Source of the DNA: Halapricum desulfuricans
GTDB taxonomy: Archaea; Halobacteriota; Halobacteria; Halobacteriales; Haloarculaceae
Reading direction: 5' to 3'
NCBI RefSeq assembly: GCF_017094505.1
Contig: NZ_CP064787.1
Coordinates: 1,178,001-1,242,000 of the forward strand
Length of the DNA stretch: 64,000 nucleotides
The translations under genes were made by a program, and so were the position numbers. Numbering within the stretch: position 1 is the first letter of the stretch; each line of letters begins with the position of its first letter. This document shows, piece after piece, positions 1-64,000 of the stretch. Below the pieces are notes generated by a model. It was given only the letters and a program-made list of their open reading frames with translations, searched no databases and was not told where the DNA came from.

Positions 1-1488
1 GCGCTCGGGCCGTCCTTCCAGCAGCACAACAATACTGAGCTCACTAACGACGACACGGAACTGAACCTCATCAACAGCACGCACGCCCACATCGACCCGA
101 TCGAGTCCGACGACGAGGCGTCCTCGACGGTCATCACGCAGCTGTACGAGCCGATCGTGAACTATCCCAATGGCGTGCCTGAGCTCAACAACAAGCTCAT
201 CGAAGGGTTCGAGCTGTCGGACGACCAGCTGACCTACACGTTCAACCTCAAGCAGGGCGTGCAGTTCCACGACGGGACCGAGATGACGGCCCAGGACGTC
301 AAGTACTCCTGGCGGCGGGTCGTCGAGTCCCCGAACAGCGTCCGTGCGAACTTCATGCTGAACAGCCCGGACGGAGTCGGCGCGGTGCACGAGACCGACG
401 ACGAGGGTAACGTCGTCCCGGACTCGCTCGCCGTGACGGTCGTCGACGACTACACGCTGGAACTGGAGGTCCGGAACCCCAACCCGGCCGTGATGGACGT
501 CCTCACGTACACCGCGTTCTCGGTCATCCCCGAGGGACTCGTCGGCGACGTCGAGGGATACGAGGGGGACGTCTCTCACGGCGAGTTCCGTCGCGAGATG
601 GCCCGCGGGACCGGCCCCTTCCAGTTCGACATGTTCTCGCTCGAAGACGAGTTCAGGGCGACCCGGTTCGACGACTACCACGACGATGTCGCTGACGTCG
701 AGGCGGTCCACTACAACATCATCGAGGACACGGAAGCGATCTTCACGTACGTCATCGAGGAGAACGCGGACATCTTCGGGATCCCGACCCAGTATTACGA
801 TCCGGACAAGGTCGACGCCGAAGAGGACGACCGCGGACGGCTCGTGGGCACGTACGGCCCGCTCGAAAATGACAAAACGGTCAATTATCTTCGCGTTTCG
901 GAACTCGGGGTGTACTACTTCGCGTTCAACACCCGTAACGTTCCGATCGAGGTCCGGCAGGCGTTCATGTACGCTCTCAACCAGCAGGAGTTCATCGACC
1001 AGGTGTTCGCCGGCCGCGGCGTTCCGGCGTACAGCTTCACGCCGCCGGGAATCTGGCCGACGGGTCTCGACGGCTACGAGCAGTTCGTCGAGGAGTATCC
1101 CTACAGCGCCAACGAGACCGACCTCGAGAGCGCTCGGGAGGTCCTCGAGATGGGCGGCTACAGCGAGGACGAGCCGTTCGAGCTGACCTGCACGACCTAC
1201 CAGAGCCCTGCATACCAGGAGGCCGCTGGGATCCTTCGTGACAAGCTCGCGGGCAGCGGCATATCGATGGAGCTCGAAGAGGCACAGTTCGGGACGCTCA
1301 TCCAGCGCGGCTACGACGGCGACCTGGAGATGTACTCACTTGGCTGGTCCTGGAGCTGGGAGAGCGTCGCATACGGCCACTTCGGGTTCGAACCGAAGAA
1401 CACCGACACCTCCGGGATGCCGGGCGAAAACAACGGCTACTATCTCGACTGGCAGACCGAACTCTCGGAAAACTATTCAGAAGAGTAG
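1..1488 (+). CDS. ABC transporter substrate-binding protein, family 5 (5' end outside window)
   Basis: The frame is open from the first base, so the gene starts upstream and its signal peptide and lipobox are not visible. About 495 residues are present and the stop is at 1486-1488. The sequence has the layout of family 5 extracytoplasmic solute-binding proteins (DppA/OppA type): an early 'QLYEPIVNYPNG' segment, then 'GVQFHDGTEMTAQDVKYSW' and 'GTGPFQF' blocks typical of the family. It should capture a peptide, nickel or sugar ligand outside the membrane and deliver it to the permeases encoded just downstream. The ligand cannot be read from sequence. A short hairpin follows the stop before the permease gene. 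Confidence 0.93.
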   Translation, partial: ALGPSFQQHNNTELTNDDTELNLINSTHAHIDPIESDDEASSTVITQLYEPIVNYPNGVPELNNKLIEGFELSDDQLTYTFNLKQGVQFHDGTEMTAQDVKYSWRRVVESPNSVRANFMLNSPDGVGAVHETDDEGNVVPDSLAVTVVDDYTLELEVRNPNPAVMDVLTYTAFSVIPEGLVGDVEGYEGDVSHGEFRREMARGTGPFQFDMFSLEDEFRATRFDDYHDDVADVEAVHYNIIEDTEAIFTYVIEENADIFGIPTQYYDPDKVDAEEDDRGRLVGTYGPLENDKTVNYLRVSELGVYYFAFNTRNVPIEVRQAFMYALNQQEFIDQVFAGRGVPAYSFTPPGIWPTGLDGYEQFVEEYPYSANETDLESAREVLEMGGYSEDEPFELTCTTYQSPAYQEAAGILRDKLAGSGISMELEEAQFGTLIQRGYDGDLEMYSLGWSWSWESVAYGHFGFEPKNTDTSGMPGENNGYYLDWQTELSENYSEE

Positions 1489-1507
1489 ACACGAACCGTT
1501 TTGCTCG

Positions 1508-1538
1508 GCTCATTGAGCAAGGTTTTACACTGAGCGTC
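1508..1538 (+). terminator. Stem-loop between binding-protein and permease genes
   Basis: A TTGCTC/GAGCAA stem with an eight-base loop lies 15-25 bases after the binding-protein stop and is followed by GGTTTTA. In this class of operon such hairpins usually protect the abundant binding-protein mRNA or partly terminate transcription. Either role here is inference. Confidence 0.4.
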
Positions 1539-1582
1539 TCAGAGAGCATATATGCGCATTACGTCGCGGTATAGATACACCA

Positions 1583-1587
1583 GGAGG
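1583..1587 (+). promoter_or_regulatory. Strong Shine-Dalgarno site before dppB
   Basis: GGAGG lies 8 bases upstream of the ATG at 1596. A clear SD is uncommon among first genes in this genome, where most starts are leaderless, so it supports translation of dppB as an internal gene of the operon. Confidence 0.65.
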
Positions 1588-1595
1588 GAGAAAAC

Positions 1596-2642
1596 ATGAG
1601 TCGGTGGCGGTACTTTCTCAAGCGAGTAGCGCTGTCGGTCCCAGTGTTGTTCTCAGTGATGACGTTTCTGTTCATCATGTTACGGCTCGGGCCGCTCAGT
1701 CCGGTCGCGGCACGGCTCGGGCAGAACGCGAGCGGTGCGGACGTGACACGTCTGCGAGAGCAGCTCGGCCTCAACGATCCCCTGTGGCAGCAGTACATCG
1801 ATTACGTCCGGGACTTGATGTTATTCCAGGGCGAATCGTGGGTCGTCCGGGCCGGACAGCCGATCCCGGAAGCGATCGCGTCCGTCGTTCCCGTGACGCT
1901 CTGGCTCGGTCTCTGGGCGATCATGCTCCCGCTTTTCATCGGGATTCCGCTTGGCTTCTATGCGGGGCTACGCCCGAACACGGCCGGCGATTACGTCGCG
2001 TCGGTGAGCGGGATCCTCTGGCTGTCGATGCCGAACTTCTGGCTTGCAGTGATGGCACTGGCGATCCTCCGACAGGCCGACAGCGGCCTGTTCAACTGGT
2101 ACACGCTCGGACCGAACACGCAGTCGATCATCGGGAATCCCGACTTCGGGTTCTTGACTACGACCCAGTTGCTGGGAGTGATACCAGTGCCGACGTCCTT
2201 CGACGTCATGGCGTTTGCAACAGATATCAAGTTGATCCTACCGGCGGCGCTGATCCTGGGCTCGGCGTCAATGGCGGCCGAACTCCGGATCGGTCGGACC
2301 GCCGTGCTCGAAACCGTCAACTCCAATTACGTCGAGATGGCCAAGGCCAAGGGACTGAAAGGCCGGACAATCGTCTGGAAACACATCTTCAGGAACGCGC
2401 TCGTCCCGCTGATCCCGATTATCACGAATGAAGCCTTCATCCTCATCGGCGGGTCGGTCATTATCGAGTACGTGTTCAATCTGAACGGAATCGGACGGCT
2501 GTATTTCGACGCGCTGGTTCAGGGAGATCTCCCGCTCGCGGGGTCGCTCGTGTTCCTGTTCACGCTGGTGATAATCTTCCTGAACATCGTCCAGGACCTG
2601 CTGTATACCATCATCGATCCGAGGGTTAGTTACCAACAATGA
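1596..2642 (+). CDS. dppB: ABC transporter permease, DppB/OppB type
   Basis: This 348-residue integral membrane protein has the length and order of DppB-family permeases. It has an N-terminal helix (about residues 8-28), a cluster of further helices, and a C-terminal binding-protein-dependent transport signature around residues 245-275 ('AKAKGLKGRTIVWKHIFRNA') that contacts the ATPase. The start is ATG 1596, backed by a GGAGG site 8 bases upstream. The 3' end overlaps the next gene by 4 bases (ATGA), indicating translational coupling. It should form the membrane channel together with the DppC-type permease. Confidence 0.93.
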   Translation: MSRWRYFLKRVALSVPVLFSVMTFLFIMLRLGPLSPVAARLGQNASGADVTRLREQLGLNDPLWQQYIDYVRDLMLFQGESWVVRAGQPIPEAIASVVPVTLWLGLWAIMLPLFIGIPLGFYAGLRPNTAGDYVASVSGILWLSMPNFWLAVMALAILRQADSGLFNWYTLGPNTQSIIGNPDFGFLTTTQLLGVIPVPTSFDVMAFATDIKLILPAALILGSASMAAELRIGRTAVLETVNSNYVEMAKAKGLKGRTIVWKHIFRNALVPLIPIITNEAFILIGGSVIIEYVFNLNGIGRLYFDALVQGDLPLAGSLVFLFTLVIIFLNIVQDLLYTIIDPRVSYQQ

Positions 2643-4381
2643 GCGATATTGGACTCGATACGGACGAGGAGTTCGTCGAACAGTCGCTTCGCGATCGAAT
2701 CCGGGAGAACCCGCGGCCAGCGCTCGTCTGGCTGGCCGGCGCGTTCGTGCTCGTCGCGCTGGAGTTCGGCCGAATTCTCGACGGATTGCTGGCCTTCGGT
2801 GCTGCGGGTAAGTTCCTGTTCGACGGCCTGGCGTCGGTCCCGAGCGCGCTGCAGGGCAACGTCGAATCTGCCTTGGCGCCGATCTCTACGGACACGGTCG
2901 GGACGCTCCTCGGTGCACTCGTCCACGACGCGATCGCGCTGGCGATGCTGTTCGTCGTTGCGATCTTCTTGCAGGGATATCTTCCCCGGCGGCTGGACGA
3001 GGTACTCGGCCGCGAGATGGGGCGTCGTCGTCGCATCTACGCCGAACGGCTCCTGCTGACCGGTCTCCTGGCAGTCGCGGCCGTGCTACTGGCGTACACG
3101 CCGGTCGGTGCGATCGTCAACGGGGAAATCAGCGCGTGGGTTCGGGTCGTCGAAATCCTCTCGGACCTCCCGACGCTCACGAGCCGCGAGGTCATCCCGA
3201 ACATGGGCCACCGGACTCCAGACGGCGGCTGGGACGGGACGTTCCTCGGGCTCTCGCCGGCCTGGGCCTGGGCGATCCGATTCGCGCTCGTGTGGGTCTA
3301 CGCGTTCGCGGCGTTCGGCTGGACCTGGAAAGGGTTCAACGTCTACCGATCGTACTACCGGGAGGCGGACTGGACACCACGCGACGACACGATCCGGCGA
3401 TTCAAGAGCCAGTACTGGGGACTGTTCGGGCTGTTCGTCGTCTTCGGGTTCGTCGTACTGGCGGCGTTCGCACCGGCGATCAGCCCCGTTGGAATTCAGG
3501 AACACGTCTACGAACCGTACGACAACGAATTCGAATATCTCAACGACGACGGCCAGATAGAAACCGTCACACACGGGCAGGCGAACCTGTACAGCAGATC
3601 AAACGGGCAGAACACTGTCAGTCCGATGAGCTACGACGATTTCGACCGGTGGATGCCCCTCGGAACGACGCCGACAGGGCAGAGCATGCTGACACATCTC
3701 TCGTACGGCGCGCGGACGTCGCTAGTAATCGCGCTCACTGCTGTCGGCCTCGGCGTCATCATCGCGGTCACGCTGTCGCTGCTGACAGCCTACTACAAGG
3801 GGCTGCTCGACGTTCTGGTCGTCATCACCAGCGACACGATCATATCGGTTCCGGTACTCGTGCTCGTGATGTTGCTCGCAGTCATATTTCAGGAGTCCAA
3901 TCACTGGCTCGCGGAGCCGATGGACGGCGGATTATTACTGGCGCTGATTCTCGGGTTCGCGTACTGGCCCGGGATGTGGCGTTCGATACGCGGCCCCTCA
4001 CTGCAGGTGTCCGAAGAGGAGTGGGTCGACGCGGCGAAGACGTACGGGCAGACGCCCCGCAACATCATGCGCAAACACATGGCACCATACGTACTCAGCT
4101 ACATCATGATCTACGCCTCACTGCTGCTCGGTGGTATCATCATCACGGTCTCGGCCCTGTCGTTCCTCGGGCTCGGCATCAGCGAGCCGACACCCGAGTG
4201 GGGACGACTGATCAGCGACGGGCGACAGTTCATCGCTACTGATTCCCGGCACGTCTCGACGATTTCGGGAATTGCCATCGCACTCGTCGTCCTGGGGTTC
4301 AACGCGCTCGGTGACGGGATCCGCGACGCGATCGATCCGGAAGCCGACGTCGGTGATGTCAGCGCAGGAGGTGGTGGGTGA
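2639..4381 (+). CDS. dppC: ABC transporter permease, DppC/OppC type, with long N-terminal membrane extension
   Basis: The C-terminal half (about residues 340-570) is a normal DppC permease, with 'MPLGTTPTGQSMLTHLSYG' leading into the transport helices and the ATPase-contact loop 'DAAKTYGQTPRNIMRKHM'. The protein is 580 residues, nearly twice the roughly 300 usual in bacteria. The additional N-terminal half carries several hydrophobic segments (about residues 30-50, 95-115, 138-160, 200-225, 260-285) and a polar loop before the permease domain. Extended DppC proteins occur in other haloarchaea. The gene overlaps dppB and dppD by 4 bases at each end. Confidence 0.92.
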   Translation: MSDIGLDTDEEFVEQSLRDRIRENPRPALVWLAGAFVLVALEFGRILDGLLAFGAAGKFLFDGLASVPSALQGNVESALAPISTDTVGTLLGALVHDAIALAMLFVVAIFLQGYLPRRLDEVLGREMGRRRRIYAERLLLTGLLAVAAVLLAYTPVGAIVNGEISAWVRVVEILSDLPTLTSREVIPNMGHRTPDGGWDGTFLGLSPAWAWAIRFALVWVYAFAAFGWTWKGFNVYRSYYREADWTPRDDTIRRFKSQYWGLFGLFVVFGFVVLAAFAPAISPVGIQEHVYEPYDNEFEYLNDDGQIETVTHGQANLYSRSNGQNTVSPMSYDDFDRWMPLGTTPTGQSMLTHLSYGARTSLVIALTAVGLGVIIAVTLSLLTAYYKGLLDVLVVITSDTIISVPVLVLVMLLAVIFQESNHWLAEPMDGGLLLALILGFAYWPGMWRSIRGPSLQVSEEEWVDAAKTYGQTPRNIMRKHMAPYVLSYIMIYASLLLGGIIITVSALSFLGLGISEPTPEWGRLISDGRQFIATDSRHVSTISGIAIALVVLGFNALGDGIRDAIDPEADVGDVSAGGGG

Positions 4382-5733
4382 TGTCAATGAACACACCGGA
4401 CCTCGCAACGACGCCGACCGGCGATGACGACACGCCGATACTGGACGTTCGGAACCTCCAGACGGCCTTCTTCACCGACAAGGAGACGATCCGGGCCGTC
4501 GACGGGGTCAGCTTCGACATCTTCCCCGGCGAGACGGTCGGTATCGTCGGTGAAAGCGGCTCCGGCAAGAGCGTGACCGCCCGTTCGGTGATGGGGCTGG
4601 TCGAGTCTCCCGGTCGCGTACTCGAGGGGAGCAGCATGCGGTTTCACCACGTCGAGACGGTCCGTGAGTTCGCGGAGCAGTTCCCCGATCGGACTGTCGA
4701 CGTGACGGCGCTGGACGACGAGCTGGCGGACGGTCCCGTCGAGTTCTGCGAGCGAGAGGGCCTCGCCGCGAGCGAGTTCGGTCGCGACGATCTCGAGGAC
4801 GTGACGACCGCGGACATCGCGGCGTCTGGATACGCTGACGAATACGGCCTCGTCGAGGCCGACGACTGCGTGTTCGTCACGGGTGGCGATCCAGACGAGC
4901 CCGAAACGATTACGAGTGGGTTCGTCGAGATCTCGAGGCTCTCGGGCGAGCCACAGCGGTTGATGCGCGGCGGTCGGATCGCGATGGTGTTCCAGGATCC
5001 GCTGACGAGTCTCAATCCCGTCTACACGGTCGGCAACCAGATCAAAGAAGCCCTGGAACTCCACCAGGGGCTGACAGGAGAAGCGGCGACCAGAGAGGCG
5101 GTCAATCTCCTCGAGGACGTCGGCATCCCGGACGCCCGCCGGCGCGTCAAGGAGTATCCCCACCAGTTCTCCGGCGGGATGCGCCAGCGGGCGGTCATCG
5201 CGATGGCGCTGGCCTGCGAACCGGAGGTGTTGATCTGTGACGAGCCGACGACGGCGCTGGACGTGACGATCCAGGCACAGATTCTCGAGCTGCTCGACGA
5301 GCTACAACAGGAGCGCGATCTGGCGATCATGTTCATCACGCACGACATGGGAGTCATCGCAGAGGTCTCGGATCACGTGAACGTCATGTACGCCGGCGAG
5401 GTCGTCGAACGGGCGGAAGTCGGACCGCTGTTCGCGGAACCGCGCCACCCCTACACTCAGGGGCTGCTCGAGTCGATTCCCGGCAAGCAATCGGGAGAGC
5501 GACTCCGGACGATCGAGGGGAGCGTCCCGACGCCCAACGAACCGGCGACGAGCTGTCGGTTCGCGCCGCGCTGTCCGAAGGCGTTCGACGAGTGCGAACA
5601 GATCCACCCCGAACGGCTGCCGGTCAACGAGGACGCCGACGATCACACCGCTGCGTGTCTCCTCTATCCCGAAGACCTGACCCAGGAACAGGCGATTTCG
5701 CGCCACCTCGAACGCGGGGGTGAGAACGAATGA
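4378..5733 (+). CDS. dppD: ABC transporter ATP-binding protein, DppD/OppD type
   Basis: An ABC ATPase with Walker A 'GESGSGKSV' (about residues 60-68), Q-loop '[11 protein letters not shown]', signature 'FSGGMRQR', Walker B '[11 protein letters not shown]' and H-loop 'ITHDMG', followed by the oligopeptide-transporter C-terminal domain with a cysteine cluster ('[14 protein letters not shown]'). An insert of roughly 90 acidic residues separates Walker A from the Q-loop, making the protein 451 residues against about 330 in bacteria. The first in-frame start is GTG 4378, which overlaps the dppC stop; ATG 4381 and ATG 4387 are alternatives, and an AGGAGGTG site at 4366-4373 fits any of them. It energises the DppB/DppC channel. 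Confidence 0.93.
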
Positions 5734-7103
5734 GCAGCGAGCCGATGTCGTCCGACTCGACGGAGGCGGCCGATGACTCGGACGTGATGGTCGAGGTTCG
5801 AGACCTCAAGACGTACTACGAGGAGGGCGGGCTGTTCGGCGGTCGGCCCGTCAAGGCCGTCGACGGAGTGAGTTTCGACATCGAACGCGGGGAGACGCTC
5901 GGGCTGGTCGGCGAGTCCGGCTGTGGCAAGACGACGCTCGGCCGGACGCTGCTACAGCTTGAGGACGCGACGGCCGGGGAGATCCGGTTCGACGGCGTCG
6001 ACGTGACGACGCTCCGCGGGGACGACCTCTACGAGTGGCGACAGAACGCGCAGATGGTGTTCCAGGACCCCGATTCGAGCCTCAACGACCGGATGACGAT
6101 CGGCGAGATCATCCGCGAACCGCTCGACGTGCACGACTGGAAGACGCCGCGCGAGCGCCGACAGAAGGTACGTGACCTGCTCGATACCGTCGGACTGGAT
6201 CGCGAACACTACTACCGGTATCCACACCAGTTCTCCGGCGGACAGCGCCAGCGGATCGGAATCGCCCGGACGCTCGCGCTCGAGCCCGACTTCATCGTCC
6301 TGGACGAACCAGTGTCGGCGCTCGACGTCTCGGTGCAGGCGGAGATCATCAACCTGCTCGAGGACCTGCAGGCCGAGTTCAACCTGACGTACCTGTTCAT
6401 CGCCCACGACCTTTCGGTTGTCAGACATATCTGCGACCGGGTCGCGGTGATGTACCTCGGGCACATCATGGAGATCGGTCCGACCGAGGAGCTGTTCACC
6501 GATCCAGCGAACCCCTACACGCAGGCGCTGCTGTCGGCGATTCCCGAACCCGATCCGACAAGTGAGAAGCAGCGCCTCACGCTTCGCGGGACGCCACCGA
6601 ACCCGCGGTACCCGCCCGACGGCTGTCCGTTCAGCACGCGCTGTCCGGCCCGCATCCGTCCGGAACAGTACGAGCACCTCGAGGAAGACGTCTGGCAGGG
6701 CATCAATACGCTTCAGGAAGTACTGCGGGAACGCCACCGGGCAGATCGATCGATCAGGGAGCGACTCCGAGAGTCGCTCGGTGGCAGGTCGCGGTTCCGG
6801 GAGATCGAAGAGACCTACGAGGAGCTGTTCGGGGACCTCGACGTTCCCGGTGGCGTTCAGGACGTGCTCGACGACGTCGCCGAGTACGTGCGCGCGAACG
6901 ACGAACAGGCGGCGATCGAGTTGCTCTCCGAGGAGTTCGACAGCGTCTGCAACGGTCGGGCCGACAGCAACTACGACGAAGCAGACGAGCCGATCGAACC
7001 GGAGTACTACGCGGTCAGCGTGGCCGGCCGACAGAGCCTGTGTCACCGTCACGCGGAGGCGTACCGCGAACCGGAGGACGTGACTGACACGCGACACGGA
7101 TGA
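5730..7103 (+). CDS. dppF: ABC transporter ATP-binding protein, DppF/OppF type
   Basis: The second ATPase of the transporter. It has Walker A 'GESGCGKTT', Q-loop '[11 protein letters not shown]', signature 'FSGGQRQR', Walker B '[12 protein letters not shown]' and H-loop 'IAHDLS'. The C-terminal oligopeptide domain keeps the first cysteine pair ('[11 protein letters not shown]'), but about 100 acidic residues separate it from the later 'SVCNG' and 'LCHRH' cysteines, giving 457 residues in total. The start ATG 5730 overlaps the dppD stop, and the stop overlaps the next gene by 4 bases. It forms a heterodimer with the DppD-type ATPase. Confidence 0.93.
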
Positions 7104-7522
7104 CAACCGATCGTCGATCGATCGCCGGGCGATTGAGAACTGTCGCGCTCGTCTCGCTCGACGTCCTGCTGTATGCGGCCGTCGTCACCGTCGTCACGAC
7201 GATGCTGGCAGCAGTTGTGTCAGTCGCGCTCGGCGGCGATCTCGTACTGGTGAAGACGCTGCTGTTTCTGAGCGGGTGGGTGATCGTCTCCTATGCGACG
7301 TTTCGGCTCTGGCCGCGGTCGCCGACCGACTCCGAAACGTCCACGCGCTCGCCCGGCGAGGGGCGGTTCCAGCGGTTCGTTCGCTCGCTGCCGCCGCTCC
7401 GGTGGCTCGAGCCGTCCCGCTGGCGGCGCGAGCGCGTCTCCCAGCCGGCCAAACTCTTCGTCGGCGGGCTGCTCGTGTTGCTCGTCTCGTTTCTGATGGA
7501 GACCGCCGGCGGCGTCGCGTAG
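7100..7522 (+). CDS. Conserved haloarchaeal membrane protein, last gene of the dpp operon
   Basis: A 140-residue protein of unknown function. Hydrophobic segments are visible at about residues 14-42, 52-68 and 118-138, the middle region is basic and Arg/Pro-rich, and '[15 protein letters not shown]' precedes the last helix. The ATG at 7100 overlaps the dppF stop by 4 bases, so it is probably co-translated with the transporter. Position suggests a membrane accessory role, but no family was recognised. Confidence 0.72.
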
Positions 7523-7565
7523 CGGTGGCAAAAAAGAGTTAACCGTCGGTCACCCGAGTGAAGGT

Positions 7566-8105
7566 ATGGACGATTCTCCCGAGTACGTCGAACGGGTCGT
7601 CGACGAGACGGGCGCACAGACCGAAGCGTGGGCCCGGACGATTGAGGACATGGAGGCGATCGCCGAGCAGCGCCGCGAGGACGGCTGGGACGTGGTCACG
7701 CTGACGACCGCACACACGGCACCGATCAGCCGAGCCGACAACGACAACCCCGATCGGTTCGGGCTGGTGACCGTTCTGCCGGACAACTACGCTGAGCGAT
7801 TCCAGACCGTCTACGAGGACAACGACCTGGATCAATACCAGGTGTACAGCAATACGGTCGAGGGGTTCAAGTACCTCGTCCTCGAGGTGCTCGATTTCGA
7901 CACCGAGACGAGCGTCATGCTCGCGCTTCGGTACGACCTCGTACTGGCCCCCGGGATGGTTGAGTCTGTCCACGACGAGGAGACGATGTACACGTACGTG
8001 AAGACGATCGACGGGACGGAACTGGCCGTGTTCGAACACGAGGAGTACGATCCGCTGTTGCCGGAGGGACCGCGTCTACCGGACGACGGGCGCAGCCGAG
8101 AGTGA
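7566..8105 (+). CDS. Conserved haloarchaeal hypothetical protein
   Basis: An acidic soluble protein of 179 residues with no signal peptide or membrane helix. A hydrophobic core motif runs from 'WDVVTLTTAHTAPI' through 'RFGLVTVLPDNY' to 'YLVLEVLDFDTETSVMLALRYDL', an alternating pattern consistent with a beta-rich fold. It follows the dpp operon by 43 bases in the same direction and may have its own promoter. It resembles a widespread haloarchaeal family of unknown function. Confidence 0.75.
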   Translation: MDDSPEYVERVVDETGAQTEAWARTIEDMEAIAEQRREDGWDVVTLTTAHTAPISRADNDNPDRFGLVTVLPDNYAERFQTVYEDNDLDQYQVYSNTVEGFKYLVLEVLDFDTETSVMLALRYDLVLAPGMVESVHDEETMYTYVKTIDGTELAVFEHEEYDPLLPEGPRLPDDGRSRE

Positions 8106-8368
8106 TCTGTTTCGGACGGACGCGACGTCACGAAGTCCTGGAAACCATACGAAGGCGAACCGTCGTCGAGGACGTACGCGTTCCCGTGCCGATAGGAACG
8201 GACGATATCGAACGACAGCTGCTGGCGTATCTTCCGCGGAGTTACTCGGGCAAGGCGAATGCGTCTGCTGATTGTTCGAAATCGAAGGTCTCTGCGGTGT
8301 CAGCGGTCTCCGATTGTCGGACGACGTGGATCCGAACGGACAAGGGCGATCCGCACGAACGATTCCGC
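8106..8368. other. Intergenic stretch, no gene seen
   Basis: These 263 bases are open in the deaminase frame, but the translation is low in acidic residues and unlike the downstream enzyme, so the N-terminal extension was not accepted. No repeat or clear terminator was seen. Confidence 0.5.
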
Positions 8369-9658
8369 ATGAGTGAACTTCTCGTTTCGGGCGGGCAGGT
8401 CCTGTTGCCCGACCTGTCCGTCGAGCGCGTAGACGTGCTGCTCGATCGAGACCGCGGCGAGATCGTCGATGTCGGCGACGTCGGCGGTGGCGATGACGAA
8501 CTGGACGCCAGTGGCGGACTCGTGATCCCCGGACTGGTCAACGCACACACTCACGTCGCGATGACGCTGTTGCGCGGCTACGCCGACGACAAGCCCCTCG
8601 ACGCCTGGCTCCGGGAGGACATCTGGCCGGTCGAGGCCGAACTCACCGCCGAGGACGTCCGCACCGGCGCAGAACTCGGGCTGGTCGAGATGCTCAAATC
8701 GGGCACGACCGCCCTGAACGACATGTACTTCTTCATGCCGGAAGTCGTCGATGCCGTCGAGCAGTCCGGCATGCGCGCCCGGCTCGGATACGGTTCGATC
8801 ACGGTCGGACGGGACGAAGACGCCGCGCGCGAGGAGATGCGCGACGGACTCGCGTTCGCCCGCGAGTACGACGGGGCGGCCGACGGACGAATTCGGACGG
8901 CGTTCATGCCCCACTCGCTGACGACCGTCGGCGAGGCGTACTACCGGGAGTTCGTCCCGGAGGCCCGCGAGGCCGGCGTGCCGATCCACCTGCACGCAAA
9001 CGAGACGACCGACGAGGTCGATCCGATCGTCGACGAACACGGACAGCGCCCCCTGGCGTACGCTGCTGATCTGGGGCTGCTCGAGTCAGAGGACTATCTC
9101 GCCCACGGCGTCCACCTCGACGACAGCGAGATCGACCTGCTGGCCGAGCGCGGTGCGGGCGTCGTCCACTGCCCGGCCTCGAACATGAAACTCGCCTCGG
9201 GGATGGCACCGGTTCAGGACCTGCTCGACGCGGGCGTGCCGGTCGGCCTGGGCACCGACGGCGCGGCCTCGAACAACGATCTGGATATGTTCGACGAGAT
9301 GCGCGACGCCGCGATGCTCGGCAAGCTCGCTGCCGACGACGCAAGCGCGGTCGACGCCGAGAGCGTCGTCGAGACGGCGACCCGCGGCAGTGCCGAGATT
9401 CTCGGATTCGACTCGGGCTGGATCGAACCGGGCGCGAACGCCGATCTGGCCGTGATCGATCTCGACGCGCCGCATCTCACGCCGGCACACGACCTCGTGA
9501 GCCACCTCGTCTACGCCGCGCGAGGAAGCGACGTCCGACACACGGTCGCCGACGGGCAGGTGCTGATGCGCGACCGCGAGGTGACGGTCTTCGACGAGCA
9601 GGCCGTCCGCGAGCGCGCGAGCGAGCGGGCACGGGCGCTCGTCGAACGCGCCGAGTGA
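8369..9658 (+). CDS. Amidohydrolase, S-adenosylhomocysteine/methylthioadenosine deaminase type
   Basis: A 429-residue metal-dependent amidohydrolase. The metal site begins with the HxH of 'GLVNAHTHVAMTLLRG', continues with 'PIHLHANET' and the conserved 'AHGVHLDDSEI', and includes 'HCPASNMKLASGMAP' and 'VGLGTDGAASNN', where the aspartate binds metal. This order matches the MtaD/DadD branch, which deaminates the adenine ring of SAH, methylthioadenosine or 5'-deoxyadenosine in methionine salvage. The ATG at 8369 was chosen because homologous sequence begins there ('MSELLVSGGQVLLPD'). Which nucleoside is preferred is open. Confidence 0.88.
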   Translation: MSELLVSGGQVLLPDLSVERVDVLLDRDRGEIVDVGDVGGGDDELDASGGLVIPGLVNAHTHVAMTLLRGYADDKPLDAWLREDIWPVEAELTAEDVRTGAELGLVEMLKSGTTALNDMYFFMPEVVDAVEQSGMRARLGYGSITVGRDEDAAREEMRDGLAFAREYDGAADGRIRTAFMPHSLTTVGEAYYREFVPEAREAGVPIHLHANETTDEVDPIVDEHGQRPLAYAADLGLLESEDYLAHGVHLDDSEIDLLAERGAGVVHCPASNMKLASGMAPVQDLLDAGVPVGLGTDGAASNNDLDMFDEMRDAAMLGKLAADDASAVDAESVVETATRGSAEILGFDSGWIEPGANADLAVIDLDAPHLTPAHDLVSHLVYAARGSDVRHTVADGQVLMRDREVTVFDEQAVRERASERARALVERAE

Positions 9659-9764
9659 CTGGTGTCAGACGCACCACGGCTCCGGCTCAAAGATATTAGG
9701 ACATATTATTGGATATTTCTGTTTTCAGGGAGCATTTATCACCGTCTACGACAGCGTTCACGGT

Positions 9765-9893
9765 ATGAGTTCGAAACAGTCGTCCAGCGAAATCAGGTTC
9801 GAGTGTGTCAAATGTGGTAAATCAGTCGTTCCAGCGTCGTACTGGGCGGCGTGTCCCGAGTGTCGCGGGGCATTGCGGGACGGGAGACACTGA
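9765..9893 (+). CDS. Small zinc-ribbon protein, rubrerythrin-like
   Basis: A 42-residue protein with two CxxC knuckles ('CVKCGK' and 'CPECRG') spaced 15 residues apart, matching the short rubrerythrin-like zinc ribbons common in haloarchaea. It lies alone between the deaminase and the amylosucrase gene, on the + strand. A TATA-like 'CATTTATC' at 9733-9740 lies about 28 bases upstream of the ATG and supports a leaderless start. Function is unknown; such micro-proteins usually bind one zinc. Confidence 0.7.
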   Translation: MSSKQSSSEIRFECVKCGKSVVPASYWAACPECRGALRDGRH

Positions 9894-10217
9894 GACTCGC
9901 AGGTCCGGTCTGAATCGATCGACGGACGTGCGCGTTCGTCTCTCGTCTGGCGGTCCGTTCACCGCGCGATCTAGTATCGTGCGGTCGGACTCGTCAGCCG
10001 GCACGCTGTCACCTCCAGCCAGCCGCCGCTCTCTGCTCGCAGCCAACATATTGATACTGGTGGCTATACGTCCGTAAAGACATCCGGCACGACGGCGTGT
10101 CAGAGCATTTCGAAATGGGATAGCCACCGGTATGCGTTACCCTGGACTTGTCAAAGAGAGAACGTGACGACATCACGGTGGTGAAAAAAGATACTGACAG
10201 CGCGAACGCCCGCCTGC
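9894..10217. other. Intergenic stretch with a 14-bp inverted repeat
   Basis: No gene is visible in these 324 bases. An imperfect inverted repeat (13 of 14 positions) is present: 10054-10067 reads ATACTGGTGGCTAT and 10120-10133 is its complement with one mismatch. The 52 bases between the arms are not repeated elsewhere in the window. Confidence 0.5.
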
Positions 10218-12470
10218 TCACTCGAGTCGCAAGGCGGTGTCCCAGCCGGCTTTCGTGACATACCGGTGGCCGGACCACTCGATTGGCTCGCCGTCGCGCT
10301 TTTTCAGCCACTCGAACTCGACGTAGGTCCCCTCGGGGAGATCGAACTCGCCCCGCCAGGTCGGGTAGTCGTCGCCGGACAGCGCCACGGCCGACTCGAC
10401 GTCCCAATTGCCCAGTGCCTCGTGGTCGCCGGTCAGGAACAGCTGTTCGCCGTACTCGGCCTCGACCTCGATCTCGACGCGGGTCGTCACGTCCTCGCCC
10501 GGTTCGGCGTCGGTCGGCTCGAGCCAGCGATAGCCGTACGGCTCCAGGAAGATCCGACCGTCGGGGTAGCGGGCGGTCTCGTCGCGGAGGATCTCGTGGT
10601 AGCTACCGTCGGTCCAGGGCTCGGGGAGCTCATCGAGCGCGACCGCCCGCGAGTCCCCGGAGAAGTTCGACAGTGCGAGCAGGCGCTCGCCGTCGTGGGC
10701 ACGTTCGACGACGAACACCGAATCGTCAGCCACGTCGTGGACGGTCTCCTCGCCGCGGTGGTGCAGCGCCGTTCGACCCCCCCGGGCCTCTGAAAGGCGC
10801 CTGATCCCGTCGAAGACGCGCTGTTCGACAGATCCCTCGAGCGTTCGGCGCTCGGCGGCGTCCCAGTCCATCGGCGAGCGGTGCACCCAGCGGTTGTCCT
10901 CGGCCTTGATCGGGTTGTTCAGATACGAGAAGTCGTTGAGCTGGGCGAGTTCGTCGCCGCTGTACAGCAACGGCATCCCCTGCATGACGAACGCGGCCTC
11001 GTGCATGAGCAGGTAGCGCTGGATCGCCGTATCGACGTCTTCGGGGTCGCCCTCGACGCGGGCTTTCTGCAGGCCAGTCAGCGCCGCTGCCGTCCCGGAC
11101 GTGCGGGCGACGCCGGTCGGCTCCTCCTGAAAGCGGTAGCCCTCGGCGTAGCTGTCGGGGTGATCGCCCGCGTAGAAGTCCGAGCAGAACTTGCGCGTGC
11201 TCGTCGGGTCCTGCCCGACGGCGCGGACGTCCTCGTCGGCCAGCCCCCAACCGATGTCGTCGTGACACCGGACGTAGTTGAGCCACGAGGCCTCATCGGG
11301 CGTCGACGGGAGTCCGTCGAGCGCCTGTTCGAGTAGCCGGGTGTTCTCGCTTGCCAGCGCGTGCCAGAGGTGGGCCATCAGCGGCGCGTTGTAGGCGATG
11401 TCACACTCCTCGCCCTCGTAGCCGCCCGTCCCGAGGTACCTGATCGTCTCCTCGGGCGCGACGATGGCCTCGGCTTTGAACAGCACCCCCGGCGCGGCGA
11501 TGCGCATCAGCGCCCGGTAGGCCCGCAGGATCCAGTGGGCTTCGTCCAGATTCCGACAATCGGTCCCCAGTTCCTTCCAGAGGAAGGGGACGGCGTCGAG
11601 CCGAAGCACGTCGGTGCCGACGTTCGCGAGAAAGGCCATCTCGCGGAACATCTGGACGAACACGTCCGGGTTCGTGTAATCGAGGTCCCACTGGAAGTCG
11701 TAGAAGCTCGTCCAGACCCACTGCTCCAGGTCGTCGACGTAGGTGAAGTTCCCCGGCGCGAAGTCCGGGAACACCTCCGGGAGCGTCTGCTCGTACTGGT
11801 CGGGGAGGTCGCGGTCCTCGAAGGTGAGATAGAAGTCCTCGAAGCGCTCGTCGCCGTCCATCGCGGCCTGCGCCCACTCGTGTTCGCGGGCGGTGTGATT
11901 CATCACGAAGTCCAGCGCGAGCTTGATCCCTTCGTCGTGCAGGTCGGCGGCCAGCTCGCGCAGGTCGTCCATCGTGCCCAGATCGGGGTCGACCGAACGG
12001 TAGTCTTTCACGGCGTATCCCCCGTCGTTGCGCCCCTCTCGGGGCTCCAGCAGCGGCATGAGGTGGAGGTAGGTCACGCCGAGTTCCTTCAGATAGGGGA
12101 TCTTCTCGCGGACGCCCGCCAGATCGCCCGCGAACAGATCGACGTAACACATGTATCCGACCTCCTCGGGGCCCTGAAACCAGTCGTCGACGCCGGCGCG
12201 CGAACGGTCCAGCGAGCGAAGCTGTTCGGGCCGTCCCTCGAAGGCCTCGACGGCCGCGTGGACCGCCTCGAGCAGCCACGCGGCCGCCTCGCGGTCGTCA
12301 CCGTAGACCTCGGTGTAGGCCTGCCAGAGGGCGGGCAACTGTTCGTCGATCCGTTCGTGCACCACTTCTGGGCGGTCGGCGTACCGCTCTGTCAGGAACT
12401 CCCGGAGCGTCTCGACCGGATCGTCCGGGGGCCACGCGTCGGTCGGCAATTCCTGCTCGCTCGCGCTCAT
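10218..12470 (-). CDS. Amylosucrase-like GH13 glucanotransferase with C-terminal CBM20
   Basis: A 750-residue GH13 enzyme. The N-terminal helical region (residues 1-95) and the catalytic barrel match amylosucrases, which transfer glucose from sucrose to glucans. The catalytic triad is visible as D292 ('LRLDAVPF'), E334 ('FKAEAIV') and D404 ('RCHDDIGW'), close to the positions in bacterial amylosucrase. The last ~90 residues form a CBM20-type starch-binding module ('VEAEYGEQLFLTGDHEALGNWD'), which is unusual for this enzyme. No signal peptide, so it is cytoplasmic. It is divergent from the GH13 gene at 12603. Sucrose hydrolase or alpha-glucan transferase activity is an alternative. Confidence 0.82.
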   Translation of the reverse strand: MSASEQELPTDAWPPDDPVETLREFLTERYADRPEVVHERIDEQLPALWQAYTEVYGDDREAAAWLLEAVHAAVEAFEGRPEQLRSLDRSRAGVDDWFQGPEEVGYMCYVDLFAGDLAGVREKIPYLKELGVTYLHLMPLLEPREGRNDGGYAVKDYRSVDPDLGTMDDLRELAADLHDEGIKLALDFVMNHTAREHEWAQAAMDGDERFEDFYLTFEDRDLPDQYEQTLPEVFPDFAPGNFTYVDDLEQWVWTSFYDFQWDLDYTNPDVFVQMFREMAFLANVGTDVLRLDAVPFLWKELGTDCRNLDEAHWILRAYRALMRIAAPGVLFKAEAIVAPEETIRYLGTGGYEGEECDIAYNAPLMAHLWHALASENTRLLEQALDGLPSTPDEASWLNYVRCHDDIGWGLADEDVRAVGQDPTSTRKFCSDFYAGDHPDSYAEGYRFQEEPTGVARTSGTAAALTGLQKARVEGDPEDVDTAIQRYLLMHEAAFVMQGMPLLYSGDELAQLNDFSYLNNPIKAEDNRWVHRSPMDWDAAERRTLEGSVEQRVFDGIRRLSEARGGRTALHHRGEETVHDVADDSVFVVERAHDGERLLALSNFSGDSRAVALDELPEPWTDGSYHEILRDETARYPDGRIFLEPYGYRWLEPTDAEPGEDVTTRVEIEVEAEYGEQLFLTGDHEALGNWDVESAVALSGDDYPTWRGEFDLPEGTYVEFEWLKKRDGEPIEWSGHRYVTKAGWDTALRLE

Positions 12471-12502
12471 GCTCTACTGTTGTCGTCCCCGGAGTAAATT
12501 TC

Positions 12503-12513
12503 TTTACAACGGG
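12503..12513. promoter_or_regulatory. TTTACAACGGG motif upstream of amylosucrase gene
   Basis: The motif lies 33-43 bases upstream of the amylosucrase ATG (read on its template side). Near-identical strings occur at 15242-15253 before the aldo/keto reductase and 16295-16306 before the TrmB gene. In those two places it overlaps the expected TATA position, so a plain promoter explanation is possible. Confidence 0.35.
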
Positions 12514-12558
12514 TGTGGTGACATACGGTATCCGAGGTGACAGGTCGTCCCCCGGATT

Positions 12559-12566
12559 TTATACTG
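12559..12566 (+). promoter_or_regulatory. TATA-like box for the 12603 GH13 gene
   Basis: TTATACTG lies about 40 bases upstream of the ATG at 12603, predicting transcription start near 12588, inside the inverted repeat at 12581-12598. Confidence 0.45.
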
Positions 12567-12580
12567 GTGGCCGTCATCGG

Positions 12581-12598
12581 GTACAACAAGAGTTGTAC
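12581..12598. promoter_or_regulatory. Perfect inverted repeat, candidate operator
   Basis: GTACAAC-N4-GTTGTAC is a perfect 7-bp-arm palindrome ending 4 bases before the ATG at 12603. It covers the predicted transcription start, the usual place for a repressor site in archaea. The TrmB-family regulator at 16321 is the obvious candidate binder, but nothing in the sequence proves it. Confidence 0.5.
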
Positions 12599-12602
12599 AA
12601 AC

Positions 12603-15017
12603 ATGAGCACCGAAGTCACACTGCTTGAAGACGCCACGGAGGAGCTCTGTGAGTGGCACCGGAACTGCCGCGACCGCCACGAGGACGATTTCGAGGCGGC
12701 CAAGGAGATTGTCACGCGGCTGGGCGCACACTATGAGGACGGCCGTACCGAGGTCGGGTTCTGGACGCCGGAGATCGTCGAGGCCGGCGTCCCCAGCGAG
12801 GACGTGTATCTGGAGGTGCTGACGCCGACAGAGGACGTCCGCGTCTTCGAGGACGGCGTCGATCAACAGCGAATCGAGGTCCGGCGCGACCGGTTGCCGA
12901 TCTACCGGGAGGAGGAGTATCACTGGGCCGTCGTCGAGGGCATGACGCCGGGGACGCGCGAGCGGTTCGGCTCCCTCTACCAGCTCGTCTACCGTCAGGA
13001 CGGCGAGTGGCACACCGTGCAGGACCCGGTGGCGTACTCGGTGCCGTTCGGCGTGTTCGGACCCGCGGAACTGATCGACCTCGAGACGCTCGACGCCGAG
13101 CGCGACGACCGGGAGTACTTCGAGGGACTCGGCACCGACGAGGAGCCGATCCCCACGACCGAGGACGACGGGCTCCCCCGGGTCGATCCGGCGACGAGCA
13201 TGGTCGAGATTCATCCCGGGACGGCGACCGAAAACGGCTCACTTGACGGGCTCGCGCGCCGGTACGAGCAAATCGGTGAGAAACTCCGAAGCGGCGAGGA
13301 GCTGGACGCTGGCGAGTGGATCCACGTGGGCTATGACGCCATCCAGCTGATGCCGATCGAGCCGATCACCGAACACCGCGAGAACCACGACTTCTGGTCG
13401 GTCGAGGGCGATCGCGTCGCTCTCGAGGGCAGCGAGACGGTCGAGCTCGTCGCCGAACAGCCCGACCTGATCAACTGGGGATACGATATCGTCATCCGGG
13501 CGTTTTCGGCCCCCAATCCCGCAATCCTGGAGACGGGCCGACCGCACGAACTGGTCGATTTCATCGCCGCGTGTCACAACCTGCCCGACTCGATCCGGGT
13601 CGTCTTCGACATCGCCCTGGGCCACGCCGAGGGGAGAGCCGACGAACTGCTCGACGAGGAGTTCATCGAGGGTCCGGGCATGTACGGCCTCGAACTGGAC
13701 TACCTGCACCCGGTCGTCCGGGCGATCGTGCTGGATCTACAGCGCCGGAAGATGGACTTCGGTGCCGACGGGATCCGCGTCGACGGCGCGCAGGACTTCA
13801 AGTACTACGACCCCGAATCGGACGAACTGGTCCACGACGACGAGTTCCTCGCGGAGATGGACGAGGTCACTCAGGAGGTCGGGGGGACCGAATACCGGCC
13901 GTGGATGATCTACGAGGACGGCCGACCCTGGCCCCGCGGGGACTGGGAGCTGGCCTCGACCTACCGGGAACTCATCAAACAACACCCCCACAGCTTCCAG
14001 TGGTCCCCGATCACGTTCGCGCACAACAAGCCCGCTTTGCTGACATTCTGGGCGAGCAAGTGGTGGCGCGTCTTCGAGGTCGCGGACTTCGGGGAGAACT
14101 GGATCACCGGCGTCGCCAACCACGACACGCTCCGGCGAGGGACCCAGCAACCGCTTCCGAAAGGGTGGGAGGAAGACCCGATCAACCCCTATCTGGGTGA
14201 CGACGGCCCCGAGATCATCGACGAGGCCTACGACCAGCCCTCGACGAACATGCTGTTGCACTGCCTGCTTCCGGGCGTCCCGATGGACTTTCTCAACGCA
14301 AACGCCCACGCGCCGTGGTCGTTCATGCGCGACACTGACGACGAGTGGAACGTCAAGGTTGTCGCCGAAGAGGACAACTTCCTCGATTGGCACGTCCCCG
14401 CCGAACTGTACGACGACGACCGGTTCTTCGGCCGGTTGAAAGCGATGGGGATCGACGAGCGTGACGACCTCGATCACTTCGTCCACGTCCTGCACGACGT
14501 CGGCGAGGCGACCGACTGGGAACCCGAGGACATGGCGGCGACGATCGAGGCGCTGGGATCGCCCCTCGCCGGCGAGACGGTGACGCCGGCGGACCTCGAA
14601 CGCTTCGGCGAGGCCTGGATGGCCGACGTCAACGAGTTCGCGAACCTCACACACTGGCTTGACACGCTTGAGAACGACCGCGCCGAGTTCACTCATCGTG
14701 TCCGACAGTTCCGTCAGGACCGTCCGTGGCTTCGCGGTGACATCGACGTCGACGGCGAGGAAGTCTTCGACTACGTCCATCCCGTCGACGGGACGGTCGT
14801 CTACTACGGCTTCCGGGAGTCGCCCGACGGTGACGAACAGATCCTGTTCGTGGGCAACATGGAAGGCCCCGAGGTGACCGTCGAGCCGACGACGCTGGAC
14901 GACGCGATACCCGATTCGGGCTGGGAGCCCGCGCTGGCCGCGCCCGGTGTCGACCCCGACCTGGACGGCGTCGCACTGGACAACGGCGAGGCCGTCGTCT
15001 GGACGCGCCGGCCGTAG
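12603..15017 (+). CDS. GH13 enzyme resembling glucosylglycerol hydrolase
   Basis: An 804-residue GH13-superfamily protein with an intact triad: nucleophile D394 ('IRVDGAQDF'), acid/base E438 ('IYEDGRPW') and D508 ('VANHDTLRRG'). A ~190-residue N-terminal beta domain precedes the barrel and a beta sandwich follows it. The segment around 'GADGIRVDGAQDFKYYDP' and the overall length resemble the GghA-type enzymes that split the compatible solute glucosylglycerol; this assignment is from memory of the family and uncertain. The start ATG 12603 is preferred over the open frame upstream, because TATA and the operator lie there. It probably acts in the cytoplasm on a small glucoside. Confidence 0.75.
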   Translation: MSTEVTLLEDATEELCEWHRNCRDRHEDDFEAAKEIVTRLGAHYEDGRTEVGFWTPEIVEAGVPSEDVYLEVLTPTEDVRVFEDGVDQQRIEVRRDRLPIYREEEYHWAVVEGMTPGTRERFGSLYQLVYRQDGEWHTVQDPVAYSVPFGVFGPAELIDLETLDAERDDREYFEGLGTDEEPIPTTEDDGLPRVDPATSMVEIHPGTATENGSLDGLARRYEQIGEKLRSGEELDAGEWIHVGYDAIQLMPIEPITEHRENHDFWSVEGDRVALEGSETVELVAEQPDLINWGYDIVIRAFSAPNPAILETGRPHELVDFIAACHNLPDSIRVVFDIALGHAEGRADELLDEEFIEGPGMYGLELDYLHPVVRAIVLDLQRRKMDFGADGIRVDGAQDFKYYDPESDELVHDDEFLAEMDEVTQEVGGTEYRPWMIYEDGRPWPRGDWELASTYRELIKQHPHSFQWSPITFAHNKPALLTFWASKWWRVFEVADFGENWITGVANHDTLRRGTQQPLPKGWEEDPINPYLGDDGPEIIDEAYDQPSTNMLLHCLLPGVPMDFLNANAHAPWSFMRDTDDEWNVKVVAEEDNFLDWHVPAELYDDDRFFGRLKAMGIDERDDLDHFVHVLHDVGEATDWEPEDMAATIEALGSPLAGETVTPADLERFGEAWMADVNEFANLTHWLDTLENDRAEFTHRVRQFRQDRPWLRGDIDVDGEEVFDYVHPVDGTVVYYGFRESPDGDEQILFVGNMEGPEVTVEPTTLDDAIPDSGWEPALAAPGVDPDLDGVALDNGEAVVWTRRP

Positions 15018-15036
15018 GCGTCGCGTTCGATATCGA

Positions 15037-15050
15037 AACGGTTTTTTCCA
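15037..15050 (+). terminator. T-rich terminator after the GH13 gene
   Basis: AACGGTTTTTTCC follows the stop by about 20 bases. T-runs of this kind end transcription in haloarchaea. No strong stem precedes it. Confidence 0.5.
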
Positions 15051-15072
15051 ATCACAGTTGTACCATCTCGTA

Positions 15073-15127
15073 GCCCGTGGGCACCCCGACGTGACGTCGT
15101 TCTCTCTACTGGGGTGCCCTCACGGGC
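15073..15127. repeat. Long hairpin, 15-bp arms
   Basis: The left arm 15073-15087 (GCCCGTGGGCACCCC) pairs with 15111-15127, with a two-base bulge and a 23-base loop. It lies between the GH13 terminator and the aldo/keto reductase promoter, with no T-run after it on either strand. Its role is unknown. Confidence 0.6.
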
Positions 15128-15269
15128 CACCCCCACCCCCACCACACCCTTTCGAACGCTGCACCGACGAGCGCCCCGCTCGAACCTGCGACGATCATGT
15201 AATTCTCGAAACCCGTTCGACCGACGTGCTCGCAGTAGATTTTTACAACGCGGATTAAAATATACGATC

Positions 15270-16265
15270 ATGGATAGCGACGTGGTACCATACACGACAC
15301 TCGGCTCGACGGGACTGGAGGTGTCCCGGTTGGCTCTCGGATGCATGAACTTCGGTAGCGAGGCCGAGTGGATGATCGACGACCGCGAGCAGAGCTTCGA
15401 GATCATCGACCGGGCGATCGATCTGGGGATCAACGTTTTGGACACGGCGAACGTTTACTCGACGGGCGAGAGCGAGGAGATCGTCGGCGAGGCCGTCGCC
15501 AGCCATCGCCGGGACGAACTGGTGATCGCGACGAAGGTCTTCGGGGAGATGCACGACGGTCCCAACGGACAGGGACTCTCGCGCAAGCACATCATCGATC
15601 AGGCCCACGCCAGTCTGGACCGACTCGGCGTCGACTACATCGATCTCTATCAGATCCACCGCTGGGACGAGAACACGCCGATCGAGGAGACGCTATCGGC
15701 GCTGACCCATCTCGTCGACGAGGGGATCGTCCGGTATCTCGGGGCCTCGACGATGGCCGGCTGGCAGTTCTCGAAGGCGCTGTACACCGCCGATATCGAG
15801 GGCTACGAGCGGTTCGTCTCGATGCAACCGGAGTACAACGCCGTCGACCGCCACGAGGAGGCGAATCTCCTCCCGATCTGTGCCGAGGAGGACGTCGGCG
15901 TGATTCCGTGGTCGCCGCTGGCCGGCGGCTTTCTCACCGGCAAGTACGAGCGCGACGCCGATCCGGACGAAGACCTGCGGGCGGCGACCGACGAGTACAC
16001 CCGAAACCGGTTCACTGAGGAAAACTGGGACGTGCTGGAGGAGATTCGGGCAATAGCCGAAGAGAGAGACGCGACGCCGGCGCAGGTCAGCCTGGCGTGG
16101 CTGCTCGAACAGGACGTGGTCACCGCGCCGATCATCGGCCCCCGACGGATCGACCACCTCGAGGAGAACGTCGCAGCCGTCGATCTCGAGTTGAGCGACG
16201 AGGAGGTTCAGCGGATCGCCGAGCCGAAGTTCCCGCAGTGGCCTCAGCCCGAAAAAGACCGATGA
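15270..16265 (+). CDS. Aldo/keto reductase
   Basis: A 331-residue NADPH-dependent oxidoreductase of the AKR superfamily. The catalytic tetrad is visible: the Asp and Tyr of 'LDTANVYSTGESEEIVG', Lys of 'VIATKVF' and His of 'DLYQIHRWD'. The C-terminal cofactor-binding stretch ends with 'IIGPRRIDHLEENV'. The ATG at 15270 was chosen because family sequence starts at 'VVPYTTLGSTGLEVS' and a TATA-like TTTTACAA sits 27 bases upstream (leaderless). It probably reduces a sugar- or aldehyde-type carbonyl. Placement between GH13 genes and a TrmB regulator suggests a sugar-linked job. Confidence 0.9.
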   Translation: MDSDVVPYTTLGSTGLEVSRLALGCMNFGSEAEWMIDDREQSFEIIDRAIDLGINVLDTANVYSTGESEEIVGEAVASHRRDELVIATKVFGEMHDGPNGQGLSRKHIIDQAHASLDRLGVDYIDLYQIHRWDENTPIEETLSALTHLVDEGIVRYLGASTMAGWQFSKALYTADIEGYERFVSMQPEYNAVDRHEEANLLPICAEEDVGVIPWSPLAGGFLTGKYERDADPDEDLRAATDEYTRNRFTEENWDVLEEIRAIAEERDATPAQVSLAWLLEQDVVTAPIIGPRRIDHLEENVAAVDLELSDEEVQRIAEPKFPQWPQPEKDR

Positions 16266-16320
16266 CGACGCACGTACAGCTGCCGAAACAGACAGTTTAC
16301 AAACGGGGCAGACAACCGAA

Positions 16321-17400
16321 ATGACAATGGATACCTCGACGCTGACGTCGGTCCTCGAAGACGCCGGTCTCTCCCCGTATCAGGCCGACGCGTACGTGAC
16401 CATCCTCGAACTCGGTTCGGCGTCAGCGACCGACATCGCAGAGAAGAGCGACGTTCCCGATCCGCGGATCTACGACGTCCTCCGGGACCTCGAGAAACAC
16501 GGCTACATCGAGACCTACGAACAGGACAGTCTCCACGCCAGAGCCTACAGTCCCGAATCGGTGCTCGGAGACCTCCGCGAGCGCGCAGGCCAGTTCGAGC
16601 AGGCGGCCGACGAGATCGAAGACCGGTGGGAAGCACCGACGATGGACACACACACAGTGAGTTTCGTCAAGCGGATGGACACGGTATTGGACAAAGCCGA
16701 GACGAAAATCAGAGAGGCGGAAAACCAGGTCCAGGTCGCTGCCGACCGCGAGCAGTACGAGCGTCTCCGTCCGGCGCTCGAGGCGGCCCACGACAACGGC
16801 GTCCACATCAAGCTCGCGCTGTGTCTCGAAGACGACGAGGCGCTCCCTTCGGAGGACGCGTTGAACGGCGTCGCAACGCAGGTGCGATACCGGTCGATCC
16901 CGATGCCGTTCATCGCGCTCGTCGATCGGACCTCGACGTGCTTTGCCCCGCACGTCCTCTCCGCAAACCGCTACGGGGTCATCGTGGAGGACCGGACCCA
17001 CGCGTATGTCTTCCACTGGTTTTTCATGGCCGGACTCTGGGAGTCGACGGAACCGCTGATCGAGGACGGCGACGACTCGCTCCCGCGGTCGTACGTCAAC
17101 ATCCGCCAGTGTATCCGGGACGTCTGGCCGCTGCTCGAGGACGGCGCGACGGTGTCGGTCACTGTCGAGGGCATCGAAGTCGAATCCGGATCGACCATCT
17201 CCTTCGAGGGCGAAATCGTCGACGTCACGTACCCGAGTCTGGAGGCCGCGGGGACAGACGCTCCCTTCCTCTATCTTGGCGGCCAGGCCACGATTACGAT
17301 TGAAACCGATGATGGAGTCGTCGAAGTCGGCGGCTGGGGTGCCGTCATCGAGGACTACGAGGCGACCCGAATCGTCCTCGAAGAGATCGTTTCCGAGTGA
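16321..17400 (+). CDS. TrmB-family sugar-responsive transcriptional regulator
   Basis: A 359-residue regulator. Residues 1-80 form a winged helix ('GLSPYQADAYVTILELGSASATDIAEKSDVPDPRIYDVLRDLEKHG', quoted here only as its start and end: GLSPYQ... LEKHG) and are followed by a helical linker (85-140) and a large TrmB-type sensor domain. Archaeal TrmB proteins bind sugars and repress or activate sugar-metabolism genes. It lies 55 bases after the aldo/keto reductase and downstream of the two GH13 genes, so it is the likely controller of this cluster. ATG 16327 is an alternative start. A TATA-like TTTACAAA lies 20-26 bases upstream. Confidence 0.88.
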   Translation: MTMDTSTLTSVLEDAGLSPYQADAYVTILELGSASATDIAEKSDVPDPRIYDVLRDLEKHGYIETYEQDSLHARAYSPESVLGDLRERAGQFEQAADEIEDRWEAPTMDTHTVSFVKRMDTVLDKAETKIREAENQVQVAADREQYERLRPALEAAHDNGVHIKLALCLEDDEALPSEDALNGVATQVRYRSIPMPFIALVDRTSTCFAPHVLSANRYGVIVEDRTHAYVFHWFFMAGLWESTEPLIEDGDDSLPRSYVNIRQCIRDVWPLLEDGATVSVTVEGIEVESGSTISFEGEIVDVTYPSLEAAGTDAPFLYLGGQATITIETDDGVVEVGGWGAVIEDYEATRIVLEEIVSE

Positions 17401-17434
17401 CGCGTCCCCCTATCGCACGATGAAAGCGGTCTCG

Positions 17435-18085
17435 TCAGTCGCTCCGTGAGACCTGCGTCGACGCGACGTCGTCTGCGTGCCCGGCGAACAGCTCCATCGC
17501 CGGTCGGCCCAGCGGGATCGACAGCCCGCTCGTCGCGGCCAGCGCGTGTGCCAGCATGTACGCCCCCCAGCCCAGCAGCGCGAGGAAGCCGATGCCCGGG
17601 ATCACGGCCGGGAGCAGTCCGAGGTCGTGCAGGCCGGCCGACCCGAGCGCGAGAAAGCCCAGCGGCCCGATCAGGAACTCGAACCACGGCTTCTGCAACA
17701 GCGCCAGCGACCACATTCCGAGCAGCGCACCCAGGAACAGCGACCACGTCCCGAAGAAGGGGTTCAGCCCGCCCGCGAGCCCGACCTCGTTCGCCACGAG
17801 CATGAATCCGGGGCCCCACATGAACAACATCCCGAACGTCCCCATCAGCGTCCCGCCGGCGGCGTCGCCGCGCTTGAGCGACAGCATGCCGGTCAGCAAC
17901 TGGAGCAGGCCGCCGACGAACCCGACGACCGCGATCAGCGGGGCCGCACCCGATCCCCACCAGCCCAGAAAGTCCCCCGCGAACGCGAGGTTGATCCCCA
18001 CCAGCGGGGCCAGCCCGAGCGCGCTCGGGTCGGCCCAGCGTTCGCCGGTCGGATCGATCGTGTCTGCGGTGTCTGTTTCTGACAT
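17435..18085 (-). CDS. GPR1/FUN34/YaaH-family transporter (acetate/succinate type)
   Basis: A 216-residue membrane protein with six hydrophobic helices. The N-terminal 'ADPSALGLAPL' corresponds to the NPAPLGL signature of the AceTr/YaaH family, and the repeated small-residue helices ('GFVGGLLQLLTGML', 'GTFGMLFMWGPGFML') fit the hexameric monocarboxylate channels of this group. It would move acetate or succinate across the membrane. It is transcribed divergently from the protease at 18243; the 157-bp gap is AT-rich with TATA-like strings. The signature is not identical to the bacterial one, so the substrate is uncertain. Confidence 0.68.
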   Translation of the reverse strand: MSETDTADTIDPTGERWADPSALGLAPLVGINLAFAGDFLGWWGSGAAPLIAVVGFVGGLLQLLTGMLSLKRGDAAGGTLMGTFGMLFMWGPGFMLVANEVGLAGGLNPFFGTWSLFLGALLGMWSLALLQKPWFEFLIGPLGFLALGSAGLHDLGLLPAVIPGIGFLALLGWGAYMLAHALAATSGLSIPLGRPAMELFAGHADDVASTQVSRSD

Positions 18086-18242
18086 ATGTTGCCTCTATCT
18101 GCCATAGCGACACCCGCGACAAAATAGTTCCTATAGTGATATTTTGTCCGCAACGATGATTCTAGTTCACGGTTTTCAATAAACGTCCTTTCGGCGCGCA
18201 CGGGCAACCGGGCTTAAGGTGCTCCCCCGACTACAGTCAGGT

Positions 18243-19451
18243 ATGCCACGTTTCCGGATCGGCAGCGCGTTCGGGATCCCGATTCAGCTGGATCTGACCT
18301 TTCTGATCGTCCTGCCGCTTTTCGCCTGGATCATCGGCGTGCAGGTCGGCGAGACAGCCGCCGTGTTGAACGACGTGTGGGGTGCCGGATTGCCGATCGA
18401 ACCCCTCGAGGGAGACGTGATTCGGTGGGTCCTCGGTCTGGCGGCCGCCACGGGACTTTTCGTCGGGGTCGTCCTGCACGAACTCGGCCACTCGCTGGTC
18501 GCGATCAGGTACGGCTATCCGATCTCCTCGATCACGCTGTGGCTGTTCGGCGGTATCGCACAGCTCGACGAGATGCCCGAAGACTGGCGTCACGAACTAC
18601 TCATCGCGCTGGCCGGCCCCATTGTCAGCGTCGCGCTCGGCGTCCTCTCGTATCTGGCGTTTCTGGCGGTGCCCGCAAGCAGCAGTGTCGCGCTGGCTTC
18701 CGGGAAGTTCCTGCTCGGCTATCTCGCGCTGATGAACGTCGCGCTGGCCGTGTTCAACATGCTTCCCGGCTTTCCGATGGACGGTGGGCGAGTCCTGCGC
18801 GCGCTGCTCGCGCGCACTCGCGGGTACGCCCGAGCGACGAAGATCGCCGCGGAGGTCGGCAAGGTGTTCGCGATCCTGCTGGGGCTGTTCGGACTGTTCG
18901 GGCCGGGGAGTCTGTTCCTGGTCGCGATCGCCTTCTTCATCTACCTCGGTGCCTCGGGCGAGGCCCAGCAGACGATGATGAAAGCCGCCTTCGAGGGGTT
19001 CGAGGTCCGCGATATCATGACCACGGCCGACCGTATCCAGACTGTCGACGCCGGAGACAGCGTCGCGGAGTTGGTCGAACAGATGTTCCGCGAACGACAC
19101 ACCGGCTATCCGGTCGAGCGCGACGGCGAAATCGTCGGGCTGGTCACGCTCGAGGACGCCCGCGCAGTGCGGGATATCGAACGCGAGGCCTATCGCGTCG
19201 AGGAGATCATGACGACCGATCTGGAGACCATCGGACCGACCGCCAGCGCCATGGAGGCGATGGAGCGCCTCCAGCGAAACAACATCGGGCGGTTGCTCGT
19301 CTACGACGACGGGGAGTTCGTCGGGTTGCTCACCCGTTCGGACCTGCTGACGGCCCTCAACATCATCAAGGAGGGCGGTAGCGTCGGCCGCCAGCCCGTC
19401 CCGTCCGAACTGACCGACGAGTCGCTGTCGGCCGAGCGAGACCGGCTTTGA
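18243..19451 (+). CDS. Site-2 protease family zinc metalloprotease with two CBS domains
   Basis: A 402-residue intramembrane protease (M50B). Zinc ligands are H79 and H83 of 'LHELGHSLVAI', with the third in 'LPGFPMDGGRVLRAL'. Hydrophobic segments surround both, and a C-terminal tandem CBS pair (about residues 255-380, 'IMTTADRIQTVDAGD' and 'IMTTDLETIGPTASA') probably senses adenine nucleotides. Such proteins cut membrane-bound substrates. The ATG at 18243 was chosen over an upstream GTG because the family starts at 'PRFRIGSAFGIPI'. Convergent with the 2H gene, with a palindromic element between. Confidence 0.92.
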   Translation: MPRFRIGSAFGIPIQLDLTFLIVLPLFAWIIGVQVGETAAVLNDVWGAGLPIEPLEGDVIRWVLGLAAATGLFVGVVLHELGHSLVAIRYGYPISSITLWLFGGIAQLDEMPEDWRHELLIALAGPIVSVALGVLSYLAFLAVPASSSVALASGKFLLGYLALMNVALAVFNMLPGFPMDGGRVLRALLARTRGYARATKIAAEVGKVFAILLGLFGLFGPGSLFLVAIAFFIYLGASGEAQQTMMKAAFEGFEVRDIMTTADRIQTVDAGDSVAELVEQMFRERHTGYPVERDGEIVGLVTLEDARAVRDIEREAYRVEEIMTTDLETIGPTASAMEAMERLQRNNIGRLLVYDDGEFVGLLTRSDLLTALNIIKEGGSVGRQPVPSELTDESLSAERDRL

Positions 19452-19477
19452 AAACCGCACCGCGTCCACGAGCGCTC

Positions 19478-19559
19478 ATAGTGACCGTTGTACGTCTGTT
19501 CCGGATCGACCGCACGAAGTCGTGCGGTCACACCGGTAAATTGTTACAACGGTCACTAT
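19478..19559. repeat. Palindromic 3'-end element, type copy
   Basis: The outer arms 19478-19492 (ATAGTGACCGTTGTA) and 19545-19559 are a perfect 15-bp inverted repeat. Inside lies a second perfect 10-bp hairpin (GACCGCACGA, 19508-19517 with 19520-19529, loop AG). Relatives are found at 21206, 44688, 45322, 47846 and, decayed, 57343. The right edge overlaps the stop codon of the minus-strand gene at 19559. Confidence 0.85.
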
Positions 19560-20059
19560 CACAGCGGGAGCGAAAACTCCCTGACTGGCACCGACCGACG
19601 ACTGTCCCAGACGGAGAGTCGATCGGCTGTCCACCGGACCGGGTCGATCTCCCGGCGGGCGAGCCGGCGTGCGCTCGCCAGTTCGCCCCCGCGGGCGATC
19701 GTCACGTGTGGCGTGTACTCGTCGCCCTCGATTTCCGCCACGGGATCGAAGGTCTCGCAGAGTCGTTCGTGGAGCCGCTGCAGTCCCGGACTCTCGACGT
19801 CGAGATAGACGACGGGACCGGATCCGGACGACGGTGTCTCGAAGAGATCGATCCCAGACACCCGGAGTTCGAACGGCGCGACACCGGACAGAGTTTCACG
19901 TGCACGCGCGGCCAGCCGAGCCCCGTCCCCGTCGCCGAGTCGCTTGCAGACTAGCGTGTGCTCTCCCCGCTGACGGGCACGCGCACGCGGTACGTCCCGT
20001 GCGAGGTCGCTTGCCAGTCGCGTCACTGCCGACGGCGGCGGGACGTTCAGACTGTACAC
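19559..20059 (-). CDS. 2'-5' RNA ligase-like 2H phosphoesterase
   Basis: A 166-residue protein with both 2H motifs: H34-T-L ('GEHTLVCKR') and H118-V-T ('YTPHVTIARG'). The pair forms the active site of 2H phosphoesterases/ThpR enzymes, which open 2',3'-cyclic phosphates or join 2'-5' linkages in RNA processing. The start is GTG 20059; a CTTATTC box centred 27 bases upstream supports a leaderless transcript. The stop codon abuts the palindromic element at 19478-19559. The natural RNA substrate is unknown. Confidence 0.85.
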   Translation of the reverse strand: MYSLNVPPPSAVTRLASDLARDVPRARARQRGEHTLVCKRLGDGDGARLAARARETLSGVAPFELRVSGIDLFETPSSGSGPVVYLDVESPGLQRLHERLCETFDPVAEIEGDEYTPHVTIARGGELASARRLARREIDPVRWTADRLSVWDSRRSVPVREFSLPL

Positions 20060-20099
20060 GGGTTCGAGTTGGCGACCGTCGTGAATAAGCGTCGTGGTC

Positions 20100-20273
20100 C
20101 TACAGGCGATCGAGCAGCCACAGGACGATCAACACGACGATCACCAGGGCGAGCAGCGGCTGAAACGGCCCGAGCAACCAGGCGAGGATGTTGAGGAACT
20201 CGCCGACGATTTCCAGGAGGAGCCATACGACGACGAGCACGAGGACGATTTTCAGGAGGTCGTCTGCGTCCAT
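20100..20273 (-). CDS. Small conserved haloarchaeal membrane protein
   Basis: A 57-residue, almost wholly hydrophobic protein with two helices (about 6-24 and 34-54) separated by 'GEFLNILAWLLGPFQP', ending in 'WLLDRL'. It strongly resembles a short membrane protein conserved in haloarchaea with no known function. The ATG at 20273 is used; a longer upstream reading is not hydrophobic and was rejected. It lies 40 bases upstream of the 2H gene in the same direction. Confidence 0.75.
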   Translation of the reverse strand: MDADDLLKIVLVLVVVWLLLEIVGEFLNILAWLLGPFQPLLALVIVVLIVLWLLDRL

Positions 20274-20417
20274 ACCAGTAGATGGGTCGGAGACGATGAA
20301 AGAAGTTGCGGCCACAGAGACGACTGATCGGTTCGAAAACGCAGGGAGGGAATCGGGCTGGTATCGGTCACGTGGAGGAAGTGGTTTTATCACCGCCAGA
20401 CCTGTATCGAATATCGA

Positions 20418-21203
20418 ATGCCCACGTTCGAGTTGGACGTGTCGGAAGCGACCGCTCGCGGACTGGCCGTCGAGGCGGACTTGCTCGGGTTCGAGACGCG
20501 AGAGGCGTACCTCGAGTGGATCGTCGGACGCCGGTTCGCGATCGACGGCGACGACGAGCGAGCCGCGTTGCTGGCCACCTACGCCGAGCGGGCCGAGGAG
20601 ATGGATCTCGACAACGTCGAAACGCCGCCGATCGACCGCGAGGTCGAGACCGACCCACCCGCCCCCGACGATCTCGCGACGGTCATGGGGACGAACCTCG
20701 CGCCGGACGTCGCCCGGGTCGAAGACGACACCGTGGCCGACAACGCCGATGCGCTCTCGAGCGTGGAGGCCAACCGCTTCAACGAGATCGCGCGCCGGGC
20801 GGTCGCACAGACGCGCGAGCGGCTCGGCGACGGCGTCGGCTCCGGCATCGACTACAGTTCGCGGACGGCGATCGACGACGACCGCCGTATCGGCGAGGAC
20901 ATCGCCGATCTCGACGCGATCGAGGTCCCCGGGTACGACGACGAACTGATCGAACGGCGGCGGCGAGCCGTCGGAGCCGCGCTCGCGCTGCTGCGCGACC
21001 TCGAATCGGCCAAACGAAGCGACTTCGTCGACGCGCTATACGAAGAGTTCCCCGCCGGCTACGACTCCGAATCGGCATGGTGGGAGTGTGTCAAACAGGG
21101 GCTCGAACAGGTCGATCGCGTCAAGCCCGCCCGTGACGGCGGTCACATCTGGAAGTATCGCTCGGTCCCGGGGCGCGTGAAGCGAATCTCGTTTGACGAT
21201 TGA
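20418..21203 (+). CDS. Conserved haloarchaeal hypothetical protein
   Basis: A 261-residue soluble acidic protein. The N-terminus (1-40, 'FELDVSEATARGLAVEADLLGF') looks like a short ribbon-helix or helical module. A long acidic linker follows, with many Asp/Glu (70-150). The C-terminal ~75 residues ('RRRRAVGAALALLRDLE... WWECVKQGLEQVDRV') have the spacing of a winged-helix-like domain ending in basic 'RVKRISF'. Could bind nucleic acid, but no family was recognised. ATG 20418 follows TATA-like ATCGAATATCG. It runs convergent with the HD gene. Confidence 0.7.
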   Translation: MPTFELDVSEATARGLAVEADLLGFETREAYLEWIVGRRFAIDGDDERAALLATYAERAEEMDLDNVETPPIDREVETDPPAPDDLATVMGTNLAPDVARVEDDTVADNADALSSVEANRFNEIARRAVAQTRERLGDGVGSGIDYSSRTAIDDDRRIGEDIADLDAIEVPGYDDELIERRRRAVGAALALLRDLESAKRSDFVDALYEEFPAGYDSESAWWECVKQGLEQVDRVKPARDGGHIWKYRSVPGRVKRISFDD

Positions 21204-21205
21204 AC

Positions 21206-21270
21206 CGGGATACCGGTCCGACCGCTGTAAGGCAGTATCGCTGCGGAGCAGACCTACTGCAGTCACTATA
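21206..21270. repeat. Degenerate copy of the palindromic 3'-end element
   Basis: The right half (CAGACCTACTGCAGTCACTAT at 21249-21269, differing from the type copy at a few positions) matches the right half of the 19478 element read in reverse. The left half keeps only CCGACCGCTGTA. It fills the gap between convergent genes and overlaps the HD-gene stop codon at 21266-21268. Confidence 0.55.
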
Positions 21271-22090
21271 GTTCGATTCGTTCGACGATCCGGTTGCCTT
21301 GCTGGTGAGTGTTGACTGCGACGATCCGGATGTGCTCTTCCAGCCCGGAATCGCGTAACTTCGCCTTGAGGAGGTTGTCGACCTGATAGACGCCGGCGGC
21401 GTTGGTCATCTCGATTTCGACCAGAACGGCGCTGTCTTCGCCCTGCTGGAGGCGCACGTTCTCGATCGCCTGGCTGGAGACTGTGTTGATGCCGCGACCG
21501 CCGTGCTCGTAGGGGATCCGCGAGCGTCCGCGTTCCATATCGAGCGCGTCGGCGACCCTGACGACGCCCGCTTCGGTCGTGAGCGGTGTCTCTTCGGTGT
21601 CGTGACAGAGGATCGCGTGCAGGATCTCGCCTTTGAGCCTGACGCGCTGTTCGACGTCGTAGTACGGGAGCTCCGGGAGGAACCGATCGAGGACGTCCGC
21701 CGCGAGCGGGATCGAGTAGTACGGGTGCTCGTCGCGATGGACGACGTGACCGATGTCGTGAAGCGTCGCGGCGAGCGTGACGATGACCGGTTCGTCGGCC
21801 TCTGGGAGGCCCTGGTCGGCCGCGCCGTTGAACTGGACAGCGTCGCGCTTGAGCAGGTCGTAGAGACACAGCGCGCGGTTGCGCACGATGGAAACGTGTT
21901 TCTGCCCGTGATCGTTGTACCGCTTGCGTGCTACGGGATTGACGTTCTGAGCCGCCAACAGCGCCTGTATCTCGTCGTCGTCTTCGATCCGCTCGAGAAC
22001 GTCGTTGACGCGCTCGTCCGGAAACGGATGGTCCGCGTCGGGGTCGTAGACGCGTCCGGCCGTCTCCCCGTCAGTGTCCTGTTCGCTCAT
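21266..22090 (-). CDS. HD-domain phosphohydrolase
   Basis: A 274-residue metal-dependent phosphohydrolase of the HD superfamily. The doublet is H111-D112 in 'ATLHDIGHVVH', with an upstream histidine in 'YNDHGQKHV' and later 'LCHDTEE' and 'RVADALDMERGRSRIPY' completing the metal site. A C-terminal alpha/beta domain follows. Substrates in this group are nucleotides or cyclic nucleotides; none can be named here. It is transcribed divergently from the DUF502 gene. Confidence 0.86.
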   Translation of the reverse strand: MSEQDTDGETAGRVYDPDADHPFPDERVNDVLERIEDDDEIQALLAAQNVNPVARKRYNDHGQKHVSIVRNRALCLYDLLKRDAVQFNGAADQGLPEADEPVIVTLAATLHDIGHVVHRDEHPYYSIPLAADVLDRFLPELPYYDVEQRVRLKGEILHAILCHDTEETPLTTEAGVVRVADALDMERGRSRIPYEHGGRGINTVSSQAIENVRLQQGEDSAVLVEIEMTNAAGVYQVDNLLKAKLRDSGLEEHIRIVAVNTHQQGNRIVERIEL

Positions 22091-22198
22091 ACGTGTTCGT
22101 TGGTCGCCGGCAAAAAACGCTTGCCGATCCGGGAACCGTGTGTGCCGTCGGTCGCGCGCCGACCGATTTTTGTGTTCTCACGGAGAGAGTCCGAACGG

Positions 22199-22942
22199 AT
22201 GCAGACAGATTCCGGCCAGCCGGACGAACGGCGCGGCGTTCGCGAGCAGTTCCGGACGGCGATGATCAGCGGTCTGGCGATCACCGTTCCGATACTGGTG
22301 ACGCTGTTCGTGTTCAACTTCGCGATGAATCTCCTGCTGGATTCAGTGGGACCACTGGCCGAGCTGTTGCGGATGGTCGGCGTCGGCGGCGGACTCGCCC
22401 CTGACGTCGCCGCGCTGGTGACACTGCTCGTGATCGTCTTCGTCGTCGGGTTCGCGACCGAGCGGAGTCGCGCGTCTCGACGGATAGAGCGGGCGTTCAA
22501 CCGGACTGTCTCCGCGATCCCCGGCATCGGTGCCGTTTACAGTAGCTTCAACGAAATGAGCAGTCTCTTGCTGGACAGCGAGGTCCAGAGTTTCCGGGAA
22601 GTCAAACTCGTCGAGTACCCGACCGAAGGATCGTACTGCGTGGCGTTCGTGACTGCCGAAACCTCCCAGAACATCCGCGACGCGACGGGAATCGAGGGGA
22701 TGACGACGCTTTACCTGCCGATGGCCCCGAACCCGGTCATGGGCGGGTTCGTCGTCCACGTCGACGACGAGAGGGTCTACGACATCGATATGACCGTCGA
22801 GGAGGGGATGCGGTCGCTGGTGACCAGCGGCGTTGCCGTAAACAGCGCCGAGGACGTGCCGATCGAAGACGTGCCGGCCGCCGGCGACCAGTCGATCGTC
22901 GAGAGCGCTTCCCAGCGGATCAGCGGTTCCGACAGCGAGTGA
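22199..22942 (+). CDS. DUF502 family membrane protein
   Basis: A 247-residue membrane protein. Two helices lie near the N-terminus (about 20-45 and 65-85, 'AMISGLAITVPILVTLFVF' and 'VAALVTLLVIVFVVGF') and the cytoplasmic part has the DUF502 hallmarks 'IPGIGAVYSSFNEM' and 'APNPVMGGFVVHV'. The family is widespread in bacteria and archaea with no defined activity. ATG 22199 is preferred to the long upstream reading, which is a shadow of the HD gene. It precedes archease by 37 bases in the same direction. Confidence 0.87.
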   Translation: MQTDSGQPDERRGVREQFRTAMISGLAITVPILVTLFVFNFAMNLLLDSVGPLAELLRMVGVGGGLAPDVAALVTLLVIVFVVGFATERSRASRRIERAFNRTVSAIPGIGAVYSSFNEMSSLLLDSEVQSFREVKLVEYPTEGSYCVAFVTAETSQNIRDATGIEGMTTLYLPMAPNPVMGGFVVHVDDERVYDIDMTVEEGMRSLVTSGVAVNSAEDVPIEDVPAAGDQSIVESASQRISGSDSE

Positions 22943-22979
22943 GACCGATGGGCTGACCCCAGCGACAGTGATACGACCA

Positions 22980-23390
22980 ATGAGCTACGAACTGCGCGAA
23001 CACACGGCCGATGTCGCCGTCGAGGCCACCGGGGAGACGATCGACGCGGTCTTCGGGGCGGTCGCCGACGGTCTCGCCGCAGCGATGCACGACGACCCGC
23101 CCGGAGAAGGCGACCGGTTCGAGCTGACCCGGACGGCCGAATCCCGGGAGGCGCTCCTCTTTGATTATCTCGACGAACTCATCTACCAGCGAGACGTCAG
23201 GGCCGTTCTGCCGGTTGACAACGAGGCGACCGTCCGGAAGACAGCAGACGGGTGGACGGTCACGGCAAGCGCCCGGGGCGTCCCGCTGTCGTCAATCACC
23301 GCCCGGGAGGTCAAGGCCGTGACCTACTCCGAGATGCGACTCGAGTCGACCGCCGACGGCTGGCGGGCGTACGTGGTCTTCGACGTGTGA
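22980..23390 (+). CDS. Archease
   Basis: A 136-residue protein matching archease end to end: 'HTADVAVEATGETIDAVF' at residues 7-24, 'LLFDYLDELIYQRDV' in the middle and 'VKAVTYSEMRLE' near the end. Archease activates the RNA ligase RtcB by helping its GTP-dependent guanylylation during tRNA splicing. RtcB is not in this window. ATG 22980 was chosen over an upstream start because the conserved sequence begins 'MSYELREHTAD'. Confidence 0.93.
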   Translation: MSYELREHTADVAVEATGETIDAVFGAVADGLAAAMHDDPPGEGDRFELTRTAESREALLFDYLDELIYQRDVRAVLPVDNEATVRKTADGWTVTASARGVPLSSITAREVKAVTYSEMRLESTADGWRAYVVFDV

Positions 23391-23417
23391 CAACGACAGC
23401 GCGGCGAGAAGTTCCGC

Positions 23418-23594
23418 TCAGGCCTGTTCGGCGGTCCGTTCGTAGGCGGTTTCCAGTCGGTCGATCGCCCGGTGAACCGGGACGGCGACGCCGGCCCGGC
23501 GTGCGACCAGTGCGACCGGCAACAGTGCGATGCCGGCCAGCACAGTCAGTTGATACAGCGCGAACAGGGTGGTGCGGTACAGCCGTGATTCCAT
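23418..23594 (-). CDS. Small conserved haloarchaeal membrane protein
   Basis: A 58-residue protein with one long hydrophobic helix (about residues 9-31, 'TLFALYQLTVLAGIALLPVAL') followed by a basic, then amphipathic tail. A clear TATA box (AGTATATATAAAC) lies at 23626-23638, about 35 bases upstream on the minus strand. The gene lies 27 bases from the archease stop, convergent with it. Function unknown. Confidence 0.72.
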   Translation of the reverse strand: MESRLYRTTLFALYQLTVLAGIALLPVALVARRAGVAVPVHRAIDRLETAYERTAEQA

Positions 23595-23625
23595 CGGTCT
23601 TTCCTCGCCTGAGTGTGGGCCGTTC

Positions 23626-23638
23626 AGTATATATAAAC
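23626..23638 (-). promoter_or_regulatory. TATA box for the small membrane protein at 23418-23594
   Basis: TATATATAA centred about 38 bases from the ATG at 23594 is the most canonical TATA element in the window. Confidence 0.6.
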
Positions 23639-23871
23639 ATTTCTGACTGAGATGTGGTAGTTTGACAGATGATGAAGAATAGTCACGGCTACGTCTTGCG
23701 ATTCAGGTACAGTTGGACTATACTCAAGTCGATGTGATTTTCGCCGGAGTGACGGGTAATCGAGCGGTTGGAAACGGCCGTCATAGCCATAAGTTATGGC
23801 CATTATCGGGGTGGCGTGCGCGTCGGGGCGAATCATAAAACACCAAGAGGCTCGGGCCGGTACAGACGCGT

Positions 23872-24237
23872 ATGAATTACCTCGTCGCAATGGAAGCTGC
23901 CTGGTTGGTACGAGACGTCGAAGACATCGACGACGCGATCGGTGTGGCGGTCAGCGAAGCGGGGAAGCGATTGAACGACAAGGAGATGGACTACGTCGAG
24001 GTCGAAGTCGGTGCGACGGGCTGTCCGGCCTGTGGCGAACCCTTCGACTCGGCGTTTATCGCCGCCGACACGGCGCTGGTCGGTCTCGTCCTGGAGATGA
24101 AAGTGTTCAACGCCGAGAGCATGGAACACGCCCAGCGGATCGCCAAGAGCGAAGTCGGCGGTGCGCTCCGGGACGTCCCGCTGAAAGTCATCGAGACCGT
24201 CGAATTCGAAGCGGACGAGGACGAAGTCGAAGCCTGA
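23872..24237 (+). CDS. UPF0212/DUF555 family protein
   Basis: A 121-residue archaeal protein whose whole length matches DUF555. It starts with '[16 protein letters not shown]' and carries a zinc-knuckle-like '[13 protein letters not shown]' at about residues 50-62. The family is nearly universal in euryarchaea and has no assigned role. A CATAAAA box at 23834-23840 lies about 35 bases upstream. Single-gene unit. Confidence 0.88.
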
Positions 24238-24300
24238 CGACCGCAACGTCCGTCCGGGGCCGCCGGTAGCTTTTTGCATTACCTCTGGTTATACAGGGGT

Positions 24301-24843
24301 ATGAAACTCCCGACGCCGGAAGACCTGCGCGAGCGCCGGACGGAGCTGGACCTCACTCAGAGCGAGCTGGCCGAGCGGGCCGAGGTGTCCCAGCCGCTGA
24401 TCGCCCGGATCGAGGGCGGCGACGTCGACCCCCGGCTCTCGACGCTCCGACGGATCGTCAACGCCCTCGAGGAAGCCGAGGGGAGCATCCTTCGCGCCTC
24501 GGACCTGATGAACGAGGCCGTCGTCAGCGTCGCGCCGGACGACTCGGTCCGCCACGCCAAAGACGTCATGGACGAGAAGGGCTATTCGCAGGTACCGGTG
24601 ATCCGGGACGGCTCACCGATCGGCCTGATCGGCAACACCGACATCCGACAGCGGTCCGACGAGAACGTGGGCGAGCTCCCGGTCGCGGAGGTCATGCACG
24701 AGTCGATCGCACAGGTCGAACCCGACGCCACGATCGACGAGGTCGACACGTACCTCGATCACAAGGCCGCCGTGCTCGTCGTCGAGAGCGGACAGACGGT
24801 CGGGATCATCACCGACGCCGACATCGCCGCCCACGTTTCCTAG
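24301..24843 (+). CDS. Transcriptional regulator: XRE-type HTH with CBS pair
   Basis: A 180-residue protein. Residues 1-65 form a Cro/C1-type helix-turn-helix ('LTQSELAERAEVSQPLIARIEGG'), and residues 68-178 hold two CBS motifs ('LMNEAVVSVAPDDSV' and 'VMHESIAQVEPDATI'). This arrangement is common in archaea and suggests DNA binding controlled by adenine nucleotides or SAM. ATG 24301 was chosen since a TTG start upstream adds unconserved residues and a T-rich TATA-like box lies 27 bases before it. Confidence 0.9.
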   Translation: MKLPTPEDLRERRTELDLTQSELAERAEVSQPLIARIEGGDVDPRLSTLRRIVNALEEAEGSILRASDLMNEAVVSVAPDDSVRHAKDVMDEKGYSQVPVIRDGSPIGLIGNTDIRQRSDENVGELPVAEVMHESIAQVEPDATIDEVDTYLDHKAAVLVVESGQTVGIITDADIAAHVS

Positions 24844-24929
24844 GTCGTCGGGCCGGCTCGCCGGCACCGAAGTGGTGGTCTCGCGCCGACGGACAAGATT
24901 GATACAACGGGGTGTGCTACTGGATCGTA

Positions 24930-25649
24930 ATGTCGCTGTTGCCCTCTGAGCCGGACACGTCGGCCGCCGAGGCCGAGTCCGAACCGCGGGTCATCGGTGT
25001 CGACAGCGACGACGCCGACGACGTGATCGCGGCGCTCTCTTCGGACACCGCCCGACGGCTGCTAGCCGAACTCCACGAGGAACCCGCTCCGCCCTCAGAG
25101 CTGGCCGACCGCGTGGACACGTCCCTGCAGAACGCCCAGTATCACCTCGAGAAGCTCCAGTCAGCCGGCGCAGTCTCCGTCGTCGACACCGCCTACTCCG
25201 AGAAAGGGCGGGAGATGGACGTGTACGCGCCCGCTGATAAGCCGCTTGTCATCTTCGCCGGCGGCGAGGACGAGACGAGTGGCCTCAAGGCGGCGCTCTC
25301 CCGGCTGATCGGCGGTCTCGGCGTTCTCGGAATCGGGAGCCTCGCGGTACAGCGACTCTACGGCGACGCCGGAGTCGGGAGCGACGCAGTACCGGCCGGC
25401 AACGAGACGACTGGTGGGGCCCCCGGCACGACGCCGAGCGGCGAGACTGCCGTGAGCGAGACGCAGTACGTTCTCGAAGCGACCAACGCGACAGATTCAG
25501 TGACGACGACTGCGGTGAACGTGACGACGACGGCCACGCCGACCCCGGAAGCGACCGACGCGGCGGCCGGCATCGAGCCCGGAGTGCTGTTTTTCGCCGG
25601 CGGCGCGGTCGTCCTCGCGCTGTGGCTGCTGGTCTGGTATCTCCGGTAA
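24930..25649 (+). CDS. Membrane-anchored ArsR-type winged-helix regulator
   Basis: A 239-residue protein. Residues 28-95 form a winged helix ('ALSSDTARRLLAELHEEPAPPSELADRVDTS', shown here as start and end only: ALSSDT...RVDTS, then 'NAQYHLEKLQSAGAV'). A hydrophobic stretch at about 122-138 and another at the extreme C-terminus (217-237) flank a Thr/Ala-rich, Asn-containing linker that would be outside the cell. This is a one-component sensor layout: DNA binding inside, a probably glycosylated loop outside. The target is unknown. A TATA-like TTGATACAA lies 27 bases upstream of ATG 24930. The last 27 bases of the gene are duplicated downstream. Confidence 0.8.
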   Translation: MSLLPSEPDTSAAEAESEPRVIGVDSDDADDVIAALSSDTARRLLAELHEEPAPPSELADRVDTSLQNAQYHLEKLQSAGAVSVVDTAYSEKGREMDVYAPADKPLVIFAGGEDETSGLKAALSRLIGGLGVLGIGSLAVQRLYGDAGVGSDAVPAGNETTGGAPGTTPSGETAVSETQYVLEATNATDSVTTTAVNVTTTATPTPEATDAAAGIEPGVLFFAGGAVVLALWLLVWYLR

Positions 25650-25716
25650 CCGTGATCTGCCCGTGACGCCCGTGACACCCCGTGAAAGTGGCTGCTGGTC
25701 TGGTATCTCCGGTAAC
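25622..25716 (+). repeat. 29-bp direct repeat duplicating the 3' end of the regulator gene
   Basis: 25622-25650 (the last codons and stop) is repeated exactly at 25688-25716, a 66-bp period. The bases between contain CCGTGA three times and CGTGA once more. The second copy is untranslated. Confidence 0.9.
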
Positions 25717-25891
25717 TCAAAACGTCGTTTGACCTTCCGGTACGTCCTTTATCATACCGTCAGTAGGCGTCAGTGGCGACGGTGGCACGGTCACCCCGCT
25801 GCCGCCGGCATGGTCATCGGGTTCGGCTCTGGCCGCCCCGCTGCTCGTTTTCGGCCCTCTCTCCCCGCTAGCTTCGGCCCGCCGTCGGAGG
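25717..25891. other. Intergenic, no gene seen
   Basis: A small palindrome, TCAAAACGTCGTTTGA, occurs at 25717-25732 just after the repeat and may act as a weak terminator. The rest is GC-rich and not coding-like on either strand. Confidence 0.45.
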
Positions 25892-26296
25892 TCAACGCGT
25901 CACGTCGCCCGTGACGGTGACGGGTCGGTCGGCGTCGGTGATAACGGACTGGCTGACGCTGCCAAAGAGGATCGCACCGACCGGGGACCGCTTGCGACCG
26001 CCGAGGACGATCTGATCGGCGTCGATCTCGTCGGCTGCAGCAAGGATCTCGATCGCCGGGTCACCCACGCGGGCGGCTTGCTCGACGGCGATGCCTGCGT
26101 CCCGTAATCGAGTCGCTGCTACTCGTCCGCCGTCGATCTCTTCGGGAACTGTCGTCTCTTTTTCGTCTTGGTCGTCGAACACGTACAGCAGTGTCACGCG
26201 GACGCTCTCTGCCGCGTCGGGAAGCGCGATGACTGCCTCGGCCTGTGCTTCCCCGCGTGACTCGCTCCCATCAATCGGCATCAGCACCCGGTACAT
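25892..26296 (-). CDS. Universal stress protein (UspA family)
   Basis: A 134-residue UspA-fold protein starting 'MYRVLMPIDGSESRGEA' and ending with a short nucleotide-binding loop in 'VLGGRKRSPVGAILFGSVSQSVI', where the GxxxxG-type ATP loop is only partly conserved. It is divergent from the SLC13 permease at 26465, suggesting joint control. UspA proteins act as stress or transport-linked nucleotide sensors. Confidence 0.9.
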   Translation of the reverse strand: MYRVLMPIDGSESRGEAQAEAVIALPDAAESVRVTLLYVFDDQDEKETTVPEEIDGGRVAATRLRDAGIAVEQAARVGDPAIEILAAADEIDADQIVLGGRKRSPVGAILFGSVSQSVITDADRPVTVTGDVTR

Positions 26297-26464
26297 CTGT
26301 CAGTGAATTCTCACGCCAGAGATAATATAGCTACGGGAAGATGGCACGGAGAACGGAGCATCCAAGCTGTCCCCGTTCTCGACTATTCAACAGTCGAACA
26401 TGCTGCTTCCGTCTGCGAGAGTTGTCAGCTGTGGACCCGAACGTTGACGTGATCGATCGACGAA

Positions 26465-28306
26465 ATGCGGACAATGCTCCTTCAGGCCGGTTCAGGGCTG
26501 ACGGCCGAAATCGCCGTCGTGTTCGCGGTCGTCGCAGTAGCGGTCGTACTGTTCGTCAGCGAGGCGATCCCGAGCGACATCACGGCGCTATCGGTGCTCG
26601 TCACGCTTGTCGTCCTGCGAGGCTACACTGGCGTCGACGCCGAGGCCGCTCTCTCCGGATTTGCTAGCGCCGCGACGATCACGATTCTCGCGATGTACAT
26701 CCTCAGTGCGGGCGTCCAGCGGACGGGCGTGGTCGATCAACTCGAACACGTCGTCGCGCGGTACGCGGGCGACAGCCGAGGTCGACTGCTCGGCGCGACC
26801 GTCGGTATCACCGGTCCGCTGGCCGGCGTCGTCAACAACACGCCGGTCGTCGCCCTGTTCATTCCGATGATCACGGACCTTGCCGACCGGACTCACACCT
26901 CGCCCTCGAAGTTCCTCATCCCCCTGTCCTACGCGGCGATGCTCGGCGGGACGCTGACGCTGATCGGCACGTCGACGAACTTGCTCGCGAGTTCGGTCGC
27001 CGCCGAGCTTGGCGTGGCCGGCACGCCGTTCTCGATGTTTCAGTTCACGCCGCTGGGGCTGCTCGTGCTCGCGGTCGGCTCGGCCTATCTCCTTACGGTC
27101 GGTCCGCTGCTGTTGCCGTCCCGGGTCGAACCCCACGACCTCACCGAGGAGTTCGGCCTCGGCGGCCGGCTCGCCAGGGTGTACGTCCCGGAGTCGTCGT
27201 CGCTGGTCGGGCTCACCCCGGCACAGGTCCGAACGGACGCGGTCAAGCCCCTGCAACTCGTCCGGGGCGAGGAGACGTTCGTCGCCGCCGGCTCGGACCG
27301 GACGATCGAAGCCGGCGACGTGCTGACGATCCGGGCCGAAGCGCCGGTCGCCCAGTCGATCGCCGAGGTGGCCGGCCTGCGCCGACTCCCGCAGGCGGAG
27401 GTGACCGAGGCGGAGCTGGCGCTGGGGTCGGGTCGCGGGACGCTCGCGGAGGTGATCGTCCCGGGTGGCTCGGGGCTGATCGGACAGGCGATCGGCGACG
27501 CGCGTCTCGAGGAGCGATTCGACGCGACGGTGCTGGCCGCCCGGCGCGGCGGGGCGCTCGTCGTCGAGGACGTCGCCGACGAGATCCTCTCGGAGGGTGA
27601 CGGCCTGTTGATCTACGCCACACAGAGCGGGATCGACCACCTCGAAGAGACGGGCGAGTTGCTCGTCACCGAGATCGTCGGGGACGGGTTCCCGGAGCCG
27701 GAACCGATCGACTGGCGCGAGGCGGGGCTCGCGGTCGGGATCGTCCTCGGGGTGATCGCGGTCGCCGCGGCCGACCTCCTGGCGATCTCGGTCGCGGCAC
27801 TCGGCGGGGTCGTCGCGATGGTCGTCGGCGGCGTCATCGATCCGGAACAGGCCTACTCGGCGGTCGAGTGGGAAGTGATCTTCCTACTGGCGGGCGTGAT
27901 CCCGCTCGGGCTGGCGATGGACCGGACCGGTGGAGCGGCGTACCTCGCTGCGCATATCATCGACGTGTCGACGGTGCTGCCAGCGATCGGGACGGTGGCG
28001 CTGTTCTACCTGCTGACCGGGCTGCTCGCGAACCTCATCACGCCGGTCGCCAGCGTCGCGCTCGTGTTGCCGATCGCCGTCTCGACGGCGACGGACCTCG
28101 GTGCGAACGCGTTCGCGTTCGTGCTGGCGGTCACGTTCGCGGGCTCGACAGCGTTCATGACGCCGATGGGTTATCAGACGAACCTGATGGTCTACAGCCC
28201 GGGCGGGTATCGGTTCACCGACTACGTGCGGGTCGGTGCGCCGCTGCAGTTGCTTTTGGCCGTGGTGACGACGATCGGGATCGAAGTGATCTGGGGCGTG
28301 ACATAG
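26465..28306 (+). CDS. SLC13-family permease with two RCK-C domains
   Basis: A 613-residue transporter of the divalent anion:sodium symporter group. N-terminal helices (about 15-205) include the family segment 'NNTPVVALFIPMITDLA' and 'GTLTLIGTSTNLLASS'. Residues ~225-400 hold two TrkA-C/RCK-C cytoplasmic domains. The C-terminal helices repeat the substrate motif ('TPVASVALVLPIAVS', 'MGYQTNLMVYSPGGY'). It probably moves sulfate, phosphate or dicarboxylates and is gated by a nucleotide. A UspA gene lies on each side. The paralogue at 42686-44584 has the same plan. Confidence 0.9.
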   Translation: MRTMLLQAGSGLTAEIAVVFAVVAVAVVLFVSEAIPSDITALSVLVTLVVLRGYTGVDAEAALSGFASAATITILAMYILSAGVQRTGVVDQLEHVVARYAGDSRGRLLGATVGITGPLAGVVNNTPVVALFIPMITDLADRTHTSPSKFLIPLSYAAMLGGTLTLIGTSTNLLASSVAAELGVAGTPFSMFQFTPLGLLVLAVGSAYLLTVGPLLLPSRVEPHDLTEEFGLGGRLARVYVPESSSLVGLTPAQVRTDAVKPLQLVRGEETFVAAGSDRTIEAGDVLTIRAEAPVAQSIAEVAGLRRLPQAEVTEAELALGSGRGTLAEVIVPGGSGLIGQAIGDARLEERFDATVLAARRGGALVVEDVADEILSEGDGLLIYATQSGIDHLEETGELLVTEIVGDGFPEPEPIDWREAGLAVGIVLGVIAVAAADLLAISVAALGGVVAMVVGGVIDPEQAYSAVEWEVIFLLAGVIPLGLAMDRTGGAAYLAAHIIDVSTVLPAIGTVALFYLLTGLLANLITPVASVALVLPIAVSTATDLGANAFAFVLAVTFAGSTAFMTPMGYQTNLMVYSPGGYRFTDYVRVGAPLQLLLAVVTTIGIEVIWGVT

Positions 28307-28361
28307 TAACCGTCGCCCGGAGGGGCATATTCCTTTGTGCTCGGGGTGCTAACTACCGACG

Positions 28362-28790
28362 ATGACGATACTCGTGCCAGTCGCGAGCGGCCCACTCCGG
28401 GAGCGCGTGCTCGAGACGGCGATCGAACTCGGAGCGGCGCTCGGAGAGGACCTCTACGTCGTCCATCTGGTCGACGAGGAGACGGCCGACGGAACCGCAA
28501 AGCGGGTCCGCGACGAGATCAGAGACCGTGTCCGATCCGCGGACGTCGCCGCGACGGTCTCGCTGGAGTACGTCGGGCACGGACTCGCCCGTGCCGGACC
28601 ACGGATCGGACAGGACGTGATCGAACTGGCTGCCGACGTAACCGTCACGCACATTGTCATGGGACACACGTCGAAGGGACTGCTTGAAGAGCTGACCCGG
28701 GGTAGCGCGGCACAGGCCGTCATCGACGCCGCAACGGTCCCGGTGACGGTCGTGCCGGACGCCGCCGAAACGCCAGCGCCAGCGGAGTGA
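28362..28790 (+). CDS. Universal stress protein (UspA family)
   Basis: A 142-residue UspA-like protein starting 'MTILVPVASGPLRERV' and with a 'HIVMGHTSKGLLEELTRGSAAQAVI' loop that keeps the Gly-rich ATP-site spacing in part. It follows the SLC13 gene by 55 bases and is probably cotranscribed, so it may regulate the permease. It ends at a bidirectional hairpin. Confidence 0.85.
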   Translation: MTILVPVASGPLRERVLETAIELGAALGEDLYVVHLVDEETADGTAKRVRDEIRDRVRSADVAATVSLEYVGHGLARAGPRIGQDVIELAADVTVTHIVMGHTSKGLLEELTRGSAAQAVIDAATVPVTVVPDAAETPAPAE

Positions 28791-28811
28791 CTCGCTCTGG
28801 CGTCACGTCGA

Positions 28812-28831
28812 ACGGGTCCGTTCGGACCCGT
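28812..28831. terminator. Hairpin between convergent genes
   Basis: ACGGGTCCG-TT-CGGACCCGT is a perfect 9-bp stem centred between the UspA gene (+) and the gene ending at 28871 (-). It could serve both directions. No long T-run follows. Confidence 0.5.
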
Positions 28832-28870
28832 CCGAAACCCTCGGCCCGTGAGTTCACCAGACGCGCCCGC

Positions 28871-29254
28871 TCACGCTCGTTCGACGGTCAGATCGACCGT
28901 CCACGCGTCGTCGCTATGTGCCGCCAGCGCCTCGTAGAACTGCCGCAGTCCCGCGGACTCCGTCGCCGGCAGGACGTACAACTCGACAGTTCCGTCCCGG
29001 ACCGCGACCCGGAAGACGTCTCCCGTCTGCCCGTCGTGAACGAGATACAGCGGCATCGGGAGGTCCAGCCAGTCGCCGTAGGTGTAGGGGTCCGACTCGA
29101 GAATGTCTTCGACGAGCGCCCGCAAGTCGGACTCGGACCGGTCGCTCGTCGGCCGGAGTCGGAAGACCGTCTCGCCCTCGTACTCGACTCCGCCGCTGTA
29201 GGGATAGCGCCGCTGTGGGCGGGCCGGAATCTCGAAGGACGGATCCGGGGACAC
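28871..29254 (-). CDS. Conserved haloarchaeal hypothetical protein
   Basis: A 127-residue soluble protein with alternating hydrophobic strands ('MPLYLVHDGQTGDVFRVAV', 'TVELYVLP'), no membrane helix and no recognised family. The start is set at GTG 29254: an AATATAAAAA box at 29277-29286 lies 27 bases upstream, and the longer upstream reading is Arg/Ser-rich and not coding-like. The gene next to it on the same strand is the glycine-zipper protein. Confidence 0.72.
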   Translation of the reverse strand: MSPDPSFEIPARPQRRYPYSGGVEYEGETVFRLRPTSDRSESDLRALVEDILESDPYTYGDWLDLPMPLYLVHDGQTGDVFRVAVRDGTVELYVLPATESAGLRQFYEALAAHSDDAWTVDLTVERA

Positions 29255-29276
29255 ACCCGCCGCTACGGCGCGATCG

Positions 29277-29286
29277 AATATAAAAA
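29277..29286 (-). promoter_or_regulatory. TATA box fixing the GTG start at 29254
   Basis: AATATAAAAA (read on +) is centred 27 bases upstream of the GTG, the leaderless spacing usual in haloarchaea. Confidence 0.6.
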
Positions 29287-29297
29287 CGGCCCCGCGA

Positions 29298-29522
29298 CTA
29301 CGACTCGTCTGTCGACTTCTTTCCGGCTCGGTCTCTGGCTTGTTCGACGAATTCGTCGACTGAGACGCGCTTTTCACCGACAGTCGCGCCGACGAGTGCG
29401 CCGAGTCCCGCCATGGTGCTTGCGGCGTTGCGGCTGACGAGCCCGCCGACGAACGCACCGATCGAGGCCCCGACTGCGGCGTACTTCGCACGACTGATCG
29501 CCTGTCTGATTCGGTTCGCCAT
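29298..29522 (-). CDS. Small glycine-zipper membrane protein
   Basis: A 74-residue protein whose centre (about residues 13-50) is hydrophobic with GxxxG-type spacing ('VGASIGAFVGGLVS', 'GLGALVGATVGE'). A basic N-terminus and a charged tail 'VDEFVEQARDRAGKKSTDES' flank it. Glycine zippers pack in membranes, but the function is unknown. ATG 29522 is used; upstream sequence is not conserved in character. Confidence 0.65.
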   Translation of the reverse strand: MANRIRQAISRAKYAAVGASIGAFVGGLVSRNAASTMAGLGALVGATVGEKRVSVDEFVEQARDRAGKKSTDES

Positions 29523-29569
29523 ACTTCTAGTACGCCTTTTGTCGTAATAAATGTGCGTGTCTCGTGGCG

Positions 29570-29863
29570 CTACTCGACGCTGTAGCCCTCGTCTTCGAGG
29601 TAGTCCGTGACGCGATCGATGTGTTCGCCCTGCAGTTCGATCCGACCGTCGTCGACGGTTCCGCCACACGCGAGCCGAGACTTGAGTTCCGAGGCCAGCT
29701 CTCCGACGTCGACGTCGTCCGGATCGAGTCCGTCGATGATCGTCATCTGCTTGCCGTATCGCCGCTCGTCCGTTTCGACCGCGACCTCCTGAGACTGCTT
29801 TGCGACGTCCTCACAGACACAGAGTTCTTCGGGGAGTCCACACGTCGGGCAGACGTCTGCCAT
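29570..29863 (-). CDS. Translation initiation factor aIF1 (SUI1/eIF1)
   Basis: A 97-residue SUI1-family protein. It has an N-terminal zinc ribbon ('[14 protein letters not shown]') and the eIF1 core with '[30 protein letters not shown]' (shown as ends only: RRYGKQ...ELKSR) and '[16 protein letters not shown]'. aIF1 binds the small ribosomal subunit and controls start-codon choice. It is on the minus strand, 74 bases before the SRP54 3' end. Confidence 0.93.
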
Positions 29864-29936
29864 CGTGTCACATACGGCCGGCGGCGTGAAAAGTCCTGTC
29901 CCCGCTAGCTGCTATCGGCGAGAGAAAAGACCGTCG

Positions 29937-31340
29937 TCAGTCACCGAACGGTCCGCCGGGACCGCCGCCCATGCCGCCCATACCGCCACCGCCGCCCTGC
30001 TGTTGCATTTGTTTCATCATCCGTTCCATGTCGGCGTCGCCCATGCCCTGGAACTGCTTGAGCGTCTGGGACATCATCTTGTGCTGTTCGAGCAGTTCGC
30101 GGATGCGATCCTCGGGCTTGCCCGACCCGCGGGCGATCCGCTCGATGCGTGACTTGCCGACGACACGGGGATTTTCCATCTCGCCCTCGGTCATCGAATC
30201 CATGATGACCTGGAAGTCGCGCATGCGCTCTTCGGTGACGTCCATCGCGTCGTCGGGGAGCTGATCCATGAGTCCGCCGCCCATGCCGGGGATCATATCG
30301 AGTACCTGATCGAGCGGCCCCATGTTGTTCATCGCCTCCATCTGCTTTTGCATGTCATAGAGGGTGAACTCCCCCTCCATCATGTCCTCGGGGTCCCAGT
30401 CCTCGTCTTCGTCCTGGGTCTGCTCCATCGCGCGCTCGACGCGCTCGGTCAGCTGCTTGAGATCGCCCATCCCCAGCAGCCGTGAGATGAACCCCGACGG
30501 CTCGAAGCGCTCGATGTCCTGAACGGTCTCGCCGGTCCCGAGGAACGCGATCGTCGAGTCGGTCTCGTCCACTGCAGCGAGTGCGCCCCCACCTTTCGCG
30601 GTCCCGTCGAGTTTGGTGATGACCACGCCGTCGATGCCGATCGCTTCCTGGAAGTCGGCGGCCTGGCTCTTGGCGCTCTGACCCATCGCGGCGTCCAGCA
30701 CCAGCAGGTTGCGGTCGGGCTGGACCTCACGCTCGATGCGCTCGATCTGTTCGATCAGTTCCTCGTTGAGGCCGTCCCGGCCGGCGGTGTCGACGATCCG
30801 GACGTCGGCGGTCTCGGTCGCTTCCAGTCCCTCGCGGGCGATCTTGACGGGGTCGTCCTCGTCGGGGTCGCCGTAGAACTCGACCTCGGCGCGCTCGGCC
30901 ATCTGCTCGGCCTGGTCGTAGGCCCCGGGGCGGTCGGTGTCGGTCTGGATGATCGCCGGCCGAAGCCCCTTCGTCGAGAACCACCACGCCATCTTCGCCG
31001 CGGTCGTGGTCTTGCCAGACCCGTAGAGGCCGGCGAGCATGATCGTCTGCGATTCCAGCGGCAGCTCGGTCGAGTCGCCGACCAGTTCGACCAGTTCTTC
31101 GTAGACGATCCGCAACACCCAGTCCCGTGCGGAGGTGCCGGCGGGCGGCTCTTCATCGAGCGCGCGAGATTTGATGTCGTCCGAGAGCCCCATCACGAGG
31201 TCGACGTCGACGTCGGCCTGCAGGAGCGACCGCTGGATCTCCTTGACGACGGCGTCTACGTCCTCCTCGTCGATGCGGGACTTGCCCCGGAGGTCGTCGA
31301 GGGCTCCGCGAAGGGAGGACCCGAGATCGTCGAGTACCAT
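29937..31340 (-). CDS. ffh: Signal recognition particle protein SRP54 (Ffh)
   Basis: A 467-residue GTPase that binds signal sequences on nascent proteins and docks them at the membrane with FtsY. The N domain (1-90) is followed by the G domain with G1 'GLYGSGKTT', G2/G3 '[11 protein letters not shown]', '[13 protein letters not shown]', and the methionine-rich M domain (about 300-440, 'MLPGMGG'-like 'DMIPGMGGG', '[12 protein letters not shown]'). The C-terminus is Gly/Met-rich. The ATG is preceded by TATA-like CTTTACC about 25 bases upstream. SRP RNA was not seen here. Confidence 0.97.
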
Positions 31341-31467
31341 TTGCGTCTCGATAGGTGACTGGGCCGGTAAAGCCTTTTTGTCGGCGCTGGGCGATGTTTT
31401 CCGCGACGAGTACCGATCGTGGACCGCGTATCGCTGTCACCTGGCGACTGTCACTGGAGCCGGCCTG
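31341..31467. other. Short intergenic region between ffh start and UspA stop
   Basis: It holds the ffh promoter on the minus strand (CTTTACC near 31363). It also contains GCTGTCACCTGG and GACTGTCACTGG strings that faintly recall the ends of the palindromic element, but no pairing arm was found. Confidence 0.4.
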
Positions 31468-31881
31468 TCACCGGACGACAGTTACGGGAGCCGGCGAGTG
31501 ACGGAACACTTGCTGTGCGACGTTACCGACAAAGAGGCGGTCAGCCAGCGAACCGCCGTGGCTGCCGATCACGACGGCGTCGAACGACTCGGCCCGGTTA
31601 ACGATCACCTTCGAGGGATTGCCCCACGCGACGTCGGTCGAAACCTCCCTGTCGCCGGCGATCTCGCGGGCCCGGTCGAAGATCTCCGACGCGTGTTCTT
31701 CGGCTGCTTCCTCGATATCGTCGGCCAGCGCAAGGCTCGTCGCCTTCCCCATCATCCCCGAGGGCTCTCCGACGACGTGAAGCACCGTGATCTCCGCGGC
31801 GGGGTACATCTCGAGCGCGTGTTCGAGCGCGTGTTCGGCCATATCCGAATCGTCCATTGCGACGAGAATGCGGGTGGGCAT
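31468..31881 (-). CDS. Universal stress protein (UspA family)
   Basis: A 137-residue UspA with an intact ATP-loop: 'VIGSHGGSLADRLFVGNVAQQVFRHSPAPVTVV' (ends only: VIGSHG...VTVV), the GxxGxxxxxxxxGSxxxxx pattern, and 'MPTRILVAMDDSDMAEHAL' at the start. It probably binds ATP. A CTTATCC box centred 29 bases upstream supports ATG 31881. It is divergent from the PiT transporter at 32005; the two may respond to phosphate or stress together. Confidence 0.93.
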   Translation of the reverse strand: MPTRILVAMDDSDMAEHALEHALEMYPAAEITVLHVVGEPSGMMGKATSLALADDIEEAAEEHASEIFDRAREIAGDREVSTDVAWGNPSKVIVNRAESFDAVVIGSHGGSLADRLFVGNVAQQVFRHSPAPVTVVR

Positions 31882-32004
31882 ACTGACACTACGCCAACGA
31901 CTGGGATAAGTCATCGGGACATCAACCCGGTCAACCTGCTGTGCGGTCCCTGTCGGCCGCTTTGCAACCGGAACATATAGACCGAACCCACCGAATGTGA
32001 GATC

Positions 32005-33171
32005 ATGGTCGCGATACTCCTTGCCGTCGCGCTCGTAGCCGCGGTCTTCGTCGGATTCAACATCGGCGGCTCCTCGACGGGCGTCGCGTGGGGCCCGCCT
32101 GTCGGGGCGGGGGTCGTCGGCAAGACCGGCGCTGCGGGATTGATGACGGTATTCGTCTTCCTGGGGGGCTGGACGGTCGGTCGCAACGTCATCGACACGC
32201 TGGGGGGCGACCTCGTCCCGCAGTCGGCGTTTTCCGCCGAGGCGAGCGTCGTCGTCCTCGGGTTCATCGGTTTGGGCATGCTCTTTGCCAATCTCTACGG
32301 TGTCCCCGTCTCGACGTCGATGACGGCCGTGGGAGCGATCGCCGGACTCGGTCTCGCGACGGGACAGCTCAATTACGCCGTCGTCGGCTCGATCATGGTC
32401 TGGTGGGTCATCGCACCAGTCGTCGGGTTCTGGTTCGGTGCCGTCATCGGACGCTACCTCTATCCGCACCTCGACGATCGGTTCGCGCTCGAACAGTCCG
32501 ACGGACCGCTGATCGTACTCGACCATTCCGGCGCCGTTCCGATCCCGGAACTCGGCCCGGGAACGACACCGAAGGAAGTCCTTAGCACGAGTCTGGTGCT
32601 ACTTATCGCCTGTTATATGGCGTTCAGCGCCGGCGCGAGCAACGTCGCGAACGCGGTCGCACCGCTGGTCGGTGGCGGTCTGGTCGGCCCGGACAGGGCC
32701 GTCGCGCTGGGCACGGCCGCGATCGGACTCGGCGCGTTCACGATCGCGCGCCGGACCATGGAATCGGTCGGCAACGACCTGACTGATCTCCCGCTATTGG
32801 CGGCGATGATCGTCATGATTGTCGCGGCAAGCATCACAACCGTGGCGTCATCGCTGGGTATCCCGCTGAGCCTGGCTCTGGCGACAGTCATGTGTATCGT
32901 CGGACTCGGCTGGGGGCGGGCGACTCGTCCGATATCCGCAGGAGGCATGCTCAAAGGTGAACTTCAGACGGAGGTTTCCGTCGACGCAATCACCGCCGAA
33001 ACTCCGAGCGACGTCCCGAGTGCCGGCGAGGAAGACCCGGAGTACGTGCAAGACGCGACCGAACTGTTCGATCGATCTGCCGTGGTGCGGTTCGTCGCGT
33101 TCTGGATCATCGGCCCGTCGGTCGCCACCGGGATGTCGTACGTGACGTTTCTCGTCCTTCCCAGGGTGTGA
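32005..33171 (+). CDS. Inorganic phosphate transporter, PiT family
   Basis: A 388-residue membrane protein with about ten helices and the duplicated PiT half-signatures: the N-terminal 'FVGFNIGGSSTGVAWG' corresponds to GxNDxANAFGT and the C-terminal 'FSAGASNVANAVAPLVG' to its repeat. Both are somewhat diverged (Asn-Asp replaced by Asn-Ile in the first). It should carry phosphate with a cation. TATA-like CATATAG at 31973-31979 lies 29 bases upstream. Confidence 0.9.
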   Translation: MVAILLAVALVAAVFVGFNIGGSSTGVAWGPPVGAGVVGKTGAAGLMTVFVFLGGWTVGRNVIDTLGGDLVPQSAFSAEASVVVLGFIGLGMLFANLYGVPVSTSMTAVGAIAGLGLATGQLNYAVVGSIMVWWVIAPVVGFWFGAVIGRYLYPHLDDRFALEQSDGPLIVLDHSGAVPIPELGPGTTPKEVLSTSLVLLIACYMAFSAGASNVANAVAPLVGGGLVGPDRAVALGTAAIGLGAFTIARRTMESVGNDLTDLPLLAAMIVMIVAASITTVASSLGIPLSLALATVMCIVGLGWGRATRPISAGGMLKGELQTEVSVDAITAETPSDVPSAGEEDPEYVQDATELFDRSAVVRFVAFWIIGPSVATGMSYVTFLVLPRV

Positions 33172-33445
33172 CGTCAGAGTGATACCTGGTCGAAATATCT
33201 CCACGGGGACAGCGGTATTGAACGCCCTTTGAAATTACATTCGGAGCGCAAGCCCCGAACACGCTGTGGAGTGAGACGGCGATACGACGACGTACTAACG
33301 GCCGAGATGGCCAAGACCGGGAGCGGGACGCCGCGGTGTACATCGAAACGAATGGTGGGGATCTGCCCCGAAAAATCAAAATCATCGACAATGATTATTG
33401 TGCTGTTTCCAAACGATTAAGCCTCGCGGTCACTGTCGGTCAGAT
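33172..33445. other. Intergenic region with candidate operator
   Basis: No gene is seen in 274 bases. It contains an AATCAT-N5-ATGATT inverted repeat at 33380-33396 within an AT-rich patch, and a CGATTAAG TATA-like box at 33414-33421 that would give a leaderless start at 33446. Confidence 0.5.
33380..33396. promoter_or_regulatory. Inverted repeat AATCAT-N5-ATGATT, candidate operator
   Basis: Perfect 6-bp arms with a 5-base spacer lie about 35 bases upstream of the TATA box of the flavoprotein gene, where an activator or repressor could act. The AT-rich form resembles metal- or redox-regulator sites, but this is only analogy. Confidence 0.4.
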
Positions 33446-34867
33446 ATGAGTACTCACGTCGCAATCATCGGTGCGTACGGTAGCGCCGGCGGTGCGGTCG
33501 CGAAACAGCTCGCCGACGACCCGGAGATCGAACTCACATTGATCGACGACGGCGATCCCGGCGGCGGGCTGTGTATTCTCCGCGGTTGCATGCCCTCGAA
33601 AGAGGTCATCTCGGCTGCGAAGCACCGATTCGCGGCCCGGCGAGACGACCGGCTCGTCGGTGACCTCCCCGAAGTCGATCTCGAACGGACGGTCGAACGC
33701 AAGAACGAGCACACCTCGGGATGGGCCGGACACCGACGCAGCGGGATCGAGTCGCTCGCCGAGCGCGAGGACGTCGAACTCCTCCGGGAGACGGCGACGT
33801 TCGTCGACGACCGCGTGATCGAGGTCGGCGACCGGACGATCGAACCCGACTACGTCGTGATCGCGACGGGATCGACGCCGAGCGTCCCGCCGATTCCGGG
33901 GATCGAGGACGTGGACGTCAACACGAGCGCCGACGTGCTCGACGCGACTGAGTTCGAGGACTCGGCGGTCGTGCTCGGACTGGGATACATCGGGCTCGAG
34001 CTCGCGCCCTATCTCAGCGAGGCCGGCGGCATGGACGTGACCGCGATCGACGTCCTCCCGGAGCTGTTGCCCGAGGCCGACGACGGGTTCGGCGCGGAGC
34101 TGGCCGACTACTACCGCGAGGAGTTCGACATGGACGTGCTTCTGGACGCACAGGCCAGTCGGATCGAGGCGACCGACGACGGCGGCGTGCGCGTGACCGT
34201 CGACGACGGGGCCGAGGTCGTCGAGGCGGACCAGCTGTTCGCGTTCACGGGTCGCAAGCCGGCACTCGACGGGCTCGGCATCGAGAACACGTCGCTGTCG
34301 CCCGGCGAAAACTGGGTCGGCAACACGATGCAGGCGGACGGCGACGAGCGCGTGTTCGTCGTGGGCGACGCAAACGGCCGCGAACCGATCCTGCACATCT
34401 CGAAAGAGCAGGCCGCGACGGCCGCGACGAACATCCAGGCACACCGCGAAGGTGGCGACCTCACCGAACACGACTCCACGCATCACCACGTCATGTTCTC
34501 CGGGCTCGCGCGGCTGCCGTTCGTCCGCGTCGGCCACTCCGCCGACTCCGCCGAGGAGGCCGGACTCGACTACGTCGCGGTCGACTCTCGCGCCGAGGAC
34601 GACGGCGTGTTCAAGGCCAAAGACGCCTCCGAGGGGTGGGCCCGGCTGGTCGTCTCGCCCGACGGGACCGTGCTGGGCTATCAGGGGCTGCACTACCACG
34701 CCGACGCGATGGCAAAGACGATGCAACTCGCCGTCGAGATGGAACTGGACGTCCGCGAGATCCCCAACCGGGCGTATCACCCCACCACGCCGGAGATCCT
34801 CGACGCGCTGTTCCGGAAGGCCACCGAGAAACTGGCCGAGCGCGACGCGGCGACCGCGACGCAATAA
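33446..34867 (+). CDS. FAD-dependent pyridine nucleotide-disulfide oxidoreductase
   Basis: A 473-residue class I disulfide reductase. It has an N-terminal FAD fold ('IIGAYGSAGGAVA', diverged from GxGxxG), redox pair C43/C48 ('GLCILRGCMPSKE'), NAD site 'VLGLGYIGLELAPYL', 'VFVVGDANGREP' and the C-terminal dimer motif 'AYHPTTPEILDAL' with the His/Glu pair. It is a relative of dihydrolipoamide dehydrogenase and mercuric reductase, but no partner dehydrogenase is present. The substrate is unknown. Leaderless start at 33446; an inverted repeat lies upstream. Confidence 0.88.
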   Translation: MSTHVAIIGAYGSAGGAVAKQLADDPEIELTLIDDGDPGGGLCILRGCMPSKEVISAAKHRFAARRDDRLVGDLPEVDLERTVERKNEHTSGWAGHRRSGIESLAEREDVELLRETATFVDDRVIEVGDRTIEPDYVVIATGSTPSVPPIPGIEDVDVNTSADVLDATEFEDSAVVLGLGYIGLELAPYLSEAGGMDVTAIDVLPELLPEADDGFGAELADYYREEFDMDVLLDAQASRIEATDDGGVRVTVDDGAEVVEADQLFAFTGRKPALDGLGIENTSLSPGENWVGNTMQADGDERVFVVGDANGREPILHISKEQAATAATNIQAHREGGDLTEHDSTHHHVMFSGLARLPFVRVGHSADSAEEAGLDYVAVDSRAEDDGVFKAKDASEGWARLVVSPDGTVLGYQGLHYHADAMAKTMQLAVEMELDVREIPNRAYHPTTPEILDALFRKATEKLAERDAATATQ

Positions 34868-34937
34868 CGCCCGCGCAATATTCTCGGCGGGAGCGCGAAC
34901 CAGAACCTACTAGCGACTGGTCCTCCCAGAGAGAGAT

Positions 34938-36314
34938 ATGCCAGCCGAACTGACGATCTACGAGGACCGGCTCGCCCGTCAGATGGACGCGGGCGAGTTC
35001 GTCCTCGCGGTCGTGACGGCGACGAAGCCCGACTTCTACAAGCAGGCCCCGGTCGTGACGGCCGCCCGGGAGGCGGGCGTTCCGACGTTCGTCCTCCACA
35101 CCGGCCAGCACTACGACGACGTGCTCGGCCACGGCCTCGCCGAGTACGGCATCGAGGACCGCGTCGCGGTCGATCTGGCGATCCGCGGCTCGCTCTCGGA
35201 GAAGACCGCGCAGGTCCACCGCCGGATCGACGAACTCACCGATACCCTCGAACAGCGGTGGCCCGACACGACGGTCCTGCCGATCGTCCACGGGGACACC
35301 CACGCCGCCGGGATCGTCCCGCAGGCGTGGCTGTTCGCCACCAATCAGGCCGTCGCCCACAACGAGGCCGGCCTGCGCGGGATGTCGCCCGATTTCGAGG
35401 ACTACGAGGACGTTCCCGCGTTCGTCGACGCCCAGTGGTCCGGCGAGTGGTCGATCAACCGCGCCGAACCGTTCCCCGAGCAGTACGACACCTTCGTCGG
35501 GTCGGCGGGCTCGATCTATCACTTCGCGCCGGTCGAACTCAACCGCGAGCACCTCCAGCGCGAGGGGTATCCGGCCGCAGTCGAGGGCGACGAGCGGATC
35601 CCCGTGGTCGGCAACAGCGTCGTCGACGCTATCGAGCTGAAACGCGACGCCGACCTCGAGGAGAGCGTCTTCGACATCTATCCCGTGCTGGAGGAGCGCG
35701 ACGACTGGATCCGCGTCGACATCCACCGGCGGGCGAACCTCCTGCCGGAGCGCTTCCGGGCCATCGTCGAGGGCGTGATCGGGCTGGTCGAGGACGGCTA
35801 CAACGTCAACTTCGTCGAGTTGACCGCGACCCGGAAGGCGCTGGAACACTACGGGTATCGCGACCGACTGCTCGAACTCGACGAGCAGCGCGAGAACTTC
35901 CTGTTTACCGGCCTCTGGAAGAAACACGCCCACGTCTACGAGTTCCTCACCTCCGGGCAGTGTTTCGCCGAGTTCACCGACTCCGGGAGCATGCAGGAGG
36001 AACTCAACGCAATCGACGAGGCGATCAGTCTCACGGCCCGGTTCAACACCGACCGCCCGGAGACGGTTTTCGATGCGGGGACGAACCTGCTGGTCCCGCC
36101 GGTCGACGGCGAGTACGTCCGCGAGATGGTCGAGTACGTCGCCGAGACCGACGCCGTCCGCGAGGAGATCCGGACCGGGCCGACCCTCTACGGCGAGGAC
36201 GTCGGCGAGTCGATCGTCGAGTTCCTACAGGAGAAACGCGAGGCGACGCCCTTCGACTGGGCCCACGAGCGCGTCGGCTTCGAGACGGGCAAGCAGGACT
36301 TCGAGTACCTCTAG
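34938..36314 (+). CDS. UDP-N-acetylglucosamine 2-epimerase-like protein (WecB family)
   Basis: A 458-residue protein with the WecB fold: N-terminal 'TATKPDFYKQAPVV' and 'LHTGQHYDDVLG', a 'PIVHGDTHAAGI' segment, and the C-terminal nucleotide-sugar motif 'TDSGSMQEELNAI'. WecB converts UDP-GlcNAc to UDP-ManNAc for surface glycans. It is longer than usual (about 370-400) and no glycan genes flank it, so the substrate may differ. The stop (TAG 36312-36314) overlaps the MATE stop on the other strand. Confidence 0.85.
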   Translation: MPAELTIYEDRLARQMDAGEFVLAVVTATKPDFYKQAPVVTAAREAGVPTFVLHTGQHYDDVLGHGLAEYGIEDRVAVDLAIRGSLSEKTAQVHRRIDELTDTLEQRWPDTTVLPIVHGDTHAAGIVPQAWLFATNQAVAHNEAGLRGMSPDFEDYEDVPAFVDAQWSGEWSINRAEPFPEQYDTFVGSAGSIYHFAPVELNREHLQREGYPAAVEGDERIPVVGNSVVDAIELKRDADLEESVFDIYPVLEERDDWIRVDIHRRANLLPERFRAIVEGVIGLVEDGYNVNFVELTATRKALEHYGYRDRLLELDEQRENFLFTGLWKKHAHVYEFLTSGQCFAEFTDSGSMQEELNAIDEAISLTARFNTDRPETVFDAGTNLLVPPVDGEYVREMVEYVAETDAVREEIRTGPTLYGEDVGESIVEFLQEKREATPFDWAHERVGFETGKQDFEYL

Positions 36315-37807
36315 TCGTTCGCGGGCGCGGCGTCGGGCCGGTACTCGCGGCTGATCGCGCGCCACTTGCCGGTCGCGAAGCGATAGTAGTTGATCACGGC
36401 CGGAATCCCGCTCTCGGCGAGGAAGGCCAGGTACAGTCCCCAGACACCCAGCGGCGTCGTCGCGCCGAGATACGCAAGCGGGATCGCGCCGGCGAACATC
36501 CCCAGCGCCTGACTGTAAAACGGCCAGCGGGTGTCGCCGGTCGCGTCGAGGGCTCCCGCGATGGTCGCCTTGACCGCCTGCGGGAGAATGGAGATGCTCG
36601 CGGCGTAGATCAGCCCGACCGCGATCGCCATACCGTCAGGCCGGACGCCGAACAGCTGGACGAGCTGGGTCGCGAAAACCGCCGTCAGTGCCGCGCCGAG
36701 CGCGTAGACGGCCACGGCCAGTCGCGTGATCTCGATCCCGTAGGATTCGGCGGTGTCCTCGTTTTCCGCGCCGAGTTCCTGTCCGACAAGACTCGAGGCG
36801 GCCAGCCCGAAGCCCCAGCCGGGCGTGTTCATCAGCCCCCAGATGCGCCGGACGACGATGTACGCCGCGAGTACCGTCGGCCCGATCATGCCGACGATCG
36901 CCAGCATCGGGAAGCGCGCGACCGTCCAGACGCTGTTTCGCCCGGCGACCGGGAGTCCGATCGTCACCAGATCCGACAGCGTCTCCCGATCGAAATAGCG
37001 ACTGACGAGAGCGACCTCGGCCGGGAACGCTCTGGTCGCGGGCAGCCGACCGACGACGAGACTTCCGGCGAAGACGGCCGCGACGACGGCGTTCGAGACG
37101 ACCGTCCCGATGGCCGCTCCGACGACGCCCATGTTCAGCCCGAATATCAGCACGGCGTTGATCGCGATGTTCGCCAGGGCACCGCCGGCGCGGACGACCA
37201 TCGGCGTCCAGGCGTCGTCGACGCCGATGTAGACCCGGCTGCCGATGAGGTTCAGCCCCGCGAAGGGCACGCCCAGCCCGAGGATCTTGAGGTATTCGCT
37301 CCCGTATTCGATCGTTCTGGGATCGCTGGTCAGCAGGCTGATCAACTCCGTCGGGAACAGCCAGAACAGCGCCGTCACCGGCAGCGTCAGGACGACGACG
37401 AGCGCGGCGCTGGAGCGGATCGCCTGCCCCATCTGGTCGTAGCGCTCGGCGCCGTACCGCTGGGAGACCAGCGCGACCGTCCCGGCGGCGACTCCGCCGC
37501 CCAGCGAGAACGCCAGCCCCCAGAACGGACCCGCGAGCCCGACGCCGTTGATGGCGAACTGCCCGAGGGCGGCCCCGACCATCGCCACGTCGACGGCGTT
37601 TTTCGACATCCGGGCGATCCCCGTGACGATCCGCGGCCACGCCAGATCCGCCGTCCGACGCGTGCGCTCACAGTCGACGAGTCCGAAGCGATTCAACACG
37701 AGTCCGGCCGCGACGATGATCGCCCTGATCGGATTGCGCGCGAAGCGAGCCACAGCCGGGGCTATCCGTCGCACGACCGACTCCAGACGACTGGACGGAG
37801 GGGACAC
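36311..37807 (-). CDS. MATE-family efflux transporter
   Basis: A 498-residue membrane protein with 12 predicted helices and the MATE pattern of two six-helix halves, including 'VDVAMVGAALGQFAINGVGLAGP' (as fragments VDVAMVG and FAINGVG) in helix 1 and 'GMFAGAIPLAYLG' near the end. MATE proteins export cationic drugs or polyprenyl-linked substrates with Na+ or H+. GTG 37807 is the first start. Its 3' end overlaps the epimerase gene by 4 bases in a shared CTAG. Confidence 0.92.
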   Translation of the reverse strand: MSPPSSRLESVVRRIAPAVARFARNPIRAIIVAAGLVLNRFGLVDCERTRRTADLAWPRIVTGIARMSKNAVDVAMVGAALGQFAINGVGLAGPFWGLAFSLGGGVAAGTVALVSQRYGAERYDQMGQAIRSSAALVVVLTLPVTALFWLFPTELISLLTSDPRTIEYGSEYLKILGLGVPFAGLNLIGSRVYIGVDDAWTPMVVRAGGALANIAINAVLIFGLNMGVVGAAIGTVVSNAVVAAVFAGSLVVGRLPATRAFPAEVALVSRYFDRETLSDLVTIGLPVAGRNSVWTVARFPMLAIVGMIGPTVLAAYIVVRRIWGLMNTPGWGFGLAASSLVGQELGAENEDTAESYGIEITRLAVAVYALGAALTAVFATQLVQLFGVRPDGMAIAVGLIYAASISILPQAVKATIAGALDATGDTRWPFYSQALGMFAGAIPLAYLGATTPLGVWGLYLAFLAESGIPAVINYYRFATGKWRAISREYRPDAAPAND

Positions 37808-37933
37808 AGGACTGTTTCAGTCTAGTGATTCCGTGGGTTAATCGGTTTTCATCTGCGATCCGTTCGACAACGACTATCACATCTGAAACCAGTACAACAA
37901 CTGTCGCATGAATTGAAGAAATGTCCGAGACAG

Positions 37934-38683
37934 TCACAGTCGCCGATACGGCCCGAGTCGCGTGCCGTCAAGCAGGTACGCTTGCCCGTTGTCCAGTCCC
38001 TCGGGCAGGAACGGCGAGAGGAAGTCCCGTCCCTCGACGTTGACCCAGGTCCCGCCGGAGCGATCGTTGAACGCGGGGAAGACGACCAGTTCGGCCGAGA
38101 CCGCGCCCAGTCGGTCGCCGTACTGGTCGCGAAACGGGGTCGGGTCGAGTTCCCCTCGAAGCCAGACGCGCTCGACGCGAGCGCCGCCGACCTCGTCTTC
38201 CAGTCGGACGACCGGGTGTTCGTGAGCGACACACACTGTATCGGCCTCGAGCACGGCCGGCGCGGGCCAGGTGTGCCCGTGTGCAAACCCGACCGCGCCG
38301 ATCCGCGTTCCGTGCCCGTCGGTTACTGTCACGTCGGACCGGTCGCCGACGACGGACTCGATCTCGCCGTCGTGGTTGCCCTTGACGATCGTGATCGGGA
38401 CGGCGACGGAATCGAGCAACGCCTCGATCTCGGCGCGTTCCTCGCCGGTGGGCTCGCCGATCGTGGTCGCCAGATCGCCGAGCACGACGAGCCGGTCGGA
38501 GTCAGTCTCCGCAAGCAGTGCCAGCAGTCGCTCGCGGCGCTGGCGATCGGCGGGCTCGAGTTCGACGCCCTCGCGCCGGAGATGGACCTCCAGCCCGGCG
38601 TGGTAGTCCGCGACGACGAGCGCGCGTCGCTGGCCGGTGTCGGCGACAGCGGCGGGCGCGTCGGGGATCGGCTCGACGGCCAT
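37934..38683 (-). CDS. rpe: RPA-associated calcineurin-like phosphoesterase (Rpe)
   Basis: A 249-residue metallophosphoesterase. Metal ligands are visible in 'LVVADYHAGLE' (D-x-H), 'LVVLGDLATTI' (GD), 'VKGNHDGEI' (GNHD) and 'GFAHGHTWP' (GH-x-H), all in the usual order. It is the third gene of the rpa1-rpap1 operon; in Haloferax volcanii the equivalent gene is known as rpe. Its start ATG 38683 overlaps the rpap stop (TGATG). The nucleic-acid substrate has not been defined. Confidence 0.88.
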   Translation of the reverse strand: MAVEPIPDAPAAVADTGQRRALVVADYHAGLEVHLRREGVELEPADRQRRERLLALLAETDSDRLVVLGDLATTIGEPTGEERAEIEALLDSVAVPITIVKGNHDGEIESVVGDRSDVTVTDGHGTRIGAVGFAHGHTWPAPAVLEADTVCVAHEHPVVRLEDEVGGARVERVWLRGELDPTPFRDQYGDRLGAVSAELVVFPAFNDRSGGTWVNVEGRDFLSPFLPEGLDNGQAYLLDGTRLGPYRRL

Positions 38684-40278
38684 CAGATCGGCTTGAGCGT
38701 CTCGTCGTCGGGCTCGTAACACCGGCCGTTCATCAGCGCGTCCTGCACCGCGTCCTCGACGGCTCCGGGGTCGGCCCCCTGCTCGTCGACCACGGCGGCG
38801 ATCACCTGTTCGCGGTCCGCGCCGTCGCCGCCGTCCAGCTCCGTCATCGCGTCCATGACCGCGTCTTCCAGGTCCAGTTCGGCGGCTTCGTCCGCACTGG
38901 CCCCGGTGGGTTCGGTCTCGTTCTCTGCGCCGGATTCGCCCTCGCCTTCACGTTCCACAGTCTCCGTGGCTGATTCGCTCTCGCCCGTGCTTGTTTCGGT
39001 GCTCGACGCGGCTCCGACGGGGGGTTCGTCCGCACGCGCCACGTCCGCCGGCTCGCTCTCGGCGAGGTCTTCCGGATCGGGCGTCTCGATGTCCGCCTGC
39101 CCGGGCTCGTCGACTTCCGTCCCGCTCTGGAAGTCGGTGCCGTACTCCGAGCGTACCTCCTCGCGAGTCTCCTCGTCGAGGTCGAACTCGCCGGGCTCGA
39201 AGTCACCGAGATCGTCTTCTTCGACACCGTCCTCGTCTTCGGTGCCCGTCGCCGATTCGGGAGTCGCCGCTTCTGATCCTGACGTCCCGGCTTCAGATCC
39301 GCCCGCCTCAGCCTCGCCACCGGCCTCGGCCGTCCGCGTTTCGGCGTCTTCGGCCGGGACGGCCGGCTCCTCGACCTCCCCGGGTGCTTCGGGCTCGTCG
39401 GTCGATGTGACATCCTCAGACGCTTCGACCTCGCCGGGCGCGTCCTCGGTCGTGCTCGTCTCGCTGGTGGGCCCGCCCGCCGTCCCGGCCCGTGAGTCCG
39501 CCGTCGGCGTCCCCGGTTCGGGTTCCTCGACCGTCTCGGGGGACGGCAGTTCGAGGTCGGCGAGACTCGACAGATCGGCCTCGCCGCTCGCATCGGGCGC
39601 GACTGACTGGTCAGTGACTTCCTCGCGTTCGCCCGCGACCACTTCCAGCGCCTCCAGGGCGGTCCGGCGGAGCGCGTCGAGATAGGGACCGCCGGTCCCG
39701 TAGTGGTCGATCGCCAGCGGGATCCCGGCCGCCAGCCCCTCGGGAACGCCCCGCTCGGCCAGCCGTTCCCGCAACTCCTCGCCGTCGACGTCGCTGTCCA
39801 ACGCCCCGGCCATCGTCCCGATCCGCTCGAGCGTGCGCTCGGCGGTCCGCACCGTCCACCGGTCGCGCGTCTCGGCGTCGACCTCGTTGACGCTCTCGGG
39901 CCGGACCGACGTGTAGACCACGTCGCTGTCCTCGGGCTGGAAGGTGCGGGCTTTACCGGTGACGGCGACGAACGCCGGCGGTTCGGTGCGCTCGAGGAAC
40001 GCCTGGGCGTCGGGCTGGTACTGGCCGGCGTAGACGACGAACGCCCCGGTCGGGTCGACGACCCGCGCACGCAGGACGTCGTCGCTGACCGGCTGGACCT
40101 CCGTCAGGACGCCGACGACGAACAGCCGGTTGACGCGCGCGCCCGTCGGCGTGATCACGTAGTTCGGCGCTCGCTCCTCGTCGCTCTCGGCGTACGAGAA
40201 GTCGCTGTCTTCGAATTCGCTGGCGAACAGCCGGTAGGCGATCTCCCGGCGGTTGACCGTCTCCTCGTCGGCGCTCAT
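38683..40278 (-). CDS. rpap1: RPA-associated protein (RPAP1 type)
   Basis: A 531-residue protein. Residues 1-170 contain an OB-fold ('REIAYRLFASEFEDSDFSYAES', 'RLFVVGVLTEVQPV', 'VVDPTGAFVVYAGQYQP'). A very acidic, Ser/Thr/Glu-rich unstructured region spans about 230-440, and the C-terminal 70 residues form a compact helical domain. In H. volcanii, RPAP proteins bind their cognate RPA and are needed for its function. It overlaps rpa1 by 4 bases (ATGA) and rpe by 1. The acidic middle is typical of haloarchaeal versions but long. Confidence 0.88.
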   Translation of the reverse strand: MSADEETVNRREIAYRLFASEFEDSDFSYAESDEERAPNYVITPTGARVNRLFVVGVLTEVQPVSDDVLRARVVDPTGAFVVYAGQYQPDAQAFLERTEPPAFVAVTGKARTFQPEDSDVVYTSVRPESVNEVDAETRDRWTVRTAERTLERIGTMAGALDSDVDGEELRERLAERGVPEGLAAGIPLAIDHYGTGGPYLDALRRTALEALEVVAGEREEVTDQSVAPDASGEADLSSLADLELPSPETVEEPEPGTPTADSRAGTAGGPTSETSTTEDAPGEVEASEDVTSTDEPEAPGEVEEPAVPAEDAETRTAEAGGEAEAGGSEAGTSGSEAATPESATGTEDEDGVEEDDLGDFEPGEFDLDEETREEVRSEYGTDFQSGTEVDEPGQADIETPDPEDLAESEPADVARADEPPVGAASSTETSTGESESATETVEREGEGESGAENETEPTGASADEAAELDLEDAVMDAMTELDGGDGADREQVIAAVVDEQGADPGAVEDAVQDALMNGRCYEPDDETLKPI

Positions 40279-41549
40279 GGGTTCACCTCCGCGAGCAGCG
40301 CGGCCGCGCGGCCGGCCGGATCGTCGGCCACCTCAGAGAAGGCCGTCGCGTTCAGGTTCGCTCCGTACTCGTCGATGCTCAGCGTGCCGCGAACGCGGAA
40401 CGAGCGACCGACGATCGCCTCTCGGATGGTATCTGCGACGACTTCCTTGTCCATCGCGTCGCGAGCGTGTTCGCGGGCGTCCTCGACGTCGCCGCCGTAG
40501 ATCTCGGCGGTGAGTTCGTCGTCGAGGATCGCCGTGACCGTGCCGGTTCCGTCGTCGAGAATCGCCTTCGTCCGGAGGTCCTCGACTGGTTCGACCTGCC
40601 CGTGGGTGCGACACTGGCCGTTCTGGACGATCCGTCCGCATTCGGGACAGCGCTCGATCAGTCCCGAGCCGTCGCGGACGGCGATGACGTCGCCGCGGAC
40701 CTCGACGTCGAACATCCCTCCGGAGTCGAGCGCCTCCCGGATCGACAGTTCCGGAGCCGACTCAGCGGCCTCGACCGTCCGATCGAGCACTTCGACCGTC
40801 GAGAACTCCGAGACGTTGATCGACGGCGCGCCGCGGAACTCCCGGACGTAAGTGTTCTCGATCCGGATCGACGCACCCTCCTCGATCTCGGGGTGGGGAT
40901 CCCAGTCGGTGAATGGCAGTCGCGCCGTCTCGTCGGCGAGCACGCCGCTGAGGATCTCCGTCTCGCCGTCCCGACCGTCGATCACCTTGCGCTCGCACTC
41001 GAGAACGGTCACCTCGACGGCGACCCCGCGGTCGCCGGCCTCGAGGTCGATCAGCGCCGCGTCGCCCCCGATCTCGTAGGGGACCGACAGAGACTGTTCG
41101 CGTTTCTCGACGCTGGTGGACTCGCCGAGGTTCAACTCGGCGCTTCCTTCCCACTCTCGGACGCCGGCGTTGCCCGCACGGATCGTGTCACCGGGCTCGA
41201 GATCGAAGTTCTCCCAGGCGGTGTAGGACAGCGTTCCCGTCTCATCGGCGATCTCGCCCTCGTAGATCGTATGATCCGCCCCCTGATAGCGGATCGATCG
41301 CTTGCCGACTGTGAGGACCCGTCCGGTGACGGTGACGTTCGAGTCCTCGGGCGTGACATCGGCCAGATCCTTGCTCTCGGGCTCCGAACCGGAACTGTCG
41401 TCGCCGTCGCCGTACTTCCGGCGGAGGCTCTGTTTGGCTTCCTCTAGCGGGACACTGTAGGACACCAGGTTCTCCAGGTCGCGTTTGACCTCCGTCTTGT
41501 CTGCGCCGAGGGCGGAGGCGAGCTCCTCGGCCTCGCTGTCGAGATTCAT
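40275..41549 (-). CDS. rpa1: Replication protein A, three OB folds plus zinc finger (RPA1 type)
   Basis: A 424-residue single-stranded DNA-binding protein. Three OB folds are visible ('VTVTGRVLTVGKRSIRYQG', 'VAVEVTVLECERKVI', 'VEVRGDVIAVRDGSG') followed by a zinc finger 'CPECGRIVQNGQC' and a C-terminal domain. This plan matches RPA1 rather than RPA2 or RPA3 of H. volcanii. It is the first gene of an operon with rpap1 and rpe. ATG 41549 was chosen because the upstream in-frame sequence is a shadow. It acts in replication and repair. Confidence 0.92.
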   Translation of the reverse strand: MNLDSEAEELASALGADKTEVKRDLENLVSYSVPLEEAKQSLRRKYGDGDDSSGSEPESKDLADVTPEDSNVTVTGRVLTVGKRSIRYQGADHTIYEGEIADETGTLSYTAWENFDLEPGDTIRAGNAGVREWEGSAELNLGESTSVEKREQSLSVPYEIGGDAALIDLEAGDRGVAVEVTVLECERKVIDGRDGETEILSGVLADETARLPFTDWDPHPEIEEGASIRIENTYVREFRGAPSINVSEFSTVEVLDRTVEAAESAPELSIREALDSGGMFDVEVRGDVIAVRDGSGLIERCPECGRIVQNGQCRTHGQVEPVEDLRTKAILDDGTGTVTAILDDELTAEIYGGDVEDAREHARDAMDKEVVADTIREAIVGRSFRVRGTLSIDEYGANLNATAFSEVADDPAGRAAALLAEVNP

Positions 41550-41696
41550 CACCGGACGTTCGGCTGGCCACCACAAAAAATGTCCGTCGGCCCGGGAACG
41601 ACACAGTGCGTCTGACCCGTTACAACAGCCGTTATATGTGTGACAACGCTGAACAAATACTATGCTCCCGGGCGTTGTATCCGTAGTTGAGGGGCC

Positions 41697-41858
41697 ATGA
41701 CACTCGGGACCGAGGTCGAACAGGCGATGCGTCGAACCGAACCGGACGATCCCGAGTTGCTGGTCTACGAGTGTGCGGACTGTGGGCGAGCGTTCGCTCG
41801 CGAGCACGAAGCGTGCCCGGCTTGCGATGGGGACGTGGTGGAAGTCCTGCTCTACTAG
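41697..41858 (+). CDS. Small zinc-ribbon protein
   Basis: A 53-residue protein with two CxxC pairs ('CADCGR' and 'CPACDG') and an acidic N-terminal helix. It lies upstream of a UspA gene and is divergent from rpa1. Zinc ribbons of this size are common in haloarchaea and mostly uncharacterised. The ATG at 41697 follows GAGGGGCC; a weak TATA-like TTGTATCC sits about 30 bases upstream. Confidence 0.62.
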   Translation: MTLGTEVEQAMRRTEPDDPELLVYECADCGRAFAREHEACPACDGDVVEVLLY

Positions 41859-41907
41859 TCCGGGATCGTCGGGTACAGTTATGACAGTTCCCACACGAGT
41901 GTAGCGT

Positions 41908-42339
41908 ATGTACGATCGGATACTCCTGCCGACGGACGGTTCGGAGGAGATCGAGCCCGTCATCGAACACGCGGTCGAACTGGCCGCCCACCACGACGCG
42001 ACGCTGCACGCGCTGTACGTTCTGGATACGGCCTCGCTCAACAGTCTCCCGATGGAGACCTCCTGGGACACGATCTCGTCGATCCTCGAGGAGGAGGGGA
42101 CGGCCGCCCTCGACGTGATAGAGGCGTACGCCGACGAGGTGGCGGTCGAACGGAAGATCGTCGAGGGGTCGCCGAGTCGCCGGATCGTCCAGTACGCCGA
42201 AGACGAGGGGATGGACCTCATCGTCATGGGAACTCACGGTCGCGGCGGGATCGATCGGCTGTTGTTGGGGAGCGTCGCCGAACGCGTCGTTCGGACCTCG
42301 TCGGTCCCCGTGCTGACTGTCCGCGTCGGCGGTCAGTAG
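41908..42339 (+). CDS. Universal stress protein (UspA family)
   Basis: A 143-residue UspA with intact ATP-binding loop 'GTHGRGGIDRLLLGSVAERVV' (as GTHGRGGIDRL and GSVAERV) and N-terminal 'MYDRILLPTDGSEEIEP'. TATA-like AGTTATGA is centred 27 bases upstream of ATG 41908. It shares this small region with a membrane protein and an SLC13 permease, as at 25892-28790. Confidence 0.94.
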   Translation: MYDRILLPTDGSEEIEPVIEHAVELAAHHDATLHALYVLDTASLNSLPMETSWDTISSILEEEGTAALDVIEAYADEVAVERKIVEGSPSRRIVQYAEDEGMDLIVMGTHGRGGIDRLLLGSVAERVVRTSSVPVLTVRVGGQ

Positions 42340-42392
42340 GGAGGCGAGGACAGTCCTCACCAGTTCCTGTCGTATCGACGGCCCGAAAGCAC

Positions 42393-42689
42393 ATGTCCGT
42401 CCCTCCCCTCCCGTCGGGCATGGTCACCCCGATCGAAGTCGCCCTGGTACTCGTCCTTCTGGCCCTGCTCGTCGGAGCCTACAGGATCGTCAAGGCGGTC
42501 AAGCCGTTCGTCTGGAACGCCGTCCTCGGACTGATCGTCTTCGTTCTCGCGGATCTACTGTTCGGGCTATCGGTCGCGATCAGCCCGCTGACGCTGCTCG
42601 TCGTGGCGATCGCGGGCGTGCCGGGCGCACTGCTCGTCATCCTGCTGTCGTATCTGAACGTGGCCTTCGTCGCCGGGCTCGTCCTCTAG
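42393..42689 (+). CDS. BofA-like small membrane protein
   Basis: A 98-residue protein with three hydrophobic helices (about 12-30, 40-58, 66-95) and the 'AVKPFVWNAVLGLIVF' stretch found in proteins annotated as pro-sigma-K processing inhibitor BofA-like. Archaea lack sigma factors, so the bacterial role cannot apply. ATG 42420 is a possible shorter start. Its stop overlaps the SLC13 stop on the other strand in a shared CTAG. Confidence 0.7.
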   Translation: MSVPPLPSGMVTPIEVALVLVLLALLVGAYRIVKAVKPFVWNAVLGLIVFVLADLLFGLSVAISPLTLLVVAIAGVPGALLVILLSYLNVAFVAGLVL

Positions 42690-44584
42690 AGGCCCCAGAT
42701 GGTCGCGATTCCGATCGTCGTGACGACCGCGAGCAGGGCCTGCAGCGGTCCGCCCACGCGCACGTAGTCGGTGAACCGGTAGCCGCCCGGTCCGTAAACG
42801 AAGAGGTTCGTCTGGTAGCCGACGGGTGTCATGAAGGCTGTCGAGGCTGCGAACGTCACCGCGAGCACGAACGCGAACGGGTTGACGCCCAGCTGTATCG
42901 CTGCTTCGACGGCGACCGGGATCATCAACACGACCGATGCGTTGTTCGAGATAACGTTCGTCAACAGCGCCGTGACGACGTACATGAGCCCGAGGACGAC
43001 GATCGGCGGGAGCAACGGGGCGACGGCGACGATGCCGTCGGCGATCAGCGCCGCTCCGCCCGTCACTTCTAGCGCGACCCCGAGCGGGATCACGCCGGCC
43101 AGCAGGATGATGACGTCCCACTGTACGGCGTCGTAGACCTCCGTCGGTTTCAGACAGCCGGTCAGGACCATTCCGAGCGACCCCGTCAGCGCCGCGGTCG
43201 CGATGTCGATCGGCGTGAGCGCGGCCAGTCCGACGACCGCGGCGACGAGACCGACGGCGACCGGGATCTTCGACTTCCTGTAGTCCGGGCGGGTGACCTC
43301 CTGTGCGACAATGAAGTTGCGGTTGTCGTTCAGCCGGTCGATGGTGTCGGCGGTCGCCTGAACGAGCAGCGTATCGCCCACCCGTAGTTGCGCCCTGTCC
43401 ATGCGCTTGCGTATCAGCGACTCGCCGCGACGCAGCGCCAGCACTGTCGCGTCGTAGCGCTGGCGGAAGTTCGAGCTCGCGAGGGTCTCTCCCACCAGCG
43501 ACGACCCCGGCGCGATCACGACTTCGACGAGGTTTTGCCTTCGCTCTGCGGTTTCAAGTTCCGTATCCGTGATCTCGACCTCGGGGAGCAGATCGAGACC
43601 GTCCACGTCCATCAACTCGACGAGCGTCTCCCGGTCGGTGCGCACGGCGAAGACGTCGCCCGGCTGGATCATCTTCGGACCGAGCGGCTCGAGGAACACG
43701 TCGTTACCACGGATCAACTGGACGAGGTCGACGTCGAAATCGGAGCTCTCCAGCGCCGACTGGACCGTCTCACCGACGATCGGCGAGTCCTCGCGGACGA
43801 CGACCTCGGTCAGGTAGTCGGCCATCTCGAACTCGTCTGTGAGATCCTCGGCAGGCTTGATCCGCGCCGGCGTGAGCACCCGCCCGACCGTCATGAGATA
43901 GATGCTCCCCACGGTCATGACGACCAGTCCCAGACTGGTGAACTCGAACATCGAGAACTCCTGCAGGGTGGCGATCCCGAGTTCGCGGCCGAGGCGGCCG
44001 GTGATCTCGCTGGCGAGGATGTTCGTGGAGGTCCCGATCAGCGTCAGCGTCCCGCCGAACATCGAGGCAAAGGACAGCGGCATCAGCAGCTTCGAGGGCG
44101 ACGTTTTAGCCCTGTGTGCGAGATCGGTGACCATCGGCAGCAAAATCGCGACCGCAGCCGTGTTGTTGATGAACCCCGAGATCGGGCCGACGAGGCCGAT
44201 CGTCGCCCCGAGCTGTCTGGTCTCATCGTCGCGGGTGTAGGCGGCGACCTTCGATCCGAGGATCTGGATCGCACCGGTCCGTCGAACGCCCGCGCTGAGG
44301 ATGAACATCGCCAGCACCGTGATCGTCGCCGTGCTCGCAAACCCGGACAGCCCCTGTGAGACGGCGGTCACGTCGCTGCCCGGTTCGGTCAGGACGTACA
44401 CTGGCGCGTGCAGTAGTCCCCACGTGACCAGTTGCTCTGTGACTGGCTGCACCAGCAGGAGCGCGACCAGAATTCCGAGCGCAGTGATGTCGACCGGAAC
44501 GACTTCCGTCGCAAACAACACTAGCGCCGCGAGGATGATCGCGAAAACGACCGCCGCGCCGGCCGAGAGCCCGAACAGTACCAC
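42686..44584 (-). CDS. SLC13-family permease with two RCK-C domains
   Basis: About 632 residues, paralogous to the permease at 26465: the same membrane-RCK-C-RCK-C-membrane plan, 'FINNTAAVAILLPMVTDLA', 'GTLTLIGTSTNILASE', and C-terminal 'VGYQTNLFVYGPGGYRF'. The start is set at GTG 44584 because AAAAGTAATT (44610-44619) fits as its TATA box; TTG 44611 and GTG 44599 are longer alternatives. A palindromic element lies upstream of the gene. It probably transports a divalent anion. Confidence 0.88.
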   Translation of the reverse strand: MVLFGLSAGAAVVFAIILAALVLFATEVVPVDITALGILVALLLVQPVTEQLVTWGLLHAPVYVLTEPGSDVTAVSQGLSGFASTATITVLAMFILSAGVRRTGAIQILGSKVAAYTRDDETRQLGATIGLVGPISGFINNTAAVAILLPMVTDLAHRAKTSPSKLLMPLSFASMFGGTLTLIGTSTNILASEITGRLGRELGIATLQEFSMFEFTSLGLVVMTVGSIYLMTVGRVLTPARIKPAEDLTDEFEMADYLTEVVVREDSPIVGETVQSALESSDFDVDLVQLIRGNDVFLEPLGPKMIQPGDVFAVRTDRETLVELMDVDGLDLLPEVEITDTELETAERRQNLVEVVIAPGSSLVGETLASSNFRQRYDATVLALRRGESLIRKRMDRAQLRVGDTLLVQATADTIDRLNDNRNFIVAQEVTRPDYRKSKIPVAVGLVAAVVGLAALTPIDIATAALTGSLGMVLTGCLKPTEVYDAVQWDVIILLAGVIPLGVALEVTGGAALIADGIVAVAPLLPPIVVLGLMYVVTALLTNVISNNASVVLMIPVAVEAAIQLGVNPFAFVLAVTFAASTAFMTPVGYQTNLFVYGPGGYRFTDYVRVGGPLQALLAVVTTIGIATIWGL

Positions 44585-44687
44585 GCCAACACAGAGCACG
44601 CCGTCGTTCAATTACTTTTCGAGACTGTCACAGGGACTTGGGTCAGGGACGGCTCGGTACCTGCAATTGTCCGTCGCGACTGTCACC

Positions 44688-44766
44688 GTGGCCGTTGTAC
44701 CGATTTACCGGTACGACCGTACGTATGTGCGATCGACCCGGCACAGACGGACGACGGTCACGATCA
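44688..44766. repeat. Palindromic 3'-end element
   Basis: GTGGCCGTTGTAC at 44688-44700 pairs with GACGACGGTCAC ending at 44761. The middle (ATTTACCGGTACGACCGTACG... CCGGCACAGAC, in part) aligns base by base with the 19478 copy read in reverse. The right end includes the stop codon of the gene at 44764. Confidence 0.8.
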
Positions 44767-45288
44767 GTGGAGCGTTCCCTCGCGAACGTCGTCGTCGTAG
44801 GCGAACAGAGCGTAGCCGACCTCGGCGACGGTATGGCCGGTCTCGGCGGCGATTTCTCGGATCGGCTCGATCATCGTCACGTAGTCGGCGGCGTCGAACG
44901 ACTCCTTGCGACCATCGAGGTAGTCGAGACGGTCCAGGCTCGCCCAGACGCGCGTGTCGACGACGGCGTGACGCCCTGGATCGAGCGCCGTCAGCACGGC
45001 CGAGGCCGTCGGGGCTTTGAAGCCGCTGAGCCCGGTCAGCAGCCGGATCTTCGAGAAGTCCCCGTCGACGGCGAGGACGTTCGCCGTGACCTCACGACAC
45101 CGCTCAGGCGGGTTCGATTCGACGTGATAGGCGCTTCTGGTCGAGTTTTCGTACGCGAGATCGTAGAGCTGATCGCGCGTGAGATGGCCCTGCTCGCGAT
45201 AGGCGGCTCCGATCTCCTCGAGGCGTTCCGGGAGCACGCCCTGGGTCTGTTCGTAGGCGTCGAGATACGTGTCGACGAGTTCGTTCAC
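44764..45288 (-). CDS. HhH-GPD-like protein of unknown specificity
   Basis: A 174-residue helical protein. The segment 'LTGLSGFKAPTASAVLTALD' followed by 'HAVVDTRVWASLDRL' resembles the helix-hairpin-helix and the catalytic Asp region (VDTHV in Nth/MutY) of HhH-GPD DNA glycosylases. The usual catalytic Lys position and the iron-sulfur cysteines are absent, so it may be a degenerate or different enzyme. GTG 45288 is the start; AATATGAA at 45316-45323 fits as TATA. The gene is flanked on both sides by palindromic elements. Confidence 0.62.
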   Translation of the reverse strand: MNELVDTYLDAYEQTQGVLPERLEEIGAAYREQGHLTRDQLYDLAYENSTRSAYHVESNPPERCREVTANVLAVDGDFSKIRLLTGLSGFKAPTASAVLTALDPGRHAVVDTRVWASLDRLDYLDGRKESFDAADYVTMIEPIREIAAETGHTVAEVGYALFAYDDDVREGTLH

Positions 45289-45321
45289 GGTACCTGCCTT
45301 GTGGCCGGGACGACTTCATAT

Positions 45322-45386
45322 TGGCCGTTGTAGCGAGTGCCCAGTACGGTCGTACGGACGGTACGGAACGGACGTACAACAGTCAC
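45322..45386. repeat. Palindromic 3'-end element, short copy
   Basis: GGCCGTTGTA at 45323-45332 pairs with TACAACAGTC near 45375-45384, with one mismatch. The GGAACGGACGTACAACAGTC right half aligns with the type copy. It lies between the HhH-like gene's promoter and the 3' end of the dehydrogenase gene. Confidence 0.75.
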
Positions 45387-45399
45387 CTGGCTGGCCTGA

Positions 45400-46836
45400 T
45401 CAGTGATCGTGGTCGTGTTCATCGCCTCCGCGAGTGAACTGCCCCGAGAACGCCCGCTGGACGACCTCGGGCAGTGCCGGATGGACGTGGACCGCGTTGC
45501 GGACGTCCTGAACCGTGCCAGAGCCGGATTTCATAACGACGACGACCTCCTGGATCAGCGTCGAGGCGTCCGGGCCGACGATGTGACAGCCCAGTATCGC
45601 CCCGTCGAGGTCGATGATGACTTTCACGAATCCGTCGGCGTTCATCGCGTCGCCGCGGGCGGTGTCCCCGTACTGGTAGGTGTTCGTCGCGTACTCGCTG
45701 CCGTCCTCCCGCAGCTCCTCCTCGCCCGCGCCGACGCCGGCGACCTCGGGTGAGGCGAACACGGCGAAGGGCATCGCGCTGTAGTCCACCGGCTGGAGGT
45801 CCTCGCCGAAGATGTTCCGCACTGCGGCCCGGGCCTCGTGATTGGCGCTGTGTTTGAGCAGGTACTCCCCGACGATGTCGCCCAGCGCCCAGACGCCCTC
45901 GGCGTCGGTCCGGAGGTACTCGTCGGTCTCGACGAACCCCCGGTCGTCGGTCTCGATACCGGTCGCCTCGACGTTCAGGACATCAGTGTTGGGCACGCGA
46001 CCCGAGGCGACCAGCAGCGCGTCGCCCGTGACGCTCACTGGATCTTCACCGTCGACGATGCCCGCGTCGTCGCCGTACTCGTAGGGCCGTGCTTCGACCG
46101 TGATCCGACCGTTCCCCTCGCTGACCGCTGTGGCCATGTGGCCCGTGTGAACGGTGAAGCGATCGGCGTAGCGGTCGGTGAAGGCCGCGGCGACTTCTTC
46201 GTCGGCTTCCGGCAGGAGGTTCGGCCGCCGGCCGACGATCGTCACCTCGCTGCCGAAGGTCCCGAAGAAGTGGCCCAGTTCCGCGGCGATGTATCCGCCG
46301 CCGACGATCACGAGGTGCTCGGGTGGGGTCTCCAACTGGAGCGCTTCCGTGCTGGTCATGTACTCGACCTCGTCGATGCCGTCGATGTCCGGAACGGCCG
46401 GGCGCGTTCCGGCAGCGACGAGCACCGTCTCCGCTCGGAGGCGAGTGCCGTCGTCTTCGCCACCGGAGATATCGACAGTTCGATCGTCCACGAATCTGGC
46501 CTCGCCGTCGAACAGGTCGTGTCGAGAGGAGGACTCGAGCCCCCGACGGATCGACTCGGCGTCCTCGCTGACCTCTTCGTTGACTGATCGGACGATCTCG
46601 GCGAAGTCGACGTCCTCGACCGTGGCGTCGATCCGGAACTCGTCGGCGCGCTCGACGGTCTCAAGGACGTCGGCGTGATACAGCAGGTGTTTCGACGGGA
46701 TACAGCCGCGGTTGAGACAGGTCCCGCCCAGCGGCCCCTTCTCGACGACGGCGACCGACTGGCCCTGGTTGGCAGCCACGTTGGCGACATCCAGCCCCGA
46801 CCCGGTGCCGATGACCATGAAATCGAATTCCTGCAT
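45400..46836 (-). CDS. Dihydrolipoamide dehydrogenase family protein
   Basis: A 478-residue disulfide oxidoreductase. It has FAD site 'VIGTGSGLDVANVAA', redox pair C40/C45 ('GGTCLNRGCIPSKH'), NAD site 'IVGGGYIAAELGHFF', 'VWALGDIVGEYLLKH' and C-terminal 'AVHVHPALPEVVQ' with the catalytic His/Glu. All residues for dithiol oxidation are present. No E1/E2 genes are linked, so it could serve a mycothiol-like or mercuric-type disulfide rather than the 2-oxoacid complex. The tail is His-rich ('DEHDHDH'). Confidence 0.9.
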   Translation of the reverse strand: MQEFDFMVIGTGSGLDVANVAANQGQSVAVVEKGPLGGTCLNRGCIPSKHLLYHADVLETVERADEFRIDATVEDVDFAEIVRSVNEEVSEDAESIRRGLESSSRHDLFDGEARFVDDRTVDISGGEDDGTRLRAETVLVAAGTRPAVPDIDGIDEVEYMTSTEALQLETPPEHLVIVGGGYIAAELGHFFGTFGSEVTIVGRRPNLLPEADEEVAAAFTDRYADRFTVHTGHMATAVSEGNGRITVEARPYEYGDDAGIVDGEDPVSVTGDALLVASGRVPNTDVLNVEATGIETDDRGFVETDEYLRTDAEGVWALGDIVGEYLLKHSANHEARAAVRNIFGEDLQPVDYSAMPFAVFASPEVAGVGAGEEELREDGSEYATNTYQYGDTARGDAMNADGFVKVIIDLDGAILGCHIVGPDASTLIQEVVVVMKSGSGTVQDVRNAVHVHPALPEVVQRAFSGQFTRGGDEHDHDH

Positions 46837-47036
46837 GGTGTCGCCGACGAGTGCCTCGACAAAGAAGGTCGAGTAACGTTTCGGTTAGCCAGTGTCGGAG
46901 AGGACAGTCACGCAGGACTGGAGTCCGTCTGAACCTCGACCAGCGCCGGGCCCGGTATCGCGTGAGTGTGGTCGATCCGGCACCGGCCGACGAGGCTCGT
47001 CAACACGGTTTTGTCTGACGAGGGCCACGTCTACTC
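46837..47036. other. Divergent promoter region, no gene seen
   Basis: A 200-bp gap between the minus-strand dehydrogenase and the plus-strand SDR gene. No strong palindrome, repeat or T-run was seen. AACACGGTTTTG near 47008 is a weak TATA candidate for the SDR gene. Confidence 0.4.
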
Positions 47037-47756
47037 ATGTCACGCACAGCAGTCATCGCCGGCGTCGGCCCGGGGCTCGGTGAATCACTCGCACGGAAAT
47101 TCGCAGCCGAGGGCTGTCAGGTCGCGCTGTTCGCCCGATCGGCGGACTACATCGAAGGACTCGCGAACGACCTCCCGGATCCCGGTGAGGGGCTCGCAGT
47201 CCAGACCGACCTCACCGACGTCGAGGGTGTCCGGGACGGGTTCGAGACGGTCCGCGAGGCGTTCGGTCCGGTGGACGTACTCGTCAACCACGCGAGCGCC
47301 GCCTCCTGGACGGGCCTGATGGACACCAGCGTCGAGGAGTTCGAACAGGCCTGGGCGGTCAACGGCCGCGGCGCGTTCGTCTGCTCACAGGAGGCCGTCA
47401 ATGACATGCTCGAGACGGGCGGCGGGACAGTCATCTTCACCGGCGCGACGTCCGCGGTTCGGAGTCTCGGCGGGGCGATCGGGTTCACCGCAGCGAAGTT
47501 CGCCGCTCGCGGCATGGCGATGGACATGGCCCAGGAGTTCGGTCCCGAGGGGATCCACGTCGCGCACGTCGTTATCGACGGTCAGATCGACACTCCCGAC
47601 GTCCGCGAGCGGATGTCCGGCCGCGAGGACGAGACGTTTCTCGATCCCGACGAGATGGCCGAGACCTACTGGCACCTCGTCGAACAGGACGACGTGAGCA
47701 CCCAGCCGTTCGAGGTGCACGTCACGAACGGGCCGCAGAACTCCGAATTCATCTGA
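47037..47756 (+). CDS. Short-chain dehydrogenase/reductase with Phe at the usual catalytic Tyr
   Basis: A 239-residue SDR with cofactor motif 'IAGVGPGLGESLA' (residues 8-20), Ser139 in 'TGATSAVRSLGG', and 'GFTAAKFAARG' where F150 stands four residues before K154 in place of the catalytic Tyr of the YxxxK motif. 'NHASAAS' replaces the usual NNAG. Dehydrogenase activity is therefore doubtful or uses another residue. ATG 47037. It is convergent with the methyltransferase, with tandem palindromic elements between. Confidence 0.85.
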   Translation: MSRTAVIAGVGPGLGESLARKFAAEGCQVALFARSADYIEGLANDLPDPGEGLAVQTDLTDVEGVRDGFETVREAFGPVDVLVNHASAASWTGLMDTSVEEFEQAWAVNGRGAFVCSQEAVNDMLETGGGTVIFTGATSAVRSLGGAIGFTAAKFAARGMAMDMAQEFGPEGIHVAHVVIDGQIDTPDVRERMSGREDETFLDPDEMAETYWHLVEQDDVSTQPFEVHVTNGPQNSEFI

Positions 47757-47773
47757 ATCAGGTTTGCCCGGCA

Positions 47774-47917
47774 GTCTCGTCGTGACCGCTGTACCGGAGT
47801 GACCGGTCCCGACCAGCACGACCGCCGCGAGGCCGGTCGGTCTCGTCGTGACCGCTGTACCGGAGTGACCGTACTCTTTCGTGCGGTCGGCCCGGAACAG
47901 GCGGACAGCGGTCACGA
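47774..47917. repeat. Tandem palindromic 3'-end elements with 32-bp direct repeat
   Basis: 47774-47805 is repeated exactly at 47840-47871 (66-bp period). The second unit is a complete hairpin: TCGTGACCGCTGT (47846-47858) pairs perfectly with 47905-47917. Relative to 19478, T-A has become C-G at the same paired position in both arms. The first unit lacks its right arm. Confidence 0.85.
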
Positions 47918-47945
47918 TCAGTCCGTGACTGCATCGCCACCAGTA

Positions 47946-48542
47946 TCAGTCACGGGTCGCGAAGACGAATTCCGTATTCGAACCGAGCGGGTCCGTGGCT
48001 GTTTCGGTCCGGAGAGCGCCGAAACCCGCCGCTCTCAGGCGATCGAGCGTCTGCTTTCGGCCGGGGGCCGAAAAGAACATCTGTCCCCCCATCCAGCCGC
48101 GTCGAACAGTTTCGAACCGGCCGCTCGGCAGCGTCATCAGGAGCCGGCCACCGGGTCGAAGCACTCGCGCGAACTCCGCATAGACGGACCGGTGTTCCTC
48201 GCGCGGCACGTGAAAGACTGCGTGATACGCTGTGATCGCGTCAATCCGCGCGTCCTGGACGGGGAGTGCCGTCATGTCGGCCTGAACGAGGCGGGCTGCT
48301 GGAACAGTCGCTGCGGCGAGATCAAGGTTCCGACGGGCGATGTCGAGACCGACGCTTCCGGGCGGCAGGTTCGCCAGCGTTCGAGCGCCGTCGCCGCACC
48401 CGATATCGAGGACAACTGGGTCGGCAGGCAACGAGGCGAGGAGATCGTCGATCAGTGCCGCGTCTGACCCGTCCGGATCCCGGCGGGCAGCGTAGGTGTC
48501 CGCAATCTCGTCCCAGGCCCGCCGGATCTCGTCGCGGTCCAT
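47946..48542 (-). CDS. SAM-dependent methyltransferase, class I
   Basis: A 198-residue methyltransferase with motif I 'VLDIGCGDGARTLANL' (about 46-61), motif II region 'SVGLDIARRNLDLA', 'VQADMTALPVQDARID' and a type-11 style 'RVLRPGGRLLMTLP'. The fold is complete, but the target (lipid, small molecule or protein) is not evident. ATG 48542 was chosen since 'MDRDEIRRAWDEIADTY' is the usual beginning of this group. The upstream extension was rejected. Confidence 0.88.
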   Translation of the reverse strand: MDRDEIRRAWDEIADTYAARRDPDGSDAALIDDLLASLPADPVVLDIGCGDGARTLANLPPGSVGLDIARRNLDLAAATVPAARLVQADMTALPVQDARIDAITAYHAVFHVPREEHRSVYAEFARVLRPGGRLLMTLPSGRFETVRRGWMGGQMFFSAPGRKQTLDRLRAAGFGALRTETATDPLGSNTEFVFATRD

Positions 48543-48725
48543 GTGGTCGGTACGGTTCCGTTCGCTATCAAGCCAGCGCCCCTGCACCGATCGTGTCGTG
48601 TCCTGCGACGTCGTCACTGCAGTCCTTCCCGGCGACTGCGAAGACACGTTCCGGGACAGGCCGGTATGCCGCCGAGACCGTGTGAGCACGGAGAGAAACA
48701 GAAAGACGACTACAGCATGAGGCCT
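48543..48725. other. Intergenic, no gene seen
   Basis: A 183-bp gap between the methyltransferase start and the MinD-like gene stop, both on the minus strand. No repeats or hairpins with long stems were noted. Confidence 0.4.
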
Positions 48726-49538
48726 CTACCTGCCGAACAGGCCGAGAACGCCGCCACTGTCTCCGTCGTCGTCCTCGCTCGTCTCCCCGTCCTCGGTCGA
48801 GGGGAACCACTCCGTTTCCTCTTCGACGATCGTTTCGACGGGCTCGCCTTTGAGCACGCGTTCGAGCGCCGTCGAGAGGTGTCGGTAGGCGTTCGCGGCG
48901 GGGCTGTCCGGGAAGTTCAGCACGAGCGGTTCGTCGGTCGTCGCCTCCGTGTCTTCCGGGATGACCGCGAGCAGCGGGTAATCGACTTCGCGCTCGACCT
49001 CGTCGATTTCGGACTGGGCCTCGGCACGGGTCAGGATCGTCCCGATGACCTCGCCGTCGACCCGCTGTGCGAGCTGGGCGGTCTTGCCGGCGTCACCGAT
49101 CGCGACGCTGTCCGGCGTCGTGACCAGTAGGACGCTATCGGCCAGCCCCAGCGGGACTGTCGCCTCGTGGCTCAGTCCCGCACCCGTGTCGATCAACACG
49201 ACGTCGTAGGCGTTTGACAGCGTCTTGATCACTTTCCGGAGCTTCGCGGGGTCGGCGTCCGCGAACGCTTCGAGACTTTGTTCGCCGGGGACGAGCGTGA
49301 CGCCGCCGGGACCCTCGGTGAGCGTGTCGCTGATCGCTGCGCGCTCGGCGAGCACTTCGTGCAGGCTGGTCTCGTGGTCGATCCCGAGCATGGCTGCGAG
49401 GTTTGCCATCCCGAGGTCGGCGTCGACGATAACCACGTCGTAACCGGCGTCCTCCATCGCGACGCCGACGTTGACGGCGGTCGTCGTCTTCCCGACACCG
49501 CCTTTGCCGCCAGCAATAGTAAAGACGTGTCCCGTCAT
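48726..49538 (-). CDS. MinD/ParA-family ATPase
   Basis: A 270-residue deviant-Walker ATPase: 'IAGGKGGVGKTTTAVNVG' at residues 8-25, 'VVIVDADLGMANLAAML', 'VVLIDTGAGLSHEATVPLG', and 'VLLVTTPDSVAIGDA'. The extreme C-terminus 'GGVLGLFGR' looks like a short membrane-targeting tail as in MinD. Haloarchaea have several such ATPases that place motility or chemosensory structures. ATG 49538 was chosen because the P-loop strand begins there. It is divergent from prf1. Confidence 0.9.
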   Translation of the reverse strand: MTGHVFTIAGGKGGVGKTTTAVNVGVAMEDAGYDVVIVDADLGMANLAAMLGIDHETSLHEVLAERAAISDTLTEGPGGVTLVPGEQSLEAFADADPAKLRKVIKTLSNAYDVVLIDTGAGLSHEATVPLGLADSVLLVTTPDSVAIGDAGKTAQLAQRVDGEVIGTILTRAEAQSEIDEVEREVDYPLLAVIPEDTEATTDEPLVLNFPDSPAANAYRHLSTALERVLKGEPVETIVEEETEWFPSTEDGETSEDDDGDSGGVLGLFGR

Positions 49539-49633
49539 GTGGCCTGTTTGAGAACAGCGGGTGCCACCCATATAAAGCCGTCCGTCCCGTGTCAGCAGAA
49601 AATGACGTTTTCGATCCGACGTGCGGTCAAAGC

Positions 49634-49640
49634 ATACTTA
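49634..49640 (+). promoter_or_regulatory. TATA-like box of prf1
   Basis: ATACTTA is centred about 28 bases upstream of ATG 49666, giving a leaderless prf1 mRNA. Confidence 0.5.
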
Positions 49641-49665
49641 CCCCTCATCGGACTAGTAGCAGCCA

Positions 49666-50919
49666 ATGAGCGAACAGGAAGCCGAGCAATCCGACCGGCA
49701 GAAATACGAGTTCCAGAAGGTCATCGAGGAACTCCAGGGCTACCGCGGGTCGGGCACGCAACTGGTCACTATCTACGTCCCCGAAGACAAGCAGATCAGC
49801 GACGTCGTCGCCCACGTTACCCAGGAGCACAGCGAAGCGAGCAATATCAAGTCCAAGGAGACCCGCACGAACGTGCAGGACGCCCTGAAATCGATCAAGG
49901 ACCGACTGCGGTACTTCGATACCTATCCCCCCGAGAACGGGGTCGTCCTCTTCTCGGGCGCGATCGACGCCGGCGGCGGCCGGACCGACATGATCACCCG
50001 CGTGCTGGAGAGTCCGCCCGACCCCATTGAGTCGTTCAGGTATCACTGCGACGCGGAGTTTCTCACCGAGCCCCTCGAGAACATGCTCGCCGACAAGGGG
50101 CTGTTCGGACTGATCGTCCTCGATCGCCGCGAGGCCAACGTCGGCTGGCTCAAGGGCAAACGCGTCGAGCCCGTCAAGTCCGCCTCGTCGCTGGTACCGG
50201 GCAAACAGCGCAAAGGGGGTCAGTCCGCCCAGCGGTTCGCCCGCCTCCGGCTGGAAGCGATCGACAACTTCTATCAGGAGGTCGCCGAGATGGCCAACGA
50301 CCTGTTCGTCCCCGAGCGCCACGACATGGACGGCGTGCTCGTCGGCGGACCCTCACCGACGAAAGACGAGTTCCTCGACGGCGATTACCTCCATCACGAA
50401 CTCCAGGACGTGGTGCTGGGGAAGTTCGACGTCTCCTACACCGACGAGTCGGGGCTGTACGATCTGGTCGACGCCGCCGAGGAGGTGCTGGCCGAACACG
50501 AGATCCTCCAGGACAAGGAGGTCATGGAGGCGTTCTTCAAGGAGTTACACGACGGCGAGAAGGCCACCTACGGCTTCGACCAGACCCGACAGAACCTCAA
50601 CATGGGTGCCGTCGAGCAGCTGCTCATCAGCGAGGACCTCCGCAAGGACGTGCTCACCTACGAGTGTTCGAACGGCCACACCGACTACGAGCTGGTCGAT
50701 ACGACGGCGGACACCGACGCACACGCGTGCTCGACCTGCGGTGAAGCCGTTCCGGCCGAAGAAGCCGAGCGGGAGGACGCCATCGAACACCTCATGGAAC
50801 TGGCCGAACAGCGCGGCACGGAGACGGTCTTCGTCTCGACGGACTTCGAAAAGGGCGAGCAACTGCTGACGGCCTTCGGCGGGATCGCAGGTATTCTGCG
50901 GTATTCCACCGGCGTGTGA
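49666..50919 (+). CDS. prf1: Peptide chain release factor aRF1
   Basis: A 417-residue archaeal/eukaryotic class I release factor. The stop-codon recognition motif N-I-K-S lies at 60-63 ('ASNIKSKETR'), and the peptidyl-hydrolysis GGQ at 184-186 ('RKGGQSAQRFARL'). A C-terminal domain with 'CSNGHTDYEL' and 'CSTCGEAVP' zinc-like cysteines completes it. It reads all three stop codons and releases the peptide. A terminator hairpin follows. Confidence 0.97.
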   Translation: MSEQEAEQSDRQKYEFQKVIEELQGYRGSGTQLVTIYVPEDKQISDVVAHVTQEHSEASNIKSKETRTNVQDALKSIKDRLRYFDTYPPENGVVLFSGAIDAGGGRTDMITRVLESPPDPIESFRYHCDAEFLTEPLENMLADKGLFGLIVLDRREANVGWLKGKRVEPVKSASSLVPGKQRKGGQSAQRFARLRLEAIDNFYQEVAEMANDLFVPERHDMDGVLVGGPSPTKDEFLDGDYLHHELQDVVLGKFDVSYTDESGLYDLVDAAEEVLAEHEILQDKEVMEAFFKELHDGEKATYGFDQTRQNLNMGAVEQLLISEDLRKDVLTYECSNGHTDYELVDTTADTDAHACSTCGEAVPAEEAEREDAIEHLMELAEQRGTETVFVSTDFEKGEQLLTAFGGIAGILRYSTGV

Positions 50920-51003
50920 TCCCGGAGGATCGGTCGCCGCGAGCGCTTGTTCGATCAGGGGAGACGGCCGCAACGTCGGTGCGACGACGCCCGCAGCGGA
51001 CCA

Positions 51004-51036
51004 ACGGGTGGGTCGAGCACCCGTGATGCAGTTTTT
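51004..51036 (+). terminator. Terminator hairpin after prf1
   Basis: ACGGGTG and CACCCGT pair with a 7-base loop and are followed within 12 bases by TTTTT. It stands 85 bases after the prf1 stop. Confidence 0.65.
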
Positions 51037-51089
51037 GCCTGTATGAAAAATGCGTTCACCCAAACATAGTGGGTATCGCTGGCTCGGTG

Positions 51090-53564
51090 CTAGTTTTCGC
51101 TGCTTTCGGTTTCAGCGCTGCCACCGTCGCTGGTGAGTGCCGGTTGATCAGGTGCCTCGAGGGCGGCCGCCTCCTCGACGTCGAACCGATCGAGTTCGTC
51201 GCGGAGGTTGCCGGCCTGTCTGGAGAGGTCCTCGACGCGCTCGACGGCGTCTCCGATAGTGGCCGACTGGGACTGTGTCGACGCTGCTACGTGTTCGATG
51301 TCCTCGGCGGTTCCGTCCGTGAGGTCTGCCACGCGATCGACCATCTCGGCGACCTCCTGGGTCGCCCGCGACTGGTCGTCGGTGGCGTTTTTGATTTCCT
51401 GCACGCCGGCATTCGTGTCTTCTGCGTGGTCGGCGATGTCGTCGAACGCCCGCAGGGCCTGTTCGACGGTTTCGCTTCCGTCCGCGATGCGCTCGCGCAT
51501 TTCGTGGATCTCCTCGACCGTCTCGTCGCTCCGCCGCTGGACGTCCTCGATCACGTCACGAACCTCTTCGACGGCGTCCTGTGTCTGTTCGGCCAACCCT
51601 TTCACCTCGTCCGCGACGACGGCAAACCCGTCCCCGTTTTCGCCGTCCCCCGCGCGCGCCGCCTCGATGTTGGCGTTGAGCGCGAGCATGTTCGTCTGCT
51701 CTGCGATGTCGGTGATGAACTCGACGATCTCGCCGATCTGTTCCATGCCGTCGTTCAACTCCTCGATCGCGTCGACGGCGACCTGACTCTGCTGCTGGAT
51801 CTCCGCGAGTTCGTCGAGGGCCTCGCTGGCGGCCTGCTGTCCCTGTTCGCTCGCGCGCGTGGTCCGGCTGGCGTTTTCCGCTACCTGGTCGGCCGTCGCA
51901 GCGACCTCCTCGATCGTCGCCGACAGCTGTGTGGTCTCGTCGGCGACGTCCGTGACGTGGCGCTGCTGTTCGTCGGCGTCCTGCTGGATCTGCTGGGTCG
52001 TCTCTGCGATGTCGTCGCTCGCATCACGGATATTCCGGATGTCCTGACTGGCCTGCCGGCTACGCGTGTCGACAGCGTCGGCGAACGACTGGATCTCGAC
52101 GATCGTCGACTCCCACTGCTCGAGCATCGTGTTGAACGACTCGGCGATCGAGCGCATCGCCTCGTTGTCGGCGTCGGTCGGCATTCGCCTGCTGAGGTCG
52201 CCGTCGGCACACGCCTGCATCACGGTTTCATACGCCTGTGCGCGCTGCTGGAGCTGTTGTGCCAGCTGTTCGGCCTGTTCCTTCGCGCGTTCTGCCTCGG
52301 CCTGTGCGGACTCCGCCTGCTCGCGGGCCGATTGGGCGTCGGATTTCGCCCGCTCTGCGTCCTCTATTTTTCCGACCAGCGAGTCGCGCATCGTCGCGAT
52401 CGAGTCGAACAGTTGTCCGATCTCGTCGTCCCGACCGGAGTCGATCTCGACGTCGAACTCGCCCTGTTCGACCGCGCTCGCCTCCGCCGAGAGGCGATCG
52501 ATCGCGGCCACCGTGTTCCGACCGAACACCCCGCCAACGACAAGGAGTCCGAGCAGTGCCAGCCCCGTGAACAGGTACACCCCTCGCTGGACGTCTGAGA
52601 CGAGCCCGTAGGCCTGGTCAGTCGGCGCGTGGACGACCACGACCCAGTCGCTGCCGAAATCCGGTGCGTTGCGCTCGCCGGACGGAGCGAACCCGACCAG
52701 GTGCTCGGTCTCCGGAGCGAAACCACTTTCGGGGACGTGTTCCGGACCGACAGTCGTCGAGTCGCTCACAGTTCGCGCTGCGAGTTCTCGAACGCGGCTC
52801 AGGACCGGGCTATCGTTCGGGTACTGCGTGCCGACGGCCGCTGCCTGCGGCGTGTCGTACATCACGATCGTGTCGTCGCTGTCGACGACCATCGTGTACG
52901 AATCGTCCATCTCGGCGTCGGACCCGCCCGAGAGGATCTGGTTGCCGACAGATTCGACGTCGTAGACGGCGACGAGCAGTCGGCCGTCTTCGAGTTCGCT
53001 CGTGAACGCGACGGCGTGGTACTCGCCCTCGGCGACGTACAGTTCGGACACGCCGACATCGCCGATCTCGAAATCGGGTTCGCGCGCCCAGCCGACGTCG
53101 CCGTCGTCGACGGTCTCCCCGACTTTCACGGCGCGAGACGAGTGTTCGATCGTGTTCGTCTCGGGATCGACCACCTGTACCAGCGTCAGCGCGGACCGTT
53201 CGGACACATCGGTCTGGTATGTTCTCAGGTAATCGTTGATCTCGTCGTCGCCGGCGCTCGCTTCGGGCAGGTTTCGCGCGAGCGTCCGCATCTCGATGGC
53301 ACTGCTCTCGAGCCAGTTGTCGAGCGACTGCGCGTCCGCCGTCGCGGTCGACGCGAAGTCCCGATCGACGCTCTGTTCGACCTGATCGGCCATGACGGAC
53401 GTCGCCCCGATCCCCACAATCGCGACGAGTAAGCCGATGAACAGGATCACGACACCGAACTTCGCTGCGTAATTCTTCCGGACCACTCCGGGCACGGTTC
53501 GTCTGTAAATCCCCACCCCAACTCGGCCGACACGCGCGACCAGTTGGCGTGGCCTCTCCAACAT
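51090..53564 (-). CDS. Methyl-accepting chemotaxis protein (haloarchaeal transducer)
   Basis: About 824 residues. TM1 at about 32-55, an extracellular Cache-type sensor (about 60-320), TM2 at 325-348, a HAMP (350-400) and a second HAMP-like region after an Ala/Glu/Gln coiled coil, then the signalling hairpin with tip '[19 protein letters not shown]'. It signals to CheA/CheW to control flagellar (archaellum) rotation; the ligand is unknown. ATG 53564 was chosen because an AAATATTATAA box centred near 53594 puts transcription start between the GTG at 53582 and this ATG. Confidence 0.92.
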
Positions 53565-53588
53565 GACTAGCATTGACAACACACGTTG

Positions 53589-53601
53589 TTATAATATTTT
53601 T
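53589..53601 (-). promoter_or_regulatory. TATA box of the transducer gene
   Basis: TTATAATATTTTT (read on +) is AT-rich and about 30 bases upstream of ATG 53564. Confidence 0.55.
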
Positions 53602-53633
53602 CACGGTGAGAACCAGCACACCCCGCAGTGTCG

Positions 53634-54026
53634 TCACAGCAATTGTTCGAGCTGGCGTCTGCGGCCCTCGAGGTCGACGTGACTGTCGACAGTCGGATCA
53701 GCGGCGAGGCGGTCGACGACGAGCATCGGGTCCGCTCCAGCGCGCTCGACTGCATCGAACAACGTCGCAATTTCCGAGCGATACAGCGCGAACCGATCGA
53801 GCAGTCCGACCGCCAGTGCCATCGGAACGGCCGCGTCGGGATCTGTCGGGAACGCGTCGCTGATCCGCTGGCAGTCGGGCTGGCCTGTCGGCGGATCGGC
53901 AACGGGCCGCAGCATCAGGCAGCGCGTGCAAACTCCGACTCCGGGTTCGTCACCAGGCAACAGCTCCCGGAACCGCTCTGGCACTTCGAACGCCACGACC
54001 GGCGAGCCACACTCGGGACAGTCCAT
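53634..54026 (-). CDS. DUF6276 family protein
   Basis: A 130-residue haloarchaeal protein beginning with a zinc-ribbon pair 'MDCPECGSPVVAFEVPE' and a second pair 'GVCTRCLMLRPV', then an alpha-helical region. It matches DUF6276, whose function is unknown. ATG 54026 is the first conserved start. It lies upstream of the transducer on the same strand. Confidence 0.82.
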   Translation of the reverse strand: MDCPECGSPVVAFEVPERFRELLPGDEPGVGVCTRCLMLRPVADPPTGQPDCQRISDAFPTDPDAAVPMALAVGLLDRFALYRSEIATLFDAVERAGADPMLVVDRLAADPTVDSHVDLEGRRRQLEQLL

Positions 54027-54255
54027 ACGTGTCTCTGACAGCGTGCGCATTTCACAGTACCGGGTTCCCGCATTTCGGTTCGCGTCCGGGCCGCTCCGGA
54101 GCCAAACGCGCTCATCGAGACGACCGCGTCGAAGCACACCTCATCACCACAAAAGATTATGGACAAATCTCGCGTAGTCCAATGTGGTGCTGGGCACCGG
54201 TCTGAGGCGGCAACGTCGGTGGTCGCCAGACGCGTGTGTCCAGCGGTGATCGAAC
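54027..54255. other. Divergent intergenic region, no gene seen
   Basis: A 229-bp gap between the DUF6276 and DJ-1 starts. CACAAAAGATTATGGAC near 54148-54164 is AT-rich, but it lies too far from either start to be sure it is a promoter. Confidence 0.4.
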
Positions 54256-54783
54256 ATGAAACTCGAAGACAAACACATCGCCATGTTGGTCGGTCCCGGA
54301 TACGAGGACCTGGAGTTCTGGGCCGTCTACATGCGCATGAAAGAGGAAGGTGCACAGATCGACGTCGTCGGGACGGAAGCAGACGTCGAATACACGAGCA
54401 AGAGCGGCGGACTCACCGCCGAGACCGAGCTCGCGGCCGCAGACGTCGACCCCGACGAGGTAGACGCGGTCCTCATTCCCGGCGGCTGGGCGCCCGACAA
54501 GATCCGCCGCGACGAGTCGGTCCTCGAACTCGTCCGCGAGGCCTACGAGGACCACAAAATCGTCGGCATGATCTGTCACGCCGGGCTGGTCGGCATCTCC
54601 GCGGGTATCGTTGAGGGATCGGACGCGACTGGCTCGCGCGGCATCAAAGACGACCTCGAAAACGCCGGGGCGACCTGGGTCGACGAACCGGCGTTCCGGG
54701 ACGGCAATCTCGTCTGGGGACGCGTCGTCGCTGATATCCCGGAGTACTGTCGCGTGCTGGTGGACGCGCTGGAAAAACAATAA
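54256..54783 (+). CDS. DJ-1/PfpI family protein
   Basis: A 175-residue class I glutamine amidotransferase-like protein. Nucleophile C107 lies in 'GMICHAG' at the nucleophile elbow and E17 in 'GPGYEDLEFW' is the conserved acid. The family includes deglycases/chaperones and intracellular proteases; the two cannot be told apart here. It ends at 'EKQ' before the convergent atpD gene. Confidence 0.92.
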   Translation: MKLEDKHIAMLVGPGYEDLEFWAVYMRMKEEGAQIDVVGTEADVEYTSKSGGLTAETELAAADVDPDEVDAVLIPGGWAPDKIRRDESVLELVREAYEDHKIVGMICHAGLVGISAGIVEGSDATGSRGIKDDLENAGATWVDEPAFRDGNLVWGRVVADIPEYCRVLVDALEKQ

Positions 54784-54845
54784 CCGGTCGATAGCCGCGA
54801 TCGGCCAACAGCGCCGGACCGATCGTCGACCGGGGACCGAACGGG

Positions 54846-55526
54846 TCAGTCGTCGGACGTGACAGATTCGGCTTTGGCGGCCTCGCGTTCGGCGCGCTCT
54901 TCGGCCTCTTTCTTGTCTTTGATCTTTTTCATCCGGAAGATCTCTTCGCGTTCCTGCTCTTCGAGCTTCTGCTCTATGTACTCCTTGTTCGATCGGAGTT
55001 CGGGCAGGAGCTTGAACTCCAGGGCGTTGACGCGGCGTTTGGTCGTCTCGATCTCGTCGAGCAGTTCCTTCATCGCGGTCTCGACCTCGGCGGCGAGGAT
55101 GATCTGTTCGAGCAGTTCCTCGTAGGCCTCGGCCGCGGCGTCGATCCGGCCGGACGTTCCGAGCACGCCGTACCCGCGCTGGTCGAGCGTCTTGCGGACG
55201 CGCGTCGACTCGATCTGGGGCACGACCACGCCCATAATGTTCTTCGACTGGGTCGTGATCTCGGGATGCTCTTTGAGGGCGGCCGCCGCCCCCCGGACGG
55301 CGATGTCACCGTCCATCGCCCGGGCCATGTCCAGTCGCTGCTGGGCCGTCTCGTAGGTATCTTCCAGGTCTGAGCGGACGTCCTGTGCCTGATCCAGGAT
55401 GTCCATGAACTCCATGATGAGGCCGTCGCGTTTCTTCTCGAGGGTGTCGTGCCCCCGCTCGGAAAGCTCGATCCGGTCCTCGATCGCCATGAGGTTCTTC
55501 CGGGTCGGTTTGACGTCCGTGGCCAT
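54846..55526 (-). CDS. atpD: A-type ATP synthase subunit D
   Basis: A 226-residue protein, mostly two long helices, matching subunit D. It begins '[36 protein letters not shown]' (as [12 protein letters not shown] and [14 protein letters not shown]) and ends with a charged, Lys/Glu-rich tail. It forms the central shaft that couples proton flow to ATP synthesis. The other ATP synthase genes are outside the window; only this subunit is here. Confidence 0.95.
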
Positions 55527-55619
55527 TTGCGCGCTAGTTCCGGCTACGGTGACTTACACCTTTCCACTTCCTCGACCACTGCGCCCGTGGACGATCCACG
55601 CTGTCGGTGGCCGATCCGG

Positions 55620-56210
55620 TCACTGCCGGCCGCGAACGCGCGTCTGGACGTGCTCGGGGAAACACTCCTCGACCGTCTCCCGTCCGTACTCCTCGGCGAT
55701 GACGGCCCGGATCTCCGTCTCGTAGTCGGCCTTCGGAACCGTCTCGCTCGGTCCGGACTCCACCTCGAGGTGCGTCTCGACGAGTCGATCGACCGCCCCG
55801 CGACCGAAGCCCGTAAGCGGCGAGAGGTAGTCGATCCCGTGTCTGTCTTCCAGGCTCTGGGCGAACGCCCGCGGGATCGTCGGCACCCGGTCGTCCCGGC
55901 GCGTCCCGTCAGCGACGGCGTCGTACTCCAGCGCGGCGACCCGCTCCAGCGCGTGTTCGTGGATCGCCTGAATGCCGTTTCGCGGAAATCCGTCGGCAAC
56001 GACCCGCTCCGCGGCTTCGCGGACGACGCGCTCTTCGAGCCCCACTCGTTCGAACGGCAAGCCGACGGCTTCGGCCGCCTCGCGAGCGTGGACGGTGCTG
56101 TCGGCGAGGCCGGCAGTCGCACAGACCAGTGTCACGTCGTAAAACGGCTCCAGGAGCAACGCCGTCAGCGTCGAGTCCTTGCCTCCGCTGAAACAGACGG
56201 CTGCGTCCAT
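55620..56210 (-). CDS. PP-loop ATP pyrophosphatase-like protein
   Basis: A 196-residue protein with the PP-loop 'CFSGGKDSTLTALLL' (residues 6-20) that binds ATP and adenylates a substrate, as in asparagine synthases, ThiI/TtcA and diphthamide ligase. Later blocks 'VADGTRRDDRVPTIPRAFAQSL' (as VADGTRRDDRVP) and 'YLSPLTGFGRGAVDRLVE' fit a haloarchaeal group of unknown substrate. It is separated from the PDCD5 gene by one base, so the two are cotranscribed. Confidence 0.85.
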   Translation of the reverse strand: MDAAVCFSGGKDSTLTALLLEPFYDVTLVCATAGLADSTVHAREAAEAVGLPFERVGLEERVVREAAERVVADGFPRNGIQAIHEHALERVAALEYDAVADGTRRDDRVPTIPRAFAQSLEDRHGIDYLSPLTGFGRGAVDRLVETHLEVESGPSETVPKADYETEIRAVIAEEYGRETVEECFPEHVQTRVRGRQ

Positions 56211-56211
56211 C

Positions 56212-56565
56212 TCACCGGTGGCGTATGTTGAAGCTCTTCGAATCCGGCGTGAGCTGTTTGAGCAGGTCCCGCATCTGGTCTTCGTCGATCTGCTCGCCGC
56301 CCAGTCGGCCGCTCTGGGCCAGCGCGACGATCTGCTGTTCGACCTGCTCGGCGATGTCCGGCTTGGACATCTTGACCGTGTTCAGCCGCTTTCGTGCCCC
56401 GTCGGTGAGGTGCTGGCGAAGGACGGCCTTGCGCTGGGCCTCAGCCTGCTCCTGTGCCGCCTGCCGGGCCTCGTCATCGCCGCCCCCTTCGGCCTGATCG
56501 CGCAACTGTTCCATCTTTTCCTGGCGAAGCTTCTCGAGTTCGTCGTCGCTTGGCTCGCCACTCAT
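56212..56565 (-). CDS. PDCD5-family DNA-binding protein
   Basis: A 117-residue protein whose whole length matches the PDCD5/TFAR19 family: an acidic/Gln-rich N-terminal helix ('[11 protein letters not shown]'), then '[24 protein letters not shown]' (as [14 protein letters not shown]) and '[16 protein letters not shown]'. It binds double-stranded DNA in archaea. In many haloarchaea it follows the ribosomal S19e gene; that gene is not at this position here. Confidence 0.92.
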
Positions 56566-56719
56566 TGTATTCGTGGGTAGGATTTCGGCACTCGAAAGTC
56601 TTTCCCAAGAAAGCCCTCGGCGGGTGCTGGCGCACCCGCCTCGCCCTTTTCATGTCCGCCAGGCCCGCCCTGCGGTACCGCGCCGATCGGCGCGGCATCC
56701 GCCCGGGTTACGCCGACGC

Positions 56720-56727
56720 TTTTTTTT
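56720..56727 (+). terminator. T8 run after GC-rich hairpins
   Basis: Eight T's follow palindromes on the + strand, the form of a terminator, although no gene is read in that direction upstream. Confidence 0.4.
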
Positions 56728-57176
56728 CAGTCGCGGCCGCCGTGGCCGCGACCGGGCCGCTCCGCGGCTGCATCGCGCCACTTGCCGCGGCAGCACCGCT
56801 ACCGCGCCCCGTCCCTCCCCGGACGCGCGGATGAGACCGCGCGTCGGCATCCTGACCAGCCGGTAGAAGGCTGTGGCAGTGGCAGGTCGTGGTGCCGTCG
56901 GTTGGCGTGCATGGTTCATCGCTGTCTTCAGAGGAAGGAGTCGTCGACGAAGCCGATGGAGCCGATTCTCGACCCGGATCGATAATCGTCACGACGAGGT
57001 GCGAAACAGATGGTTTGCGGCTGTTTCGAGCTGTCACGCCGAAGCGCCTACAGCCAGTCTGCGCGGTATCGTCGCCGGGCGTGTCGTCCGCTGAAAGGTC
57101 ATGTCTCCGAGCGACAGTTGACTGTCACTACCCATTGTTGTGAGTGGCTCGACGTCGCTCACGACGCCGACAGTTT

Positions 57177-57203
57177 CATATATCGAAATACAGTTTATCA
57201 GTT
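57177..57203 (-). repeat. AT-rich 26-nt motif, copy A
   Basis: Read on the minus strand it is AACTGATAAACTGTATTT then CGATATATG. Copies B (60141-60168) and C (61182-61209) share most positions, with a near-palindromic TGTATWTCGNTATAT core. Confidence 0.65.
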
Positions 57204-57269
57204 CTGAAACGAACAACCTGTGCGACGCGGACTGGTAGCATTCCAATCATGTCTCTCGCGGGGTAGACT

Positions 57270-57292
57270 GACGGTCTAACAGGCAGACCGTC
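57270..57292. repeat. Inverted repeat with 7-bp spacer, att-like
   Basis: GACGGTCT-N7-AGACCGTC: two perfect 8-bp arms around a 7-bp spacer, 120 bases past the recombinase stop. This is the layout of a tyrosine recombinase core site. A weaker outer GGGTA/TACCC pair extends it. Confidence 0.45.
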
Positions 57293-57342
57293 TATTACCC
57301 GGATGATCGCTCCTATCGACCGCGGCTGACTGGAGAACTCTT

Positions 57343-57410
57343 CGTGACTGCTGTCCCGATGTACCGCTACGATCGCCCGCCGTCGAGCGACCCCGTCACT
57401 GACAGTCCAC
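57343..57410. repeat. Decayed palindromic 3'-end element
   Basis: CGTGACTGCTGTCCCGATGT opens as in the element at 47846 and ends near CCACGTCAG before the recombinase stop, but the arms no longer pair well. Confidence 0.35.
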
Positions 57411-57411
57411 G

Positions 57412-58449
57412 TCAGAACAGCTGATAGATGTGGCGTTCGTACACCTCGCGGACGCGTGACCCCCAGTCGTGAGTGTACGTGTCGATGATGTCCTGGGCGA
57501 CGTCACCACGGAGGTACTTGACGATCCCTCGATCGCCGGTCCGATCACGCAGGTGCGTTGTGAAGAAATGCCGGAAATAGTGGGGCGTCACGTTGTCGGC
57601 CGCGCCAGCGCCGTCGTGATACCAGCCGACATCGCGGGCGTGAGCTTCGACAGTGTGATGGACCATGTCGGTAGTGACCCGCCGGCCCCAGTTGTCGCTC
57701 GTGCCGGTAAAGAGCGGCTTCGCGTCGGAGACCGGATCCGGGCGAACGGCGAGCCACCGAATCAGGACCTCGCGCAGTTCGGGATCGACCGGAACGACGG
57801 TGTCGCGCTGGCGCTTGTTCGAGGCACGACGGTGCTCGCCGTTGGTCTGTGAGCCACGTGACGGCGTTGCAGACACGTACAGTGAGTTGGGCCGCCCGTC
57901 TAACTGCGGACGGACAGTCACACCGTCCCGGGGATCGTCGACGAGATTGAGATCGCGCTGATCCAGATTACAGAGCTCGCCGGCCCGGATCCCGGTCTTC
58001 AGTAGCGTGACGACGATCGCTCGATCGAGCGGGTGGGTGAGGCGATCGACGAACGAGCGCATCTCCGGGACCGAGATCTCGCGTCGCTGTGGGTCCGTGT
58101 CGATCGACTCGTCGATCTCTTCGACGACGAGTGCCATCGGGTTCGATTCGAAGGCGCCGACCTGAGTCATATACCCGTAGAACCGATGGAGATACGAGGC
58201 GTAGGTCGCGACGGTGCTCTCGGCGACAGTCCCACGGAGCCCGTGAATGTACGCCATACAGTCCCGATGTGATGCCTCTCCGAGTGTCTGTCCCGTCGTC
58301 GAGCGGCCCGAGTCGTCTGTCAGGAACGCCTCGAAATCCCGGAGTACGCGCTCGTAGGCGGCCTGTGTCCGCTCGCTTTTGCCCTGATAGGCGATGTCTT
58401 GCAGGAAGTACGCGATCGGGTCTTCCTGCGGATCGTCAGTTCGGCTCAT
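57412..58449 (-). CDS. Tyrosine recombinase/integrase (XerC/D-like)
   Basis: A 345-residue site-specific recombinase. The N-terminal SAM-like core-binding domain (10-115) is followed by the catalytic domain with R155 ('TGIRAGELCNL'), H290 and R293 ('TPHYFRHFFTTHL'), H/W position H299-H300 region, and nucleophile Y325 ('DTYTHDW'). All active-site residues appear intact, so the enzyme could be active. It overlaps its DUF5805 partner by 4 bases (ATGA). An att-like inverted repeat lies beyond its stop. Confidence 0.9.
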   Translation of the reverse strand: MSRTDDPQEDPIAYFLQDIAYQGKSERTQAAYERVLRDFEAFLTDDSGRSTTGQTLGEASHRDCMAYIHGLRGTVAESTVATYASYLHRFYGYMTQVGAFESNPMALVVEEIDESIDTDPQRREISVPEMRSFVDRLTHPLDRAIVVTLLKTGIRAGELCNLDQRDLNLVDDPRDGVTVRPQLDGRPNSLYVSATPSRGSQTNGEHRRASNKRQRDTVVPVDPELREVLIRWLAVRPDPVSDAKPLFTGTSDNWGRRVTTDMVHHTVEAHARDVGWYHDGAGAADNVTPHYFRHFFTTHLRDRTGDRGIVKYLRGDVAQDIIDTYTHDWGSRVREVYERHIYQLF

Positions 58450-58844
58450 GAGTCGACGAGCGTGTATCCACCGTTGCGACCGCTGTAGCGGACGACGTTT
58501 CGGTCCTGGAGGTCGGCCAGCGTCTCCTCGAGCCGGTCCTCGATATTGTCGGTGATCTCCGCCAGCAGTTCGTCCCAACTGTGGTACTCGCCTGCTGTCA
58601 GCACGGATTCGACGCGCTCTTCTAGCTCGCTGTCGGTCGTCTCTGTCGTCGGGGGGGTGTCTGAGGACTGTTCGTCGTCTGTCTCACCTTCGAGAAACCC
58701 ACGACGACCGGCCTGGACCATCGTCCGAACGAACTCGCTTTGGCTCATACCGAGTTCGTCAGCGTCGTCTTGCCACTCGTCTTTCTGGTACGCTGGAATG
58801 TAGGTCTTGACTGTCACACGCGACTCGTCTCTCTGTTCCGGCAT
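58446..58844 (-). CDS. DUF5805 family protein, partner of the recombinase
   Basis: A 132-residue haloarchaeal protein. The N-terminal half ('VTVKTYIPAYQKDEWQDDADELGMSQSEFVRTMVQAGRR', as VTVKTYIPAYQKDEW and SQSEFVRTMVQAGRR) looks like a ribbon-helix-helix DNA-binding module, and the C-terminal half ('LEETLADLQDRNVVRYSGRNGGYTLV', as DLQDRNVVRYSGRNGG) a winged helix. It is translated with the integrase. DUF5805 genes often sit with integrases in this group. It may regulate or assist recombination; phased repeats lie upstream. Confidence 0.85.
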   Translation of the reverse strand: MPEQRDESRVTVKTYIPAYQKDEWQDDADELGMSQSEFVRTMVQAGRRGFLEGETDDEQSSDTPPTTETTDSELEERVESVLTAGEYHSWDELLAEITDNIEDRLEETLADLQDRNVVRYSGRNGGYTLVDS

Positions 58845-58881
58845 ACGCGTGCCGTGAATCCCCTGCTACATCAGTGTATCC

Positions 58882-58993
58882 CTATATCTGAGGATAAGGC
58901 CAGTTATTTGTGTCTCTCGTCCCCTATTTGCCGGCCATCGACGGGCTATTTCTCCGTCTCGACTCGGACGGGGCCGATATAGTCCCATATTTG
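58882..58993. repeat. Phased CTATTTG-like repeats upstream of DUF5805 gene
   Basis: CTATATCTG, TTATTTG, CTATTTG, CTATTTC and CATATTTG end at 58890, 58910, 58930, 58952 and 58993, i.e. spacings of 20, 20, 22 and 41 (about two turns each, one missing). The first may also be the TATA box. Confidence 0.5.
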
Positions 58994-59041
58994 AGCCTAA
59001 ACAAATTCTTCTTCTCAGAGGAGCGCTGCTCGCCATCTATC

Positions 59042-59123
59042 TCCGGCCGAAAACCGGAAAGTCGCTTCGAGGGTGATCTCCCCGGGTGAACCCCTGGGGA
59101 AAGGCCCCGGAAACCGGGCTTTT
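59042..59123 (+). ncRNA. Candidate small RNA: three stem-loops ending in T's
   Basis: Successive hairpins: TCCGG/CCGGA (59042-59058), CCCCGGG pairing with CCCCTGGGG (59080-59099) and AAAGGCCCCGG with CCGGGCTTTT (59100-59123). An AT-rich CCATATTTG stands about 50 bases before. The pattern would suit a short RNA with a terminator, but no known family matches, so this is only a proposal. Confidence 0.3.
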
Positions 59124-59195
59124 CGTTGTCGGCCGTGTTCGGACCAGACCATACGACTGGTCGCTGGCAAGGAGCGATCGCACCCACCGTGGGCG

Positions 59196-60047
59196 TCAAG
59201 AACGGTCCGCCGATCGCCGTTCGATCGCGAGCGATCCCGAGAGTTCCTGCGGGGACGCGGGTGCGACCGCCACACCGGCCTCGGCGAGTCGGGCGACCAC
59301 GCGTTCGGCGTAGTCCGTCCGCGTGGCGAGGATGTCGGTATCGGCAGGCTCAACTACCCAGTAGCGGATCGTCAATCGGACGGACGAGTCGTCGAGTTGC
59401 GTCACGTGGAGAGCCGGGGCGGGCTTCGAGAGGACCCGGTCGTCCTCGTCGGCGACCCCTCTGAGCACGGTCCGAATCTCGTCGAAGTTCGCCTCGTAGG
59501 CGACGCTTATCGGCTCTTCAATCCGGTATCGGACGCCGTCATACGGATGGGTCACCTGTTTCGTCGAGAGGTCGTTGTTCGGGATCGTCACGATCTCGTT
59601 GTTTGGCGTTCGCACTTTGGTCGTCCGGAGCCCGATCCCGATCACAGTCCCGCCCCGGTCGTTCCAGCGCACGAAGTCCCCGACGTTGAAATTGCGATCG
59701 AGAACGAGGAACAGCCCGCTGACGAGGTTGCTGATGACGTCTTGGCTGGCGACGCCGATCGCCAGGGTAGCCGCCGCGACGACGATAGCCGAGCCCGAGA
59801 GGTACCGCCCCAGGCCCGCAGCGGTAACTGCAATAGGGAACGCGAGAACCGCAAAAAACACGCGTGTATAGAGGTCGACTGCGTTCTCCAGCGTCGGGTT
59901 GTTCTCGTTTCGCCGGTGAACGATCCGTACGACCGGGGGCACGAAGAGTACGCGGCCCGCTGCGTAGACGGCCAGATACGCGACGACGAACAATCCAACG
60001 TTGACGAGCAGGGGCCGATACTGTTCGACGAGCGTCTCGAGTGCCAT
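59196..60047 (-). CDS. Small-conductance mechanosensitive channel (MscS family)
   Basis: A 283-residue channel with three N-terminal helices (about 10-30, 55-80 and 85-110), the pore helix 'LAIGVASQDVISNLVSGLFLV', and the beta domain motif 'RNFNVGDFVRW' and 'TPNNEIVTIPNN'. MscS opens under membrane tension to release osmolytes. ATG 60047 was chosen; a longer reading adds basic residues before the first helix, and AAGATTAAC 29 bases upstream fits as TATA. Confidence 0.94.
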   Translation of the reverse strand: MALETLVEQYRPLLVNVGLFVVAYLAVYAAGRVLFVPPVVRIVHRRNENNPTLENAVDLYTRVFFAVLAFPIAVTAAGLGRYLSGSAIVVAAATLAIGVASQDVISNLVSGLFLVLDRNFNVGDFVRWNDRGGTVIGIGLRTTKVRTPNNEIVTIPNNDLSTKQVTHPYDGVRYRIEEPISVAYEANFDEIRTVLRGVADEDDRVLSKPAPALHVTQLDDSSVRLTIRYWVVEPADTDILATRTDYAERVVARLAEAGVAVAPASPQELSGSLAIERRSADRS

Positions 60048-60086
60048 GCGGCCAGCACGTCCGCGCCGTTCGTTAATCTTCGCCAC

Positions 60087-60319
60087 GATTCGGAATGTAC
60101 CCTCTCGCTTGCAACGCGAAATGAGGCGTCGTTGCTGTGCGACTCATAAATTGTATATCGGTATATACAGTGTACTAGCGATTCAGACCGTGAACAGAGC
60201 TCCTATCGCGGTGGTCTCCGCACCGACACGCATGGACGATGTCCGACGGCCGGCGGCGTCGTGACTGGTCTACACGGCGACCGGTGGACGAACGACAACG
60301 ACGAGCTCGTCGCCCTGAG
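60087..60319. other. Intergenic with AT-rich motif copy B
   Basis: A 233-bp gap between MscS and DUF1028. The AT-rich motif copy B occupies 60141-60168; nothing else was seen. Confidence 0.45.
60141..60168 (+). repeat. AT-rich 26-nt motif, copy B
   Basis: GACTCATAAATTGTATATCG then GTATATAC. The core TGTATATC and GTATATACA form a near-palindrome. Confidence 0.65.
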
Positions 60320-61045
60320 CTACTCGGCGTCGAGTTCGTCTGATTCGTAGTCGTCTTCGTATCGCTCCAGCGCCATTTCGAAGCCGCGCTCGGCCTGCTC
60401 GTAGGTCTCGCGGAGGTCGGCGATCGGCGTCTCGGTCGCGTCGACCCGCAGGTCGTCGTAGTACGGGTCGATCACTCGCTGTTCGGTCGAGCGAACGAGC
60501 AGGGCTGCGCTCTGGACCGGCAGTTCCTCGCGCTTGTCGCCGCCCTCGGCGTGGCCGGCCTCGAGCGCATCGATCAAGCGTGCGGCGAGGGGTCGGTCCG
60601 GGTCGGTGGACGGATCGTCCGGCGCCGTGATCTCGTAGGCCGTCGCCGTCGCTTCGATGACCGATTCGCCGGTCAGGAGGTTACCCGCGACAGTGTAGTT
60701 GTCACCGACACGGTGTCCGTACCAGGGCTTGCACTCGTCCCCGGAGAACGCGAACTCCCCGTCCGCCCCGACGCCGTGCAGCTGTCGCTGTTCGCTCCCG
60801 TCGTCGGCGTTGAGCAACGACTCCAGCGCGTCTTCGACAGCCAGTCCGTCGTTCAGGTATTCGACGCCCTTGCGGCCGAGTTCGACGTTGACGAGACTCT
60901 GGGTCGCGACCGCTCCGTTCTCGCTGGCGAACGGACAGAGCGTCCCGACACCGGGGAGTCGGGTCGTGACTGCGACGCCGAACCGGGTCTGTTCGGTACC
61001 GTCCTGATCGCGGTAGCGCTCGCGAACGCAGATGCTGAACGTCAT
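60320..61045 (-). CDS. DUF1028 family Ntn-hydrolase-like protein
   Basis: A 241-residue protein with the DUF1028 pattern: 'MTFSICVRE', 'FGVAVTTRLPGVGTLCPFASENGAVATQ' (as GVAVTTRLPGVGT and NGAVATQSLVN), 'GVEYLNDGLAVEDALESLLN' and 'WYGHRVGDNYTVAGNLLTG'. The family resembles N-terminal-nucleophile hydrolases and may act on a small amide; no activity is proven here. TATA-like TTATAC lies 30 bases upstream of ATG 61045. Confidence 0.88.
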   Translation of the reverse strand: MTFSICVRERYRDQDGTEQTRFGVAVTTRLPGVGTLCPFASENGAVATQSLVNVELGRKGVEYLNDGLAVEDALESLLNADDGSEQRQLHGVGADGEFAFSGDECKPWYGHRVGDNYTVAGNLLTGESVIEATATAYEITAPDDPSTDPDRPLAARLIDALEAGHAEGGDKREELPVQSAALLVRSTEQRVIDPYYDDLRVDATETPIADLRETYEQAERGFEMALERYEDDYESDELDAE

Positions 61046-61368
61046 AATTCGACGATCGAGTGGGGTCGACGTTATACTACCGACTCATCCGGATTCGTGT
61101 ACCATCTGTTTTGTTGCTCTCCCGGGCGGTCGGAACGGTACATCGGTACGTGCCTGTCTGAAGGTGACCGCCGGCTCACGCAACTTATGAATTGTATTTC
61201 GCTATATAGAATAAGTCCGTAGAGCTGGCAGACCTTCACAGTACGAATTTCTACAAATCGGACGCTAAGTGACCGGTCTCCGAACGCCCGCATCCCGAAC
61301 GAGCCCGACCGGCCTACTGGGCGGCGGGGCGCCAACATATTTCCGCGATGCCGGGGTCAAGGGAGGGT
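61046..61368. other. 323-bp region, motif copy C
   Basis: Divergent gap between DUF1028 and the zinc-finger gene. Contains AT-rich motif copy C at 61182-61209 and the GGGAGGGT RBS at the end. No other feature. Confidence 0.45.
61182..61209 (+). repeat. AT-rich 26-nt motif, copy C
   Basis: AACTTATGAATTGTATTTCG then CTATATAG. It shares the TGTATWTCGNTATAT core with copies A and B. Confidence 0.65.
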
Positions 61369-61938
61369 ATGGCAGACGTGGAAGACCTGCGAGAGCGACT
61401 CGTCGGACGGCGGTTCTACGACAAGCAGGAGGACGAGGCCTTTACCGTGGTCGGCGTCACCAGCCCGCCGCCGCTCGCCCTCCTCCAGTACGACGACGGC
61501 GTCGGGTGGGACGAGGCGGCGTCGAACTTCACCGTCGACGGGGACACCGCCCGGAAGGCGGGCCTCGACGAACACGGACTGGACGCCGAGCGGTACCGCC
61601 AACTCGGCCCCGGGCCGCGCATCGACCAGACCTGCGACCCCGAAGAGCACGACTGGTTCCCGCGGCCGGACGACCTCTGGCAGGACGTCCCCTCGGGCGA
61701 CCAGCGCAAGCAGATTCCGGGCCACCCCCGCGACTTCTACAACCGGATCACACGGTGCAGGCGGTGTGGACTCTCCGGGAACGTCGCCGGCCAGTTCGGC
61801 GACTACGGGGCGGACGGCCACCACCAGACGCCGTGGTTCTGCCGCGAGTGCGGCGACGTCGTTCCCGGGCACGAACTCCGCTACGTCGGCGATCTGACCT
61901 ACTGTGACGAGTGTGTCGAGAAGTCCGACAGCGAGTGA
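61369..61938 (+). CDS. Conserved haloarchaeal zinc-finger protein
   Basis: A 189-residue protein of unknown function. The N-terminal 80 residues are acidic ('RRFYDKQEDEAFTVVGV'), and the C-terminal part has three CxxC-type pairs: 'CRRCG', 'CRECG' and 'CDECV', plus 'HDWFPRPDDLWQDV' in the middle. Two zinc ribbons can be proposed. ATG 61369 follows GGGAGGGT, a good ribosome-binding site. It lies after motif copy C and convergent with uppS. Confidence 0.78.
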   Translation: MADVEDLRERLVGRRFYDKQEDEAFTVVGVTSPPPLALLQYDDGVGWDEAASNFTVDGDTARKAGLDEHGLDAERYRQLGPGPRIDQTCDPEEHDWFPRPDDLWQDVPSGDQRKQIPGHPRDFYNRITRCRRCGLSGNVAGQFGDYGADGHHQTPWFCRECGDVVPGHELRYVGDLTYCDECVEKSDSE

Positions 61939-62198
61939 GACGTTCAATCGATTGAAAACGGCCGATTCCCGCGCAACGTACTTCGGGAATTGTCGCTACA
62001 GGGACGCGTTGGCGTGGCAGTACGAACCGTGGAGTGGAGACCGCGTCGATTGATATCGCGATCTCCGGTCCCTCGATCGAGTTCACATCTGGTGTTGTGC
62101 TCTCTGTCCGTTGGATCCACATACACCCGAATGGCCCGTGCAATAGTCCCGAGATCGACTGCTCCGTGAACGGTTCGATGACAACCCCTCTCTCCCGA
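61939..62198. other. Intergenic between convergent genes
   Basis: A 260-bp gap. No repeat, palindromic element or gene was recognised. Confidence 0.4.
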
Positions 62199-63119
62199 TC
62201 AGTCCGCGACCCGTTCGACGTCGGCCTGCTCGGATAGCGCGTCGGCCTGCTCGCGAGGGAGCCGCTCGCGGAGGCGTTCGAGAAGCTTCCCGCCGTCGCC
62301 GCGTTCGTTTTCGATTGCTTGCACCAGTGCGAGCGCGCGCTGCAGTCTGGTCTTGCGCCAGGACGCCTCCCGAGACTCGTAGGTCCGGACCGCTCGCAAG
62401 AGGTCGATCTTCCGGAACTCCGGCCAGTAGGGGGCACAGAAGTACACGGCGGCTTCGTTACCGTTGGCGTGCCACGGCAGGAAGTTCGAGGTCCGCTCGT
62501 CTCCGCCGGTCCGGATGATGAGATCGACGTCGCGAGTCGGCCCGTCGTACAGACGACGGTCGACCGTCTCGACGTCGACTGCGTCGGGATCGAGGTCGCC
62601 GTCGCGTACGTCTCGGGCGATGCCCCGGGCCGCGTTGAGCAGCTCGGCACGGCCGCCGTACGCCAGCGCGACGTTGAGCTGGAACTGATCGTACGACCGC
62701 GTGCGCCGGTCGGCGTAGGCGATCGCGTCCTGCACTCGCTCCGGCAGGCGCTCAGTCTCGCCGATCGCACGGATCCGAACGCCCGCCTCGTGGACGCGAT
62801 CTGCGTCCGCGAACTCCCGGAGCTTCCGCTCGAGGAGATCGAACAGCGCCTCGCGCTCGTCGGCCGGTCGCTCGAAGTTCTCCGTCGAGAAGGCATACAG
62901 CGTCAGCTCTTCGATCCCGAGTTGCTCACACCAGTCGAGGACCGCTTCAGTCGTCTCGGCCCCCTCTCTGTGACCGTCAGTGGCGTCCTCGCCCTGCTCG
63001 CGGGCGTACCGCCGATTGCCGTCCTGAATGACAGCGACGTGGTCCGGCGTTCCCGACACCTCCCACTCCAGAAGCGTCTCGTACAGCCGCGTCGCCGGTC
63101 CGCGGAGCAACGATCGCAC
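62199..63119 (-). CDS. uppS: Cis-prenyltransferase (undecaprenyl diphosphate synthase family)
   Basis: A 306-residue enzyme that builds long-chain polyprenyl diphosphate for lipid carriers. The catalytic Asp is D33 in 'VIQDGNRRYAREQG', followed by 'YAFSTENF', 'NVALAYGGRAEL' and 'LIIRTGGDERTSNFLPW'. GTG 63119 was chosen: family sequence begins close to it ('RSLLRGPATRLYETLLEWEV') and the upstream Ser-rich reading is not coding-like. It is divergent from the DUF5778 gene. Confidence 0.9.
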   Translation of the reverse strand: MRSLLRGPATRLYETLLEWEVSGTPDHVAVIQDGNRRYAREQGEDATDGHREGAETTEAVLDWCEQLGIEELTLYAFSTENFERPADEREALFDLLERKLREFADADRVHEAGVRIRAIGETERLPERVQDAIAYADRRTRSYDQFQLNVALAYGGRAELLNAARGIARDVRDGDLDPDAVDVETVDRRLYDGPTRDVDLIIRTGGDERTSNFLPWHANGNEAAVYFCAPYWPEFRKIDLLRAVRTYESREASWRKTRLQRALALVQAIENERGDGGKLLERLRERLPREQADALSEQADVERVAD

Positions 63120-63237
63120 ACGTGATTCATGTCGAGCGGACAGTATGAGTGTTGTGTTCTGCTGACGGTAGTCGGAACGGCGCGTTCTCGGGGCGGACAT
63201 CGTGAGGCGTATTAGGCCGGCCGCCGGAGACGCGATA

Positions 63238-63651
63238 ATGGCCGAAGAGATCATCGACGAGGAACTGTACGAACAGGCCGAGGAACTGCTCGAACCGGGC
63301 GAGATCGAGCTCAACGGGCTGATCGTTCATACCGATCTCGGTCGCGACAAGGAGGCGGAACTGAACCAGGCGACGATCGAGATCGGCGACATCATCGCCG
63401 AGTACGCCGCACCCGACGAGGAGACGTTCGTCTACTCGGGCACCGACGACCCGGAGTTCGGCCTCAACCAGCACCAGGGCCTGACGCTCGAAGACGAGGC
63501 GTTCGTCTGGGAATGCCAGCAACTCCTCCGCGAGGGAACGTTCCGGATCGTCTTCTACTACGAGGCCGACGCCGACCAGGAGGCGATCCTCGATGCGGTC
63601 TCGGCGGCCGGCTACACCGTCGTCGGCGTCGAAGGTCCGCACGCTACGTGA
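63238..63651 (+). CDS. DUF5778 family protein
   Basis: A 137-residue acidic haloarchaeal protein of unknown function, 'MAEEIIDEELYEQAEELLEPGEIELNG' (as MAEEIIDEELYEQAEEL) to 'AAGYTVVGVEGPHAT'. In several haloarchaea it neighbours uppS, as here. CGTATTAG about 27 bases upstream of ATG 63238 suggests a leaderless mRNA. Confidence 0.86.
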   Translation: MAEEIIDEELYEQAEELLEPGEIELNGLIVHTDLGRDKEAELNQATIEIGDIIAEYAAPDEETFVYSGTDDPEFGLNQHQGLTLEDEAFVWECQQLLREGTFRIVFYYEADADQEAILDAVSAAGYTVVGVEGPHAT

Positions 63652-63742
63652 TGACAGAATCGATCGCCCGAGTGTGGATTTGACATGGTCACTGTACCCA
63701 TAGTCTTTGAACAGGTTTAGATACCGCCGGATCCAATGTCCA

Positions 63743-63790
63743 ATGAGAGACGACAACGTGATCGTAGCGACCACAGGTGAGAGCGCGTGA
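63743..63790 (+). CDS. Tiny ORF overlapping the hemA start
   Basis: A 15-codon frame (ATG 63743, TGA 63788-63790) overlaps the hemA GTG by 4 bases. Short and without homology, it may be a leader peptide or a chance reading. Confidence 0.25.
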   Translation: MRDDNVIVATTGESA

Positions 63791-64000
63791 CACGGGCAAC
63801 AGGCGTCATCACCGGTGTAAGCGTCTCCCACCGGCAGGCAGACGTTCGCGAGATCGAGTCGGCGGCGACGACAGACCAGCGCGCTGCGGTCGACCGTCTG
63901 CTCGAGGAGGGACCCGTCACGGAGGCGTTTGCGCTACAGACGTGCAACCGTGTTGAGGCCTACGTTGTGACTGACAGCGCCGACGCCGGCCGCGCCGTTC
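63787..64000 (+). CDS. hemA: Glutamyl-tRNA reductase, N-terminal part (3' end outside window)
   Basis: The first 71 codons are in the window. 'GVITGVSVSHRQADVREIE' and 'EAFALQTCNRVEAYVV' match the start of glutamyl-tRNA reductase, with the catalytic Cys in 'LQTCNRVE'. It makes glutamate-1-semialdehyde, the first step of tetrapyrrole synthesis. The GTG at 63787 was chosen because the conserved 'ATGVITGVSVSHR' begins there. The rest of the gene lies beyond 64000. Confidence 0.92.
   Translation, partial: MTRATGVITGVSVSHRQADVREIESAATTDQRAAVDRLLEEGPVTEAFALQTCNRVEAYVVTDSADAGRAV

Follow-up and report, generated by a model that had tools for sequence, protein, structure and literature searches.

Palindromic 80-bp elements with 3-bp target duplications, probably MITE-like and mobile, at stop codons of haloarchaeal genes

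The palindromes that recur at gene ends in Halapricum desulfuricans are most probably copies of a non-autonomous, MITE-like mobile element that is moved in trans (probability about 0.76). Each element is 80 bp long, consists of little more than two long inverted ends and lies between 3-bp direct repeats. The unit can be written as TSA-[TA(C/G)(G/T)G...80 bp...]-TSA, with TA(C/G)(G/T)G as the element ends. In many copies the repeat is the TGA stop codon of a gene. A mobile DNA that duplicates its target stop and brings spare stops would have a simple route to spread without gene damage, and the element helps account for palindromes that recur at the ends of haloarchaeal genes.

The window analysed here is a stretch of 64,000 nucleotides. 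An original prediction from this stretch had described five palindromes and a doubtful sixth at 57343, and had considered REP-like elements, RNA-end stabilisers and a new class of mobile palindrome. A covariance model was derived from 30 aligned genome copies. Three of the window copies belong to this training set and owe their scores partly to construction; independent support comes from the whole-genome search and from relatives. The window contains the following features.

19476-19561, minus strand (canonical strand): intact copy, 80 bp plus two 3-bp TCA repeats; 107.3 bits, E 1.3e-27, training-set member; TCA/TCA flanks exact
19559-19561, minus strand: target duplication at the end of the 19476 copy, serving as the TGA stop of gene 19559-20059 (minus strand)
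19476-19478, no strand: second target duplication (TCA) of the 19476-19561 copy
44683-44766, plus strand: copy with TCA/TCA flanks, E 6e-20; the right TCA serves as the stop codon for gene 44764-45288 (minus strand)
45316-45390, plus strand: degenerate copy, E 3.5e-4; the stop of gene 45400-46836 (minus strand) is 10 bp away
47843-47920, plus strand: copy without 8 nt of the internal loop, E 2.3e-16; paired T-A to C-G change in the arms
47777-47842, plus strand: left half of the adjacent 47843 copy, repeated in tandem at 66-bp spacing
21189-21271, plus strand: decayed relic between convergent genes, E 0.76
57339-57419, plus strand: doubtful relic, not significant, E 0.25
10052-10135, minus strand: divergent relative from another subfamily with TACTGGTGGC-type arms, E 3e-5; absent from the original prediction

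Four of the five predicted copies (19476, 44683, 45316 and 47843) are significant, whereas the fifth, predicted at 21206, is a decayed relic and the one at 57343 stays doubtful. The starts differ by two bases from those first given, since the terminal TSA is part of a target duplication. The predicted contacts with stop codons are correct, both where the terminal TCA is itself the stop and where the stop lies nearby, including that of the minus-strand gene 47946, 26 bases from the 47843-47920 copy. The paired T-A to C-G change in the latter copy, also predicted, is present. The minus-strand gene 21266-22090 ends on a TAG that is part of the 21189-21271 relic; the main reason to accept this relic is the position of gene stops within or beside it. 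This TAG (window 21260-21270) is the first spare stop brought by the element, and the position of the original TGA is altered. A clean empty site for the 19476 copy was sought in relatives, where only fragments are present. This copy predates the split of the Halapricum species.

The palindromes are members of a dispersed family. By the covariance model at E below ~0.001, the 2.94-Mb Halapricum home genome carries about 74 copies, which were examined within the stretches surrounding the hits. The family is found in 29 of 59 relatives, and in one of these at least 76 copies are nearly identical. Prokaryote genomes at large were also scanned, with at least 120 matching stretches; those listed are all haloarchaeal, and the named ones belong to Haloarculaceae and Natrialbaceae. 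Three haloarchaeal matches lie on plasmids, and no copies were found in the phages and viral contigs searched. Elements of 113-115 bp (at loci including L328 and L325) form a second size class, which shares the ends and the TSA duplication but has an unrelated, non-palindromic interior. In addition, a single 41-bp mini-palindrome, TGATACGACCGGCTGT...CAGTATGA, lies past a gene end (L340:627-667) and has the same TSA duplication. The superfamily is composed of 80-bp and ~108-bp classes, extends across two haloarchaeal families and has undergone recent bursts. A literature search found no description of this palindrome family in the collection of papers covered.

The flanking repeats read TGA or TCA and agree with each other in nearly every copy. 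The S base is the same on both flanks in 89 of 92 copies selected by pattern, with both ends free to vary. In a structure-based scan the TSA flanks are concordant in 147 of 152 copies, and no such copies occur in shuffled sequence. The flanks also agree in 39 of 40 young copies of one relative (G030). Both S alleles occur among otherwise identical copies. At two orthologous genes of a same-genus genome, homology extends as far as the end of the TGA stop, with no element beyond it; comparison of the two sites suggests that the TGA most likely predates the insertion and was then duplicated. The concordant flanks and the empty orthologous stops identify the repeats as target duplications and thus point to a MITE-like mobile element. 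The element also has the other attributes of a MITE, being short and non-coding with terminal inverted repeats. Of the explanations first considered, a mobile palindrome is the one borne out, by the dispersal of near-identical copies, by exact target duplications of 3 bp and by empty orthologous sites.

The bases preferred around the duplicated TSA are G, A/T and C on either side, forming a palindromic GWC|TSA|GWC. The target is of the C|TNA|G type expected of an IS5/PHIS-mobilised element. Among 125 non-redundant intact insertions of the 86-bp class, 60 lie exactly on a called TGA stop, 62 at other non-coding positions and 3 in coding sequence, shares that are approximate given gene calls from a simple codon model. 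At the same loci, stops account for 2.8% of all TSA sites and ~11% of the non-coding ones. The predicted enrichment at gene 3' ends holds at the family level and is sharper than claimed, falling exactly on TGA stops. Among young copies, 25 of 40 are exactly at stops. In the home genome, 28 of 74 copies are exactly at stops and 0 of 74 inside a called gene; divergent intergenic regions are under-used, with 14 of 74 copies versus 38% of intergenic bases. In the 114-bp class, 3 of 19 insertions are at stops, which is no clear preference. Insertion on a TGA duplicates and so restores the stop, and the element supplies an in-frame TAG TGA. Elements at stops are evenly oriented, 31 in one direction and 29 in the other.

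Whether the element seeks stops as such is a separate question within the mobile-element reading, and a survivorship account is about as likely as not. Here insertion would be close to random outside genes, and target sequence and purifying selection, with no true stop targeting, would produce the placement. A target preference learnt from non-stop insertions alone raises the expected stop share from 11% to 24%, and coding sites are ~60-fold depleted of insertions. However, the observed share of 49% is about twice the target-weighted expectation (p 4e-9). An excess also persists when stops are compared with equally suitable sites within 60 bp downstream (75% observed versus 55% expected, p 4e-4), although missed genes or better tolerance at stops could yield it.

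In the MITE-like mechanism, a transposase acting in trans would cut a palindromic target near GWC|TSA|GWC with a 3-bp stagger, and the TSA would be duplicated. TGA stops would be good targets because GAC-TGA or a similar sequence is a common ending of haloarchaeal genes. Insertion there would do no harm, as the stop is restored with TAG TGA after it, and insertions in coding sequence would be lost. The stop habit would follow from the target rule and the loss of coding insertions, to which a preference for stops or a tolerance there may add a factor of two. Such a mechanism would account for the ends, the duplication, the target, the bursts and the covariation between subfamilies.

The enzyme would be of the DDE class with an IS5/PHIS-like target habit. 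C|TNA|G targets have been described for PHIS transposons (PMC4482050), making an IS5/PHIS-like enzyme the leading guess by analogy. Transposase genes are present at the PF01609 loci of six genomes, none with these ends, and PF13359 and PF13586 are absent from 12 genomes. A scan of ~2 Mb for ends up to 5 kb apart revealed no longer TSATA-bounded element beyond paired, nested or interrupted copies. A parent autonomous transposon with these ends was not found in the genomes or in the PF01609, PF13359 and PF13586 families searched. A seeming 1.4-kb composite (L274) consists of a truncated copy and an ordinary copy. At L305:1005-2501, a 1.4-kb insertion sequence with a PF01609 transposase interrupts an apparent ~86 bp element. 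With a clear target rule and recent bursts, the missing enzyme can now be hunted.

Besides the failure of these searches to find a transposase with the element ends, two structural properties count against the MITE-like reading. An element of 80 bp is very short for the joining of two double-stranded DNA ends, and the interior is more constrained than is usual in a MITE. Across subfamilies, the outer stem (3-18/69-84) and the inner stem (32-38/49-55) covary strongly. In total, 93.4% of stem cells are paired, and double changes occur in 18 of 27 pairs. The covariation score of the family is 0.494, compared with 0.179 for shuffled and at most 0.148 for slid controls, and the covariation anticipated for the genome copies is thus present at the family level. 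Sequence is conserved in the internal loop (19-25/62-68), most of which does not pair in register. A shifted pairing within the loop, of 21-24 with 62-65, has no covariation support.

These features could also be read as those of an element that moves as a folded single strand, a DNA or RNA hairpin in which all stems must pair and a putative enzyme reads the conserved asymmetric internal loop. Integron attC sites, located at gene ends, have arms that vary in sequence yet keep their pairing, together with unpaired positions that are conserved. The present elements resemble them in all three respects, and REP hairpins offer a further parallel. The inner stem that stays paired as its sequence varies, the conserved unpaired loop, the fixed length of 80 bp, the 41-bp relative and the lack of a DDE partner in the genomes and families searched all favour movement as a folded strand. 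However, neither attC nor HUH chemistry fits a target duplication of 3 bp in which copies that are otherwise the same carry either S allele; attC sites undergo site-specific crossover, and no integron context is seen here. The 113-115 bp relatives share the ends and lack the palindromic interior, and orientation is even. Movement as a folded strand is therefore considered improbable, and the same holds for its extension to an archaeal superfamily of structured elements that move as folded hairpins through the conserved loop, with integration matched to stops as safe harbours.

The MITE-like reading accounts for the covariation in another way. As long as a lineage keeps moving, its two ends would have to match, so that the arms covary between subfamilies; resident copies would decay afterwards. 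Comparison of nearest copies in the home genome gives 119 stem differences, of which 114 are single-sided and one is compensatory. G-T cells (38) are no more frequent than A-C cells (36). Pairing is maintained while a lineage moves and not among resident copies. The proposal that pairing is under selection stands between subfamilies and fails for the resident copies, which show no conservation of pairing on one strand of the kind expected of a structured RNA. The one-sided decay, the equal G-T and A-C counts and the even orientation indicate that pairing is kept in mobile lineages only, and argue against an RNA stabiliser as the cause of the covariation. A 3' RNA structure selected on each copy, acting as an mRNA end stabiliser or terminator, is thus very unlikely despite the enrichment at gene 3' ends, the stable hairpin and the family-level covariation, since the copies also lack a U-run and Rfam has no match anywhere in the 64-kb window. 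Covariation between the arms of a repeat does not necessarily imply RNA function.

The closest described elements, as judged from their descriptions, are the SMRs of Haloquadratum walsbyi, along with haloarchaeal MITEs and PHIS elements with C|TNA|G targets. SMR-A is ~110 bp and SMR-B (HqIRS41) is 80 bp; both have inverted ends and an enigmatic mobilisation (PMC3119063). The two families share a haloarchaeal host, two matching size ranges, prominent inverted ends, a lack of coding capacity and dozens of copies. The SMRs were reported without target duplications, and SMR-A was said to target PATEs/IS605 elements (PMC3119063), whereas the present elements duplicate TSA. No 60-134 bp inverted repeat of comparable strength was found in the first 46 kb of Haloquadratum plasmid PL47. 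MITEs mobilised by DDE enzymes (Tourist/PIF, IS5-like and the PHIS element NuwaII with C|TNA|G) have similar inverted ends, a 3-bp duplication and the C|TSA|G core in a palindromic target. The present elements differ from them in that the searches found no parent transposase and in that interior pairing and length are conserved across subfamilies. REP/BIME sequences with RAYT transposases (PMC3733652) are likewise extragenic palindromes of high copy number. The REP-like explanation fails on structure, as the elements have no GTAG/CGTC tag, are longer (80 bp versus 20-40 bp) and possess a target duplication.

The divergent relative at 10052-10135 falls within the same superfamily, and its TACTGGTGGC-type arms are also present in 114-bp elements of other genomes. 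Beside the 47843 copy (window 47921-47948), TACTGGTGGC follows the TGA stop of the minus-strand gene 47946-48689, and is apparently the remnant end of another subfamily.

Follow-up and report, generated by a model that had tools for sequence, protein, structure and literature searches.

In bacteria and archaea, the dif site has been described as two 11-nt inverted repeats that are separated by a 6-nt spacer and present in single copy (Badel 2021, PMC8371274), and archaeal dif sites have been reported in Thermococcales, Methanosphaera and Sulfolobales (Cortez 2010, PMC2958812). Haloarchaea, searched for by word stem, are absent from the main text of Cortez 2010 (PMC2958812), and no haloarchaeal dif site was noticed in the available portions of that paper and of Badel 2021 (PMC8371274). 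In the relevant part of a 2020 Haloferax review, the existence of a haloarchaeal dif and an Xer-like role in termination are left open, and cells in which four XerC-like genes had been deleted are given as viable. A 2021 review, in the part available, describes archaea as having no FtsK, so that control must work otherwise, and the corresponding part of a pleolipovirus survey goes no further than to leave integrase-free integration as a possibility (PMC10599561). Our literature searches returned no paper on DUF5805 and, among the papers listed for haloarchaeal dif or Xer, no description in which we recognised a site such as the one reported here.

In this paper, we report the computational analysis of a conserved element upstream of a two-gene operon in the window, which is the whole stretch of 64,000 nucleotides that was analysed. 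The operon is encoded on the minus strand and comprises overlapping genes for a DUF5805 protein of 132 amino acids (58446-58844; PF19121, E 2.1e-25) and for an Xer-type tyrosine recombinase of 345 amino acids (57412-58449; PF00589 and PF02899). The element is probably the recombination site of this resident recombinase and dif-like in character. In haloarchaea, which have many replication origins, the resolution of chromosome dimers would be a plausible and slightly favoured task for such a site.

DUF5805 was matched in 54 of 59 relatives, with 40 out of 40 among the near-complete ones of low contamination, and in all 293 genomes sampled over the order (at least 90% complete), where the weakest match had an E-value of 6e-4. 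For the comparison of loci, the 53 best-scoring DUF5805 matches were combined with 40 that were hand-picked for spread. A recombinase followed DUF5805 on the same strand in all 93 loci, beginning 353-484 nt past the start of the DUF5805 match in 92 of them and 931 nt past it in the last (L065). With DUF5805 matched in every genome of the order sample and a recombinase after it in every locus compared, the two genes form a core chromosomal operon and not a mobile-element pair.

The closest solved structure to the recombinase is XerA of Thermoplasma (5hxy, E 1.4e-9). Residues R155, K212, H290, R293 and Y325 are kept in 92-93 of the 93 loci, and Asp316, at a position that is usually His or Trp in such recombinases, is Asp in all 92 readable haloarchaeal orthologues. 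The presence of DUF5805 in all 293 sampled genomes and the invariance of the recombinase residues point to a housekeeping task. They weigh against the explanation that a domesticated integrase has been kept together with its old att site, as a landing place or for genome shuffling and not for dimers. Such a fossil integrative element would share the recombination step with the dif-like reading, and it would account for an integrase beside its own site (the usual layout of an integrated element), for the viability of the Haloferax XerC-like deletions and for the displaced cores with foreign DNA in nine genomes that are described below. On balance, we consider this explanation rather unlikely.

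In the predicted model of the DUF5805 protein (mean pLDDT 78), helices 18-31 and 35-51 are placed as in ribbon-helix-helix (RHH) proteins and are followed by a winged-helix-like domain; the N-terminal strand of an RHH was not called. An RHH N-terminus joined to a winged-helix C-terminus is the likely reading of this model. A Foldseek search with it returned nothing below an E-value of 0.1, and its weak matches included RHH antitoxins and NikA. In line with an earlier note on this DNA, the product resembles a DNA-binding protein; the best Foldseek E-value was 0.11.

Two DUF5805 genes were also seen on replicons labelled as plasmids. A 987-kb replicon of Natrinema thermotolerans (CP031304.1) has its own DUF5805-integrase pair (L176:2444), preceded by a full element (PWM score 45.3), and a Halobaculum halophilum plasmid (NZ_CP058532.1, L175) has a solitary DUF5805 gene with neither an annotated adjoining recombinase nor a clear core upstream.

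The earlier note had described five heptads resembling CTATTTG at a spacing of about 20 bp upstream of DUF5805, and had read them as suited to cooperative binding by an RHH protein such as the DUF5805 product, with self-control of the gene pair. All five are present: CTATTTG itself ends at 58930; TTATTTG, CTATTTC and ATATTTG, each with one mismatch, end at 58910, 58952 and 58993, respectively; and ATATCTG, with two mismatches, ends at 58890. Successive heptads are 20, 20, 22 and 41 bp apart. The intergenic region upstream of the DUF5805 gene (351 bp) was compared with 2000 dinucleotide shuffles. Matches with at most one mismatch numbered 4 against 0.33 expected, a count reached in 0 of 2000 shuffles, and those with at most two mismatches numbered 8 against 3.6 expected (p 0.016). 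A 20.5-bp phase holds six of these eight (shuffle mean 1.74; 0 of 2000 reach it), although the six include an overlapping pair (58888 and 58890) and this test of phase was devised after the claim was known. Chance A/T-rich words would be a ready explanation in intergenic DNA that is A/T-richer than genes, all the more as one heptad matches only five of seven bases. In view of these shuffle tests, and of the conservation over 79 loci and the phase coherence given below, we regard this explanation as having next to no probability.

The centre of the element is a dif-like core of two 11-bp arms and a 6-bp spacer (58887-58914, minus strand; GACACAAATAA / CTGGCC / TTATCCTCAGA, spacer 58898-58903), recognised by the pattern TAA-N6-TTA and by covariation between the arms. 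The heptad ending at 58910 is the inner part of the left arm. In the window, the arms are symmetric at the four innermost base pairs only, and many other genomes are more symmetric. A strict test without any reward for symmetry asked for a single TAA-N6-TTA in the interval of 45-110 nt ahead of the DUF5805 match. This was found in 77 of the 93 loci, the core lying 55-103 nt from the protein match, while spacers of 2, 3, 4, 5, 7, 8, 9, 10 and 11 gave 8, 2, 0, 2, 1, 0, 0, 2 and 1 loci of 93. The outer arm pairs 5, 6, 7 and 8 are complementary in 62, 47, 51 and 43% of loci, compared to 48, 32, 27 and 27% when arms were re-paired between genomes (0, 0, 0 and 1 of 1000 re-pairings reach the observed value). 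Pair 4 had no covariation excess (836 of 1000 re-pairings reach the observed value) and pairs 9-11 had little (87, 80 and 242 of 1000).

Eight of the 16 loci that failed the strict test have a core further up or with other bases within 260 nt, and the other eight have no such core within that distance; in one locus (L023), no good core was found in the 17 kb examined. Compensating variants of the core, TTA-N6-TAA and TCA-N6-TGA, were observed, and L062, L080 and L088 have a core-like site some 170-350 nt above the DUF5805 match. A rule combining the dyad with TTGA was satisfied by 66 of 93 loci, compared to no more than 7 in any of 50 mononucleotide shuffles; when applied 400 nt further upstream, it was satisfied by one locus in 93. 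Spacer 6 had been only weakly preferred in an initial palindrome scan that allowed several spacer lengths. In alignment A1, which holds 47 of 77 listed loci chosen by eye, 71.3% of arm cells pair, compared to 29-36% when the arms are slid; this figure and covariance model R1 lean towards a dyad because the loci were hand-picked and the anchoring rewards symmetric arms. An inverted repeat between the right arm and the R motif described below (TATCC...GGATA) was considered as the main dyad and set aside in view of the strong conservation of the fixed N6 dyad; this repeat may matter for the promoter.

The core is flanked by two further motifs. The X1 motif (CAAATAGGGGACGAG, 58916-58930, minus strand) was obtained from the anchored profile and alignment A1, has the order consensus AAATAkGGtgCYAca at -26 to -12 from the spacer, and contains the heptad ending at 58930. 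The R motif (TATAGGGATACACTGATG, 58869-58886, minus strand), with the order consensus TATGGGAcaAnTTGAAGT at +17 to +34, was recovered by the profile, the alignment and the covariance model, and the heptad ending at 58890 overlaps the edge of R and the right arm of the core. The core lies midway between X1 and R, which repeat each other in direct orientation at a distance of about 40 bp, and the heptads at 58930 and 58890 touch these flanking motifs of GGG type. The transcription start probably falls within R, and the right arm and R would occupy the positions of the TATA box and the start site. Aligned upstream regions form a nearly gapless element, with 1-2 bases of play before R. The anchored profile, for which the anchoring was done on the conserved block, includes 79 of the 93 loci. 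Those dropped were L023, L024, L025, L032, L058, L062, L069, L072, L073, L079, L080, L081, L088 and L093, and among them the profile rule missed gene-near cores in L032, L069, L079, L081 and, with other bases, L093.

Beyond X1 lies a phased accessory region (58931-59008, minus strand; -28 to -105) in which A+T peaks follow one another at intervals of 10.6 bp and keep register with the core. The heptads ending at 58952 and 58993 fall here, the latter within TTTAGGCTCAAATATGGGACTATA, which resembles the right arm plus R. Over the 79 loci, A+T peaks were located near -2, -12, -24, -35, -45, -55, -66, -77, -88 and -99. Phase coherence for -105 to -28 peaks at 10.6-10.7 bp (coherence R 0.82-0.88) and is 0.36-0.44 at 20.5 bp. 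At 10.6 bp, the coherence is 0.84 over 78 loci (L002 was dropped besides the 14 left out of the profile) and 0.82 over 62 non-redundant ones (Rayleigh ~1e-18), whereas two control stretches further upstream gave 0.28-0.31 over the 78 loci, which is some background coherence or relatedness. The signal per sequence is modest (23 of 62 below p 0.05); the phase of the window is -16 degrees from the consensus (shuffle p 0.015). A periodicity of one helical turn is as expected for bent or wrapped DNA.

These results redraw the heptad pattern. The repeats are helically phased, and their spacing is conserved in relatives, as borne out by the alignments and by the A/T phase across genomes. A period of 20 bp was rejected because coherence peaks at 10.6 bp, so that the two-turn spacing of the heptads is a sample of a one-turn periodicity. 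Five equal operator heptads for an RHH protein were likewise rejected, each heptad being a distinct part of one conserved element in the profile and the alignment. Binding of DUF5805 at the flanking motifs may nevertheless hold.

In 10 of 93 loci, a palindrome, CCCC(A/T)GGGG, precedes the DUF5805 match by about 240-310 nt; the window has it once (59091). As 19 of the 93 loci also contain this word in the 900 nt downstream, only the fixed upstream distance is notable. The palindrome is present in Halosimplex inserts too.

A covariance model of X1, core and R had its sole match in the genome of the window (G000) at 58869-58927 (E 3.4e-8; this locus was in the model). At an E-value of at most 0.1, it matched 33 of 59 genomes, at one place each. 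Of these places 32 adjoin DUF5805, the sole match away from it being in G051 (E 0.08); as many matched loci were part of the model, the informative point is that nothing else was matched. At E 0.1, under strict filters, 26 genomes gave no match, among them incomplete genomes and ones with divergent or displaced sites. When up to three mismatches are allowed, the core pattern likewise occurs at one place in G000. A core scan of viral contigs gave 16 matches, which were judged to be chance; their G+C was 34-52%, and neither DUF5805 nor the recombinase was matched alongside any of them. A search for an attP-like copy in three pleolipovirus records (HHPV-1, Humcor2 and HRPV-1) yielded no convincing site. 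In Humcor2, where an own integrase is present, a core-like word lies inside the Rep gene.

Foreign DNA was found at the core in several genomes. In the nearest relative (G001), the full element is split by an insert of about 2 kb, its halves being 2.04 kb apart. Where the intact element of G000 reads GACACAAATAA-CTGGCC-TTATCCTC, the left junction of G001 retains AATAA-CT and the right junction TGGCC-TTATCCTC, with flank identities between the two genomes of 126/152 and 100/120 columns. Judged by these junction sequences against G000, the switch lies inside the spacer. The insert encodes an integrase, a PIN-domain protein and a VapB-like antitoxin, and the insertion could have been made by its own integrase.

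Eight genomes of Halosimplex (genus g13) were searched, of which seven have DUF5805 and the eighth is 71% complete. In all seven, the core lies 994-14,689 nt above the DUF5805 match, and in G030 it lies 3033 nt above. Each of the eight 20-kb stretches concerned (seven Halosimplex and G030) contains exactly one TAA-N6-TTATC, which is the distant core, and TAA-N6-TTA was found in 0 of 8 stretches directly before the DUF5805 gene, where a degenerate right arm and R are retained. At the distant Halosimplex cores, positions -10 to +12 are kept in at least six of seven genomes and a second left-arm-like copy occurs near -54 to -45; X1 and R are not clearly kept there. The A/T phase of the displaced flank is within 60 degrees of the consensus in 7/7, with a significant amplitude in four. 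As the seven genomes represent one genus, the displacement may be one event plus turnover.

This arrangement bears on a rival reading akin to that of the earlier note, in which the whole element is an operator and promoter where a DUF5805 oligomer represses its own operon and no recombination takes place. Such an operator would suit the distance from core to protein match (55-103 nt in 77 of 93 loci), the probable position of the right arm and R at the TATA box and start site, the phased repeats and the modelled likeness of DUF5805 to an RHH protein with a winged helix. An operator, however, would be expected to stay with its promoter. Core and phased flank lie 1.0-14.7 kb from the DUF5805 gene in 7/7 Halosimplex genomes, with no TAA-N6-TTA before the gene, and this counts against self-control; a core and phased flank that are together away from the operon, and a promoter without the dyad, are what is expected of a recombination site. 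The insertion junctions in the spacer, the tyrosine recombinase that is the next gene at all 93 loci and the higher core-like sites of L062, L080 and L088 also speak against an operator, which we hold to be improbable.

The inserts themselves differ between genomes. A 320-nt piece adjoining the core is common to five of seven Halosimplex inserts (G017, G272, G315, G316 and G317) and may represent a short reading frame whose end lies close to the core; the rest of these inserts differs. G314 has a related 320-nt piece at the other end of its insert and G318 has none. In G314 (Halosimplex aquaticum; L148:656-15189), a pleolipovirus-like provirus of 14.5 kb lies between the core and the DUF5805 operon. 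It encodes a pleolipovirus-type replication protein (phrog_10542, E 2.8e-236), a spike-like protein with 39% identity to HHPV-3 VP3 over 76% of its length, an IS66 transposase and further proteins of function-unknown PHROG families. A search of inserts for PF00589 (E 0.001), which covered ten genomes, found no match in eight of nine inserts, G314 included, the exception being the G001 insert; among the inserts without PF00589, mobility is shown by virus genes for G314 alone. Inserts without an integrase beside the core suggest that the host enzyme was used, as at bacterial dif. In G318 and G314, a second, inverted core-like site is found nearer to the operon (L146, L148), some 650-660 nt before the stretch ends on the operon side, and could permit inversion of the intervening DNA. 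The natural junctions in the G001 spacer and at the Halosimplex core may reflect strand exchange at the spacer.

We therefore return to the dif-like site and to how it might work. Each 11-bp arm would be a binding site for the recombinase, and strand exchange would take place over the 6-bp spacer (58898-58903). An accessory protein, for which DUF5805 is the likeliest candidate, would bend or wrap X1, R and the phased A/T region and would thereby build the synapse and set its topology, a role played by FtsK or ArgR/PepA in bacteria. In most genomes, the site overlaps the promoter region of the operon, so that filling it would also damp expression. Mobile elements without an integrase of their own would enter the chromosome through it. 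The most complete version of this mechanism, in which DUF5805 bound to the phased array of about 80 bp replaces control of the FtsK type, shuts the operon down and leaves the site open to integrase-less viruses, is put forward as a tentative proposal only.

The kind of site is an ordinary one (Xer/dif) and, as far as our searches show, undescribed for a whole archaeal order; its unusual traits are the phased flank, the constant partner gene and the overlap with a promoter. For the order as a whole, it singles out a precise site together with one recombinase and one partner protein, which can be tested in tractable haloarchaea, and it may be a candidate route by which integrase-less pleolipoviruses lodge in chromosomes. 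IMEX such as the CTX phage use the host Xer at dif and regenerate a working site on one side; the integrase-less elements beside the dif-like core are alike in their position and would likewise have a working site regenerated on one side, with a cargo that is haloarchaeal and includes a pleolipovirus-like provirus. The plasmid Xer sites cer and psi likewise combine a core with accessory DNA that is wrapped by topology-setting proteins, which on plasmids are ArgR, PepA or ArcA, whereas the site described here is chromosomal and its candidate partner is DUF5805. For XerS/difSL, we know of no phased flank or RHH partner. This system of streptococci and lactococci is similar in that a single recombinase is linked to a dif-like site, according to the available part of its description (PMC2731167). 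The archaeal XerA/dif of Thermococcales and Sulfolobales, as presented in the portions of the literature at hand, has the same 11-6-11 dyad, a single site and one Xer-type recombinase, and in Sulfolobales dif is also close to xerA, just as the present site adjoins the recombinase operon. In contrast to archaeal XerA/dif, the haloarchaeal site lies upstream of the recombinase operon and overlaps its promoter region, and it is accompanied by a helically phased flank, a constant DUF5805 partner and a recombinase with Asp at the His/Trp position.
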